Assembly (NCBI GenBank): GCA_900215285.1 | Contig: OCMG01000004.1 | Coordinates: 1,658,001-1,722,000, forward strand | From: Ensifer adhaerens | Lineage (GTDB): Bacteria; Pseudomonadota; Alphaproteobacteria; Rhizobiales; Rhizobiaceae | Length of the DNA: 64,000 nucleotides | Reading direction: 5' to 3' | In this document: piece after piece, positions 1 to 64,000 of the stretch | How positions within the stretch are numbered: the stretch's first letter is position 1 | Layout of the letters: each line of letters begins with the position of its first letter | Program-made: the position numbers and the translations under genes | Notes under the pieces: model-generated | Seen by the model: only the letters and a program-made list of their open reading frames with translations | What the model was told of the DNA's origin: nothing | The model's database searches: none

Positions 1-508
1 GCGCCAGATAGACGAGCGGCACGCTCCAGAGCAGGCGCTGGTCAGAAATCAGGCTGTCGGGGAAGCGGTCGAAAAGCGCACCGATGGTTTGGGCGTCTGC
101 CATGTGGCCGAAGATGTCGGTCAGCGTCTGGACGATAACGAAGCCGATCATCCCGACGGCGGCCACGCGGGTGAAGAGGCCGAGCACGACCAGCGTCGGC
201 AGCAGCAATTCCATATAGGTGCCGAGCGGCACGATGATCTTCCACGGGAAGAACGGGAGCGCCGAGACATCGCCGCTCACCGCATCCATGGCTTGAGGCG
301 CAATCTGGTAGAAGGCGCCGTCCTGGATCTGGAAGAAACCGGCAAGACCTTCGCCGACCTTGGTGCCAAAGGAGTTCAGGAAGTAGAAATAAAGCACAGC
401 GAAAAAGACGAAACGGGCGAAGAGGCCAAGAAACCAGCCCTCCGTCAGCCTCTCGGCAAGGCCGAAGACGCCGTCGTGCAATTGCTTGATCTTCATCAGA
501 AAATTCAT
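1..508 (-). CDS. bufD: DoxX-family membrane protein, BufD-like (3' end beyond window)
   Basis: At least 169 residues are visible from ATG at 508; the C-terminus lies left of the window. The start has GGAGG nine bases upstream. It begins one base after the stop of the DUF2063 gene, so it is the last visible gene of the bufABCD operon. The protein is hydrophobic, with membrane segments such as LFARFVFFAVLYFYF near residue 24 and IIVPLGTYMELLLPTLVVLG near residue 80, and a conserved PFFPWK stretch. This fits the DoxX family (four-helix inner-membrane proteins). In bufferin operons the DoxX member is called BufD; its role is not settled, with quinone-linked electron supply or metal handling as possibilities. 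The family call rests on hydrophobic pattern and context. Confidence 0.8.
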   Translation of the reverse strand, partial: MNFLMKIKQLHDGVFGLAERLTEGWFLGLFARFVFFAVLYFYFLNSFGTKVGEGLAGFFQIQDGAFYQIAPQAMDAVSGDVSALPFFPWKIIVPLGTYMELLLPTLVVLGLFTRVAAVGMIGFVIVQTLTDIFGHMADAQTIGALFDRFPDSLISDQRLLWSVPLVYLA

Positions 509-509
509 G

Positions 510-1292
510 TCAGGAAACCTCCATCCCCTCAAAGAGAACCTTTGAAAATGCGCCTGCTTCGATGATCGCCGAAATTGCGGCGGGCAGGTTGAAATCCGGA
601 TCGGCGGAAAGGGCTGCTCCCGCTGCCTCACCGAGCGTGCGGCCTTGGATCAGCAAGCCGACAAGGTCTGCGCCGCCCTTCGGCAGGTGCCGGATTTCCG
701 GATCGTAGGCGGGGCGCGTGACGAGACCGTCTTCAGCAACGAACGGGTCGAGACCGTCCAGCGGCTCGCCTGCACGATCCCGAGCCATGATGGTGACGGC
801 GGCGTGCTGACCGCGAAACAGCCGTGTCGCGGGATGGGCGACGAGGGTGAGGCCGGCGAGGTGTTCCGGCGCGATGCGCTGCAGGGTGGCCCCGTCGAGC
901 GCTGCGGCATCTGCTGCATGGAAGCTGTCTAGCCACAGGCGTTCCAGCCGGGCGACATCGCCCAGAAAAGGGAGTTCGGCCGCCGGCTCGAACTCGTCGA
1001 GAAACGCCGGGAATGTCGCGCCATATTCGAAGAGCAGACGCGACGTCGGGGGATTGTCCTGTATGTAGAGCCTTGCCGTTGCTCGGAAGAAGTCCTCCCC
1101 GACCAGGTTCTGGATGGTCGGGAAGATTTCGACCAGCGCATTGACGAGGCTGACGGTCACATTGTTGCGATAGACACCAAAACGTCGTGCCGCCGGCTTG
1201 CCTTCGGGCGTGATCAGGCCATCGGGAACCGCACGCTCCGGATTGAGAAGCGCGGCAACGAAAGCATGCTGGGAGGGCGATGCGTCACCCAT
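510..1292 (-). CDS. bufC: DUF2063 protein, bufferin-modification partner BufC
   Basis: 260 residues. The N-terminal half has the DUF2063 signature RFGVYRNNV near residue 37, followed by [16 protein letters not shown]. This domain is known as the HvfC/BufC N-terminal domain and is nearly always encoded beside a DUF692 (MNIO) enzyme, which it appears to help present the peptide substrate to. The ATG at 1292 lies inside the last codons of bufB (8-base overlap), and the stop is one base before bufD, so the three genes are translationally coupled. No signal peptide is evident, so it should act in the cytosol before export of the precursor. Family assignment is strong; the exact role is inferred from the known clusters. 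Confidence 0.9.
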
Positions 1293-2184
1293 GGCGCGCG
1301 CCCATCAGATAGGTGGAAGCGTGTCGCGCAAGAATCGCGTCCGCAGCCTCAGCCTCGCGACGCAGAACCGGCCAGTCGGGAACGTCATTGTCCCATTCGA
1401 TCAATGTCGGCAGCGGGCCGGTCTGGCTGATGACGATGTCGTAGAGGCGCCAGACCTCATCGTCCACGGGCCGATCATGGGCGTCGATCAGCAGGCGCAT
1501 GCCATCCTCGTCCTCGTCCTCCGCATGCCCCGCCAGATGAATTTCCTCGACCAGATCGAGCGGGAAGTCGTGCAGATACATCAGCGGCTTGAAGCGGTTG
1601 TTGACGGACGAGACCAGCACATTGTTGACGTCGAGCAGCAGGCCGCAGCCAGTCCGGAGGGCGATCGCGCGGATGAAGTCCGTCTCGCTCATCGTGGAGC
1701 GCTCGAAGACCGCGTAGGTCGAGGGGTTCTCGAGCAGGATCTTCCGGCCCAGGACCGATTGCACCAGATCGATATGATCGCAGACGCGGCTTAGCGTTTC
1801 GTGGTCATAGGGGACCGGCAAGAGATCGTTGAAATAGCTGTCGTCATGGGTTGACCACGCCAGATGTTCGGACACCTGCTCCGGTTCGTAACGCTCCACG
1901 ACGGCCTTGAGCCGCGAAAGGTGCATGGCGTCGATCCCGTTCTCGGAACCGATCGATAGACCTACGCCATGCACGGAGAGCGGAAAATGCTCCCGCATGC
2001 GGGTCAGCTGGCGATGCGGGTGACCGCCAGCCCCCATGTAGTTCTCCGCATGCACTTCCAGGAAACCGATCCGGTAGCTGTCGGCGAGGATCGCGTCGGC
2101 ATGCACGGACTTGAAGCCGGCCCCCGCGCGAGCGGGCAAGGTCTTGCCGATCCGGGCAGGCTGGCCGAAAACTTCCGGTTTCAT
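1285..2184 (-). CDS. bufB: DUF692 multinuclear non-heme iron oxidative enzyme (MNIO), BufB
   Basis: 299 residues with a TIM-barrel DUF692 pattern. Likely metal ligands are present: HAEN (45-48), SVHGVG (H72), SEH (E106, H107), LLENPS (E152), LLLDVNN (D185, N187), IHLAGH (H216, H220), DAH (D234, H236) and LIEWD (E263). Enzymes of this family use two or three iron ions and oxygen to modify cysteines in ribosomally made peptides; bufferin enzymes turn Cys into thiooxazole-type groups that bind copper. The natural substrate is the adjacent four-Cys protein at 2388-2699. The start at 2184 has AAGGA upstream. It follows bufA after a 203-base gap holding a strong hairpin. Chemistry is inferred from family knowledge; the ligand set is directly visible. 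Confidence 0.93.
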
Positions 2185-2232
2185 CTCGTTGTTCCTTCAA
2201 ATGGATTTCGTCATGAAAAAGCCAACGCCCCA

Positions 2233-2250
2233 GCCCGGGGAAGCCCGGGC
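2233..2250 (-). terminator. GC-rich hairpin between bufA and bufB (partial terminator or RNA stabiliser)
   Basis: GCCCGGG (2233-2239), a 4-base loop, then CCCGGGC (2244-2250) form a perfect 7-bp all-GC stem. In the minus-strand transcript a GGCTTTTTC run comes about 12 bases after the stem. It sits in the only sizeable gap of the buf operon, just before bufB. The imperfect T-tract spacing suggests partial read-through or protection of the bufA message rather than full termination. Confidence 0.55.
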
Positions 2251-2387
2251 GCCGGATAGATGTGTCAATGCCTCCTCCTCAAGGAGCCCGCCCTGCGGGA
2301 CTGCGGATGGGTGAGGCATCGACGCGATGCCGGGCGATCGGGCCCGGGCGCTGCAATAAACGCCCGCCGATCCTTCCGAGGCCGAAA

Positions 2388-2699
2388 TCAGGCCGGCAGG
2401 TCGCGCTTCAGGGCTTCCAGTGAGCCCTTGCGGTCTCCCGGCAACTTCATCGTGGTGCAGGTGCCCTTGGCGACATATTTCCAGGAGTTGCCCTGGTAGT
2501 CGATCTTGGACGTGCCGGCGCAGGTCGTGCCGGGGCCTGCAGCACAGTCGTTCTTGCCGGCCATGGCAACACCGAAGCACTTTTCCTTTGCGTCGGCAGC
2601 GGCAGCCGGCGTGACGGACGAAACGAAACTGGCGGCAGAAACTGCCATCATGAGGGCGCTGGCGACTGCGGATGCGCCAATGACGGTCTTGGTGGACAT
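2388..2699 (-). CDS. bufA: DUF2282 exported precursor, BufA1-type copper-binding bufferin
   Basis: 103 residues. A Sec-type signal peptide (basic start, hydrophobic stretch to about residue 30, then PAAAADA) precedes a short mature region with exactly four cysteines: C41 (EKCFG), C52 (NDCA), C60 (TTCAG) and C81 (GTCTT). EKCxGVAxAGKNDC is the hallmark of DUF2282/BufA1 precursors. In Caulobacter such peptides are modified on cysteines by the MNIO partner, exported and bind copper in the periplasm. The ATG at 2699 has a GAGGAG ribosome site eight bases upstream; an in-frame upstream start lacks one. First gene of bufABCD, so probably the most expressed. No metal regulator gene is adjacent. Confidence 0.92.
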
Positions 2700-2903
2700 T
2701 ATGGATCTCCTCAAATGGATTGGGTTCGGCGGGTTTGAAATTCCCGCCGCCGGGCCCCTGTGGTCCGGTGAGAAGAAGCTCGCACAGTTCCCGCATAAAT
2801 GGAAATCAACCCGAGGTTACCGGACGATAACTCGCGTGTGATCGCGCCGTGACGGTGACGTCAACTGCGGGGGCATGGCCGTGAGCATCGCGTGATGTCG
2901 ACT

Positions 2904-3956
2904 TTACCTCAGGAGTTCGACGAAGCGGTCGACTTCGGAGGCGTCGGTCGCAAAGGACGTGACGAGGCGCACCAGCGTCTCGTCAGGCGCCATCGCATCA
3001 TGCAGGTGTTCCGGGATCTCATGCCAGTCGTAGAATTGCGCGCCGGCATCGCGAAGACGCTTCGAGGCGTCGTTGCGGAAGATGGCAAAGACCTCATTGG
3101 CATTCGTCTCCCAGGCGGAGCGGGCATTATTGCTTGCTGCGATGCCCGCACGCAGCCGATCCGCCATCGCATTGGCGTGCCCAGCAAGTTCCAGCCAAAG
3201 GCCATCTTCGAAATAGGCCTCGAACTGGGCGGCAACAAAGCGGGTCTTGGAAAAGAGCTGCGCCGACTGCTTGCGGATGAAGGGCAGCTGACGGGCCTGT
3301 TCCGGATTCATGAAGACGATCGCCTCCGCGCACCAGCAGCCGTTCTTCGTCGCGCCGAAGGAGAGGATGTCGACGCCGCGCTTCCACGTCATTTCGGCGG
3401 GCGAGACATTGAGCGCGGTCAGCGCATTGGCAAAGCGAGCGCCGTCCATGTGGAGCGGAATATCGTGGCTCTTCGCGATGCCGGCGATGCGTTCGATTTC
3501 GCCGAGTGAATAGAGCGTGCCGGACTCGGTCGATTGCGTGACGGTGACAGCCATGGGCTGGCCAGCATGGATGAAGGCCGGCGGGACGGCGCGGATGCCA
3601 CGCTCCAGGCTCACCGGATCGATCTTGCCATCCTTGCCGCCGATGGGCGAAAGACGGGCGGCGCTGGAGAAGAAGCCGGGCGCGCCGCATTCGTCGCAGA
3701 ACACATGCGCGCTGTCGTGGCAGAAGATAACGCCGCCGGGCTTGCCGACGCTGGCCAGAGCGAGCGAATTCGCCGCCGTCCCCGTGGAGACAAAGAAGAC
3801 GGCAACCTCGCGCTCGAAGATATCGTTGAATGTCTGTTCCACCTTCTTGTCCAGCGCCGACGTGCCATAAGCCGAGGCGAAGCCGCCCGCTTCTGTCGTC
3901 AAGCGCTCAGCGATCTTCGGATGGGCGCCGGCCCAGTTGTCGGAGGCAAAAAACAT
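2904..3956 (-). CDS. ltaE: Low-specificity L-threonine aldolase
   Basis: 350 residues; PLP-dependent enzyme of the beta-eliminating lyase family that splits L-threonine or L-allo-threonine to glycine and acetaldehyde. The PLP-binding lysine is K204 in SFGATKNG, and MDGARFANAL carries the family Asp. The start is placed at the MFFASDNWAGAHP methionine (3956), which matches the usual alphaproteobacterial N-terminus; an ATG 19 codons upstream would add a charged extension that is unlikely. Single gene, divergent from gltB across a 535-base intergenic region and 204 bases upstream of bufA on the same strand. Confidence 0.9.
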   Translation of the reverse strand: MFFASDNWAGAHPKIAERLTTEAGGFASAYGTSALDKKVEQTFNDIFEREVAVFFVSTGTAANSLALASVGKPGGVIFCHDSAHVFCDECGAPGFFSSAARLSPIGGKDGKIDPVSLERGIRAVPPAFIHAGQPMAVTVTQSTESGTLYSLGEIERIAGIAKSHDIPLHMDGARFANALTALNVSPAEMTWKRGVDILSFGATKNGCWCAEAIVFMNPEQARQLPFIRKQSAQLFSKTRFVAAQFEAYFEDGLWLELAGHANAMADRLRAGIAASNNARSAWETNANEVFAIFRNDASKRLRDAGAQFYDWHEIPEHLHDAMAPDETLVRLVTSFATDASEVDRFVELLR

Positions 3957-4491
3957 CGTAAAATCCGGCCTTGTTCGTGTCGTGTCGCAGGGGTTTGCGG
4001 GGACATTAATCAATTGTCCCCGGGGCGGCCACCTTGCGGAGCGAGAAACCCCAAAATTTGACCAACTGGTAATATTCCGACCATACTCATAGAAAGCACG
4101 AAATTTAATTACGTAAATTGGTAATTTTACGAAACCTTGTGCGCTTCGGTATTAATATTTTCCTCCAAGGCCCTTGCAGCCCCGGCGTCTTTCTGGCATA
4201 GAACGAATGAAATAGGACAGGTTTGCTGTCCTATTTCGGTCTTGAAGGACCGAAGACGCGGCAAAAGTGCTGGAAACGGCGACAATTCGCGCTATAGTCC
4301 GATCGTCACTTGCGGATGTTAATGTCCGCCCAAGGACATCAATCAAGGCATGAGAATTTCCTAGGTTCCTGCGCCGGATGACGGGGCGGGCAAGGCTGAG
4401 GGATGCTCGCGCGAGGACTTGCAGCATTCAGCTGCATCGGGTGAATGAACAGGGGCGTCCGCGTGTGCGGACCAGTTTTTGGAGGAAGACG
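3957..4491. promoter_or_regulatory. Long divergent regulatory region between ltaE and gltB
   Basis: 535 bases without a credible gene. The part nearest ltaE (about 4040-4165) is AT-rich and holds the dyad AATTTA-N6-TAAATT at 4102-4119 and ACCA-AC-TGGT near 4063, plausible operators. The gltB-proximal half holds a series of stem-loops listed separately. A weak GCGGA/TCCGC stem lies at 4312-4329. No clear sigma-70 promoter could be fixed by eye. Confidence 0.5.
4209..4252 (+). promoter_or_regulatory. Tandem hairpins in the gltB upstream region
   Basis: GAAATAGGACAG (4209-4220), loop GTTTG, CTGTCCTATTTC (4226-4237) is a perfect 12-bp inverted repeat. It is joined directly to CGGTC (4237-4241), a 6-base loop and GACCG (4248-4252). 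Neither strand shows a proper T-tract after the stem, so a simple terminator is unlikely. It could be a protein operator or a structured leader RNA about 240 bases before the gltB start. Confidence 0.5.
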
Positions 4492-7400
4492 ATGACGGAT
4501 TTGTCGCCATCTCAGGTCATGGGTGTTGATATCGCGGCTGGTGAGACCACGGCCACGAAAACCCGCGCCTTCGCCCGAAAACTTCCCGATGCTCAGGGGC
4601 TTTACAACCCGGCCAACGAACATGACGCATGCGGCGTCGGCTTTGTCGCGCATATGAAGGGTGTCAAGTCGCACCAGATCGTCAAGGACGGTCTGTTCAT
4701 CCTGGAAAACCTGACGCATCGCGGTGCCGTCGGTGCCGATCCGCTGATGGGCGATGGTGCCGGCATTCTCGTGCAGATCCCGGATCGTTTCTTCCGCGAG
4801 GAGATGGCGGCTCAGGGCGTGACCCTGCCAAAGGCTGGCGAATATGCCGTGGGTCATATCTTCATGCCGCGCGAAGGCGACCAGATCGACCATTTCAAGA
4901 AGGTGATCGGCGAGGTGATCGCGGAGGAGGGGCAGGTGCTTCTCGGCTTCCGCGACGTGCCGGTCGACAATTCGTCGCTCTCCAAGGCGCCCGACATTGC
5001 CGCGACCGAGCCGCACCATGTGCAGGTCTTCATCGGCATGGGCGCGGGCGTTGCGTCTGCCGTCGAGTTCGAGCGCAGCCTCTTCCTGCTGCGCAAGGTG
5101 ATCTCCAACCGCATCTATAACGAAGGCGGCGGGCAGGAAAACCGCGACTTCTATCCGGTGTCGCTGTCGTCCTCGACCATCGTCTACAAGGGCATGTTCC
5201 TGGCCTATCAGGTCGGCGCCTACTACAAGGACTTGACGGATCCGCGGTTTGAAAGCGCGGTCGCGCTCGTTCACCAGCGCTTCTCGACCAACACCTTCCC
5301 GTCGTGGAAGCTGGCGCACCCGTACCGCATGGTCGCCCATAACGGCGAAATCAATACGCTGCGCGGCAACGTCAACTGGATGGCGGCCCGCCAAGCCTCC
5401 GTTTCGTCGCCGCTCTTCGGCGAGGACATCTCCAAGCTCTGGCCGATCTCCTATGAAGGACAGTCGGATACGGCGTGCTTCGACAACGCGCTCGAGTTCC
5501 TCGTGCGCGGCGGCTATTCGATGGCGCATGCCGTCATGATGCTGATCCCGGAAGCATGGTCCGGCAATCAGTCCATGAGCCCTGAGCGCAAGGCATTCTA
5601 CGAATATCACGCCGCCCTCATGGAACCGTGGGACGGCCCGGCGGCGGTTGCCTTCACCGACGGTCGCCAGATCGGTGCGACGCTCGACCGCAACGGCCTG
5701 CGTCCCGCCCGCTACATCGTGACAAACGACGACCGCGTCATCATGGCCTCCGAAGCCGGCGTTCTGCCGGTTGACGAAGAGAAGATCGTCACCAAGTGGC
5801 GTCTCCAGCCCGGCAAGATGCTGCTGATCGACATGCAGGAAGGCCGCATCATCTCGGACGAGGAGATCAAGTCCTCGCTCGCGAACGCGCATCCCTATCG
5901 CAAGTGGCTCGATAACACGCAGCTGATCCTGGAAGACCTCAAGCCGGTCGAGCCGCGCGCGCTGCGCCGCGACGTCTCGCTGCTCGATCGCCAGCAGGCC
6001 TTCGGTTATACGGTTGAAGACACGAAGATCCTGATGTCGCCGATGGCGACGACGGGTCAGGAAGCCATCGGCTCGATGGGCACGGATACGCCGATCTCGG
6101 CCATGTCGTCGAAGTCGAAGCTGCTTTACACCTATTTCAAGCAGAACTTCGCGCAGGTGACGAACCCGCCGATCGACCCGATCCGCGAAGAGCTTGTCAT
6201 GAGCCTCGTCTCCTTCATCGGGCCGCGGCCGAATATTCTCGACCACAAGGGCGCATCCAAGGCCAAGCGCCTGGAAGTGCGCCAGCCGATCCTGACCAAT
6301 GGGGATCTGGAGAAGATCCGCTCCATCGGCCACACGGAAGACCGTTTCGACACCAAGACTCTCGACTTCACCTATGAAGCCGAGATGGGTGCCGAAGGCA
6401 TGCCGGCGATGATCGAGCGGCTCTGCGAGCGCGCGGAAGCGGCTGTCACCAGCGGCTACAACATCATCATCCTGTCGGACCGCCAGATCGGGCCGGACCG
6501 CATCGCGATCCCGGCGCTGCTGGCGACGGCGGCCGTGCATCACCACCTGATCCGCAAGGGGTTGCGTACCTCGGTCGGCCTCGTCGTGGAATCCGGCGAG
6601 CCGCGCGAAGTGCATCACTTCTGCTGTCTGGCCGGCTATGGCGCGGAAGCCATCAACCCCTATCTCGCCTTCGACACGCTGATCGACATGCATTCGCGTG
6701 GCGAATTCCCGAAGGAGGTCGATGCCTCGGAAGTGGTCTATCGCTACATCAAGGCGGTCGGTAAGGGCATTCTGAAGGTCATGTCCAAGATGGGCATTTC
6801 GACCTATCAGTCCTATTGCGGCGCGCAGATTTTCGATGCGATCGGCCTTTCGTCCGAGCTGGTCGAGAAGTTCTTCTTCGGCACGGCGACCACCATCGAG
6901 GGCGTTGGCCTTGAGGAAATCGCCCGCGAGACTGTCGCCCGTCACGAGTCGGCCTTCGGCAACGATCCGGTTCTGGCCGGCACGCTCGATGTCGGTGGCG
7001 AATATGCCTTCCGCAAGCGTGGTGAAGGCCATGCCTGGACGCCGGATGCGATTGCCTCGCTGCAGCACGCCGCGCGCGGCAACTCCCGCGACCGGTTCAG
7101 CGAGTTCTCCGCGCTGGTGAACGATCAGACCCAGAAGATGAACGCCATCCGCGGCCTCTTCACGATCAAGGATGCCGCAGCGCTCGGCCGCAAGCCGGTC
7201 GCGCTCGACGAGGTCGAGCCGGCGGTGGAGATCGTCAAGCGTTTCGCCACGGGCGCCATGTCCTTCGGCTCGATCAGCCGCGAGGCACATACGACGCTGG
7301 CGATCGCCATGAACAAGATCGGCGGCAAGTCCAACACGGGCGAGGGCGGCGAAGAATCCGAACGCTATCTGCCGAAGCTTGACGGTTCGCTGCCGCTGGA

Positions 7401-9219
7401 GCGCTCGGCGATCAAGCAGGTTGCCTCCGGCCGCTTCGGCGTGACGACCGAATATCTGGTCAACGCAGACGTGCTGCAGATCAAGGTCGCGCAGGGCGCC
7501 AAGCCCGGCGAGGGCGGCCAGCTGCCCGGTCACAAGGTGGATGCGACGATTGCCAAGACGCGGCATTCGACGCCCGGCGTCGGCCTTATCTCGCCGCCGC
7601 CGCACCATGACATCTATTCGATCGAAGATCTGGCGCAGCTGATCTACGACCTGAAGAACGTCAACCCGAAGGCCGATATCTCGGTCAAGCTCGTCTCGGA
7701 AGTCGGCGTCGGCACGGTTGCCGCCGGCGTGGCCAAGGCGCGCGCCGACCATATCACGATTTCCGGCTATGACGGCGGCACGGGCGCATCGCCGCTCACC
7801 TCGCTGAAGCATGCCGGCAGCCCGTGGGAAATCGGTCTTGCCGAAACGCATCAGACGTTGGTCCTTAACGGGCTGCGCTCGCGCGTCGCGCTGCAGGTGG
7901 ACGGTGGTCTCAAGACCGGCCGCGATGTCATCATCGGTGCGCTTCTGGGCGCCGACGAGTTCGGCTTCTCGACCGCGCCGCTGATTGCCGCCGGCTGCAT
8001 CATGATGCGCAAGTGCCATCTCAACACCTGCCCGGTCGGCGTGGCTACCCAGGACCCGGTTCTGCGCAAGCGCTTCAAGGGCACGCCGGAGCATGTCATC
8101 AACTTCTTCTTCTTTGTTGCAGAGGAAGTGCGGGAAATCCTCGCCTCCATGGGCTTCACCAAGCTCGACCAGATCATCGGCCAGACCGACATGCTCGGCC
8201 AGGAAGCGATGATTGCGCACTGGAAGGCCAAGGGTCTCGACTTCAGCCGCATCTTCCACAAGGTCGATGCGCCGAAGGAAGCGACCTACTGGACGACGCG
8301 CCAGCATCACCCGATCGAGCATGTTCTCGACCGGACGCTGATCGAAAAGGCGATGCCGGCTCTCGAATCGAAGACGCCGACCGCCTTCGACGTGACGATC
8401 AAGAACGTCGACCGTTCCGCCGGCGCGATGCTGTCGGGCGAAGTCGCCATGCGCTACGGCCACAAGGGCCTGAAGGACGATACGATCGACGTGACGCTGC
8501 GCGGCACGGCCGGTCAGTCGTTTGCGGCCTTCCTCGCCCGCGGCGTGACCTTCCGCCTCATCGGCGATGGCAATGACTATGTCGGCAAGGGCCTGTCGGG
8601 CGGCAAGATCATCGTACGTCCGCCGGAAAACACGAAGATCGTGGCTGAAAACTCGATCATCGTTGGCAACACCGTTCTTTACGGCGCAATTGCCGGCGAG
8701 TGCTACTTCAACGGCGTGGCCGGCGAACGCTTCGCCGTGCGCAACTCCGGTGCGGTCGCGGTTGTCGAAGGCGTGGGCGACCATGGTTGCGAATACATGA
8801 CCGGCGGCGTGGTCGTCGTCATCGGCAAGACGGGCCGCAACTTCGCGGCCGGCATGTCCGGCGGTGTCGCCTATGTGCTCGACGAGGAAGGCGATTTTGC
8901 CAGCCGCTGCAACATGGCCATGGTCGAACTCGAGCCGGTTCCGGAAGAGGACGACATGCTGGAGAAGCTGCACCACCATGGCGGCGACCTCATGCACAAG
9001 GGCCGCGTGGACGTTTCCGGCGACATGACCCGTCATGACGAGGAACGCCTCTACCAGCTCATCGCCAACCACCTGCATTACACAGGCTCGGCACGGGCGA
9101 AGGCGATCCTCGACCATTGGGCAGACTATCGTCCGAAGTTCCGCAAGGTCATGCCGGTCGAATACCGCCGTGCACTCGAGGATATGGAACGCATGAAGAT
9201 GGGTGTTGCGGCGGAATAA
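4492..9219 (+). CDS. gltB: Glutamate synthase (NADPH) large subunit
   Basis: 1575 residues, the usual length. It transfers the amide nitrogen of glutamine to 2-oxoglutarate, giving two glutamates; electrons come from the GltD subunit. Domains in order: a propeptide of about 46 residues ending at C47 (HDACGVGF), the N-terminal nucleophile of the class II glutaminase domain; a central domain to about 770; an FMN-binding synthase domain with the 3Fe-4S cysteines C1169, C1175 and C1180 ([12 protein letters not shown]); and a C-terminal GXGXG beta-helix. The ATG at 4492 has GGAGG six bases upstream; more upstream starts lack one. gltD lies 1.1 kb downstream, separated by vapBC and ybjQ. Confidence 0.98.
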
Positions 9220-9236
9220 GTTCACCGGGTTCGTTT

Positions 9237-9265
9237 GTTGTGATATGCTTTTGGCATATCACAAC
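9237..9265 (+). promoter_or_regulatory. Palindromic operator upstream of vapB (glt locus)
   Basis: GTTGTGATATGC (9237-9248), loop TTTTG, GCATATCACAAC (9254-9265): a perfect 12-bp inverted repeat ending 13 bases before the vapB ATG and starting 17 bases after the gltB stop. The position and symmetry are typical of autorepression by a VapB-VapC complex. It could also act as an RNA hairpin in read-through transcripts from gltB. Confidence 0.7.
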
Positions 9266-9278
9266 GGTGGGGCCTGAT

Positions 9279-9551
9279 ATGAACGAGCATGTGAAAGACG
9301 CTGGTGAAGGTGGCGAAGTTGCAGTCGCCATCTTCAAGAATGGCCGAAGCCGTGCTGTTCGCATCCCGAAGGAATTCGATCTTGAAGGTGATCGCGCCGT
9401 CATGGTGCAGCAACCGGATGGCTCGATCCTGATGCGGACGGCAGTGACTGCCGGGCTGATCGAGTATCTCAAGCAGGCGGAAGCCTGGAGTGGAGAGGAT
9501 TTCGTCGAAAGCGACGATGATCTGGCGCCGCTCGATGAGGTCGAAATCTGA
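9279..9551 (+). CDS. vapB: VapB-type antitoxin (AbrB/MazE fold)
   Basis: 90 residues. The N-terminal part (residues 10-45: VAVAIFKNGRSRAVRIPKEF) is a swapped-hairpin AbrB DNA-binding motif of the VapB kind. The acidic tail (ESDDDLAPLDEVE) is the usual toxin-wrapping segment. The start at ATG 9279 follows a palindromic operator. The stop overlaps the vapC ATG by one base (TGATG), so toxin translation depends on antitoxin translation. The pair sits between gltB and gltD, which normally form one transcription unit. Confidence 0.88.
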   Translation: MNEHVKDAGEGGEVAVAIFKNGRSRAVRIPKEFDLEGDRAVMVQQPDGSILMRTAVTAGLIEYLKQAEAWSGEDFVESDDDLAPLDEVEI

Positions 9552-9946
9552 TGCGGTACATGCTCGATACCAACATCGTTTCGGCGATCGTGAGGGATCC
9601 GCGTGGAAGGGTGTTCGAACGGCTTCTCGATGTCGGGGAAGAGAATGCTTTTATCAGCATCATCACCCATGGTGAGATCTGGTATGGCGTGAAGAAGAAC
9701 GGCTCCGAGGAGCTGACACAAAAGGTATCGGCAGTCACGCGGCGCCTTTATGTGGCGCCACTGCAGCTACCGGCAGATCAGCGTTACGCCGAGATCCGGC
9801 TGGCGCTGAGGCAAGGAAAGAATATCGGTCCAAATGACCTTTGGATCTCGGCACATGCAGTGGCGTTGGACGCCGTGCTGGTGACGAACAATCAAAACGA
9901 ATTTTCCCGGGTTCCGGGGCTGAAGGTCGAGAACTGGACGAAGTAG
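9551..9946 (+). CDS. vapC: VapC-type PIN-domain toxin ribonuclease
   Basis: 131 residues covering a full PIN domain: LDTN at 5-8 (first acidic residue D6), THGEIWYG (E42), [11 protein letters not shown] (D near 96) and the family's LVTNNxxEFxRVPGL ending. Such toxins cut tRNA or rRNA in the presence of Mg2+. The fourth acidic position reads Asn in TNNQNEF, which is common in the FitB-like subgroup, so activity is expected. It is translated from an ATG overlapping the vapB stop. Intact length and motifs suggest a working toxin. Confidence 0.9.
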
Positions 9947-9978
9947 GCGCGAGGTTGCGCCGCCAAGGGGACGCTGGA

Positions 9979-10305
9979 ATGATCGTCACGACGACGAACA
10001 CGATAGAAGGACGCGAGATCGTCGAGTACAAGGGCATCGTCACGGGCGAGGCTATCCTTGGAACGAACGTGTTTCGCGATTTCTTCGCCAGCATCCGCGA
10101 TATCGTCGGCGGACGATCCGGGTCTTACGAGCGGGTTCTGCGCGATGCGCGCGAGACGGCACTTGCCGAGCTGCAGGGCGAAGCCGCCCGCCTCGGTGCG
10201 AATGCAATTGTCGGTGTCGACATCGACTATGAAACGATTTCGACCGGTTCCAGCGGGTCGATGCTGATGGTTTCGGCCTCCGGCACTGCCGTTGTGGTCC
10301 GGTAA
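9979..10305 (+). CDS. YbjQ/UPF0145 family protein (DUF74)
   Basis: 108 residues. The motif set [21 protein letters not shown] and [13 protein letters not shown] identifies the YbjQ family (pentameric fold, once called heavy-metal-binding). Its function is unknown. The ATG at 9979 has AGGGGA nearby. It lies 32 bases after vapC and 15 bases before gltD, so it is probably cotranscribed with gltD. No membrane segments or cysteines are seen. Confidence 0.88.
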
Positions 10306-10320
10306 ACAGGTGGGAGTAAG

Positions 10321-11775
10321 ATGGGCAAGGTAACAGGTTTTCTGGAAATCGACCGGCAGGTGGCGAAGTATCAGACGGCGTCTGATCGTATCCGCCATTT
10401 CCGCGAATTCACGATCCCCATGTCGGATGCGGAAGTGCAGAAACAGGCTGCCCGCTGCATGGATTGCGGCATTCCCTTCTGTCACGGCGATACGGGCTGC
10501 CCGGTTCATAACCAGATCCCGGACTGGAACGACCTCGTCTATAGCGGCAAGTGGAAGGAGGCGATTGCCAACCTCCACTCGACCAACAATTTCCCGGAAT
10601 TCACCGGCCGCGTCTGCCCGGCACCCTGCGAGGAAGCCTGCACGCTGAACCTCGAAGACGTGCCGGTCACCATCAAGACGGTCGAACAGGCGATTGCTGA
10701 CAAGGCCTATGAGCTTGGCTACATCGTGCCGCAGCCGGCAACGGTGAAGACCGGCAAGCGCATTGCCGTCATCGGCTCCGGCCCGTCCGGCATGGCCGCT
10801 GCCCAGCAGCTCGCCCGCGCCGGACATGAGGTCCATGTCTATGAGCGCGAATCCAAGGCCGGTGGCCTGCTGCGCTACGGCATTCCGGACTTCAAGATGG
10901 AGAAGAACTTCATCGACCGCCGCGTCGAGCAGATGCAGGGCGAGGGCGTGACCTTCCATTATGGCTTCAATATCGGCGTCGATATCCCGACCGAGAAGCT
11001 GATCGCCGAGCATGATGCGGTTCTCTACTGCGGCGGTTCGGAAACGCCGCGCGAAGCCGGCATTCCGGGCGCGGATCTCGCCGGCGTTCATGATGCCATG
11101 CCTTATCTCGTGCAGCAGAACCGTCGCGTCGGTCGCGAAGACATCGACAGCGTCGGCTGGCCGTCCGATCCGATCCTCGCCGGCGGCAAGCATGTCGTCG
11201 TCGTTGGCGGTGGCGATACGGCCTCCGACTGCGTCGGCACGGCCTTCCGTCAGGGCGCGGTGCGCGTCACCCAGCTCGACATCCGCCCGCAACCGCCGGA
11301 AAAGGAAGACAAACTCGCCGTCTGGCCCTATTGGGCGACGAAGATGCGCACCTCTTCCTCGCAGGCCGAGGGCGCGGTGCGCGAGTTCCAGGTCGGCACA
11401 CTCGAATTCGTCGGCGAAGACGGCATCCTGACGGGCGTCAAGTGCGTGCAGGTGGACGAGAAGCGCAAGCCGATTGCCGGCACCGAGTTCATCATCAAGG
11501 CCGATCTCGCCTTCATCGCCATCGGCTTCCGCGGTCCCTTCACGGACAGCGTGGTCAAGGAACTCGATGGCAAGATGGCTGTCTCGACCGACAAGCGCGG
11601 CTCGCAGAACGTCATTGCCAACACGCGCGACTACAAGACCTCGGTCGACAAGCTCTGGGCAGCGGGCGACGTGCGCCGCGGCCAGTCGCTGGTCGTCTGG
11701 GCGATCCGCGAAGGCCGCCAGGCGGCTGCCGCCATCGACGAAGCGCTGATGGGTTCTACCAACCTGCCGCGTTGA
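10321..11775 (+). CDS. gltD: Glutamate synthase (NADPH) small subunit
   Basis: 484 residues, full length. It passes electrons from NADPH through FAD and two 4Fe-4S clusters to GltB. The N-terminal ferredoxin-like part holds C46, C49, C54, C60 ([10 protein letters not shown]...GC) and C99, C103, C107 ([10 protein letters not shown]). The FAD-binding GSGPSGM lies near residues 151-157 and the NADPH-binding VVGGGDTAS near 296. GGGAG precedes the start. The gene ends at a strong terminator (11801-11826), closing the gltB-vapBC-ybjQ-gltD block. Confidence 0.98.
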
Positions 11776-11800
11776 TGGGGCCAAGCGCCAGGATTTCGAA

Positions 11801-11826
11801 GCCGCTCCCTCGGGGGGCGGCTTTTT
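11801..11826 (+). terminator. Rho-independent terminator after gltD
   Basis: GCCGCTCCC (11801-11809), loop TCG, GGGGGCGGC (11813-11821, one T-G pair), then TTTTT. The T-run overlaps the stop codon of the convergent gene that ends at 11825. Confidence 0.9.
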
Positions 11827-13027
11827 ATTTGGCGCGGATTCGGTAGTCGTCCACACGGCCAGCGGGTGGGGTTCCCGTATCTCCGTTGAGCACAAGGCGG
11901 TCACGGGCGCTTGGCACGATGAGCTGGCCGCTTGCAGCCGGTGCGGCGCGGGCGGCCAGCGCGTTGCTGCCGTCCAGCGCCGGGTCCGTCATCGCAATCG
12001 GTTCTGTCCGTGTAATGACAGTCGGTGTCGGCGCGGCGGGCATGGAGAGGTCGGGCAGGCCGAAATCCGAGATCGGCGGATTTGCGGTCGCAAGGGGCGC
12101 GGGCACCGACGTGTCGCCGAGAATGCGGCGCAGCGGTTTCTCCACATAGAAGGCCGCCTTTGCACGCCCGGCCTTGGTGAGGCTCACGCCATCGGAGCCG
12201 CGCAGCCTGGCCTGCTGTCCATCGACGCCAGAGCCCGTTGCCGTGAACTTGCCATCCGCGTCTATGAAGCCTTCCCATATGTCGACAAACGTGCCGCCTG
12301 CCGCTTCGACCTGCCTGCGCAGGATCAGGTTGATGGTGACGATATCTGCGGTCAGGGAGGGGGACTGGAAGGGGGGAGCGCCCATCCAGAGCACGGGAAT
12401 CTGTCGCCTGGTGGCGATGCCAGTCAGCTCCGCGACCCGACGCTCGTATTCCGCGGTCCACTTCGCCGTGTGGAATTCCTCGCGGTTGCCATCGACCAGC
12501 ATTTTTTGTCGGTCGTTGGAGCCGAGCGCCACCACGATCGCGACGGGCTTGACGTTCTCGATAAGACCGGGAAGCGTGGCAATCCAGTCCCAGTGATCGT
12601 TCCGCACAAGCCCCGAGGCGCCATCGGTCTTTTCGTCGATCACGACACCCGGCTCGCCGGAAAAGATGTCCATGAGTCCGTCGCCGACGGAACCGGCCAT
12701 GAAGTCGCCGATGACGAGAACATGCTTGGCCGTGTCCAGCTTCTGGACGGGCTGTTCTTCCGGCTTGTTCGTGGTCAGGTTGATGATGGAGGACTGCGTC
12801 GCCTTCGGTTTCGGCTTCGGTTTGCGCTTGGCCGGTGCGGTCGCGGGGGCGGGCTGCGCCGGCGCCTTGCGATAATTGCCGAACAGCAATTCGAGAAGGG
12901 TGCGGGGTTTCTCCTGCGCCGCGGCAGGGCTTGCACCTGTCAGAATGGCTGCAAACAGGCCAAGCACAAGCGAGGCAGCCAGCAGGGCGGGCATCAATCG
13001 GGGCATGAAAAATCCGGCGCGTTTCAT
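11825..13027 (-). CDS. Periplasmic DUF459/SGNH-like protein, catalytic residues apparently lost
   Basis: 400 residues: a signal peptide (hydrophobic 13-32, ASPAAAQ), a Pro/Lys-rich linker (about 54-80), a DUF459 SGNH-fold domain (about 100-310) and a Pro/Ala-rich tail. Family blocks are seen as [14 protein letters not shown] (GDSL position), VALGSND (block III Asn) and [10 protein letters not shown] (DxxH position). The usual serine of GDS is Phe here and the usual His of DxxH (DGxHFT in relatives) is Leu or Ser, so hydrolase activity is doubtful. DUF459 proteins are linked to envelope polysaccharide or peptidoglycan modification. Upstream on the same strand, 57 bases away, is a lytic transglycosylase gene. 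Confidence 0.8.
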
Positions 13028-13084
13028 CGTGCCGGATGTCTTATCATGGAACCGTTGGCAATCAAACGGGAACGCCTTGCCACA

Positions 13085-14308
13085 TCACCGTCGCAGATGC
13101 TGGAGCAGGCTCTTCGACGGCTCCGGTTCTCCATTCAGCCCCTTGCGCTTCATGAAGGCCTCGATCGCGGCCTTGGAGCCAGACCCGAGATTGCCGTCGA
13201 CCTCACCGCTGTAATAGCCGAGTTCCTTCAGGCGCGACTGGATCTCGAATTTCTCGCTCGCATCCAACGCACCGGCGGGACGGGGCCAGCTCTGAACCAG
13301 ACCGCTTGCGCCGGCCAGCCGGTCGGCGAGCATGCCGACGCCCAAGGCATAGCTGTCCGAGGCGTTGTAACGCTTGATGACATAGAAATTCTTGGTCAGC
13401 AGGAAGGCGGGCCCGCCGTCTCCCGCCGGCATTTTCAGCGTGGCGCGCTCGTCCCTGAACTTGAAGCTGCGATCGCCGGTTCGCCGGAAACCGAGCTTTT
13501 CCCATTCGCCGATCGTCTTGGTCTTGCCTTCGAGGCTTCCCGCACGCCCCGGGACAACCACCTCGTAGCCCCATGTCCGGCCGGTCTGCCAGCCGTTCTT
13601 GTGCAGCAGGTTGGCGGCGGTGGCGAGTGCATCGGGAACCGAGTGCCAGATGTCGCGCTTGCCGTTGCCGTCGGCATCGACACCATAGAGCAGATAGCTC
13701 GTGGGGATGAACTGGGTGTGGCCCATGGCGCCCGCCCAGGAGCCGGTCATCTCGGAAGGCTTGATGTCGCCGGCCTGTATGATCTTCAGTGCGGCGATGA
13801 GCTGCTTCTTGGCATAGCCCGCGCGCTTCGGGTCTGCATAGGCAAGGGTGGCCAGCGCCTGAGGCACATAATGCAGTTTCTCCGTCTTGCTGAGAATGGC
13901 GCCGTAATTCGACTCCATGGACCAGATGGCGACAAGAACATTCCGGTCCACGCCGAAATACCGCTCGATTCCCTGTAGCGAGCGCATGTTCTTGGCCTCC
14001 GCATCCTTGCCCATCTTGACCGTGTAGGGGTTCACGCGGCTGTCAAGATAATCCCATATCTGCGTCGTGAATTCCGGCTGATACTGGGCTTTCTGGATGA
14101 CGTCGGGGTCGGGGCTCGTGATGCCGGCAAAGGCTGCATTGTAGGTCTGCACCGTGATGCCAGCCCTGGCGGCCTCGGGATAAAACGCGCGTATCCATTT
14201 TTCGAAGCGAGCGTCCGCAAGCGCACCTGTGGGCGCCAGCGAAAGAAAAACGGCTGTAATTCCGCCAAGTAAAGCGGATGTCATGGAAATGCCTTTTGCA
14301 TGCTTCAT
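13085..14308 (-). CDS. Lytic murein transglycosylase, MltB type (GH103) with PG-binding domain
   Basis: 407 residues. A signal peptide (to ALA near 31) is followed by the SLT_2/GH103 catalytic domain with the acid residue in WSMESNYG and the family stretch GSWAGAMGHTQFIPTSY. The C-terminal 60 residues form a PG_binding_1 repeat (IQSRLKELGYYSGEVDGNLG). It cleaves glycan strands to 1,6-anhydro-muropeptides during wall growth. The start chosen at 14308 has AGGAG seven bases upstream; a longer frame from 14347 lacks one. Probably cotranscribed with the downstream DUF459 gene. Confidence 0.93.
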   Translation of the reverse strand: MKHAKGISMTSALLGGITAVFLSLAPTGALADARFEKWIRAFYPEAARAGITVQTYNAAFAGITSPDPDVIQKAQYQPEFTTQIWDYLDSRVNPYTVKMGKDAEAKNMRSLQGIERYFGVDRNVLVAIWSMESNYGAILSKTEKLHYVPQALATLAYADPKRAGYAKKQLIAALKIIQAGDIKPSEMTGSWAGAMGHTQFIPTSYLLYGVDADGNGKRDIWHSVPDALATAANLLHKNGWQTGRTWGYEVVVPGRAGSLEGKTKTIGEWEKLGFRRTGDRSFKFRDERATLKMPAGDGGPAFLLTKNFYVIKRYNASDSYALGVGMLADRLAGASGLVQSWPRPAGALDASEKFEIQSRLKELGYYSGEVDGNLGSGSKAAIEAFMKRKGLNGEPEPSKSLLQHLRR

Positions 14309-14364
14309 CGGATCGCTCCTGTGTTTGGGACACCGGGTGAGACACACAAAGTTACAAACAGGAC

Positions 14365-14403
14365 CTCAACAAATTCTTTACCATGGTGAAGATTTTTTGT
14401 TAG
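14365..14403. promoter_or_regulatory. Imperfect long dyad upstream of galU
   Basis: An ACCATGGT palindrome (14380-14387) is flanked by AACAAATTCTTT on the left and an imperfect complement ending in TTTTTTGTT on the right. It lies in the divergent gap between the transglycosylase gene and galU and could be an operator. No assigned regulator. Confidence 0.3.
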
Positions 14404-14499
14404 GTCTCGTTTTGAGGTGAGGGCTTCAATCCTGGTTTTTTAAACATGCAAGCTTATCGAGAGCTTGCAAAGCGTATGATTCTTGCACAAGGCCGATTC

Positions 14500-15387
14500 A
14501 TGTCTCAGTCGAATAAAGTCCGCAAAGCTGTTTTCCCGGTCGCCGGTTTCGGGACGCGCATGCTTCCCGCCACCAAGGCCATGCCCAAAGAAATGATCAC
14601 CGTCGTCGACAAGCCCGTGCTGCAATACGTCGTCGACGAGGCAATCGAGGCGGGCATTGAACATTTCGTGTTCGTGACCGGACGAAACAAGGCTGCGATC
14701 GAAGATTATTTCGACATCCAGTTCGAGCTGGAGCAGACGCTGAAGGAACGCAACAAGAAGGCGGAGCTTTCGCTGCTCGAGCATCACCGCCTGCCAGCCG
14801 GCGCCGCCAGCTTCACCCGTCAGCAGGAGGCGCTTGGGCTGGGACATGCTGTCTGGTGCGCACGTGACATCATCGGCAACGAGCCCTTCGCGCTGCTTCT
14901 GCCCGACATGCTGATGAAGGGCGAGGTCGCCTGCATGAAGGGCATGATGGATTTGTTCGCCAAGACGGGTGGCAATATCGTCGCCGTCGAGGAATGCGAC
15001 CCGGCGCTGGCGCACAAATACGGCATCGTTGGCGTTGGCGACGAGATGGACGGCGGCTTCCGCATCACCGGCATGGTCGAAAAGCCTGCACAAGGCACGG
15101 CTCCGTCGAACCTCTACATCAACGGCCGCTATATCCTGCAGCCGGAAATTTTCCACATCCTGTCCACGCAGGAGCGTGGCGCCGGCAATGAAATCCAGCT
15201 GACCGACGGTATGCTGAAGCTCGCCAAGAGCCAGGAATTCTTCGGCTATCGCTTCAAAGGCCGTACCTTCGACTGTGGCATGAAGGAAGGCTATGTGCTG
15301 GCAAACGTGGCCTATGCGCTGGCGCGAGACGATATCCGCACCAGCGTCGAGGCAGATCTCAAGGCGCTCCTTGCGACGCTGAAATGA
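14500..15387 (+). CDS. galU: UTP-glucose-1-phosphate uridylyltransferase
   Basis: 295 residues. Converts UTP and glucose-1-phosphate to UDP-glucose for exopolysaccharide, lipopolysaccharide and cyclic glucan synthesis. The nucleotide-binding signature [20 protein letters not shown] lies at residues 9-28, followed by [18 protein letters not shown]. The [16 protein letters not shown] start at 14500 matches the rhizobial ExoN/GalU N-terminus and has AAGG upstream; an ATG at 14446 would give an unusual extension. Its TGA abuts the stop of the convergent beta-barrel gene, forming TGATCA with no spacer. Confidence 0.95.
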
Positions 15388-16917
15388 TCAGCGCTTGACG
15401 CGGAGTTCGGCGATGGCGCTCCAAGAGTGTGTATCCGTGCCGGTCTTCACATCAGTAAAGTTCCAGGCCACGGTGCCTGCGAGTTCGAGATAGCGGCTGA
15501 GCGACCACGTCAAACCGGCGGTCGCAGCCCATTCTGTCTGATCGGATGCAACACCGGTTGGCGAGAACTGCCGGTATGTCGCCGCGCCGCCGAGAGTCGC
15601 GACCAGATTGTCGATCATCTGCTGCGATATGCTTGTACTGATCGTGTGATAGGTCGAGCCGCTGACGCCTGCTGTTGTCGAAGGGTCGATGCCCGTGGTC
15701 AGCGTCAGATTGACATCCGTTCCGCGGATCGGCGACCAATCGACCTTTCCGTCGACCGTGAAGGCGCTGATCCTCGACAGACGTGCATCGTAGTATCGAA
15801 CCTGCTTGTAGCCGGCGGAAACTTCGCCGCGCAGCTTCTCGGTGAAATCGAGTTGCACGCCCGCCTTGGCTGCATAGATGTCGGCGTTGCGATTGTAGCC
15901 GTTGCGGTCGAGTGTCTGGTCGCTGATCGCGCGGCCGATGGAGGCTTCGACGAAGGGGATGAGCGCGGGCGAAATCTCGTAGCCCAGGCGCAGGCGGCCC
16001 TCGGTGGTCGTCTGGTTGCGGTCGCTCATGGACATCTGCGAGCCATCGGCCAGCGTTGCCGGCGTGTAGACATTGCGCGTCAGCGTGCCGGCGACCGTGC
16101 CACGGAAATCCCCGAATTCCCGGGTAATGTCCGCGCCGCCCTTGAATGTATGGACTCCCGATTGGGTCGTCGCCCCCACGATCGAGTTTGGGTCGGTTGA
16201 GCTTTCGCGGGCAAAGGCGTATCCGGCGGTCAGGTTGGCGATCGTCAGGCGATCGACATCCAGGCGGAGTTTGGCGTCGACATTGGCGGTCGGCTTGGTT
16301 TGGCCGCTGCCACCGATATTCGTCTGCCAAACGCCTGCGGCCGAAATGCTGAGTTGATGCAGCGACCAGTCCGAAATGATGTCGGCCTTGCCTGTCGTCT
16401 GCAGGAAGCTGCGGGTCGTCGTCGTGCCGCCATAGGTGGTGCTTTCCGCGCCGATGCCTTCGCCGATGCTGGGCCGAATGATGAACGAGCCGACACGGAC
16501 GCCGGGCGCATCGATGTCTTCGCGGCGGGGGCGCAGGTTGTCGATGGAGCCGGTGCGGGTGTTGTCGGCCGGCTCGCGGAAGTTCATGCGGCCGAACATG
16601 TCGGAATCGGTGCTGGAGGCGGTCGGCGTGGCAACCGCTGCGGCCGTGCGCGCGGGCATAGTCGGCGATGTGACGTCCGTGGATTGATCGGCGGGAGGCG
16701 CGGATGCGGCATCCCCGGTGCGCAGGGCGAAGTTCGTGGATGTGTCGCTGAAATTGCCCGTGGACGCAGATGCGTTCGCGGTCGGATCCTGCGTCGCGGG
16801 GGCCTGGATGACGGTCTGGGCCTCTGCCGTCGAGATCGCGAGCATCGTCGCTGCGCTGGCCAGGAGAAGCCGCGTCAGGCCGGACAGGCGAAAGGTTCTG
16901 CGATATTCGATCGGCAT
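15388..16917 (-). CDS. Outer-membrane beta-barrel protein (BBP2-like)
   Basis: 509 residues. After a signal peptide (LLLASAATMLAISTAEAQ, about 17-34) comes a low-complexity Thr/Ala/Ser region to about residue 130. About 370 residues of alternating beta-strand pattern follow, with many Tyr/Thr/Asn and a C-terminal segment ending IAELRVKR. This fits the putative beta-barrel porin 2 family common near exopolysaccharide genes in rhizobia. It is convergent with galU and divergent from the KpsF gene. Substrate or role cannot be told. The ribosome site before the ATG at 16917 is weak. Confidence 0.75.
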   Translation of the reverse strand: MPIEYRRTFRLSGLTRLLLASAATMLAISTAEAQTVIQAPATQDPTANASASTGNFSDTSTNFALRTGDAASAPPADQSTDVTSPTMPARTAAAVATPTASSTDSDMFGRMNFREPADNTRTGSIDNLRPRREDIDAPGVRVGSFIIRPSIGEGIGAESTTYGGTTTTRSFLQTTGKADIISDWSLHQLSISAAGVWQTNIGGSGQTKPTANVDAKLRLDVDRLTIANLTAGYAFARESSTDPNSIVGATTQSGVHTFKGGADITREFGDFRGTVAGTLTRNVYTPATLADGSQMSMSDRNQTTTEGRLRLGYEISPALIPFVEASIGRAISDQTLDRNGYNRNADIYAAKAGVQLDFTEKLRGEVSAGYKQVRYYDARLSRISAFTVDGKVDWSPIRGTDVNLTLTTGIDPSTTAGVSGSTYHTISTSISQQMIDNLVATLGGAATYRQFSPTGVASDQTEWAATAGLTWSLSRYLELAGTVAWNFTDVKTGTDTHSWSAIAELRVKR

Positions 16918-17191
16918 GGGTCGACACGACTTTCAATATGATTTGTTTTCAAACGCGAAATTATTTCAACATGGTAAACAGTCGGTTGACGCGGGTGCCC
17001 GGAATGGCGAAAAACATGCAGTTTGCCGGGATGAAGATCTGTTCCGGACCCTCGGGTTTTGACAGGCGCGTGGAAGTGACTATATAGAACCTCGCTTGCC
17101 CGGGCCTGTCGCATGGGTTGCAGGCTTTGGGCAACACTTCTCTGCGCAACCCCGATGACATTGGCGTCCCGGGTTCGGGCGCAAAAGGCGC

Positions 17192-18190
17192 ATGGGCATG
17201 ATCGACAAGCCATTCACCACCGACCGGATCGATATAGCCGCTGCCGGCAAACGCACCGTGGAGACCGGCATGGCGGGCCTTGCGGCGCTTGCCCGTGCCA
17301 TGGACGGCCCCCTGGGTGACGCGTTTACGAAGGCCGTGACGCTGATTGGGGAAAGCTCCGGGCGTGTGATCGTGACCGGCGTGGGCAAGAGCGGCCATAT
17401 CGGCTCGAAGCTCGCTGCAACCTTCGCGTCGACAGGCACGCCGTCCTTCTTCGTGCATCCGGCGGAAGCCAACCACGGCGATCTCGGGATGATCACCCGC
17501 GATGATACGATCCTTGCGCTCTCCTGGGGCGGGGAGACGGCGGAGATGCAGGGTATCATCGCGTTTTCACGCCGGTTCTCGATCCCGCTGATCGCGGTGA
17601 CTTCCGGCGAGAAGTCTGCTCTCGCGCGTGCCGCCGACATCGTTCTGCTGTTGCCGAAGGAGAAGGAGGCCTGCCCGCACGGGCTCGCGCCCACGACCTC
17701 GACGACCATGCAGCTTTCCATCGGCGATGCGCTGGCCATCGCGCTGCTGGAAGCACGCGGCTTTTCGGCAACCGATTTCCGCACCTTCCATCCGGGCGGC
17801 AAGCTTGGTGCCTCGCTCACCCATGTCTCCGAGATCATGCATACGGGCGAAGAAGTTCCGCTCGTCGGGCTCGGCACGCTGGTTCCCTACGCGGCCATGG
17901 TGCTGTCGGAAAAGCGCTTCGGCTGCGTTGGCGTCGTCGATGCGGATGGCTGTCTCGTCGGGATTGTTACCAACGGCGACATGGCCCGCAACATGAGCCG
18001 CAACCTTCGCGACACAAAGGTGGAAGAAATCATGACCCGCGGCCCGAAGACGGTCGCCCCCCAAACGCTCGCCATGAGCGCCATGGCCATGCTCAACGAT
18101 CACAACATTTCGGCCCTGCTGGTGGTGGAAGGCCGCAAGGCCATTGGCATCATCGGCTTCCACGATCTGCTGCGGATCGGGGTGGCTTGA
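17192..18190 (+). CDS. kdsD: KpsF/GutQ-type arabinose-5-phosphate isomerase
   Basis: 332 residues. A SIS domain (about 40-190) has VTGVGKSGHIGSK and PAEANHGDLGMI; two CBS domains follow (about 212-330: SEIMHTGEEVP and EIMTRGPKTV). The enzyme converts ribulose-5-phosphate to arabinose-5-phosphate, the first step towards Kdo for lipopolysaccharide or K-antigen capsule. There is no neighbouring kdsA/kdsB, so whether it serves lipid A core or capsule is open. A start at the second Met (17198) is equally possible. Confidence 0.92.
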   Translation: MGMIDKPFTTDRIDIAAAGKRTVETGMAGLAALARAMDGPLGDAFTKAVTLIGESSGRVIVTGVGKSGHIGSKLAATFASTGTPSFFVHPAEANHGDLGMITRDDTILALSWGGETAEMQGIIAFSRRFSIPLIAVTSGEKSALARAADIVLLLPKEKEACPHGLAPTTSTTMQLSIGDALAIALLEARGFSATDFRTFHPGGKLGASLTHVSEIMHTGEEVPLVGLGTLVPYAAMVLSEKRFGCVGVVDADGCLVGIVTNGDMARNMSRNLRDTKVEEIMTRGPKTVAPQTLAMSAMAMLNDHNISALLVVEGRKAIGIIGFHDLLRIGVA

Positions 18191-18217
18191 ACATCCCTTT
18201 CCCTTTGGGAGAAGAGA

Positions 18218-18676
18218 TTACTCCGCCTCCACCCGCAACTCGTTTCCCGACGCGCTGACAATCCGCACCTTCGCGCCCGCAGGCGCGTCTGGCCCTGACA
18301 CACTCCACGTCGTATCGCCAACCTTCACGCGTCCGCGGCCGTTCTCGATCGCCTCCGTCACCGTAACCACCCGCCCGACAAGGCTTTCGGCGCGCTGGTT
18401 GAGGTGCGGTTCGTCGCTGTCCGTCTCGCCGCGCTTCAGCACCGTCCGACCGATGAGCACAGCGACGAAAGCGAGGACGACGAAGGTCACGACCTGGACC
18501 TGCCACGCCCAGATCGCCGAGCCCCAGAGCATGAGCGAGAGGAGGCCCGTCGCGACGCCGGCAAGTCCGATCCAGAACAGGAAGACGCCTGGTACGACGA
18601 TTTCCAGGATCAGCAGGATTACACCCAGAACCCACCAGCTCCAGGGCCCCGCACGGGCGACGAGATCGGCGATCAT
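18218..18676 (-). CDS. NfeD-family membrane protein
   Basis: 152 residues. Two or three N-terminal membrane segments (WWVLGVILLILEIVVPGVFL; WAWQVQVVTFVVLAFVAVLI) are followed by a C-terminal OB-fold domain with GRVVTVTEAIENGRGRVKVG. NfeD proteins pair with SPFH/stomatin proteins in membrane microdomains. Here the SPFH gene ends four bases upstream, so the two form an operon. This is the short NfeD form without the ClpP-like protease domain. Confidence 0.92.
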   Translation of the reverse strand: MIADLVARAGPWSWWVLGVILLILEIVVPGVFLFWIGLAGVATGLLSLMLWGSAIWAWQVQVVTFVVLAFVAVLIGRTVLKRGETDSDEPHLNQRAESLVGRVVTVTEAIENGRGRVKVGDTTWSVSGPDAPAGAKVRIVSASGNELRVEAE

Positions 18677-18680
18677 GGCG

Positions 18681-19694
18681 TCAGCCTTCGCGGGTCGGGG
18701 TAATCGACGGGGTCACGACAGGCGTCGTGCGGCTACGTCCAGCGGACGGCGCTGCACGCGGCGTGGGTGCCGGCTGATCGCCGAAGACCTCGCGAGCAAT
18801 CGCGCCGATCCCGCCGAGCGAACCGATCAGCGAGGAGGCTTCCATCGGCATCAGCACAACCTTGGAATTCGGGCCGGAGCCGATTGCCTGCATGGCTTCG
18901 GTGTATTTCTGCGCCACGAAGTAGTTGATGGCCTGCACGTCTCCGCTAGCGATGGCTTCCGAGACCATTTTCGTCGCCTTGGCTTCGGCCTCGGCCTGAC
19001 GCTCGCGGGCTTCGGCGTTCAGGAAGGCTGCCTGGCGCTGGCCTTCGGCCTCAAGAACGGCGGCCTGCTTGGCGCCCTCGGCACGCAGGATCTGCGCATT
19101 GCGTGCGCCTTCGGCTTCCAGCACCTGCGCGCGCTTTTCACGCTCGGCCTTCATCTGTCGGCCCATGGACTCAACGAGGTCGCGCGGCGGCTGGATATCC
19201 TTGATCTCGACACGCGTGATCTTGATGCCCCACGGGCTTGCCGCTTCGTCGACGACATGCAGCAGGCGGTCGTTGATCTTTTCGCGGTTCGACAGGAGTT
19301 CGTCGAGATCCATCGAACCCATGACGGAACGGATGTTGGTCATCGTCAGATTGAGGATGGCCTGTTCGAGATTCGACACCTGATAGGCGGCCTGCGCGGC
19401 GTTCAACACCTGGTAGAAGGCAACGGCGTCTGCTGAGACGGAGGCGTTGTCCTTGGTGATGACTTCCTGGGTGGGAACGTCAAGCACCTGTTCCATCACG
19501 TTCATCTTGTTGCCGAGGCGGTCGATGAAGGGGATGATGAGATTGAGGCCGGGCTCCAGCGTGCGCGTGTAGCGGCCGAAGCGCTCGACCGTGTAGCGAT
19601 AGCCTTGCGGCACGGTCTTGATGCCGGAATAAAGGAAGATAATCGCCAGCACCACGATGGCGATGACGGTGATGTCCGAACCGGTAAAGTCCAT
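18681..19694 (-). CDS. SPFH/Band 7 (stomatin/paraslipin) protein, QmcA-like
   Basis: 337 residues. One N-terminal membrane anchor ([16 protein letters not shown]) precedes the SPFH domain (about 20-190; [32 protein letters not shown]). An Ala/Glu-rich coiled coil (about 190-260) and a Pro/Thr-rich tail follow. Such proteins oligomerise at the inner membrane and influence protease and membrane organisation. The ATG at 19694 has GGAGGG six bases upstream; a start 20 codons earlier has none. Cotranscribed with nfeD. Confidence 0.94.
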
Positions 19695-19850
19695 GAGTGT
19701 CCCTCCAGCATGCGTCGCGCGTCTTCGCGCAGTTGTCGGCGCATGCTGCATCAAGAACGTGGGAATGGCGATGTTTATTTCAAGGTTGGGTGGCGGGAAA
19801 TCGGTGCGCTGGGGACTTCGGCGCCAATTCGCAGACTATGCGTTTGGGGT

Positions 19851-19985
19851 CCCCCTCATGCGACCCTTCGGGCCACCTTCTCCCCGATGGGGAGAAGAGG
19901 GAATTCGCCGCAGCGGCTGCTAACCTCCTCGCCCCACCGGGGAGAGGTCCGCCGAGCGCAGCGGAGGCGGGGTGGGGGGTACCCG
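19851..19985. repeat. Rhizobial intergenic mosaic palindromic repeat (RIME-like)
   Basis: The 307-base gap between the SPFH gene and hemH holds a GC-rich mosaic: CTTCTCCCC-GAT-GGGGAGAAG (19877-19897), an imperfect CTCGCCCC/GGGGAGAG stem (19928-19946), and CCGCC/GGCGG arms after it. The left part (CGGGCCACCTTCTCCCC) recurs almost unchanged inside the pabB coding region at 26304-26319. No coding potential is seen. Confidence 0.75.
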
Positions 19986-20001
19986 GCAGAACGCTCCCGT
20001 C

Positions 20002-21030
20002 TCACACCCAGCCCTGCAACTCCCGCCGCAGAACCTTCTCCAGCACGTTCATGCCGTCCACGCTGTCATTCAGGCACGGGATATGCGTGAAGTGCTCGCC
20101 GCCATTGTGCTCGAAGCTTTCCTTGGCCTGCTCGGCTATCTCTTCCAGCGTTTCCAGGCAGTCGGAGACGAAGCCGGGGTTCAGGACGGCGATGCGCTTC
20201 ACACCGGATTTCGCCAGTTCCTCGACCGTCTTGTCGGTATAGGGCTGCAGCCATTCTTCCGGGCCGAAGCGGGACTGGAAGGTGACGCGGAACTTTTCCT
20301 TCGACCAGCCAAGCTTTTCGCGCACGAGGCGCGCCGTCTTCATGCACTGGCAGTGATAGGGATCGCCGGCCTTGAAATAGGATTGCGGGATGCCGTGGAA
20401 GGAAGCGAGCACCACTTCCGGCTCCCAGTCGAGCGTGGCGAGATGTGCGGTGATGGAATTGGCCAGCGCCTCGATATAGGCGGGCTCGTCGTGATAGGGC
20501 GGCACGGTGCGGATGGCCGGCTGCCAGCGCATTTTCTGCAGCTTTTCAAAGGCCTTGTCGTTGACGGTCGCGGTCGTGGCGGCCGCATATTGCGGGTAGA
20601 GCGGGAAGAGCACGATGCGCTCGCAGCCTGCGGCCTGCAGTGCTTCGATGCGCGAGGCGATGGACGGATTGCCGTAGCGCATGCCCCAGTCGACCACGAC
20701 ATTGGGCAGGTCCTTCAGGCGCTCGGCCATGAGCTCCCCTTGCGAGCGGGTATAGGTGCGCAGATAGCTTTCGTTGCGCTCCTTGTTCCAGATCGTCTCG
20801 TAGGCCTTGCCGACCTTGGCCGGGCGGCGATTGAGCACGATGCCATAGAGGATCGGATACCAGAAGAGGCGCGACCATTCGATGACGCGGCGGTCGGTGA
20901 GGAATTCTTCCAGGTAGCGGCGCATCGAAGCCTTGTCGGTGCCGTCGGGCGTGCCGAGGTTGACGAGGAGAACGCCGACCTTTCCGAAGGCGACTTTCGG
21001 GTGGTCGGCAGGCAGGGCGCCAGGCATCAT
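20002..21030 (-). CDS. hemH: Ferrochelatase
   Basis: 342 residues. Inserts Fe2+ into protoporphyrin IX, the last step of haem synthesis. Key motifs are LLVNLGTPD (19-27), ASFHGIPQSYF with the catalytic His near residue 213, the HCQCMKTARLV region, TFQSRFGPEEW and the C-terminal NPGFVSDCLETLEEI. Length and motifs fit the proteobacterial form; I see no clear C-terminal 2Fe-2S cysteine set. Monocistronic by spacing: the omp10 terminator lies downstream of the next gene, and a repeat element separates it from the SPFH gene. Confidence 0.96.
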   Translation of the reverse strand: MMPGALPADHPKVAFGKVGVLLVNLGTPDGTDKASMRRYLEEFLTDRRVIEWSRLFWYPILYGIVLNRRPAKVGKAYETIWNKERNESYLRTYTRSQGELMAERLKDLPNVVVDWGMRYGNPSIASRIEALQAAGCERIVLFPLYPQYAAATTATVNDKAFEKLQKMRWQPAIRTVPPYHDEPAYIEALANSITAHLATLDWEPEVVLASFHGIPQSYFKAGDPYHCQCMKTARLVREKLGWSKEKFRVTFQSRFGPEEWLQPYTDKTVEELAKSGVKRIAVLNPGFVSDCLETLEEIAEQAKESFEHNGGEHFTHIPCLNDSVDGMNVLEKVLRRELQGWV

Positions 21031-21117
21031 GGTCTAACTCTTCCACGTTCGAATTTGTCTGTCGCCCATATAGGCGAATTCCTTGCCATTTGTATTGCTG
21101 GCATGCGGCACTACGAC

Positions 21118-21146
21118 AAAAAAGCGCGGATGGTTGTCCGCGCTTT
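21118..21146 (-). terminator. Rho-independent terminator after omp10
   Basis: AAAGCGCGGA (21121-21130), loop TGGTTG, TCCGCGCTTT (21137-21146): a perfect 10-bp stem. Read on the minus strand it ends in a run of six T. It lies 28 bases downstream of the omp10 stop. Confidence 0.88.
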
Positions 21147-21174
21147 CAAGAATAGAAGGATGTTTGAGCGCTGC

Positions 21175-21546
21175 TCAGACCGCCTTGCGGGCGAGAGAGA
21201 ACTGCGCGCCAGAATCGGTCGTGCAGTTAAGCTGGTTCGGCGTGACCAGAGCGCAGTTGACGCGCGACTGCGTGTTGCGCACGAGCGAGGTCATGTTGAT
21301 CTCGACAAGCTTCGGCGCGCTGCTCGTATAGGTGCCGGAGGCAAGCAGCTGGTTCGTGTCGGTCGTGCGCGTGGTGAAGGTGCCGGCCTGGAAGCTCGAT
21401 ACAATCCCGTTCGGATCGATCCATTGGCCTTCGACGGTGGTCGGCTGTTGCTGGATCGGCGGCAGCGTGCGCGGCGCAGGCGACGACATGCAGCCCGAAA
21501 GCGCAAGGCTGGAGCCGAGGATAAGGCAGATGGAGGGTTTCTTCAT
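21175..21546 (-). CDS. omp10: Omp10-like outer-membrane lipoprotein
   Basis: 123 residues. A lipoprotein signal peptide with lipobox LALSGC (C at 19) precedes a conserved body: [58 protein letters not shown]. This pattern is that of Brucella Omp10 and rhizobial relatives, surface lipoproteins of the outer membrane whose function is not known. The start at 21546 has GGAGAA upstream. Monocistronic, with its own terminator. Confidence 0.88.
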
Positions 21547-21700
21547 GGCATTCTCCGGCATGTTCATGGACCATGAAAGGCCGACGCTCGCGGCGTCTTT
21601 ATGGCCTTTCCGGCGAATTAAACGTGTCGGCGCGCATTTTTGCACAATTGCGTTTCGCGCGCCTTTGGATGCGATTCCTGTCCCGTGCCAAAGATGCAGC

Positions 21701-21731
21701 GCCGCCCCGGTCAAAGCAAGACCGGGGCGGC
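21701..21731. terminator. GC-rich hairpin downstream of hss
   Basis: GCCGCCCCGGTC (21701-21712), a 7-base loop, GACCGGGGCGGC (21720-21731): a perfect 12-bp stem 47 bases past the hss stop. Neither strand has a good T-tract, so it may be a processing or stability element as much as a terminator. Confidence 0.55.
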
Positions 21732-21778
21732 GAATTTACATATTATCCTATGTATTTCGGGACGGCTTCAAATGGTGT

Positions 21779-23224
21779 TCAATGAACGAGGATGTTCTTG
21801 AACTGCCATGCATCCTTCTCGTCCAGTTTTTCCGGGAAAAGGCCTGGGCGGCCGTCCAGTGGGGTCCAGTCGGTATAGTGACCTTCGACCGGGCCGAGAT
21901 AGGGCATCTGGATGTCCAGGCAGCGCTTGTAGTCCATTTCATCGGCTTCAACGATGCCGGCCTTGGGATTTTCCAGCGCCCAGACCATGCCGGCGAGAAC
22001 GGCGGAGGTCACCTGCAGGCCGGTGGCGTTCTGATAGGGCGCGATGCGGCGGGTTTCCTCCAGCGACAGGCGCGAGCCGTACCAGTAAGCATTCTTCTCG
22101 TGGCCGTAGAGCAGCACGCCGAGTTCGTCGACGCCGTCAACCAGTTCGTTCTCATCGAGGACGTGCAGAACCGGCTGCTGGTGGCCGCCATTGCCGAACA
22201 TTTCGTGCAGCGACAGAACCGCGTCATTGGCCGGGTGATACGCATAGTGGCAGGTCGGGCGGAATTCTGCTTCTCCGTCCTTGTCCTTCACGGTGAAATA
22301 GTCGGCGATCGAGATCGACTCGTTGTGCGTGACGAGGAAGCCATATTGCGGGCCGGGCGTCGGGCACCAGGTGCGAACGCGGGTGTTGGCGCCGGGCTGT
22401 TCCAGGTAGATCGCGGCCTTGCAGCCCTTCTTGTGCTTCTTGGCGTTCTTCGGCATCCACTTTTCGTGCGTGCCCCAGCCGAGTTCGGACGGCTGCAGGC
22501 CTTCCGAGATGAAGCCTTCGGCAGACCATGTATTCCAGAAGACGTTCATCGGCTTCGGGTTGATCGTGCGCTGCGTGTCGCGCTCGGCAATGTGGACGCC
22601 CTTGACGCCGAGCGTCTGCATGAGCTTCGCCCAGCCTTCGCGGTCATCGGCGTTGGGCTCGACGATCTCGGTGCCGGTGTCCCTGGCGAGGTTGACCAGC
22701 GCCTGCTTGACGAACCAGGAGACCATGCCGGGGTTCGCGCCGCAGCAGGAGACGGCCGTCGTGCCGCCGGGGTTCTTGGCCTTTTCCTTGCGCACGGTTT
22801 CGCGCAGCGCATAGTTGGTGCGCGCTTCGTTGCCGAGCGAGTTGTCGAAATAGAAGCCGAGCCAGGGTTCGACCACGGTGTCGATGTAGAGCACATCGAG
22901 CTTGCGGCAGAACTTCATGAGGTCGAGCGAACCGGTGTCGACCGAGAGGTTGACGCAGAAGCCCTGGCCCTTGCCTTCGGTCAGGAGCGGCTTGAGCAGT
23001 TCCTTGTAATTGTCCTTGGTGACATGCGCCTTGATGAAGCGGATGCCGCGCTCTTCGAGCAGCTGCACATCCTCGCCGCGCGGATCGATGACGACCATGC
23101 GGGACTTGTCGAACTTGAAGTGACGTTCGATGAGCGGCAGCGTGCCGCGGCCGATCGAGCCGAAGCCGATCATCACGATCGGACCGGTGATTTCGCCATG
23201 GATCGGGTATTGAACGTCAGACAT
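21779..23224 (-). CDS. hss: Homospermidine synthase
   Basis: 481 residues. NAD-dependent transfer of an aminobutyl group between putrescines to give sym-homospermidine, the main long polyamine of rhizobia. The N-terminal Rossmann motif is VMIGFGSIGRGTLPLIERHF (about 17-36) with an acidic VVIDPRGED after strand 2. The C-terminal saccharopine-dehydrogenase-like part includes CCGANPGMVSWFVKQAL. The MSDVQYPIHGEITGP start at 23224 matches the family; a start 21 codons upstream gives an unlikely basic extension. The 151-base gap upstream of it should hold its promoter. Confidence 0.95.
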   Translation of the reverse strand: MSDVQYPIHGEITGPIVMIGFGSIGRGTLPLIERHFKFDKSRMVVIDPRGEDVQLLEERGIRFIKAHVTKDNYKELLKPLLTEGKGQGFCVNLSVDTGSLDLMKFCRKLDVLYIDTVVEPWLGFYFDNSLGNEARTNYALRETVRKEKAKNPGGTTAVSCCGANPGMVSWFVKQALVNLARDTGTEIVEPNADDREGWAKLMQTLGVKGVHIAERDTQRTINPKPMNVFWNTWSAEGFISEGLQPSELGWGTHEKWMPKNAKKHKKGCKAAIYLEQPGANTRVRTWCPTPGPQYGFLVTHNESISIADYFTVKDKDGEAEFRPTCHYAYHPANDAVLSLHEMFGNGGHQQPVLHVLDENELVDGVDELGVLLYGHEKNAYWYGSRLSLEETRRIAPYQNATGLQVTSAVLAGMVWALENPKAGIVEADEMDYKRCLDIQMPYLGPVEGHYTDWTPLDGRPGLFPEKLDEKDAWQFKNILVH

Positions 23225-23375
23225 CGGGTCCGTGCTCCTGAAGATGCGCCTGCGAGAAATGCAGGACAGGTTGGCGGGCCTCATCATCGAGGCCTGTGCG
23301 CGCTCTAATCACAGAATCGAGTCACAATAAAGTACAAACAAAGACCTTTGACTGAGCGCGACGGTGAAACAGTGC

Positions 23376-24251
23376 TCAACACTGCAGATTTCGCAGAAAT
23401 GTCATGAGCTTCGCACGCTTTTCCGTCATGCCCTTGTAGGCGAGCTGCGCGTCGGTCATCGCCTCCAGCCGCGCGGCAAGCTGGTCGGCCAGCTCGGGAT
23501 GCGCGGAGACGGCGGCAATCGGGTCCTGATAGATGCGGATGGTGAAGAGCATGGCGCCGGTTTCCGGCAACTTGCGCAGCGTCTGGCGCTCGACGCGAAT
23601 GAAGTTCGAAGCGGGGTCGAAGTGCTTCCGCGCCAGCCGAGCGCCTTTTTCCGGCGGCCAGTCGAGATCGGCTTCCGGATAGATCGACCAATTGAAACGC
23701 TCGACCACGCGACCCGGCGCGATGCGGTCGAACATGCGGTTGATCAGTCCGTCATTGCGGCTGCCGGGCTCGAAATCCGGTACTGGCCCATGAATTTCGC
23801 CGATGGTCTTACCGGCCTTTTCCTTCAGCGACCAGGATGAGGGGAAGGCGACATAACCCGCCGTGACCCGCCAGCCACCGTCGCGATTTTCGAGGAGAAC
23901 GAGATCGTCGGCGATGAGGGAGCCGGCGGTGAGGAGAGGGGGCTGGGTGGAGTTGAGCAGGATGTGGCGGTCGAGGAAGGAGAGGGTGTTGTCGTGCCGC
24001 GCATAGACGCTTTTGTGGTTGTCCAGAAGATGCGCGCTGAGGACATTCAAGGCTTCGGCTTGCGCCGGCTCCGAACCGCTGATGGCTTGAAACACGGCAT
24101 CGCGATCTTCGCTCGTGAGCCGATCCTTTTCCGCCACATAGTGCTCCAGATCGCCATCCGTCTCGATCCAGGCTTCTGGCGCGATCTGCGTCAGGCCGAT
24201 GGCAAAGGGTTCGGACGAGCCGTCATAGGGCGTGAAGCGGGGTTTCTGCAT
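23376..24251 (-). CDS. DUF3445, haem-dependent oxidative N-demethylase-like protein
   Basis: 291 residues. Motifs RFTPYDGSS..FAIGL, LLTAGSLIADDLVLLE, AFPSSWSLKEKAGKTIGEIH and FNWSIYPEADLDWP are those of DUF3445, the alpha-subunit family of haem-dependent oxidative N-demethylases. The substrate is unknown; characterised relatives demethylate dimethylamine-type compounds. It is the last gene of the pepF-pabB-pabC-yciI series, three bases after yciI. The other demethylase subunits are not encoded here, so the stand-alone form may do something else. Confidence 0.82.
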   Translation of the reverse strand: MQKPRFTPYDGSSEPFAIGLTQIAPEAWIETDGDLEHYVAEKDRLTSEDRDAVFQAISGSEPAQAEALNVLSAHLLDNHKSVYARHDNTLSFLDRHILLNSTQPPLLTAGSLIADDLVLLENRDGGWRVTAGYVAFPSSWSLKEKAGKTIGEIHGPVPDFEPGSRNDGLINRMFDRIAPGRVVERFNWSIYPEADLDWPPEKGARLARKHFDPASNFIRVERQTLRKLPETGAMLFTIRIYQDPIAAVSAHPELADQLAARLEAMTDAQLAYKGMTEKRAKLMTFLRNLQC

Positions 24252-24254
24252 AAC

Positions 24255-24539
24255 TCAGCCCTTCAAACCGTCGAAGCCTTCCGCCGTGGTGGTGAAATTG
24301 ACCTCCATGACGTCCAGATCGGCGATGCCGTGAATGGCGAAGGGGTCGGTGGCGCAGAGCGCTTCGATTTCCGCGCGGTCGCCGCGGGCCAGGATCACGC
24401 CGCCGGTGCGCGGCACCTTGCGGCCCGACGCAATGAAGGTGCCGGCCGCGTAGTGGGATTTCAGCCAATCCATGTGGGCGGCCATATGCTTGTCGGCTTC
24501 TTCGGTCGGCTTCTTGTAGGTGAGCGAGATGATGAACAT
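24255..24539 (-). CDS. YciI-family protein
   Basis: 94 residues, a single YCII-related (dimeric ferredoxin-like) domain: MFIISLTYKKP, then the conserved HMDWL with a His-Asp pair near 22-24, SGRKVPRTGGVILARG and DPFAIHGIADLDVMEV. The function of these small proteins is mostly unknown. Three bases separate it from pabC upstream and from the DUF3445 gene downstream, so it belongs to the same operon. Confidence 0.88.
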   Translation of the reverse strand: MFIISLTYKKPTEEADKHMAAHMDWLKSHYAAGTFIASGRKVPRTGGVILARGDRAEIEALCATDPFAIHGIADLDVMEVNFTTTAEGFDGLKG

Positions 24540-24542
24540 GGG

Positions 24543-25424
24543 CTATTTTCCTATCAGTTCCGCGCGGATCAGGCTGCGCAGCGAATTGCCAACATAAAGC
24601 TTTCGGCCTTTCAGGTCTTCCGGTCTCAGGCGGTGATTATAGGCCTTGCGAGCGCAGATGAGCGAGGTGCGCAAGACGCCTGCGAGGCAGCCGGAGGAGA
24701 TGGGCGGGGTCATGAGGCGGCCGTCGTCATCTTCCACGAAGAGATTGGTGATCGTGCCCTCGGCGAGCTCGCCCTTTTCGTTGAGGAGGATGACTTCGTT
24801 GACTGTGTCAGTGGGGAATGCCGCGCGCGCGGTTTCGTAGAGTGCGCGGCGGGTGGTCTTGTGGCGGATCAGCGGGTCGGTGGAGGCGGTGCGGGTTTGG
24901 GCGATGGCGACGCGCCAGACGGTATCCTCGGGCTGGAGCGTGAAGGGGGCGGACGTGATGGTGATCTTGCCTGTCGGGGAGAGTTCGAGGCGGAGGCGTT
25001 GCATGTTGGCGGGTGTGGCACCCCCCTCCGTCCTGCCGGACATCTCCCCCTCAAGGGGGGAGATCGGATGGGGCGCGGCGGTCGCTCCCCCTCCCCCTTG
25101 TGGGGAGGGTTGGGGAGGGGTCTTCCAATCCGCTTGCTCGACGCTCGCCGCAAAGTCCCCCTCTGGCTGCCGCCATCTCCCCCACAAGGGGGGAGACGGA
25201 ATGAGGCAGTCGCCGCCGTCAATCTCCCCCCTTGCGGGGGAGATGCCCGGTAGGGCAGAGGGGGGTAACCCCAGATACTCCGCGAGCGCTTCTCCGGCCT
25301 TCTCCGCCCCCACGAACCCCAGCCGCCTTGCCGACGTCTCCAGCCGCTTCAGATGCAGGCTCAGCCGCGCGATGCCTTCACCGGGCGTGTAGCGCATCGT
25401 CTCGAACAGCGAGAATTCGGTCAT
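24543..25424 (-). CDS. pabC: Class IV aminotransferase, likely 4-amino-4-deoxychorismate lyase, carrying a repeat-derived insert
   Basis: 293 residues; relatives are near 205. PLP enzyme releasing pyruvate from aminodeoxychorismate to give p-aminobenzoate. The PLP lysine is in IRHKTTRRALYETA; NEVILLNEKGELAEGTITNLF is the class IV signature. Residues about 54-140 are Pro/Gly-rich and encoded by four palindromic hairpins (25005-25265), giving peptides such as HPISPLEGEMSG and PPQPSPQGGG; these look like inserted repeats in frame. Conserved sequence resumes at LRLELSPTGKITIT. The ATG overlaps the pabB stop by four bases. Whether the insert is tolerated in a surface loop or harms the enzyme cannot be seen. 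Confidence 0.85.
   Translation of the reverse strand: MTEFSLFETMRYTPGEGIARLSLHLKRLETSARRLGFVGAEKAGEALAEYLGLPPSALPGISPARGEIDGGDCLIPSPPLWGRWRQPEGDFAASVEQADWKTPPQPSPQGGGGATAAPHPISPLEGEMSGRTEGGATPANMQRLRLELSPTGKITITSAPFTLQPEDTVWRVAIAQTRTASTDPLIRHKTTRRALYETARAAFPTDTVNEVILLNEKGELAEGTITNLFVEDDDGRLMTPPISSGCLAGVLRTSLICARKAYNHRLRPEDLKGRKLYVGNSLRSLIRAELIGK
25005..25265. repeat. Cluster of four palindromic repeats inside pabC
   Basis: Four stem-loops share TCTCCCCC-type arms: 25042-25064 (9 bp), 25089-25109 (CCCTCCCC/GGGGAGGG), 25176-25196 (8 bp) and 25222-25244 (9 bp), all with five-base loops. The stretch is a multiple of three long (87 codons) and stays open on the minus strand. It is of the rhizobial intergenic palindrome type but lies within a gene. 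Confidence 0.85.
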
Positions 25425-26611
25425 CGTGCGATCTCCTCGTCGCCCACGGCGAAGCGGGCCTTGAGGAGCGCTTCGGCATATTCGTCTTCGGCCTTGGAAT
25501 CGAAAACGATGCCACCGCCGACGTTGAAGGTGGCTTTGCCGTTGTCAAACAGCGTTATTGTACGGATTGCCACGTTGAAGAGCATTTCGCCTGATGGCGC
25601 AATGTAGCCGATGGAGCCGCAATAGGCGCCGCGGGGGGTCTGTTCGATCCTGTGGAGGATCTCCATGGTCCACATTTTCGGCGCGCCGGTGATCGAGCCG
25701 CAGGGGAAGAGGGCGGCGAATATATCTCTCAGCGTCGTGCCGGGCAGGAGCCTGGCGCGGACGTGGCTCACCATCTGGTGCAGCGTCGGATAGGTCTCGA
25801 CCTCGAAGAGCTTCGGCACGGAGAGCGAGCCGACCTCGCTGATGCGCGAGATGTCGTTGCGCAAGAGATCCACGATCATGCGGTTTTCGGCTTGCGTCTT
25901 CTCGTCCGCCTTCATGGCTTCGATGATGGCGACATCCTCATCCGGCGTCGCGCCGCGTGCTGCGGTGCCTTTCATCGGGTGCGTCTCGATCCAGCCTTCC
26001 GTGTCCACCTTGAAGAAGAGTTCGGGCGAACGGGAGAGGATGATGGGGCCGCCGAGATTGACCAATGCGCCGTATTTCACCGGCTGGCGTTCGGCGAGCG
26101 CGTGGAAGGCGTTCAGCGGGTCGCCATGCCATTCGGCGTCGATGGGGAAAGTCAGGTTGCCCTGATAGCTGTCGCCCTTGCGCAGGTGATGATGGAGGAC
26201 TTCGAAACGGGATTTGTAGGTCTCGAAATTCCAGCGGGCGCGGGGGGAGGTGAGGAAGGGGAGGTTGGAGCCGGTGTCGTGGGAACCCTTCATCCGGCCC
26301 GTTGGGCCACCTTCTCCCCAGGGGGAGAAGGGGTTGGCGGCTGCTGTCGGCGCATCGAAGATGCCGAAGAGGAGGTAGGGGACTGCGCCATTGTCGTCTG
26401 CCAGCTTTTCGATGCGCGGCTCGAAGAGGTGGCCGGCCTCATAGGACATGTAACCGGCTAGCCAGCGCCCGGCCCTGTGCGCCGCCTGCAGCTTTTCGAG
26501 TGCGGGGTAGAAATCCGCCTTGCGATCCACGCGGACGATCTCGCGCGGGCGGGCGAACAGCATCGTCCGATCGGTGGGATCGTCTCGAAAGAGGATGAAG
26601 GGCGTTTCCAT
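25421..26611 (-). CDS. pabB: Aminodeoxychorismate synthase component I
   Basis: 396 residues, a short PabB made of the chorismate-binding domain. Adds ammonia to chorismate for folate synthesis. Signatures are GDSYQGNLTFP, KGTAARG (the lysine typical of ADC synthases), DLLRNDISRI and the C-terminal LFPCGSITGAPK...GAYCGSIGYI. Between YLLFGIFDAPTA and RARWNFETYK lies a repeat-derived stretch (residues about 91-115) containing NPFSPWGEGGPTGRMKG. Its ATG overlaps the pepF stop by one base and its stop overlaps the pabC start, showing tight coupling. No glutamine amidotransferase (PabA) gene is in the window. Confidence 0.93.
   Translation of the reverse strand: METPFILFRDDPTDRTMLFARPREIVRVDRKADFYPALEKLQAAHRAGRWLAGYMSYEAGHLFEPRIEKLADDNGAVPYLLFGIFDAPTAAANPFSPWGEGGPTGRMKGSHDTGSNLPFLTSPRARWNFETYKSRFEVLHHHLRKGDSYQGNLTFPIDAEWHGDPLNAFHALAERQPVKYGALVNLGGPIILSRSPELFFKVDTEGWIETHPMKGTAARGATPDEDVAIIEAMKADEKTQAENRMIVDLLRNDISRISEVGSLSVPKLFEVETYPTLHQMVSHVRARLLPGTTLRDIFAALFPCGSITGAPKMWTMEILHRIEQTPRGAYCGSIGYIAPSGEMLFNVAIRTITLFDNGKATFNVGGGIVFDSKAEDEYAEALLKARFAVGDEEIAR
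26267..26340. repeat. Palindromic repeat inside pabB
   Basis: CCTTCTCCCC (26310-26319), AG, GGGGAGAAGG (26322-26331) is a perfect 10-bp stem beside GGCCC-GTT-GGGCC (26296-26308). It matches the intergenic element at 19851-19897 in the same orientation and keeps the pabB frame open. Confidence 0.82.
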
Positions 26612-28473
26612 TACGCCTTATCTAAAGCCTCCAGCTCGTCGATCAGCCCTTCGATCATCGACAGTCCCTTGCTCCAGAACGACGGGTCGGACGCATCAAG
26701 GCCGAAGGGGGCGAGAAGTTCGGAGTGGTGCTTGGTGCCACCGGCCTTGAGCAGGGCAAAATACTTGTCCTGAAAGCCTTCCGCGGCGTTCTGGTAGACG
26801 GCGTAGAGCGAGTTCACCAGGCAATCGCCGAAGGCATAGGCGTAGACATAGAAGGGCGAGTGGATGAAGTGGGGGATATAGGACCAGAAGGTCTCGTAGC
26901 CGCCGCCGGAAAGGTCGATCGCCGGGCCGAGGCTTTCGGCCTGAACCGACATCCAGAGTTCGCCGATCTGGTCGGAGGTCAGTTCGCCCTCCTTGCGGGC
27001 TGTGTGGACCTTGCGCTCGAATTCGTAGAAGGCGATCTGCCGCACGACCGTGTTGATCATGTCCTCGACCTTCTGGGCGAGCATGGCCTTGCGCTCGCGC
27101 TTGTCCTTCGTGTTGTCGAGAAGGGCGCGGAAGGTCAGCATCTCGCCGAAGACGGACGCCGTCTCGGCGAGCGTCAGCGGTGTTGCGCACATCAGCGCGC
27201 CCTGACCGCCGGCCAGAACCTGATGCACGCCGTGGCCAAGCTCATGCGCCAGCGTCATCACGTCGCGCGGCTTGCCCATATAGTTGACCAGAACATAAGG
27301 GTGCGCGGAGGGCACGGTCGGATGCGCGAAGGCGCCCGGAGCCTTGCCGGGACGGACCGGCGCGTCGATCCAGTTGCGGTCGAAGAAGGTCTTGGCGATG
27401 CCCGCCATATCCGGCGAGAAGGCGCCGTAAGCCGAGAGTACGGTTTCGCGCGCCTCGTCCCATGAGATGGTTGCGTCCGGCGTTTCCGGGAGCGGCGCGT
27501 TGCGGTCCCAGAAGTTCATCTTTTCCATGCCGAGCCATCTCGCCTTCATCGCGTAATAGCGATGCGAGAGGCGGGGATAGGCGTCCTTCACGGCGGCGGC
27601 GAGCGCATCGACCACCTCGCGCTCCACACGGTTGGCCAGATGCCGGCTGTCGGCAATGTCGTCGAACTTGTGCCAGCGGTCGGAGATTTCCTTGTCCTTG
27701 GCGAGCGTATTGGTGATCAGGGTGAAGGTGCGGATATTGGCGGCGAAGGTGGCGGCAAGCGCCTTGGCGGCGCTTTCGCGCTTCTTCGGGTCGGCGCTCT
27801 GCAGAAGGCTGAGTGTGGCTTCCAGTCCTAGCGTCTCGCCATCGACCTCGAAGGTGAGCGTCGCCATCGTCTCGTCAAAGAGGCGATTGAAGGCGGCGGC
27901 CCCCGTCATCGACTTTTCCATGAAGAGCTGTTCGATGCGGTCATCGAGCTGGTGCGGCTTTTCCTTGCGCAGGTCGCGGATCCACGGCGCGTAATGGGTG
28001 GCGAGCGGATCGGCCGCAATAGCCTTTTCGATGACGGCATCGTCGATGCGGTTCATCTCCAGCGTGAAGAACAGCAGGTGGCTGCCGAGATCGGTCAGCT
28101 TGGCCTGCACGTCGCCATAGAGCTTGCCGTTGGCGGGGTCCGCGGTGTTGGAGAAATAGGTGAGACCGGCAAAGGAGGCGATGCGGCCGAGGATATCGTC
28201 CAGCGCATCGTAGTCGCGGATGGCGGCGCCGAGGCCTTCATCGCCGGATTTCGTGGCGGCCTCCGCCAGCTTGTCCTTCCAGCGGGTCTCGAAGGTGACG
28301 GAGTCGGCTGTTGCCTTTTCCAGAGCGGCCTTGAATTCCGGGCTGTCCTTGGAGGGGAAGAGGTCGGCAAGGTTCCAGGAGGGCAGATCGCCCAACTCCG
28401 GCTTCACAGCGGCTCCCGTCGTTGCACTCATTGAAACGCGCTTGCCCAAGCCTTCGAAGGTCCGGTTCTGCAT
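26611..28473 (-). CDS. pepF: M3-family oligoendopeptidase F
   Basis: 620 residues. Cytosolic zinc peptidase that trims short peptides. The HEXXH zinc motif appears as AHELGHGVHQVL near residue 405, with the third ligand Glu in LAETASVFGE about 27 residues on. The N-terminal oligoendopeptidase domain is present (SWNLADLFPS...). The start at 28473 has GGGAG nine bases upstream; an internal Met at 28431 has none. First gene of a five-gene operon with pabB, pabC, yciI and DUF3445, divergent from a sigma-54 regulator. Confidence 0.93.
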   Translation of the reverse strand: MQNRTFEGLGKRVSMSATTGAAVKPELGDLPSWNLADLFPSKDSPEFKAALEKATADSVTFETRWKDKLAEAATKSGDEGLGAAIRDYDALDDILGRIASFAGLTYFSNTADPANGKLYGDVQAKLTDLGSHLLFFTLEMNRIDDAVIEKAIAADPLATHYAPWIRDLRKEKPHQLDDRIEQLFMEKSMTGAAAFNRLFDETMATLTFEVDGETLGLEATLSLLQSADPKKRESAAKALAATFAANIRTFTLITNTLAKDKEISDRWHKFDDIADSRHLANRVEREVVDALAAAVKDAYPRLSHRYYAMKARWLGMEKMNFWDRNAPLPETPDATISWDEARETVLSAYGAFSPDMAGIAKTFFDRNWIDAPVRPGKAPGAFAHPTVPSAHPYVLVNYMGKPRDVMTLAHELGHGVHQVLAGGQGALMCATPLTLAETASVFGEMLTFRALLDNTKDKRERKAMLAQKVEDMINTVVRQIAFYEFERKVHTARKEGELTSDQIGELWMSVQAESLGPAIDLSGGGYETFWSYIPHFIHSPFYVYAYAFGDCLVNSLYAVYQNAAEGFQDKYFALLKAGGTKHHSELLAPFGLDASDPSFWSKGLSMIEGLIDELEALDKA

Positions 28474-28634
28474 GTCGCCGCTCTCCCTATTCCATTTCTC
28501 GTTACGTCGATTGAATGCGTTGCGGATCGATAAAATGCAAGCATTTCCGAAAATGGGGTGTTTAGGGGTGCTGTGCCAAGGTGACGCGACGAAAAAAGCA
28601 ACGTGCTGACAAACTGCACGAAGGGAGATTGTCC

Positions 28635-30182
28635 GTGGTAGCCCAGATTCTTGTTGTGGATGACGATCCGGTTCAGCGCCGCCTTCTCAAACACGCAATC
28701 GAGCAACATGGCCATGAGCCCCATATGGCCGAGAACGGCCGCGTGGGCCTGGAATATCTGAAAGACGTGGTCGACCGCATCGACGTTGTCGTTCTCGACC
28801 TGATGATGCCCGAGATGAACGGGCTGGAATTCATGGCGGCGCTCGCCAATCTCGGCACCGACATTCCGGTCATTGTGCAGACGGGGCAGGGCGGTATCGA
28901 GACGGTCGTCGAAGCCATGCGCGCCGGCGCGTTCGATTTCGTTGTGAAGCCGGTCTCGCCCGAGCGTCTGGGTTCCGCCATCGGCAATGCGCTCAAGCTC
29001 GACCAGAAGGAAGCCCGCGCCAAGGCCGGTCGCCGGTCACGTTCGACCCATGTTCGGTTCAGCGATATCGTATCGGCAAGCCCGGCCATGGACCGCGTTA
29101 TCGATCTGGCGCGCCGCGCCGCCCATTCCGACATTCCTGTCGTGCTGGAAGGCGAATCGGGCGTCGGCAAGGAAATGATCGCCAAGGCGATCCAGGCCGC
29201 CTCCGATCGCTCCAACAAGCCGTTCATCACCGTCAATTGTGGGGCGATCCCCGCCAATCTGGTCGAAAGTATCCTCTTCGGTCATGAGAAGGGCGCGTTT
29301 ACCGGTGCGACCGAGCGGCATATCGGCAAGTTCGCCGAAGCCGATGGGGGGACGCTGTTTCTTGACGAGATCGGCGACCTGCCGCTCGACACCCAGGTGA
29401 AGCTGCTGCGCGCCGTGCAGTCGGGCGAAATCGAAACGGTTGGCGCGCGCCAGACGCAGAAGGTCGATGTCCGGCTCATTTCAGCGACCAACAAGGACCT
29501 GATCGAGGAGGTGAAGGCCGGCCGCTTCCGCGAAGACCTCTATTATCGCCTCAACGTCTATCCGATCGCCATTCCGTCCCTGCGCAAGCGCAAGGAGGAT
29601 ATTCCGGTTCTGGTGCGGGCGCTGGCCGAACGTCTGGCCCATGAGCAGAAGCTGCCGCAGCCGCTTGGCGTTTCGCCGCGGGCGCTGGCGCTGCTGACCG
29701 CCTACGACTGGCCCGGCAATATCCGCCAGCTGGAAAATGCCATGTTCCGCGCTGTCGTTCTGGCGCAGGGGCACGAACTCGATGTCGAGGATTTCCCGCA
29801 GATCGCGGCCCAGGTTCCCGGCTATTCGATCAACGCCGACGGCGCGATCTCCTGGGGCGGGCCGGTGCGCCACCAGGGGCCGATGCTGGTCGAGAAGCCG
29901 CCGCGCGTATTCCCGGATTTTTCGGAACGATACGAGACGCAGGAGGTAGCCGTGCCGACATCCGGCGACAAGCATGCAGATATCATCCCGAGCCTAGGCG
30001 AAGATGGCGATGTGCGGACGTTGGCGGAAGTCGAGGAGCAGCTCATCCGTTTCGCGCTCAAATTCTACCATGGCCAGATGAGCCAGGTGGCGCGCAAGCT
30101 GGGAATCGGCCGCTCCACATTGTACCGGAAGCTCAAGGATTACGACATTGATCCGGATCATCCCTTCCGGGACGTTGCCTAA
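28635..30182 (+). CDS. Sigma-54-dependent response regulator (NtrC family)
   Basis: 515 residues from a GTG at 28635, which has GGGAG seven bases upstream; earlier in-frame starts lack a ribosome site. An N-terminal receiver domain has phospho-acceptor D55 ([12 protein letters not shown]). The AAA+ domain has Walker A GESGVGKE near 173-180, the sigma-54 contact loop GAFTGA (220-225), [12 protein letters not shown] and [14 protein letters not shown] Fis-type helix-turn-helix ([20 protein letters not shown]) closes the protein. No histidine kinase is adjacent, so it is an orphan regulator whose signal is unknown. Confidence 0.93.
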
Positions 30183-30200
30183 GATTAACGAGACCTTGAA

Positions 30201-30224
30201 GAATCCGGTCGATAGACCGGGTTC
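30201..30224 (+). terminator. Hairpin after the sigma-54 regulator
   Basis: GAATCCGGTC (30201-30210), loop GATA, GACCGGGTTC (30215-30224, one T-G pair), followed by CTCGTTT. It starts 19 bases after the stop codon. The T-tract is weak. Confidence 0.6.
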
Positions 30225-30386
30225 CTCGTTTCCATTTGACGAATTTTTCACTATATAACTATCGCCGTGTTGACTGTGGCGTTTCTGCCATCGTCTTACC
30301 GCATTTGCATCCCATGTGGGACGCGAGGGAAATTCGCTTTTTATGGGGACGTCCATTTGTCGGTCATTTCGGATGCCAAGGGGCGA

Positions 30387-32120
30387 ATGCGTTGGGTTGC
30401 GCCTTTGCGGTCTGTGACGTCAAGACTGCGTAAGATGGCTGTTCGGGGCCTTACTGCCCTGGCGCTGGCGGCTGGCCTCAGTATGATGGTATCTGCGGCC
30501 GCCCAGGCCGAAACCCGCTCCCTGAAGCTCTATTTCGTCCACACCGGCGAGCGGGCGACAATCACTTACAAGCGCAATGGGAAATTCGATCCCGAAGGGT
30601 TGGCCAAGCTCAACCGCTTCCTGCGTGACTGGCGACGCAACGAGCCGACGAAGATGGACCCCCGGCTCTTCGATCTCATCTGGTCGGTCTACCAGAAGAG
30701 TGGATCGAGCGAATATATCAACGTGCTTTGCGGCTATCGTTCTCCCGGCACCAATGAAATGCTGCGCAATCGCTCGCGCCATACGGGTGTTGCCAAGGAG
30801 AGCCAGCATATTCTCGGCAAGGCCATGGATTTCTACATTCCGGGTGTTCCGCTTGAGCGGCTTCGCGAGATTGGCCTGAAGCTCCAGATGGGCGGCGTCG
30901 GGTATTATCCGACCTCCGGTTCGCCCTTCGTACACATGGATGTCGGCGGCGTGCGTGCCTGGCCGCGCGCATCGCGCGAAACGCTGGTGCGCCTCTTCCC
31001 CGATGGCAAGACGATCCATATTCCGCCGGATGGCAAGCCGCTGCCGGGTTACGAGGCTGCCATGGCGGACTACAAGCGCCGGATGGGCTCGGACAATATC
31101 GAGATCGCCTCTTCGGGTGGCCGCAAGAACCTTTTCCAGATGCTGTTCGGTGGCGGTGACGAGGACGAAAGTCCGGAAGCCATCACGGATAATGCTGCGC
31201 CAGCCAAGGCACAGCCTCCGAAGGCTGCGCCGCCTGCAGCGCCGCCGGTCCAGGTTGCCACAGCTGAGCCCGCGCCGCAGCCGAAGCAGACATTCATCGA
31301 GAATATTCCCGGGACAACGGTGGCCAATGCCCCTGTTCCCAGCGTCCGGCCGACAGTGGCCGGCGGTGCGGGCGCCGATCTCGAAACAGCGTTGGTGTCT
31401 CCGACGCGCAGCTCCGCCAGCGACGCGATGGCGTCCGTCCTGCAGCCGCCGGCGGAAGGCAATGGCGACTATGCCGATCTCGGCGATTACAAGATCCCGG
31501 TTCCGCAATTGCTGAGCGAGCGGAAGCTGCCGGGTGAGGCCGATGTGGCTGCGGTGCCGCTGCCTGGCTCGCGGCCGGACTATCAAATTGCCTCGGTGGC
31601 GCCTGATGCGGCAACCGTGCCCATGCCCGTAGCCCAGCCGCCGCAGACTGCGGATGCAGCGGGCAATGCGCCGAAGCCGGCGTCGGAGAGCGACGAGATT
31701 GCCACGATGATTCGGCGGATGTCGGGTGATGCGGTTGCCTCGCCGGCCTCCAAGCCGCAGCAGGTTGCCCTTGCCGAGCCGCCGGTCGCTTCCAACAAGC
31801 AGCTGACACGCTCGCTGAAGGCCGATATCCGTCCGGCGCTTGCAGAACAGGCGTATAAACCGAAGAAGGGCGCACGGCCCAGCAAGACGGATGCCATGGC
31901 AGCCTTGCGCGGATCACATTCGCAGCCTGCGCAGCTGACGGGCGAGATGATCGAGAAATGGGCGCTTGCCGCTAACAACGCGCAGATCGTTGCGCCGAAG
32001 CCAGTCGATGGCGGTAATGGCAAGGACGCGGATGTTGCCAGCAGCCAGCCGAGCGTCAGCCCAGCCAAGTTTGACCCGGCCCGGTTCTCCGGTGGCGCGC
32101 CGGCTGCCAGGCCGCAGTAA
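30387..32120 (+). CDS. Periplasmic DUF882/M15-type peptidase with long disordered tail
   Basis: 577 residues from the ATG at 30387; a GTG at 30267 or an ATG at 30435 are alternatives. A basic start, hydrophobic segment and SAAAQAETRS form a signal peptide. The N-terminal domain (to about residue 200) is DUF882/peptidase M15_3 (YcbK-like): FVHTGERATITYKRNG, CGYRSPGTNEMLR, SQHILGKAMDFY and SPFVHMDVGGVRAW supply the zinc His-Asp-His set. The remaining two thirds are Ala/Pro/Val-rich and low complexity, and may span the periplasm. Expected role: trimming of peptidoglycan stem peptides. It ends at a shared bidirectional terminator. Confidence 0.85.
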   Translation: MRWVAPLRSVTSRLRKMAVRGLTALALAAGLSMMVSAAAQAETRSLKLYFVHTGERATITYKRNGKFDPEGLAKLNRFLRDWRRNEPTKMDPRLFDLIWSVYQKSGSSEYINVLCGYRSPGTNEMLRNRSRHTGVAKESQHILGKAMDFYIPGVPLERLREIGLKLQMGGVGYYPTSGSPFVHMDVGGVRAWPRASRETLVRLFPDGKTIHIPPDGKPLPGYEAAMADYKRRMGSDNIEIASSGGRKNLFQMLFGGGDEDESPEAITDNAAPAKAQPPKAAPPAAPPVQVATAEPAPQPKQTFIENIPGTTVANAPVPSVRPTVAGGAGADLETALVSPTRSSASDAMASVLQPPAEGNGDYADLGDYKIPVPQLLSERKLPGEADVAAVPLPGSRPDYQIASVAPDAATVPMPVAQPPQTADAAGNAPKPASESDEIATMIRRMSGDAVASPASKPQQVALAEPPVASNKQLTRSLKADIRPALAEQAYKPKKGARPSKTDAMAALRGSHSQPAQLTGEMIEKWALAANNAQIVAPKPVDGGNGKDADVASSQPSVSPAKFDPARFSGGAPAARPQ

Positions 32121-32152
32121 TATCGGCCTTCGAACATCTGTTGGCACATACA

Positions 32153-32179
32153 AAAAGGCCCGTCTGAAACGGGCCTTTT
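32153..32179. terminator. Bidirectional terminator between DUF882 gene and gapR
   Basis: AAAAGGCCCGT (32153-32163), loop CTGAA, ACGGGCCTTTT (32169-32179): a perfect 11-bp stem with a T-run on either strand, between two convergent genes. Confidence 0.92.
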
Positions 32180-32205
32180 GCATAAGTGAACTTGCGCCGG
32201 GAGGC

Positions 32206-32463
32206 TTATTCCATGCCGAGAGCGGCCATATAGGTCTGCAGGATGGTTTCTTCTTCGAGGCGTTCGTTGGCGTCTTTTTTGCGCAGACGAACGATTGTCC
32301 GCATGGCCTTAGGATCGTAGCCGCGGCCTTTGGCTTCGCCGTAGACGTCCTTGATGTCGTCGCTGATCGAGGCCTTTTCCTCTTCGAGACGTTCGATGCG
32401 TTCGATCAGCTGGCGCAGTTCTGCGGCGGCGACGTTTTCGACGGCTTTGGTTTCTTCTTCCAT
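32206..32463 (-). CDS. gapR: GapR-family DNA-binding protein (DUF2312)
   Basis: 85 residues. A coiled-coil stretch ([18 protein letters not shown]) is followed by the DUF2312 signature [20 protein letters not shown], then TIVRLRKKD. In Caulobacter, GapR is a nucleoid-associated protein that clamps overtwisted AT-rich DNA and aids topoisomerases during replication. The start at 32463 has AGGAG six bases upstream; an ATG five codons earlier does not. Monocistronic. Confidence 0.93.
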
Positions 32464-32701
32464 GTCATGCTCCTGCATTGGGCCACGGCCGCATGAGGTC
32501 GGGCTTGGGGTCGGTGCGGCTGGCGAATGCGCCCGCCGAGGGATGCGGTGACGTGCCGCGAAGCCCGTTCGAGGTCAAGGGGAATGTTGCGGTTCTCCGC
32601 GATATTCTTGAGAGCCGCGTGCGATCCGATGGCTTAAGATCGGGGCTTCTACCTTTTCTGTGGGAGGATAGTCCGAGCGATCCCGCTTCGCGCCGACCGG
32701 A

Positions 32702-33007
32702 TCAATCCTTGGGGCGGTTCCCTTCGAAAGCCGCCTGCTGCTCGACGCTCGCCTCGCGCTGGTTCAGCTTCTTCCAGTCGTCGTAGGGCATGCCGTAGAC
32801 GGCTTGGCGGGACTCATCCTTGGACAGCGGCAGACCGGCATGATTGGCCGCTTCGAGATACCAGTTGGACAGACAGTTGCGGCAGAAGCCGGCAAGGTTC
32901 ATCAGGTCGATATTCTGCACGTCCGGGCGATGCTGGAGATGGGAGACGAGGCGGCGAAAGGCGGCGGCCTCGAGTTCGGTCTGCTGTTCTCTGGTCAGTT
33001 CGGCCAT
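32702..33007 (-). CDS. DUF1244 family protein
   Basis: 101 residues of unknown function. The conserved family core is RLVSHLQHRPDVQNIDLMNL, then AGFCRNCLSNWYLEAA, with a CRNC cysteine pair, and KDESRQAVYGMPYDDWK. No signal peptide. It lies 28 bases downstream of the N-formylglutamate amidohydrolase gene on the same strand, so the two are probably cotranscribed. The 238 bases between it and gapR show no gene. Confidence 0.87.
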   Translation of the reverse strand: MAELTREQQTELEAAAFRRLVSHLQHRPDVQNIDLMNLAGFCRNCLSNWYLEAANHAGLPLSKDESRQAVYGMPYDDWKKLNQREASVEQQAAFEGNRPKD

Positions 33008-33035
33008 GGGGCGTCTCCTTCCTCTTCGGGGAATG

Positions 33036-33824
33036 TTATTCGTACGGGCCGGTGCGCGACGGAAAGATCCGGTACTCGTGCAACTCGGGCATGGCGTTCA
33101 TCTCGGCGAAGATCGGTGCCAGCACGCCAGCCCATTCATCGACGCCGCGCCGGTCGGCGATCAGGTCCTGCCGGACTTCCAGCAGCACATGCGGGATGCC
33201 GTTGCGCATGCAGTGGCGATACATCGTATCGCCTTTCAGCGCGCCGTCATAGGGTTCGTTGTCGCCCGTGACATAACCGCGATTTTCGAGCGCGCGGATG
33301 AGGGGATGCACGGCGCGGTGGTCGGTGTCCCAGAGAACGCCTGCCTGCCATGGACGGCGAAAGCCCTTCCAGAAGGGGGTGAACGAATGCAGGGAGACAA
33401 TAAGCGGCGCTCTGCCACAGGCCATGGCGACCTCGGCAATCGCCTTGTCGACCGCCATATGGTAGGGGCGGTGCCAGGTTTCGATCCGCCGCCGCCGCTC
33501 CGCGGGCGTGATCGGATGGTTGGCCGGGATGATCGCGCCATCCGAGAGTTTCATGATCAGCGTCGGGTCGTCCTCGCCGCGATTGGGGTCGATCAGCAGG
33601 CGGGAAAAGCAGGAGAGGACCGCCGGTGCGCCGAGCATGGCGGCGAGCCGCTCCGTCAGCGGCTCAATCCCGATATCGTAGGCGATGTGGCGGGCGAATG
33701 CTTCCTTTGGCAGGCCGAGTGCGGCATAGTCGGCCGGAACATGATTCGTGGCGTGATCGGCAATGATCAGGAGCCCGGCGGCGGAATTTCCGCCGATCCT
33801 ACGGTAGGCCTGGTGAAGTGTCAT
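33036..33824 (-). CDS. N-formylglutamate amidohydrolase family protein
   Basis: 262 residues. Motifs LLIIADHATNHVPADY, HIAYDIGIEPLTERLA, CFSRLLIDPNRG, LIVSLHSFTPFW and VLLEVRQDLI match the FGase (HutG2-like) family, zinc hydrolases that release formate from N-formylglutamate or related substrates. No histidine-degradation genes lie nearby, so the substrate is uncertain. It precedes the DUF1244 gene. Confidence 0.88.
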   Translation of the reverse strand: MTLHQAYRRIGGNSAAGLLIIADHATNHVPADYAALGLPKEAFARHIAYDIGIEPLTERLAAMLGAPAVLSCFSRLLIDPNRGEDDPTLIMKLSDGAIIPANHPITPAERRRRIETWHRPYHMAVDKAIAEVAMACGRAPLIVSLHSFTPFWKGFRRPWQAGVLWDTDHRAVHPLIRALENRGYVTGDNEPYDGALKGDTMYRHCMRNGIPHVLLEVRQDLIADRRGVDEWAGVLAPIFAEMNAMPELHEYRIFPSRTGPYE

Positions 33825-33853
33825 GAAGCGCCCGTGACCGGTGTATTGCAGGG

Positions 33854-33873
33854 ATTGTCATTTTAAAGACAAT
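33854..33873. promoter_or_regulatory. Inverted repeat in the gap before the DUF1036 gene
   Basis: ATTGTC (33854-33859), ATTTTAAA, GACAAT (33868-33873). An AT-rich 20-base dyad in the 165-base divergent gap between the amidohydrolase gene and the DUF1036/pyk pair; possible operator. Confidence 0.35.
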
Positions 33874-33989
33874 TAGTGATGACATGGCAGGGAGTGTCGT
33901 TCAAGGCCAGAAATGGCTCGTAGACTTCAGCGCGCATTCTCGACCGGACACGATACTAATCGATTGAAACTCTCATTGACATTCGGGCT

Positions 33990-34526
33990 ATGGCAGCGCA
34001 CAACGACAAGACCACCCATCATGGAGCCACAACGGAAAACGTGACCCGTTCAACTCGAAACCCATCCCCGAACCGTTTGGCCAAGCGCTTTGCTGCGCCC
34101 GCCGTGCTGTTTACGCTCGCCTTTGCGCCTGCTTTCCTGCCGGCAAGCGAAGCGCGGGCAGATTTCCGGGTTTGCAACGGAACGCAGAACCTCGTTGGCG
34201 TCGCCATCGGTTACCGTGCCAGCGAGGGCTGGGTGACGGAAGGCTGGTGGCAGGTGCCTGCAACGACATGTGCCACGCTGATCGAGGGCGAACTGAAATC
34301 GCGCTATTATTATCTCTACGCCGAGGACGCTGCCCGTGGCGGGCGCTGGACCGGAGACGTGAAGATGTGCGTGGCGGAGAACGAGTTCAAGATCGTCGGC
34401 GTCAAGGATTGTTTCGCGCGCGGCTACCAGCAGATGGGCTTCAAGGAATATGACACCGGCAAGCAGGGGAGCTGGATGGTTCAGCTCACCGACACGTCGG
34501 GAACCCAGGAAAGCCAGAGCAAATGA
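33990..34526 (+). CDS. DUF1036 exported protein
   Basis: 178 residues. A hydrophobic stretch APAVLFTLAFAPAFLPASEARA (about 36-57) acts as a signal peptide; the ATG at 33990 lacks a clear ribosome site and a GTG at 34041 would give a more normal signal peptide. The mature part is a DUF1036 domain: RVCNGTQNLVGVAIGYR, GWWQVPATTCATLIEGEL, YYYLYAEDAARGGRW, MCVAENEFKIVG, with four cysteines that could form disulfides. Function unknown. The stop overlaps the pyk start by four bases (ATGA). Confidence 0.85.
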   Translation: MAAHNDKTTHHGATTENVTRSTRNPSPNRLAKRFAAPAVLFTLAFAPAFLPASEARADFRVCNGTQNLVGVAIGYRASEGWVTEGWWQVPATTCATLIEGELKSRYYYLYAEDAARGGRWTGDVKMCVAENEFKIVGVKDCFARGYQQMGFKEYDTGKQGSWMVQLTDTSGTQESQSK

Positions 34527-35962
34527 GACGCAGACGTAAGGTCAAGATCCTAGCCACCCTCGGCCCCGCTTCTTCTGAAGAAGCCATGATCGAAAAGCTG
34601 TTCCTGGCGGGTGCAGACCTTTTCCGCATCAACATGAGCCATGCCAGCCACGATACGATGCGCACGCTGATTTCGCGCATCCGCAACGTGGAGAAGCGCA
34701 TGGGCCGGCCGATTGGCATCCTTGCCGACATTCAGGGTCCGAAGTTGCGTGTGGGCAAGTTCGCCAACACCAAGGTGGCGCTGACACCCGGCCAGACCTT
34801 TACGCTGGACAACAAGGAAGAGCCTGGCGACGAAACGCGCGTTTTCCTGCCGCATCCGGAAATTCTGGAATCAGTCAAGGCCGGCGACCGCCTGCTGATC
34901 GATGACGGCAAGCTGCATCTCAAGGCCGTCAAGTGCGATGGAAAGAGCATCGTCACGGAAGTCATCTCCGGCACCTCGATCTCCGACCGCAAGGGCGTCA
35001 GCCTGCCTGATACGCTCCTGGCCGTTGGCGTGCTGACCGAGAAAGACCGTGCCGACATCGAAGCCGTGCTCGCGACCAACGATGTCGATTGGGTGGCACT
35101 CTCGTTCATCCAGCGGCCGGAAGATCTGGCGGAAGTGCGCAAGATGGCGCGTGGTCGCGTGGGTCTGATGTCCAAGATCGAGAAGCCGCAGGCGTTGGAG
35201 CGGATCGAGGAAATCATCGAGCTTTCTGACGCGCTGATGGTCGCCCGTGGCGACCTCGGTGTCGAAATGCCGCTCGAATCCGTTCCGGGCATCCAGAAGC
35301 AGCTCACTCGCGCCTGCCGCAAGGCCGGCAAGCCGGTTGTGGTGGCGACGCAGATGCTGGAGTCGATGATCACCGCCCCGGTTCCGACCCGCGCCGAAGT
35401 CTCGGACGTGGCGACCGCCGTGTTCGAAGGTGCGGACGCGATCATGCTTTCGGCGGAATCGGCCTCCGGCGCCTATCCGGTTGAGGCGGTTTCGACGATG
35501 GCATCGATCGCTCAGAAGGTCGAGGAAGACCAGTATTTCACCGGGATCATCCATGCCCAGCGTTCCGAGCCGAACCCGACGGGCGCGGACGCGATTTCGC
35601 TCGCCGCCCGACAGATTGCCGAGACGCTGAAGCTCAACGCCATCGTCTGTTACACCGCCTCCGGCACGACGGGCCTGCGGGCGTCGCGCGAACGTCCCGC
35701 CATGCCGATCCTGGCGCTTTCGCCCATCGTGAAGACCGCGCGCCGGCTGTCGCTAGCTTGGGGCCTGCACTGCGTGGTCACGGAAGACGCTACGGATCTG
35801 GACGACATGGTCAACCGGGCCTGCCGAATCGTCGTCAGCGAAGGCTTTGGGGGCCCCGGTGACCGCATTATCATCACGGCCGGCGTTCCGCTGGGCACGC
35901 CCGGTTCCACCAATATGCTGCGCATCGCCTATATCGGTTCTGACGGCGTGACCGGCATCTGA
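34523..35962 (+). CDS. pyk: Pyruvate kinase
   Basis: 479 residues. Converts phosphoenolpyruvate and ADP to pyruvate and ATP. TIM-barrel motifs include RINMSHAS, GPKLRVGKF, the signature LMSKIEKPQALERIEEI with catalytic Lys near 216 and ARGDLGVEMPLESVPGIQK; the B domain (about 68-165) and the C-terminal regulatory domain are complete. It is translationally coupled to the upstream DUF1036 gene, an arrangement typical of rhizobia, and ends at a strong terminator. Confidence 0.97.
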   Translation: MRRRRKVKILATLGPASSEEAMIEKLFLAGADLFRINMSHASHDTMRTLISRIRNVEKRMGRPIGILADIQGPKLRVGKFANTKVALTPGQTFTLDNKEEPGDETRVFLPHPEILESVKAGDRLLIDDGKLHLKAVKCDGKSIVTEVISGTSISDRKGVSLPDTLLAVGVLTEKDRADIEAVLATNDVDWVALSFIQRPEDLAEVRKMARGRVGLMSKIEKPQALERIEEIIELSDALMVARGDLGVEMPLESVPGIQKQLTRACRKAGKPVVVATQMLESMITAPVPTRAEVSDVATAVFEGADAIMLSAESASGAYPVEAVSTMASIAQKVEEDQYFTGIIHAQRSEPNPTGADAISLAARQIAETLKLNAIVCYTASGTTGLRASRERPAMPILALSPIVKTARRLSLAWGLHCVVTEDATDLDDMVNRACRIVVSEGFGGPGDRIIITAGVPLGTPGSTNMLRIAYIGSDGVTGI

Positions 35963-35986
35963 TCGGATCAAGGAATTTGATTTTCG

Positions 35987-36020
35987 AGGCCGCGCATCAT
36001 GCTGATGGCGCGGCCTTTTT
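35987..36020 (+). terminator. Rho-independent terminator after pyk
   Basis: AGGCCGCGC (35987-35995), a 12-base loop, GCGCGGCCT (36008-36016), then T-run to 36020. Starts 24 bases past the pyk stop. Confidence 0.9.
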
Positions 36021-36067
36021 GCGCAGTTCCGGACGCGAAACCGGTTTCCACTTTCGCTGGAATTGCT

Positions 36068-36961
36068 CTATGGGGCGAGAACCTTCAATGCGCCGGGATG
36101 GATGCAGATGCGGATATCGCGCGGCAGCGGCATGAGTTCGCCGTCAAGCACACAGCGCGCCGTTGGGGTGCGGCGGGGGAAGTGTAGCTCCACTTCCTGG
36201 ACGAGTTCGGACGTCACCGCGATATTGTCCTTCAATCGACCGCGGAACAGGTCGAAGGCAAGATGCATGGCGCCACGCCAGTTGAGCCGCTTCGCCAGAT
36301 AAAGCCCGAGATGACCACCATCCAGCCGTTCGGAAACGAGCATGGGGCTCGGTCCGAAGGCATTGTTGGACACCGAGATTGCGGAGACCTTCAGGCTCTC
36401 TTCCCTTCCGTTGATCGTATAGGCCACGTCGAATGCCGGAGGATCGAGAAGCACGCCGAAGGAGGCACGGATATTGGCCAGAATCTTGCCGATGCGTGAC
36501 TTGTAGGCGATCTTTTCGCGCAGCCGGATCATGCGTGCATGCATGCCGGCGCTGAATTGATGGACAAAAGGATTGCCGTTGGCATCGCCGATATCGGCGG
36601 CTACGACATTCCATTCCGCCAGGACAGCTGGTACCGCGTTCACGTCGAGCGGCAGGCCGATGGCGCGGGCAAAGAGGTTCATGGTGCCGGCGGGTATGAC
36701 CCCGAGAGGATGGCCGCTTTTCCAGGCTATGGCCGCGGCGGCCGAGACGGACCCATCGCCCCCCGCGACGATCAGCGCATCGGTGCCCGGCTCTTCTGTT
36801 GCCGCCTTGAGGGACTTTACCACATCGCGACCCGCCACGATGCGGCAGGTGATGTCATGTCCCCTTGCGGCGAAGGTCCCCTCAAGCAGGCTCACATAGG
36901 CCTGGAGGTCCATCGTCCTCAAGGTCCCGGCATCCTTGTTCAGAATAGCAATTGCCCGCAT
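36068..36961 (-). CDS. Diacylglycerol/lipid kinase family protein
   Basis: 297 residues. The N-terminal DAGK catalytic domain has MRAIAILNKDAG, DALIVAGGDGSVSAAA (GGDGT-type nucleotide loop, with Ser in place of Thr) and GVIPAGTMNLFARAIGLP. The C-terminal half is the YegS/DAGK beta-sandwich. It likely phosphorylates a membrane lipid. The start at 36961 has AAGGA six bases upstream; an upstream frame start at 37018 has none. Convergent with pyk. Confidence 0.9.
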   Translation of the reverse strand: MRAIAILNKDAGTLRTMDLQAYVSLLEGTFAARGHDITCRIVAGRDVVKSLKAATEEPGTDALIVAGGDGSVSAAAAIAWKSGHPLGVIPAGTMNLFARAIGLPLDVNAVPAVLAEWNVVAADIGDANGNPFVHQFSAGMHARMIRLREKIAYKSRIGKILANIRASFGVLLDPPAFDVAYTINGREESLKVSAISVSNNAFGPSPMLVSERLDGGHLGLYLAKRLNWRGAMHLAFDLFRGRLKDNIAVTSELVQEVELHFPRRTPTARCVLDGELMPLPRDIRICIHPGALKVLAP

Positions 36962-37126
36962 GTCATCCTTGCTGCATGGGGCCGGGCGCTTTCTCGGCGC
37001 TCCGGCTGTCGAATGCATAAGCCCGAGAAGTAGTGCGCCGGTGCCATGTCCACAAGGACGCCCGCGCTAAACGTCAAAACAGGTGCAAGGTTCCACAATT
37101 GCATCCACGCGAGGCAATCGAGCGCT

Positions 37127-37927
37127 TCAGGCCTTCGGGATGGGGCGGTGGGTGACCTCAAGAAGCGCCTTCTGGATGTATTCGTTGCCGGCAATCACGC
37201 CACCGGTTTCGAGCATGTCGGTCTTGCCGTGGAAGTCGGAAACCCAGCCGCCGGCTTCCTTGATGAGGAGAATGCCGGCTGCGATGTCCCAGGCGGCAAG
37301 ACCGGTTTCCCAATAGCCGTCGCAACGACCGGCAGCGACATAGGCGAGGTCCAGGGACGCTGCGCCAAAACGGCGGATGCCGGCGACTTCACCCATGACA
37401 TGGCGCAGTTCGATGAGGAATTTGCCGTGATTGCCGCGACCGAGATGGGGCACGCCGCAGGTGATGACGCTGTCGGAGAGTTCCTTGCGGGCCGCCACGC
37501 GCAGGCGGCGATCGTTGAGGAAGGCTCCGCCGCCCTTTTCGGCCGTGTAGAGTTCGTCGGTTGCCGGGTTGAAGACGACGGCGGCGACGATTTCGTTGTT
37601 GCGCTCGAGCGCGATGGAGACGGCGAATTGCGGGATGCCGTGCAGGAAGTTCGTCGTGCCGTCGAGCGGGTCGACGATCCACCGATGTGCGCCATCCGTG
37701 CCCTTGATCTCGTCGCTTTCCTCGCCCAGGAAGCCATAGGTCGGGCGGGCCTTGAGGAGTTCGTCCTTGACGATCTTTTCAGCCTTGCGGTCGGCCTGGG
37801 AGACGTAGTCGCTCGGGCCCTTCACCGAAACCTGGAGGTTCTGGACCTCGCCGAAGTCGCGCGAGAGCGATTTGCCGGCCTTGAAGGCGGCCTGGACCAT
37901 GACGTTGAGAAGGGCTGAACGAGCCAT
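37127..37927 (-). CDS. suhB: Inositol-1-monophosphatase family protein
   Basis: 266 residues. Mg-dependent phosphatase motifs are GFLGEESDE (about 65-73), WIVDPLDGTTNFLHG (about 83-97), and the C-terminal LAAWDIAAGILLIKEAGG. SuhB dephosphorylates inositol-1-phosphate and in enterobacteria also assists rRNA antitermination; whether it does both here is not known. It lies 72 bases downstream of efp on the same strand. Confidence 0.95.
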   Translation of the reverse strand: MARSALLNVMVQAAFKAGKSLSRDFGEVQNLQVSVKGPSDYVSQADRKAEKIVKDELLKARPTYGFLGEESDEIKGTDGAHRWIVDPLDGTTNFLHGIPQFAVSIALERNNEIVAAVVFNPATDELYTAEKGGGAFLNDRRLRVAARKELSDSVITCGVPHLGRGNHGKFLIELRHVMGEVAGIRRFGAASLDLAYVAAGRCDGYWETGLAAWDIAAGILLIKEAGGWVSDFHGKTDMLETGGVIAGNEYIQKALLEVTHRPIPKA

Positions 37928-37999
37928 GAGACGAATTCCTTTGTCAAAAAACAGACTTGGCCGGATGATGATCCGACCTGGTCGATGCCGCGTGGCTGC

Positions 38000-38563
38000 T
38001 TAGTCGGCGCGGCGGAGATAGATGAGTTCGTTGGTATCGACGAGAACGCGCTCGCCCGTGGCGATGAAGGGCGGAACGAGGATGCGCACGCCGTTTTCGA
38101 GAATGGCGGGCTTGTAGGACGAGGCCGCCGTCTGGCCCTTGACGACCGGATCGGCTTCCGCGATTTCCAGAACCAGCTGGTCGGGCAGCGCAATGCCGAT
38201 CGGCTTTTCGCCATAGAGCTGAACCGTGACCATCATGCCGTCCTTGAGGAAACGCGCACGGTCGCCAACGAATTCCTGGGGCAGTTCGAGCTGCTCGTAG
38301 CTTTCGACATCCATGAAGACGAGGGCGTCGCCCTGTTCATAGAGATACTGGAAGTCCTTCTTTTCCAGGAGAACCTGCTCGACCGTGTCAACGGTCCGGA
38401 AGCGCTCGTTGAGCTTGGTTCCGTCGATCAGGTTCTTCATCTCGACCTGATTGAACGCACCGCCCTTGCCGGGCTTGACCGTGTTGCACTTTACCGCCAC
38501 CCAGAGCCCGCCGTTATGCTCGATAACGCTGCCCGGGCGGATTTCGCCGCCGCTGATCTTCAT
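38000..38563 (-). CDS. efp: Translation elongation factor P
   Basis: 187 residues in three beta-barrel domains. Rescues ribosomes stalled at polyproline stretches. The domain I tip loop [10 protein letters not shown] holds the lysine that is modified in many bacteria; no modification genes (epmA/epmB) are visible in the window. The start [14 protein letters not shown] at 38563 matches the family. Cotranscription with suhB is possible. Confidence 0.97.
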
Positions 38564-38892
38564 TCCAGAATGTCCATGCTGATGTGTTGCAGCCGAAAGA
38601 CCGCATCTTGCGGCTTCCAAGACCACAAATTTCGGAAATATTCAAGTCGGTCGCCACGCGAAAGAGCGGTCGGCGTGGCCGCGCCGGCCGCTCTCCGTCT
38701 CGTCAGCCGGGCGGCGATAGCCCGTTGGCGAAGCATGCATATGCAGGCGCCGCGGAATATTGCGGAGGGCGAACTCTTTCAAACTCCAGCTCGCCCCATG
38801 ACCTTGATGTGGCCATGGCACCCCGCCCGAAGGCATGGCAGTTCTCTCAAATCGCACCATTTTTTTCAACAGAAACAGATTTTTAACCTTAA
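38564..38892. other. Non-coding gap upstream of efp
   Basis: About 330 bases with no credible gene. The efp-proximal part should hold the efp promoter; the distal part (38860-38892) is AT-rich with a run of seven T and leads into the terminator palindrome of the Sel1-repeat gene. I could not place -35/-10 boxes with confidence. Confidence 0.5.
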
Positions 38893-38914
38893 ACGGCAGC
38901 GTTAACGCTGCCGT
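38893..38914 (-). terminator. Perfect 22-base palindrome terminating the Sel1-repeat gene
   Basis: ACGGCAGCGTT followed by AACGCTGCCGT, overlapping the stop codon by one base. On the minus strand it is followed by TTTAAGG and then TTAAAAA, so it can act as a terminator with a GTTAAC-centred loop. Confidence 0.7.
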
Positions 38915-40122
38915 CAGCGCAGGCGGATCAGCCGTTGCTGCTTGTTGGCCGCTTCGATGGCGGCCTTCTGCTGCTGGTCGGTCAAGCCCTGGAAGGCGTC
39001 CTCGAGATATTTGTCCTCGCGGCCTGCACGGCGGGACATGACGTACCATTTGCCCGCTTCGGCGACATCCTGTTTCGTCCCGATGCCTTGGATGAGAAGA
39101 TGGGCAAGCTTGTTCTGCGCTGCGACGTTACCTGCAGAAGCGGCGCGATACATCCAGGCAAAGCCGGCGTCCTGGTCGCGCGGAAATTCGATGCCGTCGA
39201 TCAGCCAGATCGCCATGTCGAACTCTGCCGTGTCATATCCTGCCTTGGCAGCGCGCAACAGCCAGTCCTTGGCGCTGTCGCGCTTTTCCTTCGGCAGTCC
39301 GGGCAGGTTCAGATAGATCTGGGACAGCGCGTATTCCGCATCGGCGATGCCTTTGGCCGCGGATTTCTCGTAGTAGGGCAGGGCGTTGCGCAGGCCCTCT
39401 TCGCCGGGCTTCTGGGAGACGAGTATCTGCGCCCAGTTGAAGGCGGCCAGCGGGTTGCCGGCGTCCGCTGCCTTGTGCATGAGCTCATCGGCCCGCGCCT
39501 TGTCCTGCTTGACCAGTCGCCCCTCCATCAGGATGAGAGCGTAGCGGAACATGGCGGACGGGTCGCCGCCCTCTGCCGCCTTGGAATACCAGAAGACGGC
39601 CTTCTGCACATCCTGCTTCACGCCCATGCCGCGCGCCAGAAGTTCGGCGATCAGTGTCTGGGCAGCCGGATCGCCCAACTGGGCCCGCGGCAAAGCCTTG
39701 TCGAGCGCGGTGATGTAATAGCCCCGCTGGTAGGCGCCATAGGCCTCGTCCACCTTGCCCTTGAAGGGTTTTTCCGGCGGCAGGTCGGGGAGCCGCAATC
39801 CCATCCGGTCGTAGAGGCCGGTGCCGGTGGAGGGGGCTGCGTCCGGCTTGGACAGCTGGTCGACCGGCTTGCCGTCCGGCCCGATGACCTTGCCGTCGAG
39901 CGGCTCATCCCTGGCGATGGACGGGGTGCCGGCGGGTGCGATGACACGCGATGTCTTCGCCGATTCGCCATCCGCCGGTCCGGCAGCGTCGTCATCCACC
40001 CCGTCCTGCAGGTTCACGCCTGGCAGATCGTCGGTCGCCAGCGCATATTGCGCCGTGCTGCCCATAAGGACTGCCAGCGCCAGAGCCAGGCCTGTTCGAC
40101 GAATGAGAGAGTTCCCGCACAT
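38914..40122 (-). CDS. Exported Sel1/TPR-like repeat protein
   Basis: 402 residues. A signal peptide (SLIRRTGLALALAVLMGSTAQYALA) is followed by an acidic low-complexity stretch to about 100 and then at least six Sel1-like repeats: AQTLIAELLARGMGVKQD, AVFWYSKAAEGGDPSAMFRY, AADAGNPLAAFNWAQILVSQ, YEKSAAKGIADAEYALSQI, LLRAAKAGYDTAEFDMAIWL and MYRAASAGNVAAQNKLAHLL. Such solenoids bind partner proteins; rhizobial ExoR is a periplasmic member, but sequence alone does not justify that name. It lies 11 bases downstream of the thiE-like gene. Confidence 0.88.
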   Translation of the reverse strand: MCGNSLIRRTGLALALAVLMGSTAQYALATDDLPGVNLQDGVDDDAAGPADGESAKTSRVIAPAGTPSIARDEPLDGKVIGPDGKPVDQLSKPDAAPSTGTGLYDRMGLRLPDLPPEKPFKGKVDEAYGAYQRGYYITALDKALPRAQLGDPAAQTLIAELLARGMGVKQDVQKAVFWYSKAAEGGDPSAMFRYALILMEGRLVKQDKARADELMHKAADAGNPLAAFNWAQILVSQKPGEEGLRNALPYYEKSAAKGIADAEYALSQIYLNLPGLPKEKRDSAKDWLLRAAKAGYDTAEFDMAIWLIDGIEFPRDQDAGFAWMYRAASAGNVAAQNKLAHLLIQGIGTKQDVAEAGKWYVMSRRAGREDKYLEDAFQGLTDQQQKAAIEAANKQQRLIRLR

Positions 40123-40133
40123 GGTGACTATAC

Positions 40134-40784
40134 TTACTCAAACCTTGGCGCTTTTTCGTCAAGAAGCGCATTGGCTTGCGCAACCACGATGGCTGCACGA
40201 CCGGGCTCTGCGAAGACGGCTGTCGAGAGGGCTGCGAATTCCGCGCCGGTCTCAGCGATCGCCAGCACGGAGGCGGGATCGGTGCCGCCCATGACGATGC
40301 AAGGGATCGATACCATCGACGCCCACCATTCGCCCAGCGCGAGGTTTTTTGGATGCGGTTCCGGCTTGATGTCGCCGCCGATCTTGCCGAAGAAGACGTA
40401 GTCGGGATCGAGTTCTCCGACTTCGAGCGCCTGGTGGCGGTCGCTGACGCGGCCGGCACCGACGATGAGCTTCGGCCGGAATTTTTCCACCGCATCGGCA
40501 AGCTCTGCAAACGGCGCATCGATGTGAAGTCCATCGGCCTTGGCGCGGCCGGCGACACGGCTATCGTTGACGACAAGGGCCGCAGCACCCGCCGCCTGAA
40601 TAACAGGCACCAGGACCTCGGCGTGGCGCTGGAACTCGTCGTCGGAACGACCGTAACCGGGCACGATCACGGTCGCGACGTCGCCGCCCTTGAGTGCGTC
40701 AGCCACAACGCGGGTCCGCTCTGCGGCATCATCGATGTCCGGTGCAATCAACACGAGGCGGCAGCGGTATCTTATAGTCGACAT
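40134..40784 (-). CDS. Thiamine-phosphate synthase-like protein (ThiE/TenI superfamily)
   Basis: 216 residues with a TIM-barrel ThiE/TenI pattern: LVVNDSRVAGRAKADGLHID, PDYVFFGKIGGD, IPCIVMGGTDPASV and a C-terminal GAEFAALSTAVF. True ThiE proteins usually read DGVHLGQ where this one has DGLHIDAP, and the diphosphate-binding residues are not all obvious, so it may be a TenI-like or other paralogue. No other thiamine genes are adjacent. It precedes the Sel1-repeat gene. Confidence 0.75.
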   Translation of the reverse strand: MSTIRYRCRLVLIAPDIDDAAERTRVVADALKGGDVATVIVPGYGRSDDEFQRHAEVLVPVIQAAGAAALVVNDSRVAGRAKADGLHIDAPFAELADAVEKFRPKLIVGAGRVSDRHQALEVGELDPDYVFFGKIGGDIKPEPHPKNLALGEWWASMVSIPCIVMGGTDPASVLAIAETGAEFAALSTAVFAEPGRAAIVVAQANALLDEKAPRFE

Positions 40785-41081
40785 GTGTGGCGCAATCCTT
40801 TGGGCATCCGGCCCCTGTAGGCATCAGTTCGATTCGTTGCACGGCGTCCAGGCGGTCACCCGGCCTTCGCAACGATATCCGTGATGATCTCATATACAAG
40901 CTTCGTCGCGGTCGCAAAGGTCTCATTGCGTCCGGCGACGGTTCAAGTTTATACTGCAGTTGCTCACGAACTGGGCAGGCCGATTTAGAAAGATGCAAGT
41001 CTCTAAAAACGTGTCATTTTTATTGGTTTGCACTGCACAAACTCTCTTGCCCGTGGGCAGGGATTATTTTAGGGTCCGCGC

Positions 41082-41342
41082 ATGTCGAAGCCCGATGCAT
41101 TTTCAGCGATTGCCGATCCGAACAGGCGCTACCTGCTTGAGGAATTGCGCCGCACGCCGCGCACCGTCAACGAACTGGCCGAGGGCTTGCCCATCAGCCG
41201 CCCGGCCGTTTCCCAGCATCTCAAGGCGTTGCTTGACAGCGATCTGGTGAAGGTGACGGCCAAGGGCACGAAGCGGATCTACTCGATCAACGCTCAAGGG
41301 TTCAACAAGCTCAATCTGTGGCTCGATCAGTTCTGGGCCTGA
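41082..41342 (+). CDS. ArsR-family winged-helix repressor
   Basis: 86 residues, one winged-helix domain: FSAIADPNRRYLLEELRR, TVNELAEGLPISRPAVSQHL, LLDSDLVKVTAKGTKRIYS. No cysteine metal site is seen, so it belongs to the non-metal subgroup (SdpR-like) that often precedes an SRPBCC/AHSA1 gene; no such partner follows here. A 297-base region upstream, shared divergently with the thiE-like gene, is free of genes and presumably holds its operator. Confidence 0.88.
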   Translation: MSKPDAFSAIADPNRRYLLEELRRTPRTVNELAEGLPISRPAVSQHLKALLDSDLVKVTAKGTKRIYSINAQGFNKLNLWLDQFWA

Positions 41343-41552
41343 ATTGCTTTCTCCTCGGAGCTCCCAAGCTGCCTGGCAGATGGCCTCGAAATCCTAAAAA
41401 TAAAGCCACCGGAACCAAAGCAACCCTAGGGCGCAATGATGATTCCGATGGCTGGTCTTCAAATCCGTCAAAAGCCGGTCTCACTGCATGACTATCATGC
41501 CGGCCTCTGGATTGGTTCCCTTCGCCGTTCAGCCGAAGGAGGAATGCTGGTT

Positions 41553-41726
41553 TTAATGAACGGATGAGCGAATCCGCTCGATTTCATCCTTAATGCGCAA
41601 CTTGCGCCGCTTGATTTCCATGATTTTCGTGGCATCTGCTGAAGGCTGGTTCATCGCCGAGTGGAGTTCCTCCTCAAGATCTCCGTGTCTCTTGGTAAGC
41701 GTTGCAAGATGAGCCTCGATATTCAT
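41553..41726 (-). CDS. DUF465 (YdcH-family) small protein
   Basis: 57 residues. A helical hairpin pattern HLATLTKRHGDLEEELHSAM, then KRRKLRIKDEIERI, typical of DUF465. Function unknown. The start at 41726 has AAGGA nine bases upstream. Divergent from a second DUF465 gene 212 bases away. The 210-base gap downstream to the arsR stop holds a nested hairpin (GCATG-ACTAT-CATGC at 41486-41500 within GCCGG/CCGGC). Confidence 0.85.
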   Translation of the reverse strand: MNIEAHLATLTKRHGDLEEELHSAMNQPSADATKIMEIKRRKLRIKDEIERIRSSVH

Positions 41727-41938
41727 GCGGCACGTCCTTCCTTCCCTAGTGGCCCGCACCCTGTATCGCCTCAGGGTACCCCAAGCCGTAACACCCGAAA
41801 GTGTGTCATAGAATTGTAATCTTGTCGAAGGCGAAATCGTGGCAAGGGATAACTTCCCGTTAACGCGTTTTTTGTGATAGGAGCGGCGAGCGCGAAATTT
41901 GTGTATGATGTTAAGGCGCTACAGAACGGGGAATGGGG

Positions 41939-42142
41939 ATGGCAGACCAGGATCAGGCGGAATTGCGGATGTCGGCCGCGAAGCTCAGGCAGGAGCATGA
42001 AGACTACGACGCCGCGATCAATGCCATGATCACCGTCGGCTGCGACGCTCTTCGCATCCAGCGGATGAAGAAGAAGAAGCTGGCGATCAAGGACAAGCTG
42101 ACCAAGGTCGAGGACCAGATCATCCCGGACATCATTGCCTGA
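41939..42142 (+). CDS. DUF465 (YdcH-family) small protein, second copy
   Basis: 67 residues: [19 protein letters not shown], then [20 protein letters not shown], a DUF465 helical hairpin. The ATG at 41939 has GGGGA six bases upstream; an ATG two codons earlier is also possible. It lies 13 bases before purE on the same strand and is probably cotranscribed with purEK. Function unknown. Confidence 0.86.
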
Positions 42143-42155
42143 CATGGAGCACGAC

Positions 42156-42656
42156 ATGACCTATGCCGGCCCGCCGCCCGTCGCCATCATCATGGGAAGC
42201 CAGTCCGACTGGGAAACCATGAAGAATGCCGCAGACACGCTGGATATGCTTGGTATTCCATATGAATCCCGGATCATTTCGGCGCATCGCACACCTGATC
42301 GGCTCGTCTCCTTTGCGAAGGGTGCGCGCGAGGAAGGCTTCAAGGTCATCATCGCCGGCGCCGGCGGGGCCGCGCATCTTCCGGGTATGGCGGCTGCCAT
42401 GACGCCGCTGCCGGTTTTCGGCGTTCCTGTGCAGTCGAAGGCACTCTCGGGCCAGGACAGTCTCCTGTCCATCGTGCAGATGCCGGCGGGCATTCCGGTG
42501 GGCACTTTGGCCATCGGTCGAGCAGGTGCGGTGAACGCTGCTCTGCTCGCTGCAGCGGTGCTCGCGCTCTCCGACGAAGACGTTGCCCTGAAGCTCGACG
42601 ACTACCGCGCACGGCAGACCGCATCGGTCGCGGACTACCCTGTGGATAATAGCTAA
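42156..42656 (+). CDS. purE: N5-carboxyaminoimidazole ribonucleotide mutase (class I PurE)
   Basis: 166 residues. Moves the carboxyl group of N5-CAIR to give CAIR in purine synthesis. Motifs: [64 protein letters not shown]. The start at 42156 has GGAG seven bases upstream. The TAA overlaps the purK ATG by one base, so the two are coupled. Confidence 0.97.
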
Positions 42657-43711
42657 TGTCTATGAAGACGATCGGCATTATCGGGGGCGGCCAGCTCGGA
42701 CGCATGCTGGCCATGGCCGCCGCCCGCCTCAATTTCAGAACAGTGATCCTGGAGCCGCAGGCCGATTGTCCGGCCGCGCAGGTGGCGAACCGCCAGATCG
42801 TTGGCGCTTATGACAATCCGCACGCGCTCGCGGAACTCGCAGATGCCTGCGATATCGTAACTTACGAATTCGAGAACGTGCCGGTGGATGCTGCCGAAAC
42901 GCTGGCAGCGTCGCGCCCGGTCTATCCACCGCCGCGCGCGCTTGAGGTGTCGCAGGACCGATTGACGGAAAAGGAATTCCTGGCCTCGTGCGGCATTGCG
43001 ACCGCGCAGTTCCGCCGCATCGACAGCCAGGACGATCTCGTCGCTGCGCTGGCGGAATTTGGCGGGGAGGGGGTCTTGAAGACCCGCCGCATGGGCTATG
43101 ACGGCAAGGGTCAGCGCGTGTTCCGCAAGGGGGACGATCCGGCAGGCACCTACGAGGCGCTGGGCGGTGTCCCGCTGATTCTCGAAAGCTTCGTTGCTTT
43201 CGAGCGCGAGATCTCGGTGATTGCGGCGCGTGGTGTCGATGGAGGCTTCACCGCTTACGATCCCGCGGAGAATGTCCACAAGAATGGCATTCTCCATACC
43301 TCGACCCTGCCTGCCTCGGTTTCGGCTGCCACGGCTGCCGCTGCGACCGAGGCAGCACGGGCGATCTTGGACAAGCTTTCGTATGTCGGCGTTATCGGCG
43401 TCGAGTTCTTCGTCGGTGCTGACGGTTCGCTGATTGCCAATGAAATGGCCCCTCGCGTCCATAATTCCGGCCATTGGACGGAGGCCGCCTGCATCGTCTC
43501 GCAGTTCGAGCAGCATATCCGCGCGGTTGCCGGCCTGCCGCTGGGCGATACGTCGCGGCATTCCGACTGCGTGATGCAGAACCTCATCGGCGACGACATC
43601 GCGACGGTCGGAGACTGGCTGAAGACGAAGGACGCACTGGTTCATCTCTATGGCAAGGCCGAGGCGCGGCCGGGCCGGAAGATGGGCCATGTCACGGTTC
43701 TGAAACGTTGA
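42656..43711 (+). CDS. purK: N5-carboxyaminoimidazole ribonucleotide synthase
   Basis: 351 residues, ATP-grasp fold. Makes N5-CAIR from AIR, bicarbonate and ATP, feeding PurE. Motifs: [17 protein letters not shown] at the N-terminus, [19 protein letters not shown], and [17 protein letters not shown] with the metal-binding Glu and Asn. Full length. A terminator hairpin follows 62 bases after the stop. Confidence 0.97.
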
Positions 43712-43772
43712 AAATGCAGTCCAGACCGTTGACACGCGTGTCACGGAACTGTATCACGCCGCCAACCTGAAG

Positions 43773-43796
43773 AGCGCGCCCTGCTGGCGCGCTTTT
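43773..43796 (+). terminator. Rho-independent terminator after purK
   Basis: AGCGCGCC (43773-43780), loop CTGCT, GGCGCGCT (43786-43793), followed by TTT: an 8-bp GC stem closing the DUF465-purE-purK unit. Confidence 0.9.
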
Positions 43797-43856
43797 GATT
43801 GTATAGATTGTGATGAAGGAACGGCAACGTTTCTTCCAACCACGCGGATCAGAAAA

Positions 43857-43982
43857 ATGAAGATCAAGAATTCGCTCAAGTCGCTGAAGGCCCGCCACCG
43901 CGAAAACCGTCTGGTTCGCCGCAAGGGCCGCATTTACATCATCAACAAGCTGAACCCGCGCTACAAGGCCCGTCAGGGCTGA
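43857..43982 (+). CDS. rpmJ: 50S ribosomal protein L36, zinc-free form
   Basis: 41 residues: [41 protein letters not shown]. The standard L36 zinc ribbon (three Cys and one His) is absent; this is the cysteine-free form that is common in alphaproteobacteria. It sits alone between the purK terminator and a TPR gene; only one base separates its stop from the next open frame, but the real TPR start is further on. Confidence 0.96.
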
Positions 43983-44055
43983 TTGCGCGCCTCCCGCCTT
44001 TTCGAGGCTTTCAAGGTCTCGGGCGTGATGCAGCATAATTTTGTTGATCTTCGAC

Positions 44056-44081
44056 CATGGCGGAGTACGATCTCCGCCATG
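44056..44081 (+). promoter_or_regulatory. Hairpin sequestering the start of the TPR gene
   Basis: CATGGCGGAG (44056-44065), loop TACGAT, CTCCGCCATG (44072-44081): a perfect 10-bp stem. The GGAG ribosome-site candidate is in the left arm and the ATG start codon is in the right arm, so translation should be limited unless the stem is opened. Confidence 0.65.
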
Positions 44082-44669
44082 CGTTTTCTTGCGACATTGA
44101 TCCTGCCGGTTCTGATTCTTTCCGCCGCTTCGGCGCCGCCCGCAGTTGAGCCGCCGCCGCAGGATCCACCCCTGGCCGCCGTCTCTCCGGCACAGAAACT
44201 CGACAAGCTGTTTGCGCAACTGAAGCGAACGCGCGATCCGGATGCCGCGCAGGCGATCGTCGGGGACATATGGGCGGCATGGAACATTTCCGGCAGCGCC
44301 ACCGTCGATCTCATGCTGCGTTCCGCCGACATGGCGGCGAGCAAGCAGCAATATTCGGCCGCCCTCGATTATCTCGACGAAGCGATCGCATTGAAGCCGG
44401 ACTATGCCGGAAGCTGGAACAAGCGCGCCACGCTGCATTTCAAGACGGGCAATTTCGAACGCTCCATGGCCGATATCGCGCAGGTGCTGGCGCGTGAGCC
44501 GCGACACTTCGGAGCACTCACCGGCATGGCCACCATTCTGGAAGATGCCGGGCAAGATGCGGCCGCTCTGGCGGTGTGGGAACGGGTTATCGACATCTAC
44601 CCCGCCAACCGCGACGCTCAGGGTCATGTGCGCTCGCTGACCGAAAAGCTCGACGGCAACAAGACCTGA
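44079..44669 (+). CDS. Exported TPR-repeat protein
   Basis: 196 residues. MRFLATLILPVLILSAASAP is a signal peptide, which decides the start at 44079. Two to three TPR-like helices follow: YSAALDYLDEAIALKPDYAG, AGSWNKRATLHFKTGNFERS and HFGALTGMATILEDAGQDAA. Probably a periplasmic adaptor; no function is known. The start codon lies in a perfect hairpin. The neighbour upstream is rpmJ. Confidence 0.82.
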   Translation: MRFLATLILPVLILSAASAPPAVEPPPQDPPLAAVSPAQKLDKLFAQLKRTRDPDAAQAIVGDIWAAWNISGSATVDLMLRSADMAASKQQYSAALDYLDEAIALKPDYAGSWNKRATLHFKTGNFERSMADIAQVLAREPRHFGALTGMATILEDAGQDAAALAVWERVIDIYPANRDAQGHVRSLTEKLDGNKT

Positions 44670-44733
44670 GCCGATCCAGCCGGAGGTTTTGCGCGTAAGA
44701 CCTTCATCGCCCTCTCGATTAGATCGCTTTTTC

Positions 44734-45759
44734 ATGCTGAGAATCCTTCTGGCGCTGGTCGTCGTCTTTCCGTTTGTCGCTCTTGCCGCCGGATTCGTGT
44801 TCACCGAATGGAAGACCTCGCAATTCGAGACCGCCTATCCGAATATCGGCCGGCGCACGGATATTGGCGGCTATGCGCTGAACAGCGTCGACATTCCCGC
44901 CGGGGCGAATGCGGATCTGCCTCCCATCGTCTTCATCCACGGCGCGAGCGGAAACCTGCGCGACCAGCTTTTCGCTTTCGAAAAGCCGCTTGAAGGGCGG
45001 GCCCGGCTGATCTTCGTGGATCGACCGGGTTATGGATATTCCGATCGCGGCGGCGCGGAAAACGACACGCCGGCGGGCCAGGCGGATGCCATCGCGCGGC
45101 TTCTGGAGAAAAAGGGCATAGACCACGCGATCATCGTCGGCCACTCGCTGGGCGGGGCGATTGCGGCGAGTTTTGGTGTGCGCCATCCGGACAAGACCGC
45201 CGGGCTGCTCTTCCTGTCGGCGGCAACGCATCCCTGGAAGGGCGGCGTCGACTGGTATTACGATCTCGCTGCGATGCCGGTCATCGGCACGATCTTCCGT
45301 TACACGATGCTGCTGCCGGTGGGCCTTGAGCGGATTGATAGCGGGAGCCGTGCGGTCTTCGCACCCAATCCCATGCCGGCCGACTATGTGGCGAATACGA
45401 TGCCGGGCATGATCCTGCGCCCTTCGGCTTTCTATGCGAACGCCGTCGACGTTTCCGGTCTCAACGCCTTCGTGAAGACCATGGCGCCGCACTACAGGGA
45501 GATCACGGCGCCAACGGTGATCATGACCGGCGACAGCGATGACATCGTGGCAGAGGAAATCCATTCCGTCGGCCTCAAGCGTGACATCCCGAACTCGGAA
45601 CTCCTCTGGCTCAAGGCCGTTGGGCACAAGACGGATTATGTGGCGAATGGACTGGCGGTGGCCGCCATTGAAAAGCTTGCCGGAAAGCCGCGCGATCTGG
45701 CGGCTATGGCGGTGCGGTTCCATGCACCGCAGGATGTCCGGGCAGCGTTGCGGAAATAG
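44734..45759 (+). CDS. Membrane-anchored alpha/beta hydrolase
   Basis: 341 residues. An N-terminal hydrophobic anchor (ILLALVVVFPFVALAAGFVF) is followed by an alpha/beta-hydrolase fold: oxyanion region VFIHGASGNLRDQ, nucleophile elbow IVGHSLGGAI (Ser), an acid in MTGDSDDIV and a C-terminal His in VGHKTDYV. Substrate unknown. The ribosome site before 44734 is weak. Confidence 0.88.
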   Translation: MLRILLALVVVFPFVALAAGFVFTEWKTSQFETAYPNIGRRTDIGGYALNSVDIPAGANADLPPIVFIHGASGNLRDQLFAFEKPLEGRARLIFVDRPGYGYSDRGGAENDTPAGQADAIARLLEKKGIDHAIIVGHSLGGAIAASFGVRHPDKTAGLLFLSAATHPWKGGVDWYYDLAAMPVIGTIFRYTMLLPVGLERIDSGSRAVFAPNPMPADYVANTMPGMILRPSAFYANAVDVSGLNAFVKTMAPHYREITAPTVIMTGDSDDIVAEEIHSVGLKRDIPNSELLWLKAVGHKTDYVANGLAVAAIEKLAGKPRDLAAMAVRFHAPQDVRAALRK

Positions 45760-45874
45760 GCTGCGACCGATGGTCAGCAAGCTGTGCAAGGCCTTGAGGC
45801 GCTGATGCTTTTGCGCTTCATTTCACCGCAGTCTTCCACTAACCTCGCCTGAAATTGCTGGAGGTGCATAGTCA

Positions 45875-46918
45875 ATGTCGGATCTGGATGTGGCAGTGGA
45901 GCGGGAGCGGGTCGTCCAGAACGAGGGCTACGTCCAGAAGCTGTCGAGCCCCATGGCGTATTTCTGGCCCATGGCGATCTTCATCATCCTGGCCGCTTTC
46001 GTTGCGGCCATCCTCTACCGGCAGGCTCATGCCGCCTTCGTGTCCAATCCCGGTCTCAACAGCCTCATCATCGGTGTGCTGGTCATCGGCATCATCCTGA
46101 ATTTCAGCCATGTTCTGCGTCTCCGACCCGAAGTGCGCTGGTTCAACGCCTTCCGCGCGGCGGGCAGCATCGAGAAGGCCGGCCGCGCGCCGGTTCTGCT
46201 CGCGCCCATGCGCGTGCTGCTCGCCGGCAGCCGGAACATGGCGATTTCGGCAGTGGCGCTCAGATCCATCCTCGATTCGATCGCGAGCCGGCTGGATGAG
46301 TCTCGCGACACAACCCGCTACCTGACCGGGCTTCTGGTCTTCCTCGGCCTCCTGGGCACGTTCTGGGGCCTGCTCGGCACGATCGGCTCGATCAGCTCCG
46401 TCATCCAGTCGTTGAGCGTGGGCGCAGGCGACACGGCGGATGTGTTGAGCGCGTTGAAGGAAGGCCTATCGGCGCCGCTTTCCGGGATGTCGACGGCTTT
46501 TTCCTCCTCCCTTTTCGGTCTTTCCGGCTCGCTCGTTCTTGGCTTCCTCGATCTTCAGGCCGGCCGGGCGCAGAACCGCTTCTACAACGAACTGGAAGAG
46601 TGGCTGTCGTCGGTTACCGATCTGTCCAGTGATATGGGCGTTCAGGCCGGTGTTGCCGGGACTTCGCCTCTGCCGTTACAGGCACAGGATGACATTCGCC
46701 TCGTCACACAGCAGCTCTCGCGCCTTGCCAGCGAAAGCGCGTCCAACCAGCGCGCCACCACGGCCATGGCCAACCTTGCCGAAGGTATTCAGGGTCTTGT
46801 GAAGAACATGCGCACCGAGCAGCAGATGCTGCGCGACTGGATCGAAGCCCACCAGTCCGAATCCCGCGATCTTCGCGTGGCGCTCGAACGCCTCGTGAAG
46901 GCGCTGGAGGAGAAGTAG
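45875..46918 (+). CDS. MotA/TolQ/ExbB-type proton-channel protein
   Basis: 347 residues. Four membrane segments are seen: about 27-48, 62-80, 150-178 and 190-220. The conserved region LTGLLVFLGLLGTFWGLLGT and the GLSAPLSGMSTAFSSSLFGL stretch are of the MotA_ExbB channel family. A cytoplasmic C-terminal coiled coil of about 90 residues follows. It pairs with the OmpA-like gene one base downstream, making a probable proton-driven channel complex. No flagellar genes are adjacent, so the powered machine is unknown. Confidence 0.85.
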   Translation: MSDLDVAVERERVVQNEGYVQKLSSPMAYFWPMAIFIILAAFVAAILYRQAHAAFVSNPGLNSLIIGVLVIGIILNFSHVLRLRPEVRWFNAFRAAGSIEKAGRAPVLLAPMRVLLAGSRNMAISAVALRSILDSIASRLDESRDTTRYLTGLLVFLGLLGTFWGLLGTIGSISSVIQSLSVGAGDTADVLSALKEGLSAPLSGMSTAFSSSLFGLSGSLVLGFLDLQAGRAQNRFYNELEEWLSSVTDLSSDMGVQAGVAGTSPLPLQAQDDIRLVTQQLSRLASESASNQRATTAMANLAEGIQGLVKNMRTEQQMLRDWIEAHQSESRDLRVALERLVKALEEK

Positions 46919-46919
46919 G

Positions 46920-47948
46920 ATGGCACTCGCCCGCCGCCGCCAGCAGCGGCATATCGATTACTGGCCGGGCTTTGTCGATGCGCTGTCGACCCTGCTGCTC
47001 GCCATCATGTTCCTGCTCACGGTCTTCGTGCTCGGGCAGTTTTTCCTCAGCCGTGAAATTTCCGGCAAGGACGCGGTTCTCAATCGGCTGAATAGTCAGA
47101 TCAACGAGTTGACGCAGCTCCTTGCGCTCGAAAAGAGCGGCAAGCAGGACATGGAGGATCAGCTCGCGGCCCTGCAGGCCTCGCTGTCCCAATCGGAAGG
47201 GGAGAAGTCGCGGCTGCAGAAGCTGCTTGATGCCGGATCGGGAATTGCCTCCGGCGCGCAGGCAAGGATCGGCCAGCTGTCCGGCGAGCTGGACGCGGAA
47301 AAGCAGGTCTCGGCACGGGCGATGAGCCAGGTGGAGCTGCTCAACCAGCAGATCGCCGCCCTGCGCGCGCAGATTGCTGCCGTCGAAAGTGCGTTGCAGG
47401 CGGCCGAAACGAAGGACCAGGCCTCCCAGACGCAGATCGCCGATCTCGGCCGGCGGTTGAATGTGGCGCTGGCGCAGAAGGTGCAGGAACTCAACCGCTA
47501 TCGCTCCGATTTCTTTGGACGGCTGCGCGAAATCCTTTCGGATCGCGAAAATATCCGCATCGTCGGCGACCGTTTCGTCTTCCAGTCGGAAGTGCTGTTT
47601 CCTTCCGGCGGTTCCGAGCTGAATGATGCCGGCAAGGTTGAAATGCAGAAGCTGGCCCAGGCGATCATCGAGCTAGCCAAGGAGATTCCGCCGGAAATCA
47701 ACTGGGTCCTGCGTGTCGATGGCCACACCGACAACGTCAAGCTGTCCGGTAACGGCAAATATGCCGACAACTGGGAGCTGTCGACGGCCCGCGCGACCTC
47801 GGTCGTGAAATATCTGATCAGCCAGGGCGTGCCGGCTGACAGGCTGGTCGCGGCTGGCTTCGGCGAGTACACGCCGATCGCGCCCGGGGATACGCCGGAA
47901 GCGCGCGCGCAGAACCGACGCATCGAGCTGAAGCTCACGGAGAAGTAA
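46920..47948 (+). CDS. OmpA/MotB-like peptidoglycan-binding partner of the channel
   Basis: 342 residues. One N-terminal membrane helix (about 18-42) carries an Asp (D20 in GFVDALSTLLL), the position of the proton-accepting Asp of MotB. A coiled coil of about 150 residues follows, then an OmpA-C peptidoglycan-binding domain (about 215-340) with VLRVDGHTDNVKL, ELSTARATSVVKYL and ARAQNRRIELKL. It should anchor the MotA-like protein to the cell wall. Its stop abuts that of convergent ybgC with no gap. Confidence 0.87.
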   Translation: MALARRRQQRHIDYWPGFVDALSTLLLAIMFLLTVFVLGQFFLSREISGKDAVLNRLNSQINELTQLLALEKSGKQDMEDQLAALQASLSQSEGEKSRLQKLLDAGSGIASGAQARIGQLSGELDAEKQVSARAMSQVELLNQQIAALRAQIAAVESALQAAETKDQASQTQIADLGRRLNVALAQKVQELNRYRSDFFGRLREILSDRENIRIVGDRFVFQSEVLFPSGGSELNDAGKVEMQKLAQAIIELAKEIPPEINWVLRVDGHTDNVKLSGNGKYADNWELSTARATSVVKYLISQGVPADRLVAAGFGEYTPIAPGDTPEARAQNRRIELKLTEK

Positions 47949-48395
47949 TCAGGCCTCGCCGAGAAAGGATCGGGCGAGCGTTTCCGGCAGACGCCTTGGC
48001 CGTCCCAGGGCGTTGACGACGGCGATGATCACTTTGGCAGAAATCAGCAGCGTCTCGCCGCGCAGGATCTTCTGGTTCAGCACCATTTTTGCGCCACCAG
48101 CCTTTTCTGTCACCGTTTCGATGGTCAGGACATTGTCCATGCGGGCCGGAGACTTGAAGTCGATTTCCATGCGGTGCACCACGAACATGAGCCCTTCGCC
48201 ATCCATCTGGTGAAGAGCACTTTGCTCGACGCCGAGGCAGCGGAGGTAATCGGTGCGGGCGCGCTCCATGAAATGAAGATAGCGCGCATGATACACAAGG
48301 CCCGAGAAATCGGTGTCTTCATAATAGACGCGCTGGATCAGCCTGTGGCTGCCGTCGGCGGCAAGCTCGCCGGAAAGGGAAAAGGTCTCGGTCAT
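47949..48395 (-). CDS. ybgC: YbgC-type acyl-CoA thioesterase
   Basis: 148 residues, a hot-dog fold: HRLIQRVYYEDTDFSGLVYH holds the catalytic Asp (DTDFSG), then ARYLHFMERARTDYLR. YbgC normally starts the tol-pal operon; here no tolQRAB-pal genes follow, and the downstream neighbour is the convergent OmpA-like gene. The ATG overlaps the NUDIX stop by four bases, so it is translated as part of the ruvB-phosphoesterase-NUDIX series. Confidence 0.93.
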   Translation of the reverse strand: MTETFSLSGELAADGSHRLIQRVYYEDTDFSGLVYHARYLHFMERARTDYLRCLGVEQSALHQMDGEGLMFVVHRMEIDFKSPARMDNVLTIETVTEKAGGAKMVLNQKILRGETLLISAKVIIAVVNALGRPRRLPETLARSFLGEA

Positions 48396-48892
48396 TCGGG
48401 CACGCTTTCGCGGTGGATCAGGTATTCGCTCTTCTCGGGGAGGGCGGCGATGCGGGCCGGAATGAAATCCGGCTGCAGCGGTAGCGCCTCCAGGCGCGAC
48501 CTGTCGGCCAAAACCCATTTGAATTCAAGATCGTTCTTCGCGTCGCGCACCCGGTGGATGATCGTTTCGGGCTGGAACGGGAAGTGGTCGGGCATCTGCA
48601 TCAGATAATAGACGCCGATCTCGTGCCATTTCCGCCCTTCGAAGGAGAAGAAGTTTTCCACCGTCCAGAGATGGCGGACGAGCGTGACGTCGCAATCCGT
48701 TTCTTCCTTCATTTCACGAATGAGCGTTTCCGCCGAGCTTTCTCCAACTTCCGCCGTGCCGCCCGGGAAGGTCCAGAACTTCTCATGCGTCGCACGGTGC
48801 ACAAGGATGTGCCCGTCGCGAAAGGCAAGGCCAGCGATGCGCATGTTGAACAGGCGCCGCGCCAGCTTGATGCGGATTGTCTTGCGGCTCAT
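48392..48892 (-). CDS. NUDIX hydrolase
   Basis: 166 residues. A complete Nudix box lies near 44-66: GGTAEVGESSAETLIREMKE followed by ETD, preceded by WTFPG. Substrate unknown; such enzymes clear nucleoside diphosphate derivatives. Coupled to ybgC downstream (ATGA overlap) and four bases from the phosphoesterase gene upstream. Confidence 0.93.
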   Translation of the reverse strand: MSRKTIRIKLARRLFNMRIAGLAFRDGHILVHRATHEKFWTFPGGTAEVGESSAETLIREMKEETDCDVTLVRHLWTVENFFSFEGRKWHEIGVYYLMQMPDHFPFQPETIIHRVRDAKNDLEFKWVLADRSRLEALPLQPDFIPARIAALPEKSEYLIHRESVPE

Positions 48893-48896
48893 GTGG

Positions 48897-49799
48897 TCAC
48901 CCTATGTCCAGCACGACGATCTCCGGCCATGCGCCGAGACGGAACGGAATGCCGGTGCAGCCGAGGCCGCGAGAGACAACGAGGTGCCTCTCATTTTCGA
49001 TGATGTGGCCACCGCGGAACCGTGTGCCGAAGCGCGAGTTCATCGCCGGCGACCAACCGAAGATGTTCACCTGACCTCCATGGGTGTGACCCGAGAGCGT
49101 CAGGGAAACGCGGGACGGCACATCAGGGAAGACATCGGGTTCATGCGCCATCAGGATGACCGGTGCGTCGTCGCTGACCCTGGCAAGCGTGGTGGAAAGA
49201 TCATCGACGCCACCATCGCCCTCGCGGCCGGGAGGATGCTGGAAATGAAACGCCAGCTGATCGCCAAGTCCGGCGAGCCAGAAGGGCTTGCCGTCCTTTT
49301 CATGCCGGGTCGCGTCGTTGATCAAGAGGCTGATGTTTGCCTTCTCCAGGGCATGGCCGATCCGCGGCATGAGGCGAGGGTCGCGAATGAAGTTCCACGA
49401 CTGCCAGTAGTCGTGATTGCCGAGAATGGCGTGGGTGCCCAGCGGCGCCGAAAGCCGGCTGAGGCAGGCCGCGATGTCATCTTCCGGCAGCGCCGTGCCG
49501 AGTTCCGGCATCGCGTTCACATAGTCGCCCAGCAGCAGGATCATGTCTCCCCCGAGGCTGTTTGCCATGTCGCAGATGCGGGCGACGCGGTCGAGCTCCA
49601 TCCAGTGCTTGGTGGTGTGAATGTCGCTCAGCAGGACGAGCCGGAGCTTCAGGTCCGGCGTCCACCCCGGTGGCGTGAATGCATATGTCCGGATGCGCGG
49701 GGTTCCCATGGCCTCCGCCCCTGTGCCATAGCCCAGCAGGGCCGCAGCCGAGGCAAATCCGGTTGCCGCCAGTTTCAGAAAGCCGCGTCTGGTGATCAC
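48897..49799 (-). CDS. Exported metallophosphoesterase (YkuE-like)
   Basis: 300 residues. A Tat signal ([20 protein letters not shown]) sends it to the periplasm. Calcineurin-like metal motifs: [35 protein letters not shown] and LSGHTHGGQ. Relatives hydrolyse UDP-diacylglucosamine or act as general phosphodiesterases. Its ATG overlaps the ruvB stop by four bases. Confidence 0.92.
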
Positions 49800-50839
49800 T
49801 CGTTGTCGTCCTGGAAAAGGCTGATCTGGGTTCTTTCGATGTCTTTAGGCGGGGTCAGGCCCAGGTGTTTCCATGCATTTGCGGTCAGAATGCGGCCGCG
49901 CGGCGTGCGCTGGATGAAGCCCTGCTGGATCATATAGGGCTCAATGATGTCCTCGATCGCGTCGCGCGGCTCGGAAAGGCCGGCGGCAATCGTCTCGATG
50001 CCCACCGGGCCACCGCCGAAATTATGCGCGATCATGGCGAGATAGCGTCGGTCGAGCTGATCCAGGCCCATGTTGTCGACATGCAGCCGCGTCAGGGCCT
50101 CGTCGGCAATCTGGCGGGTCACGGCCTCGGCACGGGCAACCTCTGCAAAGTCACGTACGCGGCGCAGCAGACGGCCCGCAATGCGGGGCGTGCCGCGGGC
50201 GCGCCGGGCAATCTCGCGGGCTCCGTCATCGGTCATGCCAAGGCCCAGCAAACGTGCGCCGCGGCGCACGATCGATTCCAGCTCTTCGACGGTGTAGAAA
50301 TTGAGCCGCACGGGAATGCCGAAACGGTCGCGCAGCGGGGTCGTCAGAAGGCCAAGGCGGGTGGTTGCCGCCACCAGCGTGAATTTCGAAAGGTCGATCT
50401 TCACCGAGCGCGCGGCCGGACCCTCGCCGATGATGAGGTCGAGCTGGAAATCCTCCATGGCGGGATAGAGGATTTCCTCTACCGCCGGGTTGAGGCGATG
50501 GATTTCGTCGATAAAGAGGACGTCGCGCTCTTCGAGATTGGTCAGAAGGGCGGCAAGATCGCCGGCCTTGGCGATGACCGGGCCGGAGGTGGAGCGGAAG
50601 TTGACGCCCAGTTCCTTCGCCATGATCTGCGCGAGCGTCGTCTTGCCGAGGCCAGGAGGGCCGACAAACAGTACGTGGTCCAGCGCCTCGCCACGGTTCT
50701 TGGCGGCTTCGATGAAGATCTTCAGATTGGCGCGCGCTTCGGCCTGGCCGGTGAACTCGTCCAGCGATTGCGGGCGCAAAGCCGTATCGAGGTCTTCGCC
50801 GCGCTTTTCAGGGCTCAAGAGCGGATTTGGCTGGTTCAT
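49796..50839 (-). CDS. ruvB: Holliday junction branch migration ATPase RuvB
   Basis: 347 residues. AAA+ motor that drives branch migration with RuvA. Walker A is [11 protein letters not shown] (about 60-70), Walker [10 protein letters not shown], sensor [10 protein letters not shown], arginine finger in LRDRFG and the C-terminal winged-helix [11 protein letters not shown]. Lies 61 bases downstream of ruvA and overlaps the phosphoesterase gene. Confidence 0.98.
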
Positions 50840-50900
50840 CTGGTCGATCCCGTTTCGACTAGGGCTTTAGCGGCGAAAGCGGACGAAGGAAAGGCCGCTC

Positions 50901-51512
50901 TCACCGCGACAGTTCCTTGAGGCCCAGGCGGATCAACTTTGCGCTATCTGCATCTTCCCCGCCATTCTTCAGCGCGGCCGCCACCGCATTGGCGGCCTGC
51001 TCGCGGGAGTAACCGAGATTCGTGAGGGCCGAAACGGCGTCTGCGACGGGCGCGCTGGCGGCGCCTTCGCCGATTTCCTGCTTGAGCCCCATGTTCGCCG
51101 CCCCGCCGGCAAAGGCAGGGGCCTTGTTCTTCAACTCCGTCAGGATGCGGATGGCAACCTTTGGCCCGACCCCAGGTGCACGCGATATGGCGGTCTTGTC
51201 CTGAAGCGCGATGGCGTTGGCCAGTTCGGCTGGCGTCAGCGTCGACAGGACGGCAAGGGCCACCTTGGAGCCGATGCCCTGCACGACCTGCAGAAGCCGG
51301 AACCATTCGCGCTCCAGCGGTGTCGCGAAGCCGAAAAGTTTCAGCTGATCTTCCCGGACATAGGTTTCGATGAACAGGACCACGGCCTCGCCAAGGTTCA
51401 GTTTCGAGAGCGTGCGCGCCGAGCAGAAGGCGAGGTAGCAGACGCCGTGCACATCGACGAGCACGTAATCCTCGCCGATTTCGTCCACGGTGCCTTTGAG
51501 TTTGCCGATCAT
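50901..51512 (-). CDS. ruvA: Holliday junction binding protein RuvA
   Basis: 203 residues. Tetrameric junction-binding partner of RuvB. An N-terminal OB fold ([20 protein letters not shown]), two helix-hairpin-helix motifs ([33 protein letters not shown]) and a C-terminal RuvB-binding domain ([16 protein letters not shown]) are all present. A vapBC module lies between it and ruvC, which is the usual direct neighbour. Confidence 0.97.
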
Positions 51513-51524
51513 GGGTAAAGTCTT

Positions 51525-51941
51525 TCAGGAATGCGTTTCGGGCGAGATGATATCGAGGTCGGGAAAGCAGGCGCGGTACCTGTTCGGATCACGGGTGAGT
51601 AGCCGGTGGGAGCGAACGGCGGCATGGGCGCCGATCAGGAAGTCGGGCAACGTGCGTTCCCGACTGCCGCCCTGGCGACGATAAGACACATGCGCCAATC
51701 CCGCCTTGTAGGCAGCTTCAAATGGCAGCGCTTCTTTGATCAGGCCAAGCGGCGCAGTCAGAGCTGATATTTCGCGCTCGCTGCCGGCCAGTCCGGCGAG
51801 TTCCGCCCAGACGATCGGCGATAGCACGAAGCTCGCTTCTCTGCGCAGATGTTTCAGCATGCTGCCTGACCATGCGGTAAACGCGCCTGGTTTGGCAAAA
51901 ATGTCGATGAAGATATTGGTGTCAACGAGGACTGACGTCAT
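51525..51941 (-). CDS. vapC: VapC-type PIN-domain toxin (ruv locus)
   Basis: 138 residues. PIN motifs: VLVDTNIFIDIF (Asp 7), VWAELAGL (Glu), LPDFLIGAHA (Asp) and LLTRDPNRYRACFPDL (Asp). All four acidic positions are present, so nuclease activity is likely. It overlaps the antitoxin gene by 20 bases and ends 12 bases before ruvA. Not closely similar to the VapC at 9.6 kb (different motif spacing and tail). Confidence 0.9.
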   Translation of the reverse strand: MTSVLVDTNIFIDIFAKPGAFTAWSGSMLKHLRREASFVLSPIVWAELAGLAGSEREISALTAPLGLIKEALPFEAAYKAGLAHVSYRRQGGSRERTLPDFLIGAHAAVRSHRLLTRDPNRYRACFPDLDIISPETHS

Positions 51942-52185
51942 CGCGAGGTCCTCGCAGCCATTCCATATAGTCTTCCGTGCTCATGCCGCCAGCATCAAGC
52001 GCACCACTGACCGTTTTCAGCCAGTCGTCGAACCCCTGTTCGGTCAGATCTGCTGAGGACGAGATAAGAACCAGCCTTGGACCCTTCTCATCCGCAATGA
52101 ATTCAACCTCCGCGCCGGGCAGGATGCCATAGCGGTCACGAATGTCTTTTGGTATGGTAACCTGACCTTTTTCTGTCACGCGCAT
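51922..52185 (-). CDS. vapB: AbrB/VapB-type antitoxin (ruv locus)
   Basis: 87 residues. Classic SpoVT-AbrB start MRVTEKGQVTIPKDIRDRYG at residues 1-20, then a linker and a C-terminal toxin-binding part ending in GPRDDVSPR. The start at 52185 lies one base from a palindromic operator. The pair is inserted between ruvC and ruvA in the same orientation. Confidence 0.92.
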   Translation of the reverse strand: MRVTEKGQVTIPKDIRDRYGILPGAEVEFIADEKGPRLVLISSSADLTEQGFDDWLKTVSGALDAGGMSTEDYMEWLRGPRDDVSPR

Positions 52186-52186
52186 G

Positions 52187-52207
52187 GTAATACCTCGTGA
52201 GTATTAC
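52187..52207 (-). promoter_or_regulatory. Palindromic operator at the start of vapB (ruv locus)
   Basis: GTAATAC (52187-52193), a 7-base spacer, GTATTAC (52201-52207). It covers the ribosome-site region of vapB, as expected for autorepression by AbrB-type antitoxins. Confidence 0.65.
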
Positions 52208-52239
52208 TTGGCAGCCCCTTGAGAACAAGTCAAGAACAT

Positions 52240-52752
52240 TCAGCCGGCGAGCATGGCCAGGCGACTGGCGGTCGCGCCGCGGTTGTGGGCATGGCAGATG
52301 GCGATCGCGAGCGCGTCGGCGGCATCGTTGCCCTTGAATTCGGCCTTGGGCATGAGAACCTTCAGCATCATGTGGATCTGCTGTTTCTCGCCGTGGCCGA
52401 CGCCGATGACGGATTTCTTCACCGCATTCGGCGCGTATTCGGCGACCTTGAGACCGGCACGGGCCGGGACCAGCATCGCTATACCCCGCGCCTGACCGAG
52501 CTTCAGCGTGGCGACCGCGTCCTTGTTCACGAAGGTCTGCTCGACGGCTGCCTCATGCGGCTGGTAGGCGTGAATAATTTCGGCGAGCCCGTCATGCAAT
52601 TGGCAAAGCCTTGAGGCGAGGTCCATGTCGCCATCGCTGGTGACCGTCCCGGAGGCGACGAAGCGTAATGAATTGCCCAGGCTCTCGATGATTCCCCAAC
52701 CGGTGCGCCGAAGCCCGGGATCAATGCCGATAATGCGAATCATGTCTTTCAT
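52240..52752 (-). CDS. ruvC: Holliday junction resolvase RuvC
   Basis: 170 residues. Mg-dependent endonuclease cutting Holliday junctions. Acidic active-site residues are seen in [14 protein letters not shown] (D near 10), AAVEQTFVN (E near 70) and [17 protein letters not shown] (two Asp near 143-146). A start at the second Met (52743) is possible. It is separated from ruvA by vapBC, with 54 bases between its stop and the vapB start. Confidence 0.97.
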
Positions 52753-52994
52753 GAAGCGAGGTTAGGATAGAAATGGCGGGCTGCCCATGTCTGTTGGCAG
52801 GGTTTCATCGGGTAGGGTGTGTCGAAAAGTGTCGCAAAGCCGATCGAAATATCGAAATCTCTAAAATAAACAGTACTCATTAACCATAGAGTAAGCGCAG
52901 CTGAGAGAAGAATGCGTCTACGGGAAGCCAATGCAGTGCTGTGCAGGCGCAGGCTTGCACGCATTTGCAATTTCATGATGTGGGCGGTGGGCCG

Positions 52995-55292
52995 ATGAGC
53001 CGAGTATTCAAATCTGTCAGGACACGCGTGACCGGCCTGTTCATCTTCTTCATGGTCCTGTCCGGCGCCGTGTTGCTGGCCATTGCCTATGGCGGCAGCG
53101 CAGGGGTCTTTCAGCAGCAGGCCGCAGCGGCCCGACAGGCAACGCTGACCTTCCGCGCCGATATGCTTTCCGAGAAGCTTGCACAATTGAGAGGGCAGGC
53201 GGAGTCGATCGCACGTATCGAGGCGCTCCAGCAGGATCTGACGAACCTCAAGAGTGGCTGGAAGACGGTGGAAAAGACGTCCGGCGATGCTTCCAAGGCG
53301 CTGATCGACATCTATATCACCCGCAACCCGAACCCTGCCGACAAGCGTGAGCGTCTGGTCAAGGTCGACGGGCCCAGTGGCTTCTATTTCTCATCGCATG
53401 AGAAAACGCAGACCGATGTGCAGACCTATCTCGCAAACGGGCCCTTTTCCGATCTACTGATGGCGGACACGCAGGGCAACGTCATCTACTCCTACAAGAA
53501 GACGGAAACGTTCGCGCGGAACGTGGCCACGGGCGATCTTGCGAAATCCGGACTGGGGACGGTCTATGCGCTCGCCAACAAGGCTGTTTCCGCCTCAAAG
53601 GACGGGGAGACCGCCGATACTGTGTTTTCCGGTCTCGTGGTGTCGCAGTCGACCGGAAAGACGGACATCTATTTCGCCGTGCCGCTTCTGAAGCTCGGCT
53701 CGCCCCGTGGCGTCGTCATCTTCAAGGTAGCCGATCATGCCATTTCGGATGTCATGTCGAAGGCGCTGCCGACCGACGGTCAGGAGCAGGTGAATATCAT
53801 CGGCGACGACGGTCGCGCACTGGGCGTTTCGCCGCAAGGCGCGATCGTAGCGGTCGACGCGACGCCCTTCACGTTTGCCGCGCAGGCCTTTGCCGCTCAG
53901 GCCCCCTTTCAGGCTGACTTTCATCGCGCAGATGGACCGGCGCGCGCCTTCACGAAGTCCGTCACTGTCTATGGGTATCGCTATCTGATTTCCGAAAGCG
54001 ACAGTATCGGCTCGCTTCAGGCCGGGTCGAAGCATATCGCGAGTCTGATGGCAGGCGCCGGGGTGATCGTGATCCTGGCGGGACTTCTGGTTTCAGCCTT
54101 CTTCCTCAAGCGCATGCTTTCGCCGCTGGGCAGCCTGGCTGAAGCAACGCAGGCGGTTGCGGCCGGCGATCTCGGCGCGACCATTCGTTATCAGGACAGG
54201 GTTGACGAGATCGGGGTCATGTCACGGGCGTTGCACAGCTTCCGCCAGTCGCTGCAGCGGCAGAAGGACATGGAGGCGCAGACGGCGCAGATGGCGGCTG
54301 ATGCGGAGCGCGAGCGCGATGCGCGGCAGACGGAACGCGAGGCGCAGGCAGCGGAACTCAAGGATGTGGTCGCAGCTCTGGGCTCGGGCCTGGGCCGGCT
54401 TGCCGGCGGTGATCTGGCCTGCAGGATCGATCGTCGTTTTCCCGGTGAATTCGAGACTCTGAGGATCGACTTCAACCGGTCCATCGAGCAGTTGCACGAC
54501 GCGATGCTTGCTATTGGCGGCAATTCGGCGGCTGTGCGCGAAGGATCGAGCGAGATGCGGAGTTCGGCCGACCAGTTGGCGGCGCGCACCGAGCGGCAAT
54601 CGATTTCGATCAGCCAGGCGGCTGCGGCTATCGATCAGGTGACCAGGGCCGTGCGCGAGCAACTGGCCCGCGCGGAAGACGCCGCGCATATTGCCAAGAC
54701 CGCGCGCGACGGAGCCGACGACTCGGCCGGCATCATGCGTTCGATGATCGAGGCAATGGAGAACATCCAGTCGTCGTCGCAGAAGATCAACCAGATCATC
54801 GGTGTGATCGACGAGATCGCCTTCCAGACCAATCTTCTGGCGCTGAATGCCGGCGTTGAGGCCGCGCGTGCAGGCGAAAGCGGCAAAGGATTCGCCGTGG
54901 TCGCACAGGAAGTGCGCGAACTCGCCCAGCGATCGGCGACCGCAGCCAAGGAGATCACCACACTGCTTGCCCGATCGACAAGCGATGTCGAGGCCGGTGT
55001 TGCGCTGGTGGAGAAGGCGGGCCATGCGATCGGCGCGATCGGCGGTCACGTCGCAGATATCGACGGGCGTATTCGCTCGATCATGGAATCGACCCGCGAG
55101 GAGGCGGATTCGCTGCGCGCCATCAACGCCTCGGTCGGCGAGCTCGAAACCGCCACGCAGCAAAACGCGGCGATGGTCGAGGAAACCACGGCAGCCGTGC
55201 ACAGACTGGCGCATGAGGCCGGGGAAATGGACCAGCGACTGGGGCAGTTCCGTCTGGAAGACGACCGCAGCGGGTATCGCATGGCGGGGTAA
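52995..55292 (+). CDS. Methyl-accepting chemotaxis protein
   Basis: 765 residues. TM1 (about 13-33), a large periplasmic sensor region of roughly 310 residues (dCache-like by length), TM2 (about 350-372), a HAMP domain ([20 protein letters not shown]), a second HAMP-like linker, and the signalling domain with the conserved tip [20 protein letters not shown] and [19 protein letters not shown]. No CheR-binding pentapeptide at the C-terminus (ends YRMAG). The start at 52995 is the first Met before TM1. Ligand unknown. Confidence 0.93.
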
Positions 55293-55426
55293 TGGACTGC
55301 CATCAGGTTCAAGAAGTCGGTATGATCGGGGCTCCTTCGGTCCACTTATCATTTTGACTTCTGGCGGCCTTGGGATTGTGGCGAGGGTGACCTAGATAAA
55401 GGGCTCAATCCCGAAAGGCCTCTCCC

Positions 55427-56422
55427 ATGACATTCTTCTCTGTTCTTGATCTTTCCACCATCAGCGAGGGCTCGACCGTCTCGGATGCGCTGGAGAATAC
55501 GCGGCGCATGGCGATGGCAGCGGAAGAGGCGGGATACAAGCGGTTCTGGCTTGCCGAGCATCACGGCATGACGGGGATTGCCAGTGCGGCGACCTCGTTG
55601 GTCATCGGCCATGCCGGTTATGCCACGAAGCGCATCCGCATCGGCTCGGGCGGCATCATGCTTCCCAACCATTCGCCCTACATCATCGCCGAGCAGTTCG
55701 GAACCCTGGCAGCACTGTTTCCGGGTCGCGTGGATCTGGGGCTCGGCCGCGCGCCGGGAACCGACATGGCGACGGCCCGCGCGCTGCGGCGGGACATGCA
55801 GGCGGCCTCGGAACGGTTCCCCGACGATATTCTGGAACTGAAGGCCTGGCTCGGGCCGCGCGCGGAAGGTCAACGGGTCATCGCGGTGCCCGGTATGGGA
55901 TCGCAGGTGCCGCTCTACATTCTCGGCTCAAGCCTCTATAGCGCGCATCTGGCGGCAGCGCTCGGCCTGCCTTATGCGTTTGCCTCGCATTTCGCGCCCG
56001 ACCAGCTCTTCGAGGCCATCCATATCTATCGCTCACGCTTCGAGCCTTCCGATCAGCTCGACCAGCCCTATGTCATGTCGGGCGTCATGGGCGTGGTGGC
56101 CGAGACGGATGAAGAGGCAGCCTATTACTTCACCTCGGCGCAGCAGCAATTCGTCAACCTGCGACGCGGCCGGCCCGGACAATATCCGCCGCCCGTCGCC
56201 GATATGGACGAGCACTGGACGCCGATGGAGCGGACCATGGTGGAGCACACGCTGCAGTTCGCCGTGGTCGGTGCGAAGGACACCGTGGAGACGAAACTGA
56301 AGCGCTTCATCAAGGACACCGAGGCCGACGAGATCATCGTCTCCTTCACCATTTTCGACGTCGAGAAGCGGCTGGCGGCGGTGAAGGCGATTTCGGAGAT
56401 GGGTGTGTTCGAGGCGGCTTGA
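55427..56422 (+). CDS. Luciferase-like (LLM class) flavin-dependent oxidoreductase
   Basis: 331 residues, TIM-barrel LLM family of the alkanal-monooxygenase-like type: [52 protein letters not shown] motif ([12 protein letters not shown]) and [20 protein letters not shown]. Uses FMNH2 or F420-like cofactors in relatives; the substrate is unknown. Stands alone, with a convergent merR gene 14 bases downstream. Confidence 0.92.
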
Positions 56423-56436
56423 GGGTTCAAGCCCTT

Positions 56437-56877
56437 TCAGATGTCGCCGGCGACTGCGTGTCCTTTTCTTTTCAGCCTCACACGTCCTCGCTTTCCTGAA
56501 AGCTCGACCAGGCGGCGAAAGGTCGGGCACTCCATGTGCGAAGGCGCCTTGCAGTCGGCGACGTGGCGCAGCGTATCGCTGAGCGCGCTCAGTTGCTGGA
56601 TCTTCTCGTCGATTTCGTCCGCCTTGCGATGCAAGACATCGCGCGGCAGGTCGGGTCTGCCATTCCTGCCGAACATGCCGGCGATTTCCTCCAGCGAGAA
56701 ACCGGCGGCCTGACCCATCGTGATCAGCTTGATCTGCAAGAGAACGTCGTCAGAGAACTGCCGGCGCAGACCATGGCGGAAGAGGGACTCGATCAGCCCG
56801 ATCTCTTCGTAATAGCGCAGCGCCGACGGCTTGACGCCGGTCCGTGCGGAGACTTCTCCGATGTCCAGAAATTTCAT
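56437..56877 (-). CDS. MerR-family regulator without the SoxR iron-sulfur cysteines
   Basis: 146 residues. Winged-helix DNA-binding part: FLDIGEVSARTGVKPSALRY, YEEIGLI, RRQFSDDVLLQIKLITMGQA. A dimerisation helix and a short C-terminal region follow, with only two cysteines (C-x7-C in DCKAPSHMEC), not the C-x2-C-x-C-x5-C cluster of SoxR. It is divergent from an MFS exporter gene; the shared 68-base gap holds a SoxR-like box. Likely an activator of the exporter; the inducer could be thiol-reactive or metal-like, by inference from the cysteines. Confidence 0.88.
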   Translation of the reverse strand: MKFLDIGEVSARTGVKPSALRYYEEIGLIESLFRHGLRRQFSDDVLLQIKLITMGQAAGFSLEEIAGMFGRNGRPDLPRDVLHRKADEIDEKIQQLSALSDTLRHVADCKAPSHMECPTFRRLVELSGKRGRVRLKRKGHAVAGDI

Positions 56878-56879
56878 GC

Positions 56880-56910
56880 TTGACCTCAAGTTGGCTTGAA
56901 TTCGTAGCCT
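56880..56910 (+). promoter_or_regulatory. MerR-type promoter with SoxR-like operator
   Basis: -35 TTGACC (56880-56885), a 19-base spacer, -10 TAGCCT (56905-56910): the long spacer is the hallmark of MerR-activated promoters. Within it lies CCTCAAGTTGGCTTGA (56884-56899), with arms TCAAG/CTTGA, close to the SoxR consensus. It drives the MFS gene starting at 56946 and overlaps the merR ribosome site. Confidence 0.75.
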
Positions 56911-56945
56911 GCTCCTGAACGGAATTTCAGACAAGGGTTCAAGAC

Positions 56946-58199
56946 ATGAACAGACATGGAAAATCGAATACCGATGCGTCGCAAGGATGGGTGACGGGTG
57001 CACTGGCTCTCTCTGCATTGCTGGCCTCGCTCGGCACCAGCATCGCCAACATCGCCTTGCCGGCGCTTGCGCAGGCGTTCCAAGCGCCCTTCACCGAAGT
57101 GCAGGCTGTCGTCGTCGCCTATCTTGCTACGCTCACCGTTTCCGTGGTCGTCGCGGGGCGACTTGGCGATCGTTTCGGGCTCAGGCGTGTGCTGATGGCC
57201 GGGCTCGCGCTGTTCGCGGCTGCATCGCTTTCCTGTGCGGTTGCGCCGGACCTGCGCTTCCTGATTGGCGCGCGCGCAGTACAGGGCGTAGGTGCGGCGA
57301 TCCTGATGACGCTGTCGATGGCGCTCATGCGCGAATTGGCCAGCGAGGACCGGATGGGTCGGGCGATGGGTCTGCTTGGCACCATCTCCGCTTTGGGGAC
57401 TGCGCTCGGGCCGTCGCTCGGCGGGCTTTTGCTGCCGCTTGCCGGATGGCGAGGAATTTTCTGGGTTCAGGTCCCTCTGGCGGTTCTGGCTCTGCTGTTG
57501 ACCATCTTTCTGTTGCCCGCCGATGAGCACAAGGCGAAGGCGCGTGCGCCCTCGCTTCTGGCTGTGCTGAACCATCGCCTTGTGCCAAACCTCGCGGTCA
57601 ACTTCATCGTCGCGGCGGTGATGATGACAACGCTGGTCGTTGGCCCATTCTTTCTGGGCATGGCGCTCGGACTTCATCCGGGTGGTGTAGGTCTCGTGAT
57701 GACGGTTGGCCCCGCGATCTCCATCCTCGGAGGCGTTCCGGCAGGCAGGCTGGTCGATGGGTGGGGACGTGGCCGCGTGTTGATGCTCGGCCTTGGCCTA
57801 CTCGTCGTCGGCGCTGTTCTTCTCGCCTTTCTGCCGGAGTTCGCAGGCGTGGCGGGCTATGTGGTCGCGATTGCCGTGCTGACGCCCGGCTATCAGCTGT
57901 TCCAGGCAGCCAACAACACGCAGGTTCTGGCCCATGTCGCCAGAAATGCGCGGGGAACGGTGTCGGGCCTGCTCAGCCTGTCCCGCAATGCGGGGCTGAT
58001 TGCGGGCGCGTCGCTCATGGGCGCGGTCTTTGCGTTTGGCGTCGGCCGGACGGATATCGCGAGCGCCAGTGCCTCTGCCATTGCAGGCGGCATGCGAATG
58101 ACGTTTCTCTTGGCTGCAGGTCTGATGGGCGCTGCCATGTTGTTGCACGCAATGATGCGCCACCATGCTGCGACACCGATAGAGCATCCAGACGTTTGA
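56946..58199 (+). CDS. MFS multidrug-type exporter
   Basis: 417 residues, about 12 membrane segments. Family signatures: IANIALPALAQAF in TM1, GRLGDRFGLRRVLMAGLALF (motif A) at about 71-90, RAVQGVGAAILMT (motif B) and LGTALGPSLGGLLLPLAGWR (motif C of drug:H+ antiporters). It is under the MerR-type promoter just upstream. Substrate unknown; a drug or redox-active compound is plausible. Confidence 0.92.
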   Translation: MNRHGKSNTDASQGWVTGALALSALLASLGTSIANIALPALAQAFQAPFTEVQAVVVAYLATLTVSVVVAGRLGDRFGLRRVLMAGLALFAAASLSCAVAPDLRFLIGARAVQGVGAAILMTLSMALMRELASEDRMGRAMGLLGTISALGTALGPSLGGLLLPLAGWRGIFWVQVPLAVLALLLTIFLLPADEHKAKARAPSLLAVLNHRLVPNLAVNFIVAAVMMTTLVVGPFFLGMALGLHPGGVGLVMTVGPAISILGGVPAGRLVDGWGRGRVLMLGLGLLVVGAVLLAFLPEFAGVAGYVVAIAVLTPGYQLFQAANNTQVLAHVARNARGTVSGLLSLSRNAGLIAGASLMGAVFAFGVGRTDIASASASAIAGGMRMTFLLAAGLMGAAMLLHAMMRHHAATPIEHPDV

Positions 58200-58208
58200 A
58201 CCGGTGGT

Positions 58209-58484
58209 CTACTTCAAATAAGCCCTGACGACATCCACCAGTTCGCCTGCCGCCTCGTTCCGATCGGGCTGCGTCAGGTCCGGGGCGGCGAGGTGGTGGT
58301 GGATGTGATCTTCAATCACCTCGGCCATCAGGCCGTTGACGGCGCCGCGGATGCCGGCGATGAGCTGCATGACTTCGGCGCAGCCCTTTTCCTCTTCCAG
58401 CATGCGCTCGACGGCGTCCATCTGGCCGCGCAGGCGGCGGACGCGGTTGATCAGTTTCTGCTTTTCGCGGATCGTATGGGTCAT
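58209..58484 (-). CDS. dmeR: RcnR/DmeR-type Ni/Co-sensing repressor (CsoR/FrmR family)
   Basis: 91 residues, all-helical: HTIREKQKLINRVRRLRGQM, ERMLEEEKGCAEVMQLIAGI and RGAVNGLMAEVIEDHIHHHL. The Ni/Co ligand set of RcnR (H3, C35, H60, H64) is exactly present, which separates it from copper-type CsoR. It lies 38 bases downstream of dmeF and should bind the G-tract operator at 59558-59571. Confidence 0.9.
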   Translation of the reverse strand: MTHTIREKQKLINRVRRLRGQMDAVERMLEEEKGCAEVMQLIAGIRGAVNGLMAEVIEDHIHHHLAAPDLTQPDRNEAAGELVDVVRAYLK

Positions 58485-58522
58485 GTCTCAGGGCCTTGAT
58501 GCCGCGCCATGATTTTCATGTT

Positions 58523-59539
58523 TCACGCTGCGTGGGCTTCCACCTCGACCGTCACATGCGACAGATCGTGGATCACTGCAAGCTTTTCGCGATAGTAGGA
58601 GGGCGCCTTGGGGTGATCCGCGAGGATGGAAACGATCGCGCCGTGGTGACCGGGGCCGAGCTGCCAGACATGCAGGTCAACGATGTCGGCGCCTTCGCGT
58701 GTGACGATCTGGCGAATTTCCTCCGGCAGGTCTTCATCCTCCGGCACGTAGTCGAGCAGGGTCGCCCCGGTGTCGCGGATCAGGCTCCATGACCAGTTGG
58801 CGATGACCAGCGAACCGACAACGCCCATGACCGGATCGAGCCAGGACCAACCGTAGAGACTACCGAGGGTCAGCGCCACGATGGCCAGCACAGAGGTGAA
58901 CGCGTCGGCAAGCACATGCACATAGGCGGCGCGGAGGTTCTGGTCCTTGCCGCCGTGGCCGTGATGATCGTGACCTCCATCATGGTGGTCATGGCCATGA
59001 TCGTGCCCGTGAGAATGACCATGATGGTGATGATCGTCCTTCAGGAGCCAGGCGCAGACGAGGTTTACGGCGAGACCGAGGACGGCGATCAGGATCGCTT
59101 CGCGGAAGTTGATCGCAACGGGCGCGCGCAGTCGCATGACGCTTTCCCATGCAATCACCAGCGCGATCATCGCCAGCACGATCGCGCTGGTGAAGCCGGC
59201 GAGATCGCCGAGCTTGCCGGTGCCGAAGGTGAAGCGCGGGTTTGTCGCATGACGGCGGGCGTAGAAATAGGCAAGCGCAGCAATCAGCATGGCCGCCGCG
59301 TGCGTCGACATATGCCAGCCATCGGCCACCAGCGCCATGGAGCCGTAGACGTTCCCCGCGACGATCTCGATCACCATCATCGTGGCTGTGACCGCAATGA
59401 CGATCCAGGTTCGCTTCTCGTTTCGCTGATGCGCCTCGCCGAGGAAGACGTGGTCGTGATGTGCGGGCAGGGCGTCAGAACGGTGGTGGTGACCCGTGTG
59501 ATCGCCATGGGGATGTGGATGGAAGTGGTCGCCGCTCAT
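58523..59539 (-). CDS. dmeF: DmeF-type cation-diffusion facilitator (Ni/Co efflux)
   Basis: 338 residues. A His-rich N-terminus (GDHFHPHPHGDHTGHHH) precedes six membrane segments with metal-site motifs VADGWHMSTHAAAM (HxxxD-like in TM2) and HVLADAFTSVLAI (TM5). A long His/Asp loop between TM4 and TM5 (DDHHHHGHSHGHDHGHDHH) is typical of DmeF. Pumps Co2+/Ni2+ out of the cytosol. The start at 59539 has GGAG upstream; a longer frame start is not supported. Confidence 0.93.
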   Translation of the reverse strand: MSGDHFHPHPHGDHTGHHHRSDALPAHHDHVFLGEAHQRNEKRTWIVIAVTATMMVIEIVAGNVYGSMALVADGWHMSTHAAAMLIAALAYFYARRHATNPRFTFGTGKLGDLAGFTSAIVLAMIALVIAWESVMRLRAPVAINFREAILIAVLGLAVNLVCAWLLKDDHHHHGHSHGHDHGHDHHDGGHDHHGHGGKDQNLRAAYVHVLADAFTSVLAIVALTLGSLYGWSWLDPVMGVVGSLVIANWSWSLIRDTGATLLDYVPEDEDLPEEIRQIVTREGADIVDLHVWQLGPGHHGAIVSILADHPKAPSYYREKLAVIHDLSHVTVEVEAHAA

Positions 59540-59555
59540 TGTGGCATCTCCTATT

Positions 59556-59571
59556 ATTATAGGGGGGTATA
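59556..59571 (-). promoter_or_regulatory. G6-tract DmeR/RcnR-type operator over the dmeF -10 box
   Basis: TATA-GGGGGG-TATA (59558-59571), close to the RcnR site plan of a G/C tract flanked by inverted AT arms. On the minus strand a TATAAT -10 element (59556-59561) overlaps it, 17 bases before the dmeF ATG. The -35 is not evident. Confidence 0.75.
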
Positions 59572-59626
59572 CTATATTGAGCGGGAGCGAACAAGGATCG
59601 CACCGTCTTTCCGTACAAACGCGAAA

Positions 59627-59647
59627 TCCCCGGCAGATTGCCGGGGA
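59627..59647 (-). terminator. Terminator-like hairpin after the serine hydrolase gene
   Basis: TCCCCGGCA (59627-59635), loop GAT, TGCCGGGGA (59639-59647): a perfect 9-bp stem, followed on the minus strand by TTTCGCGTTTG. It separates the serine hydrolase gene from the dmeF promoter. Confidence 0.7.
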
Positions 59648-59702
59648 CCGACGGGCCATCACATGGATGGGGTTTGAGGTGTCTGACGACCTGCGGGCCT
59701 TT

Positions 59703-60893
59703 TCAGACGCCGTTTTTCATCCAGCGATAGACATTGGTTTCCATCTCCAGGAAGCCACCGACGGAGGCGGGGTCGGCGAAGGGAAGGATCTGGGTTGCCC
59801 AGTATCCGCCGATACCGTTCTGGCGGTCGATCCAGTAATAGAGGTTGGCAAGGCCCGCCCAGGCGAGCGCCCCGGCAGGGCGGCCCGTGGGGGCCTCCTC
59901 GTCATTGATCATGAAGGTCAGGCCCCAGCTTTTCGGCATGCCGGGGAAGAATTCCGCATAGTTGGAAAGCGTCGGGATAACGCCGGGAAGCCCCTTGATC
60001 TTCATCTCGCCCAGGCCGTTCTGTGCCGCCATGGCGACCGTTTCCGGTCTCAGAACCTGACCATTCGGTCCGGCGCCGTCGTTCAGCCACATGCGGATGA
60101 ATTTCGCGTAGTCGAGCGCGGTCGAATGCAGGCCATGGCCGCCCATATGGACCTCCGGCATCTGATCCAGCAGGAATTCGTCGTCCGGAACGAGCTTGCC
60201 GGCCGGGTTCCGGTTATGCATGGTGACGTAGCGTTCGCTCATCGAAGGCGTCATGGTGAAGGCGCTGTCTTCCATGCCCAGCGGTTCGAACACGCCCTCC
60301 TGCATCAGCTGGCCCAGACGCTTGCCGGTGATGCCCTCGCAGACGAGGCCGGCCCAGTCGATATTGGTGCCGTATTCCCAGGCCGTGCCCGGGTCGAACA
60401 GCATGGGCGTGGTCAGCGATTTCATCGTGGCGGTGATGACGCTGGGCTGACCTTGCTCCTTGGCAAGGCGATTATAGGTTTCGTTGAAGAAGTCGTAGGC
60501 GAAACCGCCCTGATGCAGCAGAAGCTGCCGTGTCGTGACATCGGACTTCGGCGCGCGCAGGCGCGGTTCGCCGTTCGTCTCGAAGCCTTCGATCACCTGG
60601 AGTTCGCCGATGGCCGGCGCATACTCCCTGGCCGGCGCATCGAGGTCGAGCTTGCCCTGCTCATAGAGCTGGAGGCAAACCGTGCCGGTGATGGCCTTGG
60701 TGGTCGAGAAGATGGCGCAGACGCTGTCCGGCGTCATCGGCTCGTCGCGGCCCAGTCGCCGCGAGCCGGCGGCTCCGGCGTAGATCGTTTCGTTGCGGTC
60801 CGTGATGGCTGCTGCGACCCCGGGCACGCCGGGATTGCCTGCGACCGCATTCTGCAGAACACCATCCAACGTTGATTTCAAATCGCGATTCAT
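59703..60893 (-). CDS. Serine hydrolase of the beta-lactamase/esterase (class C-like) family
   Basis: 396 residues. Catalytic SxxK is in [12 protein letters not shown] (near residue 68), YxN as [10 protein letters not shown], and the C-terminal part has [14 protein letters not shown]. No signal peptide, so cytosolic; more likely an esterase (EstB-like) than an antibiotic-degrading enzyme. The start at 60893 has GGAGGAG six bases upstream. Divergent from an AraC regulator gene 218 bases away that may control it. Confidence 0.9.
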
Positions 60894-61111
60894 CGATCTC
60901 TCCTCCAAGTTCACAACCGCATATCCTCCGGGTGCGGTTGACCGTGAAAATAGCCAGTGTCGTTCTGAGCGCACGTCGGAAACCGGAAACGGCTATCGGA
61001 AATCGGCGGATTTGATACATTCAATTTCCGCAGCGTATTTGCGGAGGCGGCTGGACGAGGTCAGATGGCGGCTGCTTTCGCTCTGGAGGTAAGAGGCAAG
61101 GGAGGAAATGC

Positions 61112-62113
61112 ATGCTGGAGAATGTGCTTCTTTACGACGCGCAGGGAAAACCGATCCAACAGAAACACAAGATTGCCTCCCATGATTGGGACGAGATCAA
61201 GGACTGGTCGAGCAAAGTCTACATGCCGTACGATGTGTCTCCGACGGGCAAGGTGGGGTCGCCCGATTCCACCATGCGGTCGGCAGAGATCGGCCGCATT
61301 ACGCTGACGCGCTTTGCTTACGGGATTCCCGTCAATATCAAGGACTGGGACATGGATTCCGGCAATGCCGTTGTCCTGACCACGGTGGGCGGGCAGGCGC
61401 GCCACAAACTGACGGGTAACGACGCCGTGGAGACCGGCTATGGCGAAAGTTTCGTCGTCGATTGCTCGCGTACCGACTATGATGTGGACTTCAACCCGGA
61501 TCACCTGCAGGTCAACCTGACGATCCCGCATCAGGTTCTCGAGCAGGTCTGCCAGGACCTGTTCGGCTTCGTGCCCGACGACCGCCTGTGGCAGTTCAAG
61601 ACCGGTCTTGGCGGGCGCGGTTCAAGCTGGATGGCGCTTCTGGAATACATGTCGCGCTGCATCGCCGAAGCGCCGGACCAGATCGCCCGGAGCCGCGTCG
61701 GCCGGCATCTGGAGCAGACGATCTGCGTTCATCTTCTGAACGAATGGGCCAACCGCGCCGGCATCGATCTTGAAAACCCATCCCACACGCTTGCGCCGCG
61801 CACGGTGCGCCGGGCGGAAGCCTTCATGGCGGAGAATGCCGCCAATGTGCCCTCGATGACAGACGTCGCGCGGGCCGCGGGTGTCAGTCTGCGCAGCCTT
61901 ACCGAGGCCTTCAGGCAGTTTCGGGGCTATACACCCAGCCACTTCCTGAGAGAACAACGCCTGCAAGGCGCCCGTCATGCTCTGCTTGCCGCCGGACGGG
62001 AAGGCCGGGTGGCGGAGATTGCAAACGTCTGGGGCTTCATCAACATGGGCGACTTCGCACGGATATACAACGAAAGGTTCGGCGAATATCCTTCGCAGAC
62101 CCTTTCGCGGTGA
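61112..62113 (+). CDS. AraC-family regulator (AraC-binding-like sensor domain)
   Basis: 333 residues. The N-terminal ligand-binding region (about 45-190) is of the AraC_binding_2 type (GRITLTRFAYGIPVNI). The C-terminal AraC helix-turn-helix spans about 235-330: SMTDVARAAGVSLRSLTEAF, RGYTPSHFLREQRLQGARH, VAEIANVWGFINMGDFARIY. Probably regulates the divergent serine hydrolase gene. The inducer is unknown. Confidence 0.92.
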   Translation: MLENVLLYDAQGKPIQQKHKIASHDWDEIKDWSSKVYMPYDVSPTGKVGSPDSTMRSAEIGRITLTRFAYGIPVNIKDWDMDSGNAVVLTTVGGQARHKLTGNDAVETGYGESFVVDCSRTDYDVDFNPDHLQVNLTIPHQVLEQVCQDLFGFVPDDRLWQFKTGLGGRGSSWMALLEYMSRCIAEAPDQIARSRVGRHLEQTICVHLLNEWANRAGIDLENPSHTLAPRTVRRAEAFMAENAANVPSMTDVARAAGVSLRSLTEAFRQFRGYTPSHFLREQRLQGARHALLAAGREGRVAEIANVWGFINMGDFARIYNERFGEYPSQTLSR

Positions 62114-62133
62114 CGCGCGGCTTGTCGGCGCGG

Positions 62134-62880
62134 TTACGCCGACAGCTTGGCCATGACTTCGTCCGACACTTCGAAGTTCGAGTAGACGTTCTGCACGTCA
62201 TCATCGTCTTCGAGGTTGTCGATGAGCTTCATCAGCGACTGGGCTTTTTCTTCATCGACCGGAATCGTGTTCTGCGGCTTCCAGACGGACTTCACCGTTT
62301 CGGCTTCACCGAGAACGGCTTCGAGCGCCTTGGCGACTTCGTTCGTGTCCTCGAAGCCGCAATAGATCGTGTGGCCGTCTTCGGTCGTCTCGACATCCTC
62401 GGCACCGGCTTCGATGGCCGCTTCCATCACCTTGTCGGCATCGCCAACGGAGGCCTTGTAGGTGATTTCGCCGACGCGGTCGAAGGAGAACGAGACCGAG
62501 CCCGTTTCACCGAGTGCTCCGCCGGCCTTGGTGAAGAGCGAGCGGACGTTGGAGGCGGTGCGGTTTCGGTTATCCGTCAGCGCTTCCACGATGACGGCGA
62601 CGCCGCCGGGGCCATAGCCTTCATAGCGAACTTCATCATAGTTCTCGCCATCGGCGCCCGCTGCCTTCTTGATGGCGCGGTCGATATTGTCCTTGGGCAT
62701 GGACTGCGCCTTGGCGTTCTGGATCGCCAGACGCAGGCGGGCGTTCATGGCCGGGTCCGGCAGACCGGCCTTGGCGGCAACGGTGATTTCGCGCGCGAGC
62801 TTGGAGAAGAGCTTGGACCGAACGCTGTCCTGCTTGCCCTTGCGATGCATGATGTTCTTGAACTGTGAATGGCCAGCCAT
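62134..62880 (-). CDS. yebC: YebC/PmpR-family regulatory/translation protein
   Basis: 248 residues, full length: [59 protein letters not shown] and the acidic C-terminal [16 protein letters not shown]. YebC proteins act as regulators and as ribosome-associated factors relieving stalls at proline stretches. In many proteobacteria yebC is next to ruvC; here about 9.4 kb of other genes separate them. Confidence 0.96.
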
Positions 62881-63031
62881 GGCACCCCTATGCGTATTTC
62901 ATCAGGAATTTTCGAGATTTTGGCGCCTTATAAGGATTTTGAGGCGCTTCGTCCAGATGTGGAACCATTTCGTGCGGTCGTGGATTAACCGGGTGACATT
63001 GACCCCCGCCACAACGTGAAAGGACATGACG

Positions 63032-63535
63032 ATGGTAAGCCTCTCGACTGCCAACAAGGATCCGGAAAAGCTGATCTGGGACGAACTCGACCGCGTGACC
63101 GCCGGTATGCTCGGTCTCAAGGGCGAAAGCTTCGACCTGCAGCCGATGGCGCCGAATCTGGACATCGCCACCAAGTCGATCTGGTTCTACACCCGCAAGA
63201 ACAGCGATCTGGTGCGTTCGATCGGACCCGGCTCGGAAGCGCTCTTTGTCGTTGTTGGCAAGGACCATGACTTCCACGCGGTCCTGAAGGGCACAATCGA
63301 GGTGAATTACGACCGGGCCCGTATCGAGGAATACTGGAGCTCGGTCGTCGAGGCCTGGTATCACGATGGCAAGGACGATCCGGATCTCACCATGCTGCAG
63401 TTCCGCCCGCGCGAGTGCAGCTTCTGGGCCTCGACCGGCAACCTGCTCACCTTCGGCTGGGAGATTGCCAAGGCCAATCTCGATCCGGACAAGGAACCGG
63501 ATGTCGGCGTGCACAAGCACATCGCCTTTGTTTAA
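63032..63535 (+). CDS. Pyridoxamine 5'-phosphate oxidase-family (general stress protein 26-like) protein
   Basis: 167 residues. A split-barrel flavin-binding fold pattern: GMLGLKGESFDLQPMAPNLD, SIWFYTRKNSDLVRSI, ALFVVVGKDHDFHAVLKGTI, and EYWSSVVEAWYHDGKDDPDL typical of general-stress-protein-26 relatives. The exact activity is unknown; FMN or F420 binding is inferred. The start at 63032 has AAGGA seven bases upstream. Convergent with a chemoreceptor gene. Confidence 0.85.
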   Translation: MVSLSTANKDPEKLIWDELDRVTAGMLGLKGESFDLQPMAPNLDIATKSIWFYTRKNSDLVRSIGPGSEALFVVVGKDHDFHAVLKGTIEVNYDRARIEEYWSSVVEAWYHDGKDDPDLTMLQFRPRECSFWASTGNLLTFGWEIAKANLDPDKEPDVGVHKHIAFV

Positions 63536-63541
63536 CAAAAA

Positions 63542-63565
63542 GAGGCGGGGCTTCGGCCCCGCCTC
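63542..63565 (-). terminator. UUCG-type terminator between the PPOX-family gene and the mcp gene
   Basis: GAGGCGGGGC (63542-63551), loop TTCG, GCCCCGCCTC (63556-63565): a perfect 10-bp stem. On the minus strand it is followed by TTTTTGTT, so it ends the chemoreceptor transcript; on the plus strand the T-tract is weak but it may serve both. Confidence 0.9.
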
Positions 63566-63587
63566 CTTATCTCTGGAGGGTTGGTCG

Positions 63588-64000
63588 TCAGGCTGCGCGG
63601 CGGCCGCCTTGGGCGTGTTGAGCGCGACCGACTTTGAGTCGCGAGACCAGTTCGGCCAGATGAGTGGCCTCGGAAGCCAGCGAATGGCTGGCATTTGCAG
63701 TATTCGACACCATCGCTGCGTTCTGTTGTGTCATCTGGTCCATCTGGTTGACGGCGCTGTTGATCTCGCGAACGCCCGTTGCCTGTTCCTTGGCCGACTG
63801 CGCCACGTCCGAAATGAGGCTGGTAATGCCGGCGATTTCGCTCACGATCGTTTCCAGCGCGCGTCCGGTCTCGCCGACGAGGTTGACACCCTTGCCAACC
63901 TGATCGCTCGAGGTCGAGATCAACTGCTTGATCTCCTTGGCGGCATTGGCCGAGCGTTGTGCCAGTTCGCGCACTTCCTGTGCAACGACCGCAAAGCCCT
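63588..64000 (-). CDS. Methyl-accepting chemotaxis protein, C-terminal part (5' end beyond window)
   Basis: The visible 137 residues are the C-terminal half of a chemoreceptor signalling domain: [20 protein letters not shown] next to the tip, then KEIKQLISTSSDQVGKGV and the methylation-helix stretch [20 protein letters not shown]. The tail ends VGRAQHAQGGRRAA, with no CheR pentapeptide. The sensor part lies to the right of the window. Confidence 0.92.
   Translation of the reverse strand, partial: GFAVVAQEVRELAQRSANAAKEIKQLISTSSDQVGKGVNLVGETGRALETIVSEIAGITSLISDVAQSAKEQATGVREINSAVNQMDQMTQQNAAMVSNTANASHSLASEATHLAELVSRLKVGRAQHAQGGRRAA

Follow-up and report, generated by a model that had tools for sequence, protein, structure and literature searches.

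A Buf1-type bufferin operon of Ensifer adhaerens and a putative phased response-regulator array upstream of bufA

Four adjacent genes at the start of the window (the whole 64-kb stretch of DNA analysed here) make up a Buf1-type bufferin biosynthetic operon, an assignment of identity and product class to which we give a probability of roughly 0.9 (Table 1). A chance match was ruled out because the four genes, side by side, fit the four defining families of a single cluster type, and the published Buf1 core cluster consists of the same gene set (PMC12452194; literature statements here and below are drawn from excerpts of the cited papers). The operon as such is ordinary and well supported. The new aspect is a regulatory variant, put forward with less confidence, in which the region upstream of bufA carries a helically phased array of short half-sites.

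Table 1. Features of the bufferin operon and its flank (window coordinates).
Feature	Position	Strand	Details
bufD, DoxX-family membrane protein	2-508 in window	minus	Pfam DoxX 26.1 bits, cut-off 23.6
bufC, DUF2063/PME-type 1 partner, two domains	510-1292	minus	260 aa; Pfam DUF2063 E 1.4e-25
bufB, MNIO bufferin maturase	1285-2184	minus	299 aa; Pfam MbnB_TglH_ChrH (ex-DUF692) E 6.2e-102
bufA, Buf1 (DUF2282) precursor	2388-2699	minus	103 aa, ATG start; Pfam E 8.6e-25
Two predicted stem-loops near proposed 5' end of bufA leader	2727-2768	minus	z -2.7 against 50 shuffles
Weak -10 element GAGCTT	2776-2781	minus	proposed from class conservation
TTGATTTCC, best conserved element of promoter class	2801-2809	minus
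Array of six T-N-A half-sites, exact 11-bp spacing	2798-2863	minus	putative response-regulator sites
Threonine-aldolase-like gene (Beta_elim_lyase)	2904-3965		operon flank; gltB also flanks

The operon and its product

The original prediction described a DUF2282 protein with cysteines at positions 41, 52, 60 and 81, a DUF692 enzyme with a His/Asp/Glu/Asn ligand set, a DUF2063 partner overlapping that enzyme by 8 bases and a DoxX gene one base further. All four proteins matched the expected families in HMM searches, with BufA falling inside DUF2282, and the cysteine positions were confirmed. The coordinates agree with the predicted layout, bufB and bufC sharing the 8 bases from 1285 to 1292 and bufD starting at 508, one base past the bufC stop codon (510-512). 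BufD is a putative DoxX protein whose score lies only just above the Pfam cut-off. The operon had also been called complete, which is right in that all four genes are present and bufD is whole in the genome (L002:7930-8508, 192 aa), but within the window bufD is truncated by the window start, with 169 of its 192 codons inside and 71 terminal bases beyond. One MNIO gene and one DUF2282 gene are found in the genome.

The N-terminus of BufA resembles a signal peptide as judged by eye, and its four cysteines are invariant in all 81 family loci compared (the window plus 80 chosen relatives). BufB scored 369.2 bits against the NCBIfam model NF050167 'MNIO family bufferin maturase' (MNIO_BufB, cut-off 310) and stayed under the cut-offs of the HvfB, ApyH, MbnB and ChrH models; BufC and BufD stayed under those of HvfC and HvfX, respectively. 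Together with the DUF2282 match and the published core cluster, the maturase score upholds the earlier assignment to the BufA1 type. Candidate ligand residues of BufB are E43, H72, E106, H107, E152, N153, D185, N187, N188, H216, D234, H236 and E263, and at the level of sequence alignment the ligand-type residues are kept in 80 or all 81 of the family BufB proteins. Relatives of BufB in the PDB are 3bww, TglH and MbnB. A sequence search of the PDB with BufC returned no match, whilst its AlphaFold2 model (mean pLDDT 92.9, built from 28 sequences) matched TglI (8hci, 8hi7) and NGO1945 (3dee), the sole three matches at E ≤ 0.001.

The Buf1 cluster of this strain is of the standard type, which is common in the family. 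DUF2282 and MNIO proteins occur in nearly equal numbers of the 247 family genomes (132 and 134, respectively), and bufA was present in all six genus members examined. All 81 loci contain bufA, bufB and bufC because they were picked for bufA, and a DoxX gene, which Buf1 clusters commonly but not universally have, was recognisable from the window's protein in 60 of them. These loci span 53 genera, 28 of which are positive for NrsF, 24 negative and one mixed. Among named relatives, BufB is 90-93% identical in Rhizobium sp. C1 and C4 and in two Rhizobiales isolates.

Going by characterised relatives, BufA would be synthesised with a Sec signal peptide, and the RRE-type domain of BufC would present it to the iron enzyme BufB, which with O2 would convert the central Cys52 and Cys60 to 5-thiooxazoles. 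The outer Cys41 and Cys81 would be joined in a disulphide, and the exported peptide would capture excess copper in the periplasm; the DoxX protein may play an accessory role. These steps follow bufferin and captophorin relatives, in which the central cysteines become 5-thiooxazoles, the outer pair forms a disulphide and copper is bound in the periplasm (PMC12452194, PMC13097082). If the oxidation takes four electrons, Cys52 and Cys60 would each lose about 4 Da, and thiooxazoles are reported to absorb near 305 nm (PMC13097082). The BufA product of this strain is probably a chemically modified, copper-binding peptide, and we infer copper protection by this operon from the same relatives. Comparable Caulobacter genes show a response to chromate and cadmium (PMC3511200), and MerC fusions hint at other metals for some bufferins (PMC12452194), which would suit a peptide acting mainly against another metal or stress (chromate, cadmium, mercury, gold). 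However, the characterised bufferins and the related thiooxazole peptides are linked to copper (PMC12452194, PMC13097082), and we regard a main target other than copper as improbable.

Among known systems, Caulobacter CC3254-CC3257 has the identical domain order of DUF2282, DUF692, DUF2063 and DoxX (PMC3511200), and CC3254, to judge by its match in domains, is presumably the studied bufferin. The captophorins fontiphorin, oxazolin and gonophorin (MNIO plus PME1) likewise combine an MNIO enzyme, a DUF2063 partner and a cysteine-containing precursor, but their precursors carry EGKCG repeats (PMC13097082), whereas the precursor here is of the DUF2282 type.

Two promoter types upstream of bufA

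The Caulobacter operon is sigma-F-dependent through GTAACC-N16-CGAA (PMC3511200). As this is the described mode of control for Caulobacter operons and NrsF matches exist in 87 of the 247 family genomes (85 above cut-off), a sigma-F/NrsF-type ECF sigma factor might be expected here too. However, this genome gave no match to NrsF in a search whose control did recover NrsF in Caulobacter vibrioides, and the region upstream of bufA is without a correctly spaced GTAAC-CG[AT]A site; the GTAACC in the window promoter has no CGAA at the distance required. The comparison of the 81 loci took in as much as 320 bp of sequence upstream of each bufA, with two genomes holding sub-cut-off NrsF matches (G103 and G166) scored as NrsF-negative and the status of G001 determined separately. 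GTAAC with CG[AT]A downstream at roughly sigma-F spacing was found in 39 of 41 NrsF-positive genomes, being absent from the other two promoters, and in 0 of 40 NrsF-negative genomes. For 36 of the 41 NrsF-positive genomes, the retrieved locus includes the NrsF gene itself. A sigma-F promoter for this bufA was thus rejected, and control as in Caulobacter is very improbable. Since there is no NrsF match here and the promoter type differs, the Caulobacter comparison should not be carried over to regulation.

The half-sites of the array in the window promoter read TGAC, TCAC, TCAC, TTAT, TAAC and TGAT, starting at 2863, 2852, 2841, 2830, 2819 and 2808, respectively. A run of six was reached by none of 5000 Markov sequences. 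When every site was counted on both strands, T-N-A being its own reverse complement, the array was the only period-11 run of at least five in the 64-kb window; at period 9 there was one site with a run of five. Four of five genus relatives have six or seven half-sites and the fifth has four.

T-N-A steps about every 11 bp are conserved across the 39 sites of this second promoter class, and at the position of the proposed -10 element the A is found in 39/39 and the final T in 32/39. With thresholds for the class chosen after the data had been seen, TTGATTTCC (at most one mismatch) occurred in 35 of 40 NrsF-negative against 0 of 41 NrsF-positive promoters, and period-11 runs of at least three in 29/40 and 3/41, respectively. 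For periods 9, 10, 12 and 13 such runs were found in at most 2/40 NrsF-negative and 1/41 NrsF-positive promoters. Five NrsF-negative promoters were without TTGATTTCC at this threshold, and one of these, L083, has no related element at all. A profile from which the window's genus was excluded placed its best site in the window at the array (21.4 bits, the next site scoring 7.9); with the same profile one genus relative reached only 4.7 bits.

L083 is a very divergent second bufABC copy in genome G057 (BufB branch length 2.6-3.0) with neither promoter form, and G057 also carries an ordinary bufABC copy.

The exact pattern TTKATTTCCANKTGA had 46 matches in the 247 genomes, against seven for a reversed control, and by coordinate comparison 26 of the 46 lie upstream of bufA. 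It has no match in the window's own genome because the site there departs from the pattern. A wide regulon was rejected, as the pattern is mostly upstream of bufA and five of the 20 other matches, when viewed, had no common target. Among the matches listed from the open-licence bufferin and CenR literature, no description of this TTGATTTCC-type bufA promoter was recognised.

The bufA leader was also searched for RNA features. The 39 related leaders differ in sequence, and most have predicted stem-loops in the same place as those of the window (mean z -1.5). Concealment of the ribosome-binding site in the leader was rejected, with full pairing in just 4 of the 38 leaders scored out of these 39, and an Rfam scan of 2150-2950 at E up to 1 gave no match. 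Separately, the 203-bp spacer between bufA and bufB (2185-2387) has a predicted fold of -93.1 kcal/mol (z -1.93, 5 of 200 shuffles being as good) and might determine how much precursor is made relative to enzyme.

Candidate regulators and the descent of the array

The phased array upstream of a putative weak -10 element inclines us towards control by a response regulator of the OmpR/PhoB family. In PhoB-type promoters the last half-site is placed some 17 bases upstream of the -10, an arrangement that the array resembles. A step length of 10-11 bp is usual for OmpR-family regulators (PMC9275681). The best candidate within the family, and a tentative one, is CenR, for which the motifs TCAC-N6-GTGA (PMC9561847) and TGA-N8-TGA (PMC9275681) have been published. 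With its spacing fixed and at most one mismatch, TCAC-N6-GTGA was found in 23 of 40 class promoters, against 0.05 of 40 in shuffles, and the window's own copies of the two motifs are one and two letters off. Both motifs of CenR promoters (S. meliloti srlA and the R. sphaeroides CenR regulon) recur in this class; compared with those CenR-controlled promoters, however, the window's array is longer, its distance to the start predicted near 2769 differs and its CenR site is putative.

Quite possibly the array serves a member of the OmpR family different from CenR, such as a copper or phosphate regulator. T-N-A steps of 11 bp are a trait of that family, and the operon has no adjoining regulator gene that would name the partner: a dedicated regulator beside the operon was rejected, none being recognised when sequences of the 18 commonest neighbour families were inspected by eye. 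On the other hand, the two published CenR motifs fit the promoter class (PMC9561847, PMC9275681), whilst no other named motif compared does so. ChvI was rejected as the regulator, its motifs TTGC-N3-GCAA and N-GCC-N8-GCC (PMC9731502) being unlike the array.

Shared descent also bears on the likeness of these promoters. The NrsF-negative loci have a common neighbourhood of gltB (35/40), threonine aldolase (32/40) and a hydrolase (31/40), none of which was found in the 41 NrsF-positive loci, and part of the promoter likeness is therefore due to descent. As threonine aldolase and gltB stay adjacent in so many loci, the chromosomal position of the operon is fixed in this lineage. Moreover, NrsF status has to change three times on the BufB tree, and well-supported branches force two of these changes. 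The independent instances therefore number only two to three, and an independent-pair test on this tree found only two pairs on supported branches, with which significance is unreachable. With related promoters in a common neighbourhood and so few changes of status, the array could for the most part be a legacy of common descent from a single chromosomal locus instead of the binding site of one regulator. We hold this to be less likely than not, since the coding neighbours are highly divergent, yet TTGATTTCC and the 11-bp steps are fixed; the runs are specific to period 11 among the periods compared, and the inverted repeat TCAC-N6-GTGA is far above its shuffles.

Lastly, a further 80 loci were classified, of which two had no bufA in reach and 14 repeated training loci. 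By the set thresholds, the 64 left comprised 26 of the array class, 21 sigma-F-like, none with both and 17 with neither. Fourteen of these 17 belong to a Rhizobium/Peteryoungia-type group that is among the nearest outside the genus (L186, L187, L189, L191, L193-L200, L202 and L205). The group has a third promoter form, in which TTGATTT is retained and repeats of TTACA and CTACA replace TCAC/GTGA. The array is therefore not universal even among close relatives.

Our tentative reading of control is that an envelope two-component system, either CenK-CenR or one closely related to it, and not sigma-F/NrsF, governs the bufferin operon in this part of the Rhizobiaceae, recognising as many as seven half-sites in helical phase. 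As part of the same tentative reading, this gene set would have switched its control system at least twice.

Meaning for the family

With this operon the copper-buffering peptides, a widespread class, gain one more rhizobial member. Should the promoter split hold, it matters for the timing of peptide production, with the same genes answering to two unrelated systems of control. It also cautions against taking for granted that metals induce these genes through sigma-F as in the Caulobacter model. If the envelope two-component reading is true, copper buffering would be tied to cell-envelope homeostasis and not to a dedicated metal sensor.
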